In this document: positions 1 through 24,362 of the stretch, in pieces | How positions within the stretch are numbered: position 1 is the first letter of the stretch | How the letters are laid out: each line of letters starts with the position of its first letter | Assembly (NCBI GenBank): GCA_030620115.1 | Contig: JAUXFG010000048.1 | Location: 1-24,362 of the forward strand | Source of the DNA: Candidatus Fermentibacterota bacterium | GTDB taxonomy: Bacteria; JAFGKV01 | Reading direction: 5' to 3' | Length of the DNA: 24,362 bases | Position numbers and translations under genes: made by a program | Notes under the pieces: model-generated | What the model was told of the DNA's origin: nothing | What the model saw: only the letters and a program-made list of their open reading frames with translations | The model's database searches: none

Positions 1-93
1 AAAAAACGCGAAGGCAGTGGCCACATCACCCTACCATTCATCCCAAGGGAGGGACTGGTCGAGTCGCTTGTGAAGAACCGATTCGACGGATAG
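1..93 (+). CDS. 3' end of an unidentified gene cut by the window start
   Basis: Frame 1 is open from the first base to a TAG at 91-93. It encodes about 30 residues with protein-like composition, including GSGHITLPFIPREGLVESLV and ending in KNRFDG. It converges on the winged-helix gene, which stops 33 bases further on. The fragment is too short to assign. The pattern of a short beta strand followed by an amphipathic helix recalls ParB-type C-termini, but that is only a thought. Another frame is also open here, so the reading is not certain. Confidence 0.4.
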   Translation, partial: KKREGSGHITLPFIPREGLVESLVKNRFDG

Positions 94-125
94 TTTCAGG
101 ACGAGGGAGTGGTGGGAGATCCGAA

Positions 126-563
126 TCAGTCAGCCCACGGACTCTTCGGTCGGCTCAATCCCTTTTTCATCTTTTTCTCGAGCTCGGCCATTCGCTCCTT
201 CTGCCTATGCCTGATCTCTTTGGCAGCAAAGGTTGCATCCAGCTTCTTCTGTTCCTTCTTCTTTCGAGCCCGCACCTTCTGTATTTCCTCATCGAGATCA
301 GGTATGGCCTCCTCGGGCAAATCCTTGAGCTTGTGGGGTGCTTTCAGGTAGTACTTTGTTTCGAAGCTGGTCTTGACCGAACGTAAGATCCCCTCCCTTT
401 CCAGACGATTCGCCATGTGATAGATGAGCTCTGTGCTAGTTTTCAAAAACTCGGCAAGCTCTTCCGCAGATGGCGGCTTGCCTTCCCGATGAGTGAACAC
501 ACGGATGCCTGCGACAATGAGATAAGCTTGTGACAGAAACGAACGATCCTCGTCCTTCGACAT
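126..563 (-). CDS. Winged-helix-like protein with charged coiled-coil tail
   Basis: The product is 145 aa. Residues about 5-75 look like a small winged-helix DNA-binding fold: a segment reading SAEELAEFLKTSTELIYHMA, then LEREGIL and a beta-wing ending in YYL. Residues about 80-135 are rich in Lys, Glu and Arg and should form a charged helix or coiled coil (KVRARKKKEQKKL, MAELEKKMKKG). A good Shine-Dalgarno (GGAGG, 7 bases before ATG) supports the start at 563. No signal peptide or membrane segment is seen. A role as a small transcriptional regulator or accessory DNA-binding protein is inference; I do not recognise the family. The gene stands alone, with a 3' fragment converging on it and 600 bp of non-coding DNA upstream. 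Confidence 0.75.
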   Translation of the reverse strand: MSKDEDRSFLSQAYLIVAGIRVFTHREGKPPSAEELAEFLKTSTELIYHMANRLEREGILRSVKTSFETKYYLKAPHKLKDLPEEAIPDLDEEIQKVRARKKKEQKKLDATFAAKEIRHRQKERMAELEKKMKKGLSRPKSPWAD

Positions 564-724
564 CGCCGAACCTCCGCGGGATTGAGTGAAGATCTCAACA
601 GGGTCTGCCCCGGACAGTCCCTCGGAGCCATCTCGACAAATTCACGATCAAAGAACGGCCCAAGAATGAGATGGACAAGAGATAGGTTCTCTAGGACTTG
701 ACTGGAGCGAAAAATCTGTTACTT
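564..724. other. Non-coding spacer, nothing recognised
   Basis: This sequence separates the winged-helix gene's Shine-Dalgarno from the MITE-like repeat at 725. It should hold the winged-helix gene's promoter, but I find no convincing -35/-10 pair. Short open frames here have no ribosome-binding site or protein-like composition. Confidence 0.5.
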
Positions 725-912
725 AGGGTTCGTGCAGGAACAAGTTTGCAATCTTGACGCACAGATTTGCCTTAGAATTGGTCTCCCCGAGGGAGTGGAA
801 CCGGCGGCGTAGCTTAAGCTACGTCGAGGATTACGCGATCGAGGCGAGGCCGATCGATGGGGCGAAGATGGGATGTCAAGATGTGAAGTTATTCCTGCGC
901 GGACCCTTGGTC
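725..912 (+). repeat. MITE-like palindromic repeat, copy A
   Basis: This element of about 188 bp matches 8113-8341 (copy B) when that is read on the opposite strand. Shared landmarks are AGGGTTCG at one end, GCGCACAGATTTGCC or close variants inside, a core palindrome (GTAGCTTAAGCTAC, 811-824) followed by GTCGAGGAT, and CCCTTGGTC at the other end. Within the copy, the first 45 bases (from GGGTTCGTGCAGGAACAAG) are an imperfect inverted repeat of the last 45 bases (reverse complement begins GGGTCCGCGCAGGAATAAC). That gives the terminal-inverted-repeat layout of a miniature element. Open frames through it (719-1024 minus, 754-948 plus) are by-products of the repeat. It lacks about 32 bp present in the centre of copy B. 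Confidence 0.85.
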
Positions 913-1162
913 CGGAGAGCAACGGAAGCGTGTATGGCACGGTCATGATCGGATCTCGCTCTCGTTCATGGAGGCAGTGACGTATGGATCTTTCGGCACT
1001 TGATACCGACACATACCTACACATGCCAAAGGAAGCCCCCTGGTCCGCTCCGTTTCACCTCATTGCGCATGCATTCGATCTCACGACAGTGAATCATCAT
1101 CGTTTCCCGATCTACCGCGCGTTCAGGGCCACAAACGATTCCTCCACAAGAAGAGTACCGTG
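913..1162. other. Non-coding leader region before the diguanylate cyclase
   Basis: There is no gene-like frame here. The region must contain the promoter of the downstream GAF-GGDEF gene, but I cannot point to a clear -35/-10 pair. A purine-rich AAGAAGAG just before the start codon is the only usable signal seen. Confidence 0.5.
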
Positions 1163-3652
1163 ATGCCTAAACGATTTGAGAAACTCGAGGCGATACACAA
1201 ATTAAATGAATCCATCCTCACACTCCTCGATTTCAATAAGCTGCTTAAGACCGTATTGGATATAATGCAAAACACGTTCAATTTGGACAATTCCGCCATC
1301 TTATTGTACGACGAGAAATCTGAGGAATTATACATAGGGGCGGCAGTTGGATACAAGGAAGAAATGATAAAGAATTTCAGGACCTCGATTGGCGGGAGAG
1401 GCATTACCGGAGCTGCGGCAAAGAACAGAGAGCCGCTCTATGTCCCCAATATTGCCGAGGACAGTCGCTATATACCTGGTATCGAAGGAGCCAAATCCGA
1501 AATTGCCATTCCTCTCATCGTCAAGGACCAACTGATTGGGGTTTTGGACGTAGAGAGCAAGGAAGAGTATTCGTTCAGTCCCGATGATTTCGAGGTGATG
1601 CGCATCTTCTGTTCACACCTCTCAATGGCACTCCACAATGCCCTAGTTTTCGAGAGGGAGAAGAAAAAAGTCAGCCAGTTGGTGGTGATGAATGAGATCC
1701 GAAAACGGATCTCAGTGAGCTTGGACCTTAATCGATTGCTCCAAATCGTGGCACAATCCATGGTCGAGTTCCTTGGCTACTACAAAATCCTGATCTTTAC
1801 TCGGCAAGAGGATACAAAAGATATCAAGCTCATGGCTGAGGCTGGTATAGAGAAGCTTCGAATTCGCTCTGACATGCTCAACAGTAGCGCCAATCATATC
1901 ATCCAATCGGTTTTTGGGAGCAATGAGAAAGCAATAATCAATTGTGTGTCTGATAGCCAATTTGATGTTATTTCGAAGGAAATACGATCTGAGATGGCTA
2001 TTCCTATATCAATCAAGGATACATGCATTGCTGTCATATATATCGCAAGTACGACTGTCAATGCTTTTGATATCAAAGACATTCATATCATGGATGCCAT
2101 CGCTGATCAACTCTCGTCAATTATTGAAGATGCTGTTACATATGCCAAAGCAAATAAAAAGACAAGACATATGGCAATTATCAACAGAATCAGCAAGGTC
2201 ACCATTCAGAACTTCGAGCTGAAATCGTTTCTTGATGATATCGCCGCTCTCATTCATGAGATATTCGGGTTCTACCAAGTCGGGATCTTGACCTATGAGG
2301 GTGTCTCCCAACAACTCGAATTGGTTTCATTTGCAGGTGAACCGATGGAAACCTTGAAAGTTGGAGACAAGATCTCGCTGAATGAAGGGATCGTTGGCTA
2401 TGTTGCTCGCTCAGGGAAATATTACATGTGCAACGATCCATCAAAAGCAAAGGAATATCGAGATATTCTCCTAAACACGAAATCGGAACTCGCCATCCCT
2501 ATCAAATTGAACGATAACGTCTTGGGTGTTCTCAATTTAGAAAGCACAAAGCTGAACCAGTTTGATGAAACAGATATCGAGATATTCGCGGCGATAGCGG
2601 ATCAGGTAGCCTATACGATGATGAATGCTGAATTATTCAGACAGAAGAGCAGTGCTCATAATTTATTACTCGAATTGAATAAACTGAGTCGTGAAATCAA
2701 TTCTACATTTGACCTGAATAAATTGCTTCAAATAGTTATTGGCAAGCTGCCAATTGCAATACGTTGTCGGCTTTCTTCGATATTCTTCTATTATCCTTCA
2801 AAGGGTCAGCTACGATTGATGGTGCATAACCTACCTGATATAGACCAGCAACGGCGACTCTCACTGGATACGCGTGAAAATATCCTCATGGCACGCGTAA
2901 TCAAGCTTCAGCACTCAATCCACGTGAAGGACATCGAAAAAGAACTCCATATCCCCAACCGACCTCGATATGAAACAAGATCATTTCTTAATATGCTGAT
3001 TCAGCATGAGGGGCGGACCATCGGAATTCTCAATCTAACGGATAAGCTCGACCATAGCAACTTCACGCAAGAGGAATTCTACCTCGCAACCAGCTTCTGC
3101 AGTCATCTCTCGACTGCAATCGTGAACTCCGAGAAGTATCATAAGATCCTGGAGCTTTCCATAAACGATGGACTGACTGGCCTCTACGTTCATCGATTCT
3201 TTCAGGAGGCATTGGAAAGAGAGATCGGCAGGTCCCGCCGCTATGAGCTCCCACTCTCCCTCGCATTCATAGATCTTGACGACTTCAAGATGCTCAATGA
3301 TCAGTTCGGTCATCAGATTGGCGATATCGTGTTGAGGGACATGGGTTTGCTGATACGAAAAGAGGCACGGAAGGCTGACATCGCGTGCAGATATGGAGGC
3401 GAGGAGTTCACTATCATCTTGCCCTCCACGTCCCTTGCTCAGGCAGGCGTAGTAGCAAGAAGAATCGTGCAGAAAATCGCAGCCCACAGAGTCTTGATTG
3501 GAAGAAAAGAGATAGGAATCACTGCCAGCATAGGTGTCTGTGAGTTTCGGAACGAATTGACAAGGGAAACCTTCATCAGAGATGCGGATCGCGCCCTCTT
3601 GATTGCAAAGAAGGAAGGCAAGAACAGAGTTATTCTCTGCCCATCCGGCTGA
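1163..3652 (+). CDS. Diguanylate cyclase with four tandem GAF sensor domains
   Basis: The product is 829 aa and should make cyclic di-GMP from two GTP. Four GAF-type sensor modules occupy roughly residues 20-170, 185-335, 355-495 and 515-660. Each carries the AIPI/AIPL...GVL(N/D)(L/V)ES-type signature or a variant; the second and fourth are more divergent. A GGDEF domain fills about 670-828, with DGLTGL at its start, IDLDDFKMLNDQFGH in the middle and the active-site loop GGEEF near residue 742. RKAD lies five residues before GGEEF and fits the RxxD inhibitory I-site, so product inhibition is likely. There are no membrane segments, so it should be a soluble sensor. GTG at 1160 is directly followed by ATG at 1163; ATG is chosen because AAGAAGAG then sits 7 bases upstream. 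The first two thirds are visibly AT-richer than the neighbouring genes. Confidence 0.93.
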   Translation: MPKRFEKLEAIHKLNESILTLLDFNKLLKTVLDIMQNTFNLDNSAILLYDEKSEELYIGAAVGYKEEMIKNFRTSIGGRGITGAAAKNREPLYVPNIAEDSRYIPGIEGAKSEIAIPLIVKDQLIGVLDVESKEEYSFSPDDFEVMRIFCSHLSMALHNALVFEREKKKVSQLVVMNEIRKRISVSLDLNRLLQIVAQSMVEFLGYYKILIFTRQEDTKDIKLMAEAGIEKLRIRSDMLNSSANHIIQSVFGSNEKAIINCVSDSQFDVISKEIRSEMAIPISIKDTCIAVIYIASTTVNAFDIKDIHIMDAIADQLSSIIEDAVTYAKANKKTRHMAIINRISKVTIQNFELKSFLDDIAALIHEIFGFYQVGILTYEGVSQQLELVSFAGEPMETLKVGDKISLNEGIVGYVARSGKYYMCNDPSKAKEYRDILLNTKSELAIPIKLNDNVLGVLNLESTKLNQFDETDIEIFAAIADQVAYTMMNAELFRQKSSAHNLLLELNKLSREINSTFDLNKLLQIVIGKLPIAIRCRLSSIFFYYPSKGQLRLMVHNLPDIDQQRRLSLDTRENILMARVIKLQHSIHVKDIEKELHIPNRPRYETRSFLNMLIQHEGRTIGILNLTDKLDHSNFTQEEFYLATSFCSHLSTAIVNSEKYHKILELSINDGLTGLYVHRFFQEALEREIGRSRRYELPLSLAFIDLDDFKMLNDQFGHQIGDIVLRDMGLLIRKEARKADIACRYGGEEFTIILPSTSLAQAGVVARRIVQKIAAHRVLIGRKEIGITASIGVCEFRNELTRETFIRDADRALLIAKKEGKNRVILCPSG

Positions 3653-3767
3653 TTCCAAGAACCGCCCTCGCACGCCAAGCATTGGAGCAATAACCCTCGC
3701 TTCATCGCGAACTTAGTCCATCCTCAGCTCTGTGGTTCTACTTGTGGACCTGATGGGCAAGAGGCCC

Positions 3768-3919
3768 CGAATCGGGATCGGCATCGCGATCGGAATCGTC
3801 ATCGAATTGAGGTGTAATCACATGGCCCCCAGTGACGAGAATCCGGATGGCTGATGAAGGCGAGAGCTAAGGCGTAGCTGATTTCGATAGCGATGCTGAT
3901 TCCGATTCCGATTCCGAAG
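3768..3919. repeat. Imperfect palindrome of degenerate ATCGGN hexamers
   Basis: The left arm (3768-3808) is built of units like ATCGGG, ATCGGC and ATCGGA. The right arm (3881-3919) is built of the complementary GATTCC and GATAGC units. The two arms are roughly reverse complements with indels, separated by about 70 bp. Degenerate hexamer palindromes of this sort are seen in intergenic regions of several uncultured lineages. The rest of the 3653-3993 gap shows no gene. Confidence 0.7.
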
Positions 3920-3993
3920 ATGTTGTGGAGGCAAAAGAATAGCCATGGCGTCATGTATATCCAATAGTCAGCTCTGGGATGGAGGGATTTGTC

Positions 3994-6900
3994 GTGAGAA
4001 GATGTATTTATGCTGGCCTCGTATTGCTGGTGGTTCTTTCTCCGCTATTGGCCACTCCGCCTAGCCTCGATGACCTCGAGCTCTGGCCTGATCCGCTATT
4101 TGTCGACCTTCCCATCAGCGGGAGCGCACAATACGTGGATAGCGATGGGGATCCCTGGGCTCAGGGGGAGTACCAATTCTTTTTGAACGGTATTCCTGGA
4201 GACCTGGGTGATTTACCCGCCGGCCTCGTGCTCAATGCCGACTGGACGGCACTGGCGGATGGCTTCCATGTTCCGGCAGACTCAAGCTCTTTGAGCTACA
4301 TCGACGGCGTCTGGAACGGCGCCTTCCACTTTGCCGGCGGGCACCAGCTTCGTTTCGACGGGGGACCACTCAGCAATCCCGCGGATGGCGGTGTGGATTT
4401 CTGGTTCCGTTTGCATGAAGACCTCTCCGATAGCTCGTACGCCCATTGGAACACATTCTTCTGGCTGGAAACCACCACGAGTGACGATATCTACATCGAA
4501 ACACAGGTGGGGACGATCTACGGCACCAGCTACTCAGGCGGCCAGTATGACGGTGTGTGGACCGGCACCTTGTCTCTGGAGGCTGGTGATTGGCATCATT
4601 TCGCGTATGGCTGGAATGCGGTTGACTCCACGGCGGTGGTCTGGCTCGACGGCTTAGTCGTAGGGCGGAACAGAAACTGGCGCGGCGTGACGGGATTGAG
4701 CGCAGAAGTGCACATCGGGAACGTCCCATGGGGAAATCAGGCAACGCTGGCCGATATGGACGCCGTGCGTCTCTGGATGAGACTCCCCACGGATGCCGAG
4801 ATGGCGTGGGCCGCCACATGTCGCGCTCCTCCGACCCAGTGTTCAGTCCTGCTCGACAGCACCGACATCCCCGAGGGAACCATCGTTCAGGTCGCACTCC
4901 GTGTGGCGGATGACACAGGCGCGTGGAGCCAATGGACGAGCAGCGATCCGGATACGCTACGCCCGGCCCTTGTGGAATCGCTCTATCCGCCGGTAAGACT
5001 CGCGGCGTACGACCAAGCATGCATCCCGCTGGAAGTAAGGACCAGCATTCCCTGTGATTGCCGGGCATCGGAGCAGTACGTGCTCTACGCCGAGATGGAG
5101 ACAACGCTCCAAACGCCGGACGGCCTGACACATACCGCCTTTTGGCTCGTGGATCCCACGGACGAGTACCATGAAATCGCGGTGCGGTGCTCAAGCCTCG
5201 CCGGGGATATCGATCCCGATTTGGTGGAAGCAGGCACCGGGTACCGCCAACTTAGAGACTACAACCCCACCTATCCCCGGGTCGCGCTTCTCTGGGGTGA
5301 CTATGATCCCTCCCTTGGTACGAGTTTCTTCAGCCGATACGACCTCATCATCACCTGGTCACTGGGCAACTTCACACACGAAATCCAGCGAACCCTCCGC
5401 GCACTCAACCCCGATCTGAAGATCCTCACCACCGGGTACCTCTCGTACGGCGGCCCCCCCATGGACGAGTGGGCTGCCATCACCGACCCAAGCGATCCTC
5501 ATTTCAACTGGGTGCTGCGCGACCCATCTGGAACGGTCATTCTGGAGTCATACTGGGGCCACCCGTTCTACAACCTCACCGATTCTTCCTGCGTGGCATG
5601 GCTCGTTGACTATAACGCGACCGAGTGGCGCAAAACCAAGCTACGGTTCGACGGGATCTACTTCGACCGTATCCATGACTTCATCACGCACATATCCGAG
5701 GATATCGATGCTGATCAGGATGGATACGTCGACAATCCCGTAGTGCTCGACAGCCTCTGGTCCCTGGGGATGGAGTACTACCTCCAGCTCCTGCGAGAGG
5801 AACTGCCCAACGAGGTCATCTGCGGCAATGATACCCCCCTCCACTTCGGCCCGTATATCAATGGCAGGCTCTTCGAGATGGGGCTCGCGTATATCATGGA
5901 CGAGGGGGGAAGCTGGATGCCGTTCTTCGAGGAGTACTCCGCGTGGGAGGATGTACATCGCGAACCGTACAATATCCCCATCGTCTGCAATCAGGCCCCG
6001 CTGGAGCTCCTCTGGCGATACGGGCTTGAACCGTGGAATTCGATCCCACCTGATTCACTGGAATGGGTCAAGACCAGATACCAGCGTATGCGATTCGGTC
6101 TGGGAACCACCATGCTTTCAGACGGCGTCTCAGTGTATGACTTCGGCACCACATGGTGGGGCAATCCATGGTGGTACGATGAGTACAATCTTGATATGGG
6201 CTATCCCACTTCGACACCCTACCGCCTGACCGACCCGGGCGCCACAGAGGCCTTGGATGATTTTGAGGACGGCACGCCCGGCAACTACAATCTCAATCAA
6301 TGGAGCCCCATGTGGGCGGAGATCACCAATGATCCAGACGAGGTCATCAGCGGCCAATACTCCCTGAAGGGCGGGAATGACAGCATGGGCCAGGAGTGGA
6401 ACGAGTTCGCTCATTCCCGCACAGCGCTCTTGCCGCTCCAGGGTGATTCGACGTACACGGTGATCTTCAAGTATATGGTTCTGCAACCATCCTGTCCCAG
6501 CGGGTACTTCTACTTCTTCGCGCGCTCCGTCACGGGAGGAGTCCCCTCGGACGTCGGCCACCATAGCTGGCGTGGGACAAGCGGTGATCTCGATAGCGTG
6601 AGCGTGACGTTCACCCTGGAATCGTACGACGATTACTACCTCGTATTTGGCTTGAAGTACACCGGCGAATACGCCGTGGACGATATCCTCGTCGCCCGTG
6701 GTGGCGGTGGCATGTGGCGTCGCGATTTCGAGAACGGGGCCGTGGTGATAAACCCCGCCGGGGCGCCACAGACCGTGGACCTCGGGGATACGCTGTTCCG
6801 ATTCCTGGGGCAGCAAGATCCTTTACACAATGACGGCCTGATGGTGACGACCCTCACGCTCCAGGGCCACGACGCCATCCTCCTGCTGAGAGATTCACAG

Positions 6901-7344
6901 AGTGAGATCCCTCCTCCGGTGCGGCTCACTCTTGCCGTAGACGAGGCTGATGTGATACTGACATGGAGCGCAAGCCCGGGCGCCACAGGTTATTATGTGT
7001 ACCGGGGGAACAAGGCTTGGTTTGCGCCATCCATTGAGGCCAGGCTAACGCTCTATCCGCTTCAGCAGTTCAGCTTGCGCGATCCCAGCACTGTGGGAGA
7101 TCCCGTGGAAAACTGGTACTACCTTGTCAAAGCAGTTGGACCAACGGGCCTGGAATCACCGGCGTCGAACAGGGTTGGGGAATTTGATTATGAATCCGGA
7201 CTGCCGACGAGAAACATGGGTTGTAACCGTTCAGGGGTTCAAAGGTTCATGGTTCAGTCAGAAGAGATGCAGCTCCATCACGGCATGCCGAGACGGATAA
7301 GGTCAAACTATGGGACTTCGTCTCTCCGGAATCCTGAATACTGA
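3994..7344 (+). CDS. Secreted multidomain putative glycoside hydrolase (GHL15-like) with LamG and fibronectin-like modules
   Basis: The product is 1116 aa from GTG 3994. That start is preferred over ATG 3979 because GGAGGG (3981-3986) then acts as Shine-Dalgarno, and the protein begins MRR followed by a hydrophobic signal peptide ending near LATPP. Modules in order: an Ig-like stretch (about 25-90), a LamG-type jellyroll (about 95-265, with WHHFAYGW), a linker beta domain, and a putative TIM-barrel (about 420-760) resembling hypothetical glycosyl hydrolase family 15. The barrel includes LWGDYDPS, ITWSLGNF and DGIYFDRIHDF near residue 552, with candidate acidic catalytic residues. A galactose-binding-like domain (about 770-900), a short barrel-associated beta module (WRRDFENG) and a fibronectin III-like domain (about 970-1065) follow. 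The substrate is unknown. The last 40-50 residues, after VGEFDYE, are encoded by a palindromic repeat and look non-native. No sorting domain is present. Confidence 0.8.
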   Translation: MRRCIYAGLVLLVVLSPLLATPPSLDDLELWPDPLFVDLPISGSAQYVDSDGDPWAQGEYQFFLNGIPGDLGDLPAGLVLNADWTALADGFHVPADSSSLSYIDGVWNGAFHFAGGHQLRFDGGPLSNPADGGVDFWFRLHEDLSDSSYAHWNTFFWLETTTSDDIYIETQVGTIYGTSYSGGQYDGVWTGTLSLEAGDWHHFAYGWNAVDSTAVVWLDGLVVGRNRNWRGVTGLSAEVHIGNVPWGNQATLADMDAVRLWMRLPTDAEMAWAATCRAPPTQCSVLLDSTDIPEGTIVQVALRVADDTGAWSQWTSSDPDTLRPALVESLYPPVRLAAYDQACIPLEVRTSIPCDCRASEQYVLYAEMETTLQTPDGLTHTAFWLVDPTDEYHEIAVRCSSLAGDIDPDLVEAGTGYRQLRDYNPTYPRVALLWGDYDPSLGTSFFSRYDLIITWSLGNFTHEIQRTLRALNPDLKILTTGYLSYGGPPMDEWAAITDPSDPHFNWVLRDPSGTVILESYWGHPFYNLTDSSCVAWLVDYNATEWRKTKLRFDGIYFDRIHDFITHISEDIDADQDGYVDNPVVLDSLWSLGMEYYLQLLREELPNEVICGNDTPLHFGPYINGRLFEMGLAYIMDEGGSWMPFFEEYSAWEDVHREPYNIPIVCNQAPLELLWRYGLEPWNSIPPDSLEWVKTRYQRMRFGLGTTMLSDGVSVYDFGTTWWGNPWWYDEYNLDMGYPTSTPYRLTDPGATEALDDFEDGTPGNYNLNQWSPMWAEITNDPDEVISGQYSLKGGNDSMGQEWNEFAHSRTALLPLQGDSTYTVIFKYMVLQPSCPSGYFYFFARSVTGGVPSDVGHHSWRGTSGDLDSVSVTFTLESYDDYYLVFGLKYTGEYAVDDILVARGGGGMWRRDFENGAVVINPAGAPQTVDLGDTLFRFLGQQDPLHNDGLMVTTLTLQGHDAILLLRDSQSEIPPPVRLTLAVDEADVILTWSASPGATGYYVYRGNKAWFAPSIEARLTLYPLQQFSLRDPSTVGDPVENWYYLVKAVGPTGLESPASNRVGEFDYESGLPTRNMGCNRSGVQRFMVQSEEMQLHHGMPRRIRSNYGTSSLRNPEY

Positions 7345-7406
7345 AACCAGTGAATGTGTGCTGATTCCTGGCAACCTATGAACCTCTGAACCTCCAAACC
7401 CGTGAA
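7228..7406. repeat. Imperfect palindrome of GGTTCA-type units overlapping the hydrolase 3' end
   Basis: The left arm (7228-7257) contains GGGGTTCAAAGGTTCATGGT. The right arm (7372-7406) contains AACCTATGAACCTCTGAACC, its imperfect reverse complement. About 115 bp separate them. The left arm and most of the spacer lie inside the open frame of the upstream hydrolase gene, so the element probably inserted at or replaced the native stop region. Confidence 0.75.
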
Positions 7407-7439
7407 TGGCTACGGATAGGCGGGATAGGCCAGCGGAAA

Positions 7440-7560
7440 CGTCCAACATCGAACATTCAACATCGAACGTCGAACCATGGGAAGGAAGCACCCGCATCCA
7501 CCTTCTAATCTCTTCCACTTCGGCGTTGGACGTTCGATGTTCGATGTTGAATGTTTGTCT
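7440..7560. repeat. Imperfect palindrome of GTTCGATGTT-type units
   Basis: The left arm (7440-7475) reads CGTCCAACATCGAACATTCA and onward. The right arm (7526-7560) reads GGACGTTCGATGTTCGATGT and onward; the arms are imperfect reverse complements. The spacer is about 50 bp. It lies between two convergent genes, so it could fold in either transcript and possibly act as a bidirectional end signal, but no U-tract is evident. Confidence 0.75.
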
Positions 7561-7614
7561 CTTTTAGGACACCTCTCGACACTGGATGGAGAGGTTCGTA
7601 GTTGAAGTTTCGGG

Positions 7615-8091
7615 CTAGAGGAATGCGTCCATCTGTGTCTCTTCGTAGAGACGGAGGAGCTGCGCTTCGAAATCGATAATCTCAAGGCGATGGGAGAAAC
7701 ATCCCCTCCGGGTGCAGCCCTCTACGCTCCCTCCATGGGGAAGATGCATGAGGAACAATGGGGCGGAACAGCTTTGGCACATCTCATCTTCATGCTGGAG
7801 TGAAACCCCACAGTGTGGACAAAAGAATGGAATCACCGCACCTTGGTCGATCTCCTCCTCTGACTGAATGTCGAAACTCCCATAAGTCGCATCCAAGTAC
7901 AGATTCCACTTCTTATCTCCCAAACGCGCCTTCACGTGAATCGAGGGGTGGCCATTGATGGGGACTTCGGGCTCCATGAGGAGACAACCATGAGAGCACC
8001 GTGCATGGCGTATCACGAGTGACGCAGCGGGAACCGTAACTTCGATTCTATCTGTGGCGATCTCGCGATCTTGTTTTACATCATCCGGCAT
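7615..8091 (-). CDS. Zinc-ribbon protein of unknown function
   Basis: The product is 158 aa from ATG 8091, with AGGAG 7 bases upstream. A longer open frame reaching 8250 translates the MITE-like repeat and is rejected. Eight cysteines are visible: C32 and C36 (CSHGC), C91 and C94 (CPHCG), C105 and C108 (CQSC), C126 and C131 (CTRRGC). C91/94/105/108 form a typical zinc ribbon, and the other four could make a second metal site. The N-terminal part has a beta-rich segment (NLYLDATYGSF). No signal peptide is present, so it is cytoplasmic. Similar cysteine-rich proteins exist, but I cannot name a function. Repeat copy B begins 21 bases upstream of the start codon, which may have displaced or supplied its promoter. 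Confidence 0.75.
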   Translation of the reverse strand: MPDDVKQDREIATDRIEVTVPAASLVIRHARCSHGCLLMEPEVPINGHPSIHVKARLGDKKWNLYLDATYGSFDIQSEEEIDQGAVIPFFCPHCGVSLQHEDEMCQSCSAPLFLMHLPHGGSVEGCTRRGCFSHRLEIIDFEAQLLRLYEETQMDAFL

Positions 8092-8112
8092 GGTCCAGCT
8101 CCTTATACTCGT

Positions 8113-8341
8113 GACCAAGGGCTCGCGCAGAAATAACTTCACATTCTTGCATCCCATCTTTGCCGCATCTGTTTGCCTCGCCTCGATCGCGAAATCCTCG
8201 ACGTAGCTTAGACTACGCCTCCCGTCTACGCCAAGGCTCCGCCGTGGCAAGCCGATTTCGCTCCCTCGGAAAGACCAAATCTACGGCAAATCTGTGCGCC
8301 ATAACTGCGAACTTATTCTTGCGCGAACCCTCAGGGTGAGA
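8113..8341 (-). repeat. MITE-like palindromic repeat, copy B
   Basis: Read on the minus strand this matches copy A (725-912) end to end. It carries an extra central block of about 32 bp (containing GGCGGAGCCTTGGCGTAGAC). The outer 45-55 bp on each side are imperfect inverted repeats: GGGTTCGCGCAAGAATAAG at one end, and GGGCTCGCGCAGAAATAAC as the reverse complement of the other. The core palindrome GTAGTCTAAGCTAC is followed by GTCGAGGAT as in copy A. No transposase is nearby, so it would be a non-autonomous element or a structured intergenic repeat. Confidence 0.85.
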
Positions 8342-8419
8342 GTGAGGATTTATCTTCAAGAACCTTCAAGAACTCGCTAATCTAGAGCTTCCGGCGGATG
8401 GGGTCAATTCAAAGGGGCC

Positions 8420-8553
8420 AAAAAAGGAGGGGGGCCGGCTGGGCTTGGGGTCCAGCCGGCCCGAAAGAAAGCCGAATTAACGGCTTGAAACACGATGCGA
8501 TTTTGTGGCTGAGGCATCGGCACTTTGCGGGGGTAGGTCTCGCATCGTGATTC
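8420..8553 (-). ncRNA. Candidate small RNA with its own promoter and terminator-like hairpin
   Basis: A near-consensus sigma-70 promoter on the minus strand (8560-8588) would start transcription near 8553. The transcript of about 130 nt can form three helices. The first is a perfect 10-bp stem (8540-8549 with 8491-8500) enclosing a loop of about 39 nt. The second is a 6-bp stem (AAGCCG/CGGCTT, 8469-8474 with 8481-8486). The third is a perfect 11-bp GC-rich stem (8432-8442 with 8452-8462) followed after 6 nt by six U residues (8425-8420). No gene-like frame is present apart from a 22-codon ATG frame without Shine-Dalgarno. It does not match tmRNA, SRP RNA, RNase P or 6S as I know them. It might instead be an attenuated leader of the zinc-ribbon gene, but that gene lies 330 bp further on, beyond a repeat. 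Confidence 0.5.
8432..8462 (-). terminator. Hairpin ending the candidate small RNA
   Basis: This is a perfect 11-bp inverted repeat (GGGCCGGCTGG / CCAGCCGGCCC) with a 9-nt loop. On the minus strand it is followed by CCCUCC and then six U. The 6-nt spacer before the U-run makes it a less than ideal intrinsic terminator. On the plus strand there is no U-tract. Confidence 0.55.
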
Positions 8554-8559
8554 GCCCCC

Positions 8560-8588
8560 ATTGTAGTAGTTGGAGTACTCCTTGTCAA
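8560..8588 (-). promoter_or_regulatory. Near-consensus sigma-70 promoter for the candidate small RNA
   Basis: On the minus strand TTGACA (8588-8583) is followed by exactly 17 bases and then TACAAT (8565-8560). This is the closest match to the housekeeping consensus I find in the window. The predicted start is near 8553, just before the 5' strand of the first RNA stem. Confidence 0.65.
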
Positions 8589-8791
8589 GTATATTTGTGT
8601 GGTTTTTTAGTGCTCGGTTAGGAGCAACGCCGGCCGCTCTCTCGCGACCATCCACAGCACGCGTCGCAGGGCGTTTCTCTGCGCCTATCACGCACAAGAG
8701 TCGCGGAACTTCTCTCGAAGCCGGACTCGTGAATTCTCCGGGCAGGTGGTATCTTCCCCGCGAAGCAGAGTACGCGTGATGGAGGTGGAGA
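8589..8791. other. Non-coding spacer before the L7Ae-like gene
   Basis: A 69-codon open frame (8570-8779, plus) ends just before the Shine-Dalgarno of the L7Ae-like gene. It lacks a ribosome-binding site and the cysteines expected of YlxR, the usual upstream partner of such genes. I see no supported gene here. Confidence 0.4.
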
Positions 8792-9163
8792 ATGATCACG
8801 ACACAAGAGATTCTCTCTGATCGAATTGGTGGGCTCCTTTCCATAGGCCGGAAGTCCGGCGGCATACTGATCGGCCTACGAGCCACGTTAGGGGCATTGC
8901 GGATGAGACAATGCCGGCTTGTAGTGATTGCTCGTGATGCCTCGCCGCGAACCCTACGAGCCATCAGCCTCCCCACGCGCGACATCGACATACTGGAGGT
9001 TGAACATGCCGATGATCTCGGCAGAAGGCTTGGGAGGGGTCCCGTGGCTGTGGCTGCAGTGGTGAATCCGCACCTTGCAAAGGGCCTCCTCAAGCTCGTC
9101 TCAAGCTCTGATGATCAGAGGAAGAAGCCCTCTCATCCGCCCCATGCTCGAAACGAGAAGTGA
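8792..9163 (+). CDS. L7Ae/L30e-family RNA-binding protein (YlxQ-like)
   Basis: The product is 123 aa. Residues 11-105 follow the L7Ae/L30e/YlxQ pattern: an N-terminal helix with IGRKSGGILIGLRATLGALR, then CRLVVIARDASPRTLR, a variable strand with the DLGRRLGRGPVAVAAV motif, and a closing helix NPHLAKGLLKLV. Such proteins bind kink-turn RNA and are tied to ribosomes or RNA metabolism. In Firmicutes the gene usually sits between ylxR and infB, but here it stands apart, next to a glycosyltransferase. The start at 8792 has a strong Shine-Dalgarno (GGAGGTGGAG ending one base before ATG's A). A minus-strand frame covering the same bases (8404-9093) is an Arg/Ser-rich shadow. The family call is good; the exact role is open. 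Confidence 0.75.
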   Translation: MITTQEILSDRIGGLLSIGRKSGGILIGLRATLGALRMRQCRLVVIARDASPRTLRAISLPTRDIDILEVEHADDLGRRLGRGPVAVAAVVNPHLAKGLLKLVSSSDDQRKKPSHPPHARNEK

Positions 9164-9242
9164 ATGGTCCTTGCCCAAAAGACGGTGCATTTGAGGATAG
9201 CCGCGAATTGAGTAGCCCGAGGACGAGGTTCCAAGGAACACA

Positions 9243-10334
9243 ATGAAAATCGCCTTCGTGAAATCGTACTTCCTCTGGGCGTTCGCCACAGGCGGAGAAC
9301 GCAGTCAGATCGCCGTGCTGAGCGCCCTGGCCAGGGCCGGGCACGACGTGACCATGCGGTACGCCATTCCTCCTGGTCTTCCCGAAGCCGCCTACCGCTC
9401 TTTTCTCGAGATCATTGAAAGCTTCGAGCTGGAATTAATCTCAAGTACAGTAAAGGGTGTGGTGTATTTTGCTGACGGTGTACGCGTGGAAGCCCTTCGG
9501 GTCGCCTCGCACCCCGGTATGTGGCTTGGTTCGTGGCTTGATGAGTTGGAGCCCAAAATGATCCTCGCTTCGGCGAAGGATACGCTGTTCCTTCCCATTC
9601 TCGCGGCCTTTTGGCCCGGGCGGGGCGGTATATTCGTGCAAGACCTCGAGAGCCTCAACTCTGCAAGACGGCTCTTGAAACCCGAATCCCTGGCGCACTT
9701 CTTTTCACCCAACTGGACCTTGATCGCCTCATCGAGATTTCTCCAAGGAAAGACGCGAGACATAGTGGGGTTGGATTCTGAGATTCTCTATCCTCTCGTG
9801 AATATGGAGATCGGAGAGCACTCTTCGCCCTCCGCGAATACCGTGACTCTATTTGGTACAAGCCGCGGCAAAGGCTATGATCTATTCCAAAGTGTGGCTT
9901 CTGGCTTGCCCCATCGAGGATTCAGGGCCGTATTGGGGTGGGAGGAACAGGCGACGAGATGCCCGCCTAATGTCGAGTTGGTTCCGTTCTCTCTCTCCCC
10001 TGAGAAGCTCCTTGGAACAACCGCCGTAGTGGTGGTTCCCTCCCGGCTTCCCGAAGGATTCGGGAGAGTGGCTCTCGAGTCCATGGCTTATGGACGTCCA
10101 GTGCTGGTCTCAGATCAAGGCGCACTGCCAGAGGTCGTGGGGGACGCAGGCATCATTGTCCCGGCGACCACTGAAGGACACGAGCCTGCACGCTGGATAG
10201 CGGCATTACGATCCTTGGAGGATCCGGCTCGGGCACGGAAGCATGTCGACGCGGGGCTTGGGAGAGCGCGAGAGATCAGAAACCTACAGAGCCATCAATT
10301 CAAACGGCTCTTCGGCGACTCTCTCGTCCCGTGA
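9243..10334 (+). CDS. Glycosyltransferase family 4 (GT-B fold)
   Basis: The product is 363 aa, normal for a single-domain GT-B enzyme. The N-terminal Rossmann half begins MKIAFVKSYFLWAFATGGER, with a glycine-containing acceptor loop, and carries HPGMWLGSWLDELEPKMILA. The C-terminal half has VVVPSRLPEGFGRVALESMA, holding the EX7E motif (E271 and E279) typical of retaining GT4 enzymes, then GRPVLVSDQGALPEVVGDAGI for donor-sugar binding. It should move a sugar from a nucleotide donor to an unknown acceptor at the inner face of the membrane. No membrane segment is seen. AAGGA lies 5-6 bases before ATG. It follows the L7Ae-like gene by 80 bases. It converges on the DUF6602-like gene across 75 bp containing a weak CCCCG/CGGGG hairpin at 10402-10421. 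Confidence 0.88.
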   Translation: MKIAFVKSYFLWAFATGGERSQIAVLSALARAGHDVTMRYAIPPGLPEAAYRSFLEIIESFELELISSTVKGVVYFADGVRVEALRVASHPGMWLGSWLDELEPKMILASAKDTLFLPILAAFWPGRGGIFVQDLESLNSARRLLKPESLAHFFSPNWTLIASSRFLQGKTRDIVGLDSEILYPLVNMEIGEHSSPSANTVTLFGTSRGKGYDLFQSVASGLPHRGFRAVLGWEEQATRCPPNVELVPFSLSPEKLLGTTAVVVVPSRLPEGFGRVALESMAYGRPVLVSDQGALPEVVGDAGIIVPATTEGHEPARWIAALRSLEDPARARKHVDAGLGRAREIRNLQSHQFKRLFGDSLVP

Positions 10335-10409
10335 GGGCTGGCAGATTGCACGAAGAGGCGGTCGTTTTGCAATGGATACTGAAGCATTCAGAGCAGATTA
10401 TCCCCGTGG

Positions 10410-11345
10410 TCAGACGCGGGGAATCTCTACCCGGTGCCGGTCGAGAAACTCCAGGTAGTTGAGGAAATCAGTACAGAAAAGCACTGTCTCCGGGGTGGGG
10501 TTCCTTTGCATCCGTTCGATGGCCAATGCACTGAGCCGATCCTTGTGCTCCCTGCAGTACGCCTTGTCATATTTCGGGAGAAGCGATGCAACCATGCGGC
10601 CCAACTCTCGACGAAGCGCATCATGCTCGGCGCCTCGGTGCTCAGGCAGGATCTGCTGATGGAGGAGCTGATGAAGGAGTATCGGTGTGTGCTGCCCTGC
10701 ATAGTCGATTCTTGGGAATCGCTCCTCGGTGTTTCCTAAACGAACAAGCGGGCCGGGTTCACCCTCGGTGGCCTGAAACACTATGAGCCATTTGTCGAGA
10801 ATTCCCAGTACATCCAGTTGGCAATGCTTCCCGGCAAGCAATTGATCCCGAATATGAAGTGCCGAAGCACCTTCCAAACAGAGAAGCATGGTGAGTGGCG
10901 GATCCTGTCCCGGTCTCCATAGTACCCGCAGTTTCTCAAAAAGCTCGGCCGTACGGGATACGGCTCCCGCAGTAAGGACCCGGTCGACCTCCACAAAAGC
11001 AAAGACAGCCTGGGCAGGAACAAGAATGGTACCTCGGGCCGTGGGAAGCCCCGCCCAGACACTACTATCATAGAGGGTAAGCTTACACACGGGACCGACC
11101 ACGCCATCTCTGTTGAACACATGGCACGGCGCCACCTTCAGCCCTTCCGGAAGCATAGAGGTGAGGAGCCTGGCAAAAAGCTCCTCCACACTGGCCTGCC
11201 GTAGCTCGACCTCCTTGAGCATCCCTGCCACATCGTCCCACACGATTCTCGCGGCGTCCGCCAAATGCGCAGCCAACCCCCTGAGGTCAGCCCGTTTGGA
11301 CAGAGGGAGAGCGCTTGAAATGCCGGGGAGAACGTCTTTCGTCAT
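10410..11345 (-). CDS. DUF6602-like protein, probably a catalytically degenerate nuclease fold
   Basis: The product is 311 aa. Residues about 20-150 follow the layout of DUF6602/PD-(D/E)XK-like proteins: a helix with a conserved acidic patch, LLTSMLPEGLKVAPCHVFNR, a strand ending KLTLYD, then VFAFVEVDRVL. In active relatives the strand normally supplies Asp (DIVIYD) and the second motif is ExK. Here residue 88 is Lys and the motif is E119-V-D121, so catalysis is doubtful. The C-terminal half is helical with no recognised motif. The start at 11345 has AAGG 4 bases upstream and GGAGG about 10 upstream. It stands 180 bp downstream of the HEAT-repeat gene on the same strand. Assignment rests on pattern memory and is moderate. 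Confidence 0.55.
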   Translation of the reverse strand: MTKDVLPGISSALPLSKRADLRGLAAHLADAARIVWDDVAGMLKEVELRQASVEELFARLLTSMLPEGLKVAPCHVFNRDGVVGPVCKLTLYDSSVWAGLPTARGTILVPAQAVFAFVEVDRVLTAGAVSRTAELFEKLRVLWRPGQDPPLTMLLCLEGASALHIRDQLLAGKHCQLDVLGILDKWLIVFQATEGEPGPLVRLGNTEERFPRIDYAGQHTPILLHQLLHQQILPEHRGAEHDALRRELGRMVASLLPKYDKAYCREHKDRLSALAIERMQRNPTPETVLFCTDFLNYLEFLDRHRVEIPRV

Positions 11346-11490
11346 AGACCTTGCGCCTCCGACGCGGATTCAACTGTCTTACGCACGATTTGGGTGCTCG
11401 GAAACGATTTCGGACCGCATCCTTCATCACGCATCAAATCATCATATCGGCTGCCGCTGAAGAATGCAGGCAAGCCCGTCAATACGAAAT

Positions 11491-11506
11491 CCGCACGTCA
11501 GTGCGG
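11491..11506 (-). terminator. Possible weak terminator after the HEAT-repeat gene
   Basis: CCGCAC and GTGCGG form a 6-bp GC-rich hairpin with a 4-nt loop, 19 bases after the HEAT gene's stop codon. The following minus-strand sequence is only moderately U-rich (ATTTCGTATT), so termination strength is doubtful. Confidence 0.3.
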
Positions 11507-11524
11507 TACTCATGTCAGACGGGA

Positions 11525-13321
11525 CTACTTCGACTCAACAAGTTGTTCTAGCAAGGTGCGTGCCTGATCAGAATCGATCCGCACCAGAACCGCACTCATG
11601 GCAGCCCTGACCCTGGAGTTTGCCGTGGGGATCAGCGGCGAGAGGACTTGGACTGCCTGGTCACCTGCTTCCACCAACCCTGCAACTGCGGCAACACGCA
11701 TTTCGGCATTCTCGCTGTCCAAGTGTCCAAATAACGTGTGCAGTGCCTCAGAACTACCCATTCCGCCGGCCGCACCCAGGGCAGCACAGCGAACAATAGC
11801 CGAAGTGTCGCCAGCAGCCAAACGGAGCAACATAGGCATCGTTTCCTGCGCCTCGAGGCGTCCCAGGAAGATAGCGCCTGCCTCTCGTGAGAATTGATTG
11901 GGGCTTTCCAACATGGATTTGAGATAGGGCCACGAAGCTTGACCAAGGAGAGCAACGATGTCTTCAGCACACCAGAAGGGAATAGCCCGCGGCTTGCACA
12001 AATGAGTGTCATGGCGCATGGCAATAGTGGCGAGAAGCCCTGGGACCTCGGCCTCCCTGATTCGGGTCAATGCAAGAACGAGATTCCTCCTGAAGGAGCC
12101 GTCTCCATGGAGTCTCTCAGCCGGCGCCTCGTCCAGTGCTCGCACAAGGATTTCACGGAGTTCCGCCGGCCGCGCCGCTTCCAACACGGCCAAGGCAGCT
12201 TCAGCCACCATTGGATCGGCATCACGCAAGGCCGCTTTGGCCAAGGAGATGCCTTCAGACGGAAGTCGGGCACCGCATAGTTTCCTGAAAGCGATTCTCC
12301 GGATGGGCGCCAGACGATGCTCCGCCAGTTGCAGCAAGCCCGGCACCATCTCACTGGTGGCAGGCTCTTCATCCGGCGCATGCAGCAATAATTCCTCCTG
12401 CTCAGTGAGCCCCGCTTCGGAAAACGCCATAGGCTCAAGGAGCTGCATGCCCTTGATGTGCCATGCCAAAGCCTGCATGATCAGCCGCCCTGCTCTCTGC
12501 CGTACGGATTCGGAACAATCTCCTCCCATGAGCATGTCCCCCAGTGGCCTGAGACTCTCGTCAGCCTCACTGGAGAAGTGGACAGCCGCCTGCAATACGC
12601 AATCCTTGTGATCAGGTGAGGTTTCGGCGACCCATCTGAGAAAACGGACAGCCATCATCCTTCTTGTCACCCACCGATTGACGATGGCGCCTATCTCAAA
12701 AAGACGCGGTGGAGATTCGGTTCTGATATCAACGAATAGCCGTTTATATGCACCAAATCCTTGCGCGAGATACGGATCATCGATGGTTTCGACGCCAGAA
12801 AGGCCAGAAGCAGTGGCAGCGTGCGCATAGGAGAGTACCTCAAGAATCGCCCGCCCTGCAAGCCGCTGTTGCTCCCAAGGCGATCGAGGGCCCTGGGCCT
12901 TGAGGATAACAAAACATCCGTCCTCCACGGGCGGGCTCTGTGCTCCGTTCCCAAAATGACACCGGCCATCACTTCCTTCCCAGACCCAGAGTGCAGGCCA
13001 TCCACTATCCTTTGCCTCTTTGAGCCTCTGGCTCATCTCCTCCCAAGAGGATTGGCCATTGTGAGAGAGACCGGGAGCCCAACCCAGTGCCTCCAGAAGC
13101 CATGCCTGCCGAGGCACGAGAAGCCAAGGTTCCATGGCCGTGCTTCCCTCGGGCCCCGCCACCGCAAGGAATGCGTACCCAACCAATCCCGAAGCCGTTG
13201 CCGCATCCACGCTCATTCGAGGACTCGACAAGGCTTGCGACAAGACATCAGCCACGTCCTTTTCCGAAAACAGATCGGACGTCGCCGAACTGAACAATAT
13301 CATGAACATGAATAGGATCAT
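11525..13321 (-). CDS. HEAT-repeat protein with novel N-terminal domain
   Basis: The product is 598 aa from ATG 13321. A longer frame upstream to 13684 only shadows the LiaF-like gene. The ATG overlaps that gene's TGA by 4 bases (ATGA), and GAGGAGG lies upstream, so the two are translationally coupled. The N-terminus (MILFMFMILFSSATS) may be a short hydrophobic signal or anchor. Residues about 15-290 form a mixed alpha/beta domain I do not recognise, with conserved-looking stretches PALWVWEGSDG, FGNG, GCFVILKA and DDPYLAQGFGAY. From about 330 to the end, repeated helical pairs such as EAALAVLEAARPAELREILV, REAGAIFLGRLEAQETMPML and MRVAAVAGLVEAGDQAVQVL are HEAT-type, implying a protein-binding scaffold. 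Function is unknown; association with the membrane protein encoded just upstream is inferred. Confidence 0.75.
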   Translation of the reverse strand: MILFMFMILFSSATSDLFSEKDVADVLSQALSSPRMSVDAATASGLVGYAFLAVAGPEGSTAMEPWLLVPRQAWLLEALGWAPGLSHNGQSSWEEMSQRLKEAKDSGWPALWVWEGSDGRCHFGNGAQSPPVEDGCFVILKAQGPRSPWEQQRLAGRAILEVLSYAHAATASGLSGVETIDDPYLAQGFGAYKRLFVDIRTESPPRLFEIGAIVNRWVTRRMMAVRFLRWVAETSPDHKDCVLQAAVHFSSEADESLRPLGDMLMGGDCSESVRQRAGRLIMQALAWHIKGMQLLEPMAFSEAGLTEQEELLLHAPDEEPATSEMVPGLLQLAEHRLAPIRRIAFRKLCGARLPSEGISLAKAALRDADPMVAEAALAVLEAARPAELREILVRALDEAPAERLHGDGSFRRNLVLALTRIREAEVPGLLATIAMRHDTHLCKPRAIPFWCAEDIVALLGQASWPYLKSMLESPNQFSREAGAIFLGRLEAQETMPMLLRLAAGDTSAIVRCAALGAAGGMGSSEALHTLFGHLDSENAEMRVAAVAGLVEAGDQAVQVLSPLIPTANSRVRAAMSAVLVRIDSDQARTLLEQLVESK

Positions 13322-13800
13322 GTCCGCCTCCTCAACTCTCTTATCACGATCCCCAATCCCGCCGCGACCAGTAACAGAGGCCAGAATCTCCACCATGCAC
13401 TCTGTCGGACCAGGATGATAACGCCCCCGCTCAACAGGCCAATACCAGGCAGCATGAAACTCGTTCCTTTGGGACCAAAGTAACTCATGGACAGGAATCC
13501 GATCCCGGGGGCGATCACCAACAGCGGCCAGAGCTCTCCCATGAGGCTCCACTGAAAAGCGCTGCAAATCCCAAACACCACTCCGGCCATCACAAGAATC
13601 GTAGTGGGCATAAGCAAGAAGTATTGGCTGCGATCTGCCAAGAACATGGCCCCAAACGCCAGCCCAAACAGAACAATGAACCATGGCCAGATTTCGCCCA
13701 TGCCAAGCCCGACCCCAAGATTCCGGAGGAGGAGAAGGACGCCCACAATAATCAGCACCATGCCCGTGATATCTCTCTGCGGAGTTTCGCTACGCTGCAA
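13318..13800 (-). CDS. LiaF/DUF5668-like multipass membrane protein
   Basis: The product is 160 aa if translation starts at TTG 13800, which has a very strong Shine-Dalgarno (AAGAAGGAGGG, 7 bases upstream). ATG at 13845 would add 15 residues. The protein is almost entirely hydrophobic, with five or six helices. Three variants of the pattern GEIWPWFIVLFGL, GELWPLLVIAPGI and WRFWPLLLVAAGL are spread through it, and the first helix GMVLIIVGVLLLLRNLGV is typical of the LiaI/LiaF-like transmembrane region. LiaF-type proteins modulate envelope-stress signalling in Firmicutes; a similar role here is inference. Its stop overlaps the HEAT-repeat gene start, so the two form an operon. The C-terminus ends in a positively charged tail (RELRRRT). 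Confidence 0.72.
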   Translation of the reverse strand: MQRSETPQRDITGMVLIIVGVLLLLRNLGVGLGMGEIWPWFIVLFGLAFGAMFLADRSQYFLLMPTTILVMAGVVFGICSAFQWSLMGELWPLLVIAPGIGFLSMSYFGPKGTSFMLPGIGLLSGGVIILVRQSAWWRFWPLLLVAAGLGIVIRELRRRT

Positions 13801-13903
13801 TCGAATTCCCTCCTTCTTGATGAGATGCGCGGCGCCTGCGGTCATCTTCCTCGCGGCGCCAATCGCCGAGGGCTCTATCGGCGAGAGATCTTGCAGTCTT
13901 CAT
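13790..13903 (-). CDS. Possible 37-aa small protein overlapping the LiaF-like gene start
   Basis: ATG at 13903 has AAGGAG 3 bases upstream and opens a 37-codon frame rich in Arg, Asp and Glu (MKTARSLADRALGDWRREED onward). Its TAG lies just after the TTG start of the LiaF-like gene, as expected for coupled translation. It could be a small leader protein. Against it, the composition is not distinctive, and the best -10 match for the promoter here overlaps its Shine-Dalgarno, so the transcript may start after its ATG. Confidence 0.3.
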   Translation of the reverse strand: MKTARSLADRALGDWRREEDDRRRRASHQEGGNSIAA

Positions 13904-13932
13904 ATTCTCCTTGCACGCACCGACAATGTCAA
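13904..13932 (-). promoter_or_regulatory. Candidate promoter for the LiaF-HEAT operon
   Basis: On the minus strand TTGACA (13932-13927), 17 bases and GAGAAT (13909-13904) make a promoter with a perfect -35 and a 4/6 -10. Transcription would begin near 13897, about 97 nt before the TTG start at 13800. It sits between the operon and the palindromic repeat at 13952-14341. Confidence 0.4.
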
Positions 13933-13951
13933 GCATATGGAAAGAACATAT

Positions 13952-14341
13952 GGTGAGAAATGCGGGTCAGCCCGGACTTCTCACCGGCTTTCGAAGCGAA
14001 ACGGCCGAGATGGTTCTGAATGTTAGCTCGGACTTCTCGCCGGCTTCCGTAGCGAGACAGAAGAGATGGTTGTGGCTGCAAGGCTTGCGACCGAGGCTTC
14101 CGCAGGCGTATCCTCTGCGATACGTCGAGGAAGCCGACAGAGCGTAACGCAGCAGACAGAGCCATATCGGATGTCGCAGCCGAAAGCTGATGAGAAGTTC
14201 GGGCTCGGCTTGCGAACGAGGACGCCGCAGGCGTATCCTCTCCGATACGCCGAGGAGGCCGACGGAGCGTAACGAAGTCCCGCGTCGGATGCGGGATGCC
14301 ATATCGTCGGTTGTAGCCGAAAGCTGGTGAGAAATGCGGGC
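13952..14341. repeat. Compound palindromic repeat with GTGAGAAATGCGGGC ends and duplicated internal units
   Basis: GGTGAGAAATGCGGG occurs at both ends (13952 and 14326). The left part holds two 56-bp direct units (13970-14025 and about 14026-14080) containing GGACTTCTCACCGGCTTTCG or variants. The right part holds two direct units of about 125-135 bp (14082-14206 and 14207-14341). Each right-hand unit has GGCTTGCGA, a small palindrome CGTATC-N6-GATACG, GTCGAGGA or CCGAGGAG, and a closing CGAAAGCTG(G/A)TGAGAA. The left CTTCTCACCGGCTTTCG is the inverse of the closing motif, so the whole block has inverted ends. A short relative is at 22245-22306. Frames through the block give repetitive, implausible proteins. 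Confidence 0.8.
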
Positions 14342-14388
14342 TTAGACTGCAAGTTGTTCGAGTCGTACTGTTCCGCAGGAGGTGATTT

Positions 14389-17300
14389 GTGTTCAGGCGC
14401 TCTCGAACAGAGGTCTCCAGTCCGGTTGACCTGGCAACTGTTGGACCTCCCTCCATTGCCATATCCGGGCATGAAGGCACGCATACGGTAACGCCTGCCC
14501 TCCTTGACAAAGAAGAAGTCCGGACCGCCATTGGGCGGATTGAAGAGAGAGAGCCTGCGCTCGCAGATATTTTGCGCGGACGCCTGGCCGAGACACTGCG
14601 TATCCGGAAACTTCTCCGCCGGCATGCCGATACCTTGGCTCAAATCGTCGGCGGCGAGAATCTCTCTTGTGTCTTCGCCCTGAGAGAGGGCTTTTCCACG
14701 GATTCCACCGGCCGCCGCGGGTTCATCACCGAGGCCGTGGTTTCGCCTCCCCGCGTGGATTCATTGCGACAATTCATGTGCTGGTGCTTCCGACACCGCG
14801 TGCCGATCATTCCCTATGGTGCAGGTGGGGGCTACAACATGGGCGTGGTGCCCATGGCTCCGGCCGTGACCCTGTGGACCGGTGCGCTGAGAAAACTGTG
14901 GGAGCCAATACCTCATCCCCACCCCCATGGAAGAGCGCGACGAGCGGTATGGGCAGAGGCCGGTGTTCCTTATGGAGAGCTCGTGGATTCGATCTCGAAA
15001 CTCGGCATGGTGGTACGCTGTGCCCCCAACACACCGCGCGCCTCCGTAGGCGGTGTGGTGGCCACAGGAAGCAACGGCGGCAAACGCATTGCAGACATCC
15101 TGTTGGCCGGAGAAGCGGTGCTTCCCGACGGTCGCCTTGTCGAATTCGAAACCAGCGAACAGGAACGCCATTGCCTCGCTGAGCAACCCTTCCCGTTGCT
15201 TCATAAATTCTCCGGTGTGTCCCGCACGCAACTGAAAGAACTCAAGGTTCTGCTCGAATCCGGAGGCATCCTGCCTGCAAGCCTCTTTGTGGCGGCAGAA
15301 GGCACTACGGGCGTGATCACGCGTGTCCTGTTAGAGGTGGAGGATCAACCGGGATTGGGTCTTTCCGTCGGGATCTGGCTTCCATCACTCGAGCAGGTGC
15401 CGCCGTTGGCCATGCACGTACACAAGCTCCCCGAGGCTCTAAGACCCGTCTACTTCGAGCTCCTGACCGACCCGGCCATCAGCCATTACCTTGCGCCTGA
15501 GTACCCCGACCTATTCGAAGGAAATGAACCGGCCTATGTCATCGCCACATTCGAGGCCGATACCGCGACGGAGCTTGCGAGTGCACGCCGCGCCATTGAG
15601 TCGTTCTTGCACGAACAGGTGCGGACCGTTTGGGTCGGCCCCTATCCCACCAGCGAGGTGCCGCCTGAGGCATCGAGATTGAAGGAGCCCCGAGAAGCAC
15701 TTCCCACCAAGCTCACCACAAAATGCAAGGCCGACATCGAAATCCGATTGGAGGCACTGCCATCCGCCATCCGGCTCCTCTCGGAGAAATCAACACCTAA
15801 GAACGAACGATTCGAATCCATCCTCTTCGGCCACCTCTCCCTCCGGGACTCGGCCGTAATCCACTGGAATATCGGTGGCGTCGATCTCGCGGTGGAAGAA
15901 CAGGCAGAACAAGCATGGGGACATCTCGAGAAGATGTTGAAGGAGCTCATGAAACCCGACGCCACCGGGACACGACATGCAGCCTTCACCGGAGAGCATG
16001 GCGCCGCAGGCAAACCCCTTCTCTTCCGGTTATTCCTCTCCCGGCCCGAGCTCGCCCGCATGCACCGGATCAAACGCCTCCTTGATCCCCGAAGACTAAT
16101 CAATCCATACACGCTCTTCCTGCCGACCCGGCTTTCGAGAAGCCTGGCCGCCCGTACTCTGGCGCTTCCCAAGTCCAAGGGGAAGGCCAACCGTGGAGCC
16201 GCAGAGCTCGTGCAGCTTTGTACTCGCTGCAATGCGTGCCAGAACTGCCTGGTACTTGACAGCCAAGCTTTGCTGAGAACATCCAGAAAACCTCGCGCCA
16301 ATGGGGAATGGATCCTCGGCAAGCGCCATATTGTGCTCCTTCTCGAGCTCCTGATGAGCTCGGAGATCTCGAGGGGAGCCCAAAAAAGGCTGCTCGAAGA
16401 ATCGGTACCCATGCTCCGGCAATGCATCTCATGCGGTCGATGTGATGACGTTTGCCCCGCGGACATCCAGCTTTCCGATCTCAAGGCCGAGCTCTGGAAG
16501 CTCTTGGGTAGAGAGCCGGCGCTTCCTATTCGATCTCGATTCCTCTATCGTTTCTTGTTGGCGCCAGCGCCACGTTTCTTGCCTATGGTGTTCCAGGGTT
16601 TCCTCACCCGATTTACCAACCCGCTCGCACGCTTCCTACAGGTTCGGAAACCTTCGTGGGGATCGCTGTGGGCCTATGCCGCCATGCCCCCCATGGAAGG
16701 AAGGCGATACACAGCGCCCAAAACAGCCACGATCCGCAACATAGGTGATGACCTGGCTCTCCACGGATCATCCTTCATCGATGCCGACCATAACCCCCTG
16801 GCCGTTCGCTTCCGGGGGTGCGTGGGAACCATGGGAAGGACGCAGGCGACTCGGAACGAGGATCGTTTCTTTTTCGAACGAGCCGGCATACCATTTCTTG
16901 ATTTTGTGCCCGACCTCTGCTGCGGTTACCCCTATCAGGCTGCAGGTGCATATGACGAAGCCCGATCCCGAAGAGACAAGCTCATCCATCACCTCGCCGG
17001 GGCGATTGCCACGGCGAAAAGACTCCTGGGAGATCGGGAGTTTGTGCTGATTTCGAGCTGTCCTACGTGTCAGGAGTCGCTCCGAAAAGGCCTGAAGGAG
17101 AACCCGGATATAGAGAGGAGTCTTTCTGTAGCCGACCCAGCCGAGTTCCTCCTGCCATTCTTGCCCAATATGGTCGCACAGAGCGAAGATCCACGAATCA
17201 GGATAGGGCTCAAGATTCCTTGTCACGCAACACCTGAGGCCACGGAAGCCCAGCTTCGGCTCCTCAAGCGACATGGCGTCGATGTGGTTGAGTTCGACCA

Positions 17301-17526
17301 ATGCTGCGGCATGGCTGGTACGGGTCGCATCATGCATCCTGAAATCGGGCATCTCTTGGCGACCAAGCTGGCCAAGGAAATCATAGAAGAACGAGTATCC
17401 CTCATTGTCTCGGGATGCCCTTCCTGCAGGGACGGAGTCCTCCTCCAGAGCACGCTCACAGGAACGGAGTTGACCGTGACCGACCTGTTTGGTTTTCTCC
17501 TCTCGTTGGAGAACACACATGACTGA
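14389..17526 (+). CDS. FAD-linked oxidoreductase fused to ferredoxin and CCG (HdrB-like) domains
   Basis: The product is 1045 aa from GTG 14389, with AGGAGGTGA at 14377-14385. Domains: an N-terminal helical region, FAD-binding type 4 (about 100-290, with IPYGAGGGYNMG near 143 and SVGGVVATGSNGG near 218), an FAD-oxidase C-terminal-type region (about 300-590), ferredoxin-like clusters, and two CCG modules. Cysteines C611, C614, C617 and C620 form a CxxCxxCxxC set lacking the usual CxxxCP ending. C679, C682, C685 and C689 form a canonical 4Fe-4S motif. CCG modules have C844-C845-G with C891/C894, and C972-C973-G with C1010/C1013. This resembles the fused D-2-hydroxyacid (D-lactate, glycolate, 2-hydroxyglutarate) dehydrogenases such as YdiJ. 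The substrate is not shown. It overlaps the DUF1460 gene by 8 bases, heading an operon. Confidence 0.88.
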   Translation: MFRRSRTEVSSPVDLATVGPPSIAISGHEGTHTVTPALLDKEEVRTAIGRIEEREPALADILRGRLAETLRIRKLLRRHADTLAQIVGGENLSCVFALREGFSTDSTGRRGFITEAVVSPPRVDSLRQFMCWCFRHRVPIIPYGAGGGYNMGVVPMAPAVTLWTGALRKLWEPIPHPHPHGRARRAVWAEAGVPYGELVDSISKLGMVVRCAPNTPRASVGGVVATGSNGGKRIADILLAGEAVLPDGRLVEFETSEQERHCLAEQPFPLLHKFSGVSRTQLKELKVLLESGGILPASLFVAAEGTTGVITRVLLEVEDQPGLGLSVGIWLPSLEQVPPLAMHVHKLPEALRPVYFELLTDPAISHYLAPEYPDLFEGNEPAYVIATFEADTATELASARRAIESFLHEQVRTVWVGPYPTSEVPPEASRLKEPREALPTKLTTKCKADIEIRLEALPSAIRLLSEKSTPKNERFESILFGHLSLRDSAVIHWNIGGVDLAVEEQAEQAWGHLEKMLKELMKPDATGTRHAAFTGEHGAAGKPLLFRLFLSRPELARMHRIKRLLDPRRLINPYTLFLPTRLSRSLAARTLALPKSKGKANRGAAELVQLCTRCNACQNCLVLDSQALLRTSRKPRANGEWILGKRHIVLLLELLMSSEISRGAQKRLLEESVPMLRQCISCGRCDDVCPADIQLSDLKAELWKLLGREPALPIRSRFLYRFLLAPAPRFLPMVFQGFLTRFTNPLARFLQVRKPSWGSLWAYAAMPPMEGRRYTAPKTATIRNIGDDLALHGSSFIDADHNPLAVRFRGCVGTMGRTQATRNEDRFFFERAGIPFLDFVPDLCCGYPYQAAGAYDEARSRRDKLIHHLAGAIATAKRLLGDREFVLISSCPTCQESLRKGLKENPDIERSLSVADPAEFLLPFLPNMVAQSEDPRIRIGLKIPCHATPEATEAQLRLLKRHGVDVVEFDQCCGMAGTGRIMHPEIGHLLATKLAKEIIEERVSLIVSGCPSCRDGVLLQSTLTGTELTVTDLFGFLLSLENTHD

Positions 17527-18175
17527 AGCACAAATCATCCTCCGGAAGATCGCGCATCTGGTTGATCCCGACCAACGCCTGCAGGAAGCGGCAATGCTCC
17601 TCCTCGGCAAGCCATACGGTGATCGCCCTTTAGCTGGAGGACCAGGACTACCGGAATCGCCAGCCATCCGGCTCGATTGTATGGACTGTATGACTTATCT
17701 GGAGACGGCTGTGGGATTCGGTTTATCCTCCGGCCTGGAGGAGCTGCGACGGACCATCATCCGACTCAGATACTCATCACCCACACTCCAATGGGACACC
17801 CGCCTCCACTACTTCTTCTCCTGGCTTCGGGTAAACCAAGACCGAGGTCTTATGGAGATCATAACCCCTGCGGAGGACTCGACCGTGACGGTGAAGACGT
17901 TATCATTTGTGCCCGGCATCCCTACCCAGGAAGTGAGCTTCCGTGCCCATGCATGGCACATGGAAGCCATACCACCCCATGCCACCATGATCGGCTTTGT
18001 ATCGGAGAGAAACGATCTTGACGTGTTCCACGTCGGCATCCTTTGCAGCGGAGGCACGACATTGCTGCACGCATCACGCAGAGAAGGATGTGTGATCAAG
18101 GAGCCGCTCCAGGCTTTTCTTGATCGCGAAACAGGTCTCGGGCTTCTCCTCGCGCATCTCATGACCAGAGGGTGA
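17519..18175 (+). CDS. DUF1460 / AmiF-type amidase-like protein (NlpC/P60-related)
   Basis: The product is 218 aa from ATG 17519, which overlaps the previous gene's end by 8 bases; GGAGA lies 8 bases before. Residues RLDCMDCMTYLETAVGFGL carry the DCxT(Y/F)(V/L)E motif of DUF1460, with C57 the expected nucleophile. IRLRYSSPTLQWDTRLHYFF and SWLRVN match the following conserved helix, and DVFHVGI (H171) with LLHASR (H184) would supply the histidines. Family members cleave between sugar and peptide or within stem peptides of peptidoglycan fragments. No signal peptide or lipobox is seen, unlike many family members, so a cytoplasmic muropeptide-processing role is inferred. The stop overlaps the region holding the GT2 gene's Shine-Dalgarno, indicating coupled expression. 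Confidence 0.82.
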   Translation: MTEAQIILRKIAHLVDPDQRLQEAAMLLLGKPYGDRPLAGGPGLPESPAIRLDCMDCMTYLETAVGFGLSSGLEELRRTIIRLRYSSPTLQWDTRLHYFFSWLRVNQDRGLMEIITPAEDSTVTVKTLSFVPGIPTQEVSFRAHAWHMEAIPPHATMIGFVSERNDLDVFHVGILCSGGTTLLHASRREGCVIKEPLQAFLDRETGLGLLLAHLMTRG

Positions 18176-18180
18176 TCACC

Positions 18181-19554
18181 ATGGCGAGACAATATCTGTG
18201 GCTCAACAAGGAAGTCTCATTAAAAGGGGACCAGCTCATCCGAGGAGCCGGATTGGAAGTGATGGAATACGACAAAACCTTGAGCGCCAGAGAGAATCTC
18301 CAGAAGGCGCTCTTTGCCCGCGAAAGTGGTCGCATGGGCCTTGTCTGGGGCCCCGGTCGCGTATCGCTTGGCCAGAATGGCCTGCAACGCCTTCTCGCGA
18401 TTGCTCAAGATGCACAGGCCACCCTGGCCTATGGAGACTATCGAGGGCCTCGTGGCGATGTACCACTGGACGATCTTCTGCCCGGAAGTCTTGATGATAA
18501 GACAGATCTGGGACCACTCTGGGTTGTGGACGCTGCGGCGGCACGAGCTTCACTGCATGAAATCCCCGCGCACGTGTCCTCAATGGAGGCCCTGGCCTAC
18601 GGCCTCCGCCTTGGGCTCATGAGGCGTGGGATTTCATTCCATCTCCCCGAAATCCAATGCGCTATATCTCAGGCCCCAACGGACGACATATTTTCTTATG
18701 TACGCCAGGGCGCTGAGATCATTCAGGGTGAGCTGGAAGAGGTATTCACCGACCACCTTCGACGAATCAACGTTTATCTGGAACCGCGCACAGAGCCATT
18801 TAAAGATGAGGGCTCCTATCCGATTGACGCCTCAGTAGTCATTCCGGTCAAGGATCGCGCGCAGACCATTGCCGATGCCGTGGCCAGTGCACTCTCGCAA
18901 ATCACGAATTTCACTTTCAATGTCATCGTGGTGGAGAATCACTCGTCGGATGACACGGGAGTGACTGCACTGAAAGCGGGCCGGCACGACAAAAGATTTC
19001 ACCTGATCACCCCAAAACGTACCGATCTGGGCATCGGCGGCTGCTGGAACTTGGCCGCCTTCTCGCCGTGGGCGGGGGGCTTTCTCGTGCAGCTGGATTC
19101 GGATGACGTCTATGCGGACCCGGAATCACTACATCGACTTGTCGAGACCGCAAAGGCTGGGCCGTGGGCCATGGTGGTGGGGAGCTACACCACGGTGAAC
19201 ATGGAGGGAATACCGACGCCTCCAGGCGATGTGCAACATCTGGAATGGACCGAGGCAAACGGCCACAACAACCTGCTTCGCGTTGCAGGGGTTGGGGCGC
19301 CGCGTCTTATTGCCACAGGCTTCATCCGGCAATTCCCTATGCCCAACGTGAGCTACGGAGAGGATTATGCAATTGCCTTGGCCATATCCCGACGGTACCG
19401 GGTAGCTCGAGTGCACGATATTCTCTATCTTGCCCGGCGATGGGAGGGAAATACCGACTACCGGGTCTCTCCCGCACTATCCAGGGCCAGAGGACGCTAT
19501 AAGAATCACCTGCGAACAGCCGAGATTCTTGCACGCCAGGTCTTGAACACATGA
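18181..19554 (+). CDS. Two-module family 2 glycosyltransferase
   Basis: The product is 457 aa from ATG 18181, with AGAGGGTGA just upstream; GTG 18172 is a possible alternative. The C-terminal GT-A domain (about residue 215 on) starts DASVVIPVKDRAQTIADAVA, has VVENHSSDDTG, LGIGGCWN and the metal-binding QLDSDDVYAD (D306, D308, D309), then YGEDYAIAL and RRWEGNTDY. The N-terminal 200 residues (including LAYGDYRG and LLPGSLDDKTDLGPLWVV) resemble a degenerate second GT-A module, a layout I recall from Bacteroidota proteins that sit beside DUF4922 genes. It has no membrane segment. It should transfer a sugar from a nucleotide donor; the acceptor is unknown. Its stop overlaps the DUF4922 gene's ATG by 4 bases. 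Confidence 0.88.
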   Translation: MARQYLWLNKEVSLKGDQLIRGAGLEVMEYDKTLSARENLQKALFARESGRMGLVWGPGRVSLGQNGLQRLLAIAQDAQATLAYGDYRGPRGDVPLDDLLPGSLDDKTDLGPLWVVDAAAARASLHEIPAHVSSMEALAYGLRLGLMRRGISFHLPEIQCAISQAPTDDIFSYVRQGAEIIQGELEEVFTDHLRRINVYLEPRTEPFKDEGSYPIDASVVIPVKDRAQTIADAVASALSQITNFTFNVIVVENHSSDDTGVTALKAGRHDKRFHLITPKRTDLGIGGCWNLAAFSPWAGGFLVQLDSDDVYADPESLHRLVETAKAGPWAMVVGSYTTVNMEGIPTPPGDVQHLEWTEANGHNNLLRVAGVGAPRLIATGFIRQFPMPNVSYGEDYAIALAISRRYRVARVHDILYLARRWEGNTDYRVSPALSRARGRYKNHLRTAEILARQVLNT

Positions 19555-20540
19555 CCACGTGGGAAAATCATCTCATCACGACCGAAGCCTTGGGCCATTC
19601 GTGGGATGATGGCCTTGGCCCCATAACCAGAACTCTGATCACGCAACAGAGACACAAGTGGCCTCGCCTGGCGCATGGGTTGACCAACCTGGAGAGCGCT
19701 CGGCAAAAACAACTCACCGACCCACGGAACCAGAAGGTCTTGGTCGATCTCATCCAGATCTCAGGAAGATACGACAATGCCGCCGCCATGCTGGACCCGC
19801 ATGGTTTCTGCCCGCTCTGCATCGAGAATCTCCCCTCTGAGGAGCAAGGGATAGCCTTTGAGGAGCGCCTCGCTGTTTTCCCGAACCCTAATCCAATCCT
19901 CACCAACCATCTTGTCGGCGTGCACAAAGATCATGTTCCCCAAGAATTGAGGTCGTGCCTCCCACATATGGCCGATCTCCTGAAGTGGCTTCGCGAGGAT
20001 ATGATGGTGCTCTACAATGGGCCCACTTGCGGCGCCTCATCGCCCTTTCATCTCCATATCCAGATGGGAGCAAGGGAAGAGCTGCCGCTCCTGGAACAGA
20101 TCCAAAGCATGGAGCCCGAACTCTCTCTCGGTGATTCCGGAGAGCATATCTATGCCCTCCAATCTTTTGGGCGCAGGTTCTTCTTAATCAGCACTGGAAA
20201 ACCAATACAATTGAGCCCGATTATTGCCGAACTCATGGATATGTTGGATCCAGGCGAGGAAGCGCCTGTCAACCTTGTGCTTTGGCGAGACAAGAGCACC
20301 AATCTCGCCACGCTTTTTCCACGTGGTCGACATCGGCCGTCGTGCTTCTACCTGCCTGAGCCCCAGAGACTCGTGGTGAGCCCCGGTTCAGTGGAGATGG
20401 CGGGTCTCGTGGTGGTGCCGAGAGCAGAAGATTTTGAGCGCATCGACGCCTCCATCATGGAGACGATCTACCGGGAAGTATCGCTCCCCGATGAGGCATG
20501 GCACATGTTGCTCACCAGAGTTGAGGCAAGATTTGGCTAG
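19551..20540 (+). CDS. DUF4922 HIT-like sugar-nucleotide phosphorylase/nucleotidyltransferase
   Basis: The product is 329 aa. The ATG overlaps the GT2 stop (ATGA). The core has FCPLCIENLP (C87, C90), then VFPNPNPILTNHLVGVHKDH and YNGPTCGASSPFHLHIQ, giving HxHxQ at H167, H169 and Q171. This is the HIT/GalT-superfamily active-site pattern in which the middle histidine becomes nucleotidylated. Relatives include ApaH-type Ap4A phosphorylases and GDP-L-galactose phosphorylase. DUF4922 proteins of this kind occur in Bacteroidota, usually without assigned function. The HIT motif and the adjacent glycosyltransferase suggest it makes or recovers a nucleotide-sugar or sugar phosphate used by its neighbours; that is inference. 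There is no signal peptide. It is the last gene of the overlapping set. Confidence 0.8.
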   Translation: MTTWENHLITTEALGHSWDDGLGPITRTLITQQRHKWPRLAHGLTNLESARQKQLTDPRNQKVLVDLIQISGRYDNAAAMLDPHGFCPLCIENLPSEEQGIAFEERLAVFPNPNPILTNHLVGVHKDHVPQELRSCLPHMADLLKWLREDMMVLYNGPTCGASSPFHLHIQMGAREELPLLEQIQSMEPELSLGDSGEHIYALQSFGRRFFLISTGKPIQLSPIIAELMDMLDPGEEAPVNLVLWRDKSTNLATLFPRGRHRPSCFYLPEPQRLVVSPGSVEMAGLVVVPRAEDFERIDASIMETIYREVSLPDEAWHMLLTRVEARFG

Positions 20541-20572
20541 CCCCAGTATTGCACACTCAGCTGTAGACCATC

Positions 20573-20619
20573 GCAGAATGGGCGACAGATTTCGTCTCGA
20601 GCTTTGTCGCCCATTCTGC
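20573..20619. repeat. Strong inverted repeat after the DUF4922 gene
   Basis: GCAGAATGGGCGACA (20573-20587) and its exact reverse complement TGTCGCCCATTCTGC (20605-20619) flank a 17-nt loop. The hairpin starts 33 bases after the stop codon. It lacks a following U-run, so it is either a factor-assisted transcript end, an RNA-stability element or a protein-binding site. Confidence 0.8.
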
Positions 20620-20646
20620 CGTTCACCGAGCGATTTGTGCTGCACG

Positions 20647-20684
20647 AAACTAATTAAGTTCCTGCGCAGGAACTTAATTAGTTT
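20647..20684. repeat. Perfect 38-bp palindrome with no loop
   Basis: AAACTAATTAAGTTCCTGC (20647-20665) is directly followed by its exact reverse complement (20666-20684). It is AT-rich at the outside and GC-rich at the centre. The symmetry and position, 56 bp before the SpoIID gene, suit an operator for a dimeric regulator. An RNA stem or a repeat element is also possible. Confidence 0.85.
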
Positions 20685-20740
20685 TGCATGGCTCTGCCGA
20701 CGCAGATTGGAGTCCGAAGCCAGGGCGCGCGTTTTGACAG

Positions 20741-22150
20741 GTGCTCTTCGACGAGACTCGGGACAGAGACCTCCAACTGATGTTTGTGCACTCCTTGAGC
20801 AGTATCTTGGTTAACCCGCATAGCAAGGACTCCGAGCCGGTTCTGCGCATCGGGCTCGTAAGTGATGTGCCCCAGCAACACCTTGTTTTCTCTTCTCAAT
20901 TCCGTGTCCATGAGCGAACGCTTCCGGCTGGCCCCTGTGTGGCCCTTGGCAACGGGCCTGTCGTGGAACTGCGAGGAACGGACTGGTCCGTCAAACTTCC
21001 GGATGGCGCCGTGCTCTCTCCTGTTGAAACGGGAGCCTCTTTCACCATCACGGATATGCCCGTGGGCACCGGCTTTCACTGGCAGCAGAAAGAAGATCTG
21101 ATCTATAACGGAGAGCTGGAGTTTAGCATGACGTCGGCAGGCATGCTGACCGTGATCAATCGTATTGGTTTGGAACAGTATCTGGAGAGCGTCATCTCCT
21201 CGGAGATGAATCCGCTTGCGCCGTCGGAATTCCTGAAAGCACACGCGGTTGTAGCCAGAAGCTGGGTGCTGGCTCAATTGGCACGAGATCATCTTGCCCC
21301 ACATGAGCAGAAACCCCCTGGAGTCGACATATGGGAGTGGCAGGATCGTGAGGATCATGCGCTGTTCGATCTCTGCGCTGACGATCATTGTCAACGATAT
21401 CATGGACTCACCCGGCGGATCTCCCAAGCAGCACGCGATGCAGTGAAAACCACGCGAGGCATCGTGCTCTGGGCAGAGGAACACGTGGTTGATGCACGCT
21501 TCTCCAAATGCTGCGGAGGGCTCTCAGAAGAGTACCACACCGCCTGGGGAGGTTCAGCACCGCCGGGGCTTGTGAGCATCATTGACGCCCAGGCTCCTCC
21601 TCAGGGCTTCGCGCTTCCTCTTGACTCCGAGGAGAAGGCAGCTAAGTGGATCAAAGGCAATCCGGACGTATTCTGCCGCGTGGATGATCCGGCCCTGTGG
21701 CGAGCGCTGAGCCTTCCCATGGACCGGGATACAACCAATTTTTTCAGGTGGACTATTCGCTACACCCAAGAGGAATTGGCCGCCATGGTGGAGCACCGCA
21801 CTGGAGCGGGCCTCGGCCAGATCCTTCGCCTGACACCTCTGAAACGTGGCCCATCCGGCCGCATGTGGCTTCTGGAGATCAAAGGCCAACATGGAAACCT
21901 TACTATAGGCAAGGAACTCTGCATTCGCCGAGTTCTTTCCGATTCCCACCTCAAGAGCTCCGCCTTCGTGGTGGAGCATAGAGAGCTCCATCGCGATGTG
22001 CCAGGCGGGGTGATACTCCATGGTGCCGGCTGGGGCCACGGTGTGGGCATGTGCCAGATAGGCGCAGGCTCAATGGCGGCTCAAGGCTCTCCGTGGCGGG
22101 CGATCCTGACCCATTATTTCCCCTCTTGCGAACTGCGAACGCTGTTCTGA
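20741..22150 (+). CDS. SpoIID/LytB-domain protein (lytic transglycosylase / amidase enhancer type)
   Basis: The product is 469 aa from GTG 20741, or 456 aa from ATG 20780; neither start has a clear Shine-Dalgarno. The SpoIID domain carries LEQYLESVISSEMNPLAPSE (E155 from the GTG aligns with the catalytic Glu of SpoIID), KAHAVVARSWVLAQL, SKCCGGLSEEYHTAWGG, and the C-terminal GAGWGHGVGMCQIGAGSMA with YFPSCELR. Known members are SpoIID, which cleaves denuded glycan strands, and LytB, an amidase enhancer. No signal peptide or membrane anchor is visible at either start, which is unusual for a cell-wall enzyme. It follows the DUF4922 gene by 200 bp with two palindromes between. It probably belongs to the same pathway while being separately controlled. 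Confidence 0.87.
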   Translation: MLFDETRDRDLQLMFVHSLSSILVNPHSKDSEPVLRIGLVSDVPQQHLVFSSQFRVHERTLPAGPCVALGNGPVVELRGTDWSVKLPDGAVLSPVETGASFTITDMPVGTGFHWQQKEDLIYNGELEFSMTSAGMLTVINRIGLEQYLESVISSEMNPLAPSEFLKAHAVVARSWVLAQLARDHLAPHEQKPPGVDIWEWQDREDHALFDLCADDHCQRYHGLTRRISQAARDAVKTTRGIVLWAEEHVVDARFSKCCGGLSEEYHTAWGGSAPPGLVSIIDAQAPPQGFALPLDSEEKAAKWIKGNPDVFCRVDDPALWRALSLPMDRDTTNFFRWTIRYTQEELAAMVEHRTGAGLGQILRLTPLKRGPSGRMWLLEIKGQHGNLTIGKELCIRRVLSDSHLKSSAFVVEHRELHRDVPGGVILHGAGWGHGVGMCQIGAGSMAAQGSPWRAILTHYFPSCELRTLF

Positions 22151-22244
22151 CCCCCAATTCCGCGCTGTTTCAGGATAGGCCCTTCGACTGAGCTCCATTC
22201 GGCAGGCTCATGACTGGAAGCAGGACAGACCGGGAAGTGCTATA

Positions 22245-22306
22245 GCCCGCATTTCTCACCGGCCAACTACACCGCTTCGCGACGAAAGCCCGTGAGAAAT
22301 GTGGGC
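22245..22306. repeat. Short palindrome related to the 13952-14341 repeat
   Basis: GCCCGCATTTCTCACCGG (22245-22262) and CCCGTGAGAAATGTGGGC (22289-22306) are inverted arms differing at two positions, with a 26-nt loop. The arms match the end motifs of the larger compound repeat at 13952-14341. This looks like a minimal member of that family without the internal units. Confidence 0.8.
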
Positions 22307-22351
22307 AAGACTTTCGGAACCCTCCTTGCAATGCCTGAGACCATGCCGGGG

Positions 22352-22426
22352 GTCATCGCGAGCGACAGCGCGGCGATCTCAGTTGAGGGCATGAGATTGC
22401 TTCGTCGCTGTTCTCCTCGCAATGAC
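22352..22426. repeat. GTCAT(T/C)GCGAG-type palindromic repeat
   Basis: GTCATCGCGAGCGACAGC onward (22352-22380) pairs imperfectly with GAGATTGCTTCGTCGCTG ... CTCGCAATGAC (22393-22426). Repeats with these end motifs are found in intergenic DNA of many unrelated bacteria, including Rickettsiales and uncultured phyla. No coding capacity is seen. Confidence 0.75.
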
Positions 22427-22460
22427 TGCTGACGGATGAGCGTGAATAGCCATTATGCAA

Positions 22461-22492
22461 AACGGCCGTCGGGCCTAAGACCCGACGGCCGT
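22461..22492 (-). terminator. Intrinsic terminator of the secreted sorting-domain protein gene
   Basis: A perfect 11-bp GC-rich stem with a 7-nt loop (CGGCCGTCGGG / CCCGACGGCCG, within 22462-22492) lies 20 bases after the stop codon at 22512. On the minus strand it is followed directly by UUUU, extending an A-U pair. It is the clearest intrinsic terminator in the window. Confidence 0.75.
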
Positions 22493-22511
22493 CTGATCCT
22501 AGAAAGATCCG

Positions 22512-23669
22512 CTAGCGAAGGATCACTCGGAGGGTTGCGTCGCCATGCGATGTCGCAGCACGCAACATGTACGTCCCCGGAGCCACATCGCCACGCTCCC
22601 AATTAAACGTATGCGTGCCGGCATCCGCGCTGCCCTCCCAGATCGTGGAGACCGCGTGTCCCTGAAGGTCATACACAGAGAGAGAGACCATCCCTTCAGC
22701 GGGGAGGCTCAGCTCGATAGATGTGGCGTCGTCCACAGGGACTGGAGATGCGCCAAGAAGCACTGCCTCCGGCATGGCCGCGGGTATGGCGACACTCACC
22801 GGTCCGAACATCTCGGTTGTCCCCTGGAAGTCCACCTGCTCCAGCCAGTAGCGGTAGGTCAGCCCTGCCGCAATGTCTCGGTCCACATAGGAGTAGAACA
22901 TCGGTTCGAGCGTCGTGCCTGCGCCGGGTACCATGGAGACATTGATTGCCGACCGTTGACCCATCCCCATCGCTCTCAGGATATTGAAACCGAGATTGTC
23001 CTGCTCAGAAGCCGTGCTCCAGGTCAGCTCCACCTCCTCGGGCGTCGCGGAAGCAGCGAATGTGCACAGCTCCACCGGCACGTCGCCGGCTGCGTTGTGG
23101 ATGATGGCTGTGCTCGAACTTGTCCAAATATAGGCCTCATCGACGTAGAGAAGACTGTCGTTGGATCCGGCTGAGCCGCTGTAGATACGAGCTTCGACGA
23201 CAAAACCGTCGTTGGTAAACGGATCGGGTATTTTCCACCCATATGAGAGCTGCTCCCAGCCAATGCCCGATGTGTACGTGCTATTTCCTCCAGCGCTTCC
23301 GCCGTACGATGTAACATCGCTCGGATCAGTGGTGTAGTGAGCCCAAATGCGACCGCGGGGGTAGTAATCCGGATCGGGTGTATCGTCATACATGTAGAAG
23401 CTGGCAAAGATGCTATCGTTCGCGGCGCACCCCGTCACCCACCAAACATACGCCTGCGGCGTGCCGCTGATGGGATCTTCCCAGTACTTCAGGGAGCGAG
23501 TTCCCGAGGAAGCCCTATCGCCGGAGTTCGCGACATTCGCGTTTCCGTACGTACCGAGCACGGTCGCGACCCCGTCCTCCCAGTCGAAGGTCATGCTTTG
23601 CTGGGCGACTACGGGAAAGGAGAGAATAAGCAGAATGGTGGTAGATGCGAGAGCTACACGCTTGATCAT
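22512..23669 (-). CDS. Secreted beta-sandwich protein with FlgD/type-IX-like C-terminal sorting-type domain
   Basis: The product is 385 aa. Residues 1-22 are a signal peptide (MIKRVALASTTILLILSF, cleavage near VVAQQ). Residues about 25-190 form a beta-rich, probably jellyroll, module (SGTRSLKYWED, IWAHYTTDPSD, SLLYVDEAYIW). Residues 195-300 are the fibronectin-like segment common before sorting domains (VELTWSTASEQDNLGFNILR, YRYWLEQVD). The final 75 residues follow the FlgD-Ig/T9SS type A pattern: SPVP, then VSLSVYDLQGHAVSTIW, HTFNWERGDVAPGTYMLRA and a basic terminus VILR. In Bacteroidota this domain directs export and surface attachment; whether that machinery exists here is not visible. GGGGGAACC just before ATG is the Shine-Dalgarno. 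No catalytic residues are recognised. Confidence 0.85.
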   Translation of the reverse strand: MIKRVALASTTILLILSFPVVAQQSMTFDWEDGVATVLGTYGNANVANSGDRASSGTRSLKYWEDPISGTPQAYVWWVTGCAANDSIFASFYMYDDTPDPDYYPRGRIWAHYTTDPSDVTSYGGSAGGNSTYTSGIGWEQLSYGWKIPDPFTNDGFVVEARIYSGSAGSNDSLLYVDEAYIWTSSSTAIIHNAAGDVPVELCTFAASATPEEVELTWSTASEQDNLGFNILRAMGMGQRSAINVSMVPGAGTTLEPMFYSYVDRDIAAGLTYRYWLEQVDFQGTTEMFGPVSVAIPAAMPEAVLLGASPVPVDDATSIELSLPAEGMVSLSVYDLQGHAVSTIWEGSADAGTHTFNWERGDVAPGTYMLRAATSHGDATLRVILR

Positions 23670-23721
23670 GGTTCCCCCATGTGTTGGAGCCTGAAGATGA
23701 CTACTGCGGACCGATCTCGGA

Positions 23722-23730
23722 CTATGCCAT
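23722..23730 (-). promoter_or_regulatory. Start-stop mini-ORF with strong Shine-Dalgarno in a leader
   Basis: In the probable 5' leader of the secreted protein gene, GAGGAGG (23746-23740, minus strand) is followed after 9 bases by ATG-GCA-TAG, a two-codon frame. This may be chance, a former start site, or a ribosome-stalling leader element. Confidence 0.25.
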
Positions 23731-23811
23731 AGGCGAAAACCTCCTCATCAACACTCAAGGAGTAAGACATAATGCCATGAAATCTCGATGCATAAGAAAT
23801 CTCGCAGGTTC

Positions 23812-23839
23812 ACAATACCTCGATTTTCTTGATTGTCAA
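23812..23839 (-). promoter_or_regulatory. Candidate promoter for the secreted sorting-domain protein gene
   Basis: On the minus strand TTGACA (23839-23834), a 16-bp spacer and TATTGT (23817-23812) form a plausible sigma-70 promoter. The start would be near 23805, leaving a leader of about 135 nt before ATG 23669. Confidence 0.45.
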
Positions 23840-23887
23840 CCACCATGGCATCTTCCTGCAGCAGGCCACTCAAATGGTCTGCTCTGC

Positions 23888-24362
23888 CTACCTGATGATG
23901 ACCAGTCTCTCCCGCGCGCTACTCCCCGTCAACCTCGCCAGGTACACGCCGGAAGGCAACTTCCGCCCACCGGATCCTCGTCCGTTCCAATGCAGGACAG
24001 GCTGGTTCTCCTCGCCCAGGACCGTGCTCACGAGCCTTCCTGAGATATCATAAATCTGTACTCGCGCACTGCCTTCGTGCCCATGAATGAAGAAGGTCAC
24101 CTCACCGGTGGAGGGAACCGGGCTCACGCACAACACAGGACGATCGGGAAGTCCTTGTGGTGACCCAAACGAGGCGCTCGGATCGGACTCCACAAAAACA
24201 TCATCAAGATACACACCGGCGTCGACTCCTTCCTCGTCGCTCACGAGTCTGAAGCGTATCAATACTGAATCAGCTCCTTCACCAATCATGTCGCCCAGAG
24301 AGGTCTCCATCCTGGTCCATGAGAGCTCCCGCCCCGTGAAGGAAAGCAGCTCCGTCCACGTT
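23888..24362 (-). CDS. 3' part of a second secreted protein with sorting-type C-terminal domain (cut by window end)
   Basis: The frame is open to the window edge and encodes the last 157 residues. The visible N-terminal part (TWTELLSFTGRELSWTRMET ... SVLIRFRLVSDEEGVDAGVY) fits the MAM/jellyroll module that accompanies immune-inhibitor-A-type (M6) peptidases and other secreted enzymes, with the typical SD...GVYLDDVFV ending. The last 80 residues repeat the sorting-domain pattern of the neighbouring gene: VSPVPSTGEVTFFI, VQIYDISGRLVSTV, LHWNGRGSGGRKLPSGVYLA and the terminal ERLVIIR. An apparent ATG at 24308-24310 is internal. The catalytic part, if any, lies outside the window. It is on the same strand as the 385-aa secreted protein gene and 218 bp upstream of it. 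Confidence 0.8.
   Translation of the reverse strand, partial: TWTELLSFTGRELSWTRMETSLGDMIGEGADSVLIRFRLVSDEEGVDAGVYLDDVFVESDPSASFGSPQGLPDRPVLCVSPVPSTGEVTFFIHGHEGSARVQIYDISGRLVSTVLGEENQPVLHWNGRGSGGRKLPSGVYLARLTGSSARERLVIIR

Follow-up and report, generated by a model that had tools for sequence, protein, structure and literature searches.

A GT2-DUF4922-SpoIID cassette from several bacterial phyla as a candidate system for cytosolic salvage of peptidoglycan fragments

Gene content and conserved sites of the locus

The window (the whole stretch of 24,362 nucleotides analysed here) contains five open reading frames (ORFs) at positions 14389-22150, all on the forward strand, which encode an oxidoreductase, a DUF1460 protein, a glycosyltransferase (GT2), a DUF4922 protein and a SpoIID protein. 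Domain matches bore out the family that the original prediction had given to each gene, and the close packing it described, with SpoIID downstream, was confirmed: all ORFs are open, and the first four overlap by 8 (oxidoreductase/DUF1460), 4 (DUF1460/GT2) and 4 bases (GT2/DUF4922). The identical five-gene order was found in two further MAGs from the window genome's family; since it has been kept at 42-57% identity, the arrangement is more than chance. Outside this family, only the last three genes (GT2, DUF4922 and SpoIID, hereafter the core) remain together or fused. The gap between DUF4922 and SpoIID in the window carries two inverted repeats (20573..20684, not assigned to a strand), one at 20573-20619 and a perfect 38-bp palindrome at 20647-20684, whereas the two ORFs overlap in both relatives. 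No sigma-70 promoter stood out in a local scan at the window cassette.

The first gene (14389..17526) encodes an FAD/Fe-S oxidoreductase of the D-2-hydroxyacid dehydrogenase type (1045 aa) with FAD_binding_4 (E-value 8e-14), FAD-oxidase_C (3e-8) and CCG (9e-13) domains and 4Fe-4S motifs; AGGAGGTG stands upstream of its GTG start. The second (17519..18175) encodes a DUF1460/AmiA-like NlpC/P60 amidase of 218 aa (PF07313, 4e-23; 82.5 bits against a cut-off of 27), whose Cys-His-His triad (C57, H171 and H184), of the type described for such amidases (PMC10318531), is conserved in the three genomes. Family and triad are common to AmiA of Bacteroides uniformis (Xu 2014), although the window protein is divergent and has no signal peptide.

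The GT2 gene (18172..19554) encodes a two-module GT-A glycosyltransferase of 460 aa (PF00535, Glycos_transf_2, 7e-16). Its N-terminal module lacks DxD, and its C-terminal module has DSDD (309-312) and, as the catalytic xED motif, GED (396-398), with D309-D312 and G396-E397-D398 invariant in an alignment of 20 GT2 sequences; by these motifs, the protein is one dead and one live GT-A module. The predicted structure (pLDDT 89) has a GT-A fold and in a fold search matched heparosan synthase (Z 23.1, rmsd 2.7, 219 residues aligned), with chondroitin polymerase also among the matches.

DUF4922 (19551..20540; 329 aa; PF16269, 2e-25) is a HIT-superfamily protein in which CxxC (87 and 90), H128 and H167-x-H169-x-Q171 are invariant among 39 aligned sequences. 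Searching the PDB with its sequence returned only spurious beta-propeller designs and chance matches. Its predicted model (pLDDT 94) matched the Ap4A phosphorylase Apa2 (Z 21.1, rmsd 3.4, 265 residues aligned), in agreement with the earlier assignment to a HIT/phosphorylase-type enzyme, and GalT structures at a Z of only about 8. Going by the model, DUF4922 is thus a protein of the Ap4A-phosphorylase fold, for which we infer the choice of substrate. The fold and the HxHxQ nucleophile motif are common to yeast Apa2 and the plant ADP-glucose and GDP-galactose phosphorylases; unlike these, DUF4922 carries the invariant CxxC and occurs fused to GT2. A literature search on DUF4922, which covered few subscription journals, returned only papers on the plant GDP-galactose phosphorylase.

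The SpoIID/LytB lytic-transglycosylase-type protein (20741..22150) matched PF08486 (2e-22; 80 bits, cut-off 23) and TIGR02669 (SpoIID_LytB, 2e-42; 146 bits, cut-off 83). Its ORF opens with GTG at 20741, and an ATG at 20780 is a possible alternative start. Numbered from the GTG, Glu155 and H206/C212/H216/C217 are invariant in 18 sequences; in Clostridioides difficile SpoIID the catalytic residue is E101 and the metal ligands are H134, C140, H145 and C146 (PMC6221140). The catalytic Glu and the H/C/H/C metal site are therefore common to the cassette protein and the C. difficile and Chlamydia lytic transglycosylases, which work on peptide-free glycan after an amidase, as we propose for the cassette. 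In contrast to these, the cassette SpoIID is predicted to be cytosolic and elsewhere is fused to GT2 and DUF4922. By hydropathy, an N-terminal hydrophobic segment was found neither in the window SpoIID nor in any fusion, and only one of 30 stand-alone SpoIIDs was borderline. Lacking a signal peptide, the cassette SpoIID is therefore probably cytosolic, and in this it appears to depart from the extracytoplasmic location usual for its family. The same hydropathy analysis gave no export signal or membrane segment for any cassette protein, all fusions included. Cytosolic action of the enzymes, which the original prediction did not contain, is in our view the most informative feature of the cassette.

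Distribution, fusions and gene neighbourhoods

The core was found in Bacteroidota, Ignavibacteria and Deltaproteobacteria. Of 80 loci spread over several phyla, the majority have its three genes fused or adjacent; GT2 does not adjoin DUF4922 in six loci, one of them truncated by a contig end (a count of loci only). A single protein of about 1230 aa contains all three domains in 41 of the 80 loci and occurs in many gut and rumen bacteria. Hoylesella marshii (L038) has a fused protein. DUF4922 and this type of SpoIID have an identical presence, being found in the same 28 of 198 Bacteroidota genomes, in some of them on different contigs. Co-occurrence is thus conserved widely and beyond close relatives, which leaves the earlier proposal of a cell-wall-fragment cassette standing; the fusions, the identical presence and the adjoining genes for AmpG, AmgK, MurU, NamZ and MurQ all support it.

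As to these neighbours, an AmpG-family permease adjoins the cassette in 41 loci. A Syntrophaceae locus has the order SpoIID-AmpG-MurU-AmgK-...-GT2/DUF4922-M15 peptidase-DUF1460, homologues of AmgK and MurU flank the cassette in two loci (L116 and L118), another locus (L024) has the order GT2, DUF4922, SpoIID, AmpG, NamZ, and in L023 the cassette is adjoined by MurQ/MurK, as read from the sequence.

The same gene order has been published for Tannerella forsythia, in which the co-transcribed muropeptide operon Tanf_08345-08385 comprises two glycosyltransferase genes, lytB, ampG, ybbC and then murTKQ (PMC5388701; PMC7670621), and AmpG is required for growth on peptidoglycan fragments (PMC7670621). 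The order of the two glycosyltransferase genes, lytB (SpoIID), ampG and ybbC (NamZ family) matches that of L024, whereas the window has DUF1460 and the oxidoreductase where the operon has AmpG, NamZ and murTKQ. From gene order alone, Tanf_08355 may be read as DUF4922. The pathway had been predicted to be undescribed, and this holds only in part: the gene order was already published (PMC5388701), but we found no paper that assigns the three enzymes. Within a search that covered few subscription journals, we found no paper beyond PMC5388701 naming Tanf_08355, and for SpoIID with AmpG and Bacteroides one Chlamydia paper only.

Standard recycling enzymes and a proposed salvage route

We examined the standard recycling enzymes in cassette genomes. 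AnmK (PF03702) was found in none of 35 such genomes, the window genome and both relatives included. Within Bacteroidota it was present in 9/28 cassette genomes and 126/170 others (Fisher p 3e-5, a comparison confounded by phylogeny). A strict rule of either AnmK or the cassette was rejected, and replacement of AnmK is not exclusive, because nine cassette Bacteroidota also carry AnmK. A NagZ-like match at E <= 1e-30 was missing from 22 of the 35 genomes and from all eight with the triple fusion, a pattern that, like that of AnmK, is confounded by phylogeny; MurQ was often absent as well. The window genome has one NagZ-like GH3 match (E 1e-34) under the curated cut-off and one weak AmgK-like match (E 1.6e-9). 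MurQ is absent from it and from both relatives, with only weak partial matches to TIGR00274, and no AmpG (TIGR00901) was found in any of the three. These gaps in the window's clade count against the salvage reading. As the core is found mostly where standard recycling enzymes are missing, it may be a replacement for the standard route.

The case for salvage is built on what was observed: the gene order, the fusions and the co-occurrence, proteins that carry no export signal, active sites that are conserved, and standard enzymes that are missing. On this basis, cytosolic salvage of peptidoglycan fragments is very probable, and it is likely that the three core enzymes form one functional unit serving the salvage of cell-wall fragments. 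The assignment to this pathway is well supported, and its chemistry, namely the substrates, the direction of GT2 and DUF4922 and the ring opening, we infer.

The substrate would be imported GlcNAc-1,6-anhydroMurNAc(-peptide), salvaged in the cytosol without NagZ and AnmK, with DUF1460 stripping the stem peptide. The active site of a cytosolic SpoIID would fit anhydroMurNAc, the product of lytic transglycosylases, and the same chemistry with water would open the anhydro ring, so that AnmK would be dispensable; we regard this step as plausible, if somewhat short of an even chance. GT2 and DUF4922 might be partners that handle one and the same nucleotide sugar. GT2, acting in reverse, would take GlcNAc off the disaccharide and load it onto UDP; DUF4922, as an enzyme of the Ap4A/ADP-glucose-phosphorylase type, would split the resulting UDP-GlcNAc by phosphorolysis into GlcNAc-1-phosphate and UDP, which would make NagZ dispensable. 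This pairing is rather doubtful. Loading UDP with GlcNAc taken from a beta-1,4 glycoside runs uphill if it is not channelled into phosphorolysis, which counts against a reverse GT2. The MurNAc would pass to AmgK/MurU, or to MurK/MurQ, in genomes that have them. In the window's clade, the added oxidoreductase would oxidise some D-2-hydroxyacid. The complete scheme, in which a single GT2-DUF4922-SpoIID polypeptide carries out phosphorolytic, nucleotide-coupled recycling of GlcNAc-anhydroMurNAc after AmpG import in place of NagZ and AnmK, is a little less probable still.

Compared with the AmpG-NagZ-AmpD-AnmK-MurQ recycling of Escherichia coli, AmpG-bearing cassette genomes would share the imported substrates and DUF1460 would replace AmpD, whereas AnmK and often NagZ and MurQ are missing and SpoIID, GT2 and DUF4922 have no counterpart. 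The anabolic AmgK-MurU route of Pseudomonas and Caulobacter (PMC13046382), whose homologues flank the cassette as noted above, differs in depending on upstream NagZ and AnmK.

The processing of AmpG-imported fragments in Prevotella, Tannerella and other Bacteroidota is an open question (PMC7670621), and three co-travelling enzymes can now be named as candidates for it. One of them is a domain of the lytic-transglycosylase type that carries no export signal, and the genomes in which they sit mostly lack AnmK and in many cases NagZ. If the scheme is true, peptidoglycan recycling gains a previously unrecognised phosphate-driven branch that saves ATP and would influence the retention or release of immune-active muropeptides by gut and oral bacteria.

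Alternative functions of the cassette enzymes

The pathway could be the same with GT2 and DUF4922 working forward, DUF4922 carrying out GalT-like nucleotide-sugar synthesis or exchange, GT2 re-glycosylating the salvaged sugar and SpoIID acting on the product as a muramidase or transglycosylase. The HxHxQ motif and the CxxC...H...H pattern also suit GalT-type nucleotidyl transfer, the fold matches of GT2 are forward-acting HexNAc transferases, and adjoining AmgK and MurU supply sugar-1-phosphates. However, the Apa2-type fold is much closer than GalT, and forward action alone leaves the splitting and opening of GlcNAc-anhydroMurNAc unexplained in AmpG-bearing genomes that lack NagZ and AnmK. We consider this possible but unlikely.

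For the oxidoreductase of the window's clade, the original prediction was a catabolic MurNAc pathway in which it oxidises the lactate released. The domain architecture suits D-2-hydroxyacid dehydrogenases, the closest solved structures by sequence are D-lactate dehydrogenase (8jdb) and LctD (7qh2), and the 8-base overlap with DUF1460 goes with an order common to three genomes; the gene adjoins DUF1460 in loci L010 and L011. Nevertheless, release of D-lactate from MurNAc found no support: the idea is weak and improbable because MurQ is missing from the window genome, as from its two relatives, and the oxidoreductase joins the cassette only in this clade, no other cassette seen carrying it.

A cassette for glycan or glycoprotein synthesis, with SpoIID trimming the product, would accommodate GT2 as a true inverting-type GT-A enzyme, and the T. 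forsythia cluster was labelled glycosylation-related in earlier work quoted by PMC5388701. This is quite improbable, as the neighbours are AmpG, NamZ, AmgK, MurU, MurQ and DUF1460 rather than lipid carriers or genes for exporting a polymer, the SpoIID family is one that acts on peptidoglycan, and none of the proteins has a membrane segment. Finally, the families of SpoIID and DUF1460 are normally extracytoplasmic (general knowledge; for SpoIID, PMC6221140), but that they are the usual extracytoplasmic murein hydrolases with the other genes as unrelated bystanders is highly improbable, given cassette SpoIIDs without signal peptide that in 41 loci are fused behind GT2 and DUF4922 and that co-occur perfectly with DUF4922.

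Conservation and fusion of the GT2-DUF4922-SpoIID core

ORF reading and family models confirmed the gene anatomy originally predicted for positions 14389-22150, where five forward-strand genes encode, in order, FAD/Fe-S oxidoreductase, DUF1460 (AmiA-like) amidase, GT2, DUF4922 and SpoIID proteins, with lengths of 1045, 218, 460, 329 and at most 469 aa, respectively. The first four genes overlap by 8, 4 and 4 bases, the SpoIID gene begins 200 bases after the DUF4922 gene, and AGGAGGTG stands ahead of the GTG start of the oxidoreductase gene. The window genome (4.1 Mb, 98% complete) contains a single DUF4922 gene. Only two of the 60 nearest genomes examined had a close cassette, both of the same family (MAGs whose contigs bear the public names Candidatus Fermentibacteria and Candidatus Eisenbacteria), and both kept the five-gene order at 42-57% identity.

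With a DUF4922 alignment we scanned 84,980 species genomes and obtained 80 loci, dominated by Prevotellaceae/Bacteroidaceae and also including Ignavibacteria, Prolixibacteraceae, Syntrophaceae and other Deltaproteobacteria. GT2, DUF4922 and SpoIID formed a single polypeptide in 41 loci (most ~1200-1330 aa), 18 loci had a GT2-DUF4922 fusion with an adjoining SpoIID gene, and in 7 the three were separate neighbours. Strong DUF4922 and strong cassette-type SpoIID matches occurred in an identical set of 28 of 198 Bacteroidota genomes (p 1e-34, a value that overstates independence because the sampled genomes are kin), several of which (e.g. G160, G156 and G141) carried them on different contigs. 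Thus, co-occurrence extends beyond close relatives, as the original prediction had called for, and, sample kinship aside, that of DUF4922 and SpoIID is close to the strongest evidence that co-occurrence can give for a functional unit. In genome G056, from another group, the GT2 and DUF4922 genes (L009, 7932-10374) are interrupted by stops or frameshifts, as are, in broken form, the AmpG and SpoIID genes found elsewhere in this genome; it seems that this module is decaying as a whole or that the assembly is poor.

Association with peptidoglycan-recycling genes

An MFS permease family was found beside the cassette in 41/80 loci, and these permeases match the AmpG family (TIGR00901, 8e-50; solved AmpG structures, 1e-13). 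The Syntrophaceae locus L116 reads SpoIID, AmpG, MurU, AmgK, leuS, a small lipoprotein gene, a GT2/DUF4922 fusion, an M15 peptidase and, on the opposite strand, DUF1460, and a deltaproteobacterial locus (L117) reads SpoIID, AmpG, MurU-like. Locus L118 combines a DUF4922/SpoIID fusion with DUF1460, AmpG and NamZ, and genes resembling AmgK and MurU lie nearby; by sequence reading, MurQ-like and MurK-like genes adjoin the cassette in L023. An M15 peptidase immediately follows GT2-DUF4922 in Syntrophaceae loci L017 and L018, with DUF1460 next in L018, and is perhaps a peptide-trimming partner there. Adjacent or close to the fused gene in ~20 Bacteroidota loci (L040, L053-L061, L065-L066, L071, L073-L074, L082, L085, L088) lies a ~320-360-aa protein of ATP-grasp appearance that weakly matches Asp-Met ligase, possibly a ligase of peptides or muropeptides for which Pfam has no family.

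A literature search found no paper assigning the GT2, DUF4922 and SpoIID of the cassette. Locus L024 (1010-aa protein, GT2, DUF4922, SpoIID, AmpG, NamZ) shares its gene order with Tanf_08345-08385 of Tannerella forsythia, an operon (xanthan lyase, two glycosyltransferases, lytB, ampG, ybbC, followed by murTKQ) that is transcribed as a single unit and controlled by GppX (PMC5388701). Through this correspondence, the link to muropeptide salvage gains experimental backing from a relative. In T. forsythia, AmpG takes up GlcNAc-anhydroMurNAc and GlcNAc-MurNAc, whose subsequent processing was named an open question (PMC7670621).

Among 35 cassette genomes, AmpG was present in 29, DUF1460 in 28, AmgK-like genes in 24, NagZ-like genes (E <= 1e-30) in 13, MurQ (E < 1e-60) in 10 and AnmK in none; NagZ-like genes at the same threshold were absent from all eight genomes with the triple fusion. 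Within Bacteroidota, AnmK occurred in 9/28 cassette genomes compared with 126/170 others (Fisher p 3e-5, uncorrected for phylogeny). Thirteen cassette genomes had AmpG and lacked AnmK, MurQ and NagZ, 11 of them with an AmgK-like gene. MAG incompleteness does not fully explain these absences, since Hoylesella marshii (G075) and Marseilla massiliensis (G085), both named isolates, are among the 13. Because GlcNAc-anhydroMurNAc must be split and opened upstream of AmgK, the cassette is the obvious candidate for both tasks in these genomes.

Predicted folds and possible chemistry

The DUF4922 model (pLDDT 94) most resembled yeast Ap4A phosphorylase Apa2 (Z 21, 265 residues), with ADP-glucose phosphorylase and GalT far below (Z 8-9), and its HxHxQ, CxxC and H128 were invariant in 39 aligned sequences. 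The GT2 model (pLDDT 89) has two GT-A modules with overall likeness to chondroitin polymerase, on which the N-terminal match mainly rests; the overall rmsd is large, probably owing to a differing domain arrangement. The C-terminal module matched heparosan synthase (Z 23, 2.7 A) and the GlcNAc transferases TarS/TarP. As read from the alignment, in which a conserved DxD was not found in the N-terminal module and DSDD and GED are kept in the C-terminal one, the GT2 is one dead and one live module.

Hydropathy revealed no signal peptide or membrane segment in the cassette proteins; a borderline N-terminal window appeared in 1/30 stand-alone SpoIIDs and in none of the 41 triple fusions. A SpoIID starting 'MKEPEINVGIV...' or placed after GT2 and a HIT domain is, on this reading, best taken as cytosolic. 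Cassette SpoIID domains preserve the catalytic Glu and H/C/H/C metal site of Clostridioides difficile SpoIID, which acts on glycan whose peptide an amidase has removed beforehand (PMC6221140); by analogy, the window DUF1460, with its Cys-His-His triad intact, would be a fitting amidase partner.

We infer that GT2 and DUF4922 work on a common nucleotide sugar. GT2 would convert GlcNAc-anhydroMurNAc and UDP to UDP-GlcNAc and anhydroMurNAc, DUF4922 would convert UDP-GlcNAc and phosphate to GlcNAc-1-phosphate and UDP, and SpoIID would open the anhydro ring using water, running backwards the step that normally forms its product. For a DUF4922 of the Apa2/ADP-glucose-phosphorylase type, such UDP/phosphate coupling would be the simplest coupled scheme. 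On general thermodynamic grounds, the UDP step would be uphill and the sum of both steps near neutral; the GT2-DUF4922 fusion would aid channelling between them. A forward scheme, in which a nucleotide sugar is produced and GT2 then glycosylates, is about equally plausible. The original interpretation is partly supported, in that cell-wall salvage stood and the lactate branch did not; we regard the cassette as a variant of peptidoglycan recycling whose central chemistry, as proposed here, is putative.

The operon in the window genome

A genome search found no AmpG, AnmK or MurQ in the window genome. Cell-wall fragments might enter through a non-AmpG transporter, as with YejBEF-YepA in Alphaproteobacteria (PMC9790009). 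Domain models and matches to solved structures place the oxidoreductase in the D-2-hydroxyacid dehydrogenase type, and it is the only cassette member limited to the window's clade. With this restriction and MurQ absent, the lactate release from MurNAc proposed originally was not borne out, and would be possible only with an unrecognised etherase.

The DUF4922-SpoIID gap contains an inverted repeat with 22-bp arms (20573-20619) and a perfect 38-bp palindrome (20647-20684); since the two ORFs overlap in both sister genomes, these repeats may represent inserted sequence or serve as a site of regulation. Intergenic repeats with copies of 71, 53 and 45 nt lie 5' of the cassette (13951-14342), and an inverted repeat of a similar TGAGAAATGCGGGC-type motif lies 3' of SpoIID (22245-22306), possibly a REP-like element on both sides of the operon. 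Directly 3' of the cassette, a reverse-strand gene (22512-23669, 'QQSMTFDWEDG') has relatives likewise placed in both sister genomes (L014, L015), and therefore synteny extends beyond the operon. The window genome has one more SpoIID gene, a divergent one with a 557-aa frame, on contig C131 (4456-5253), with a counterpart in one sister genome (G001).
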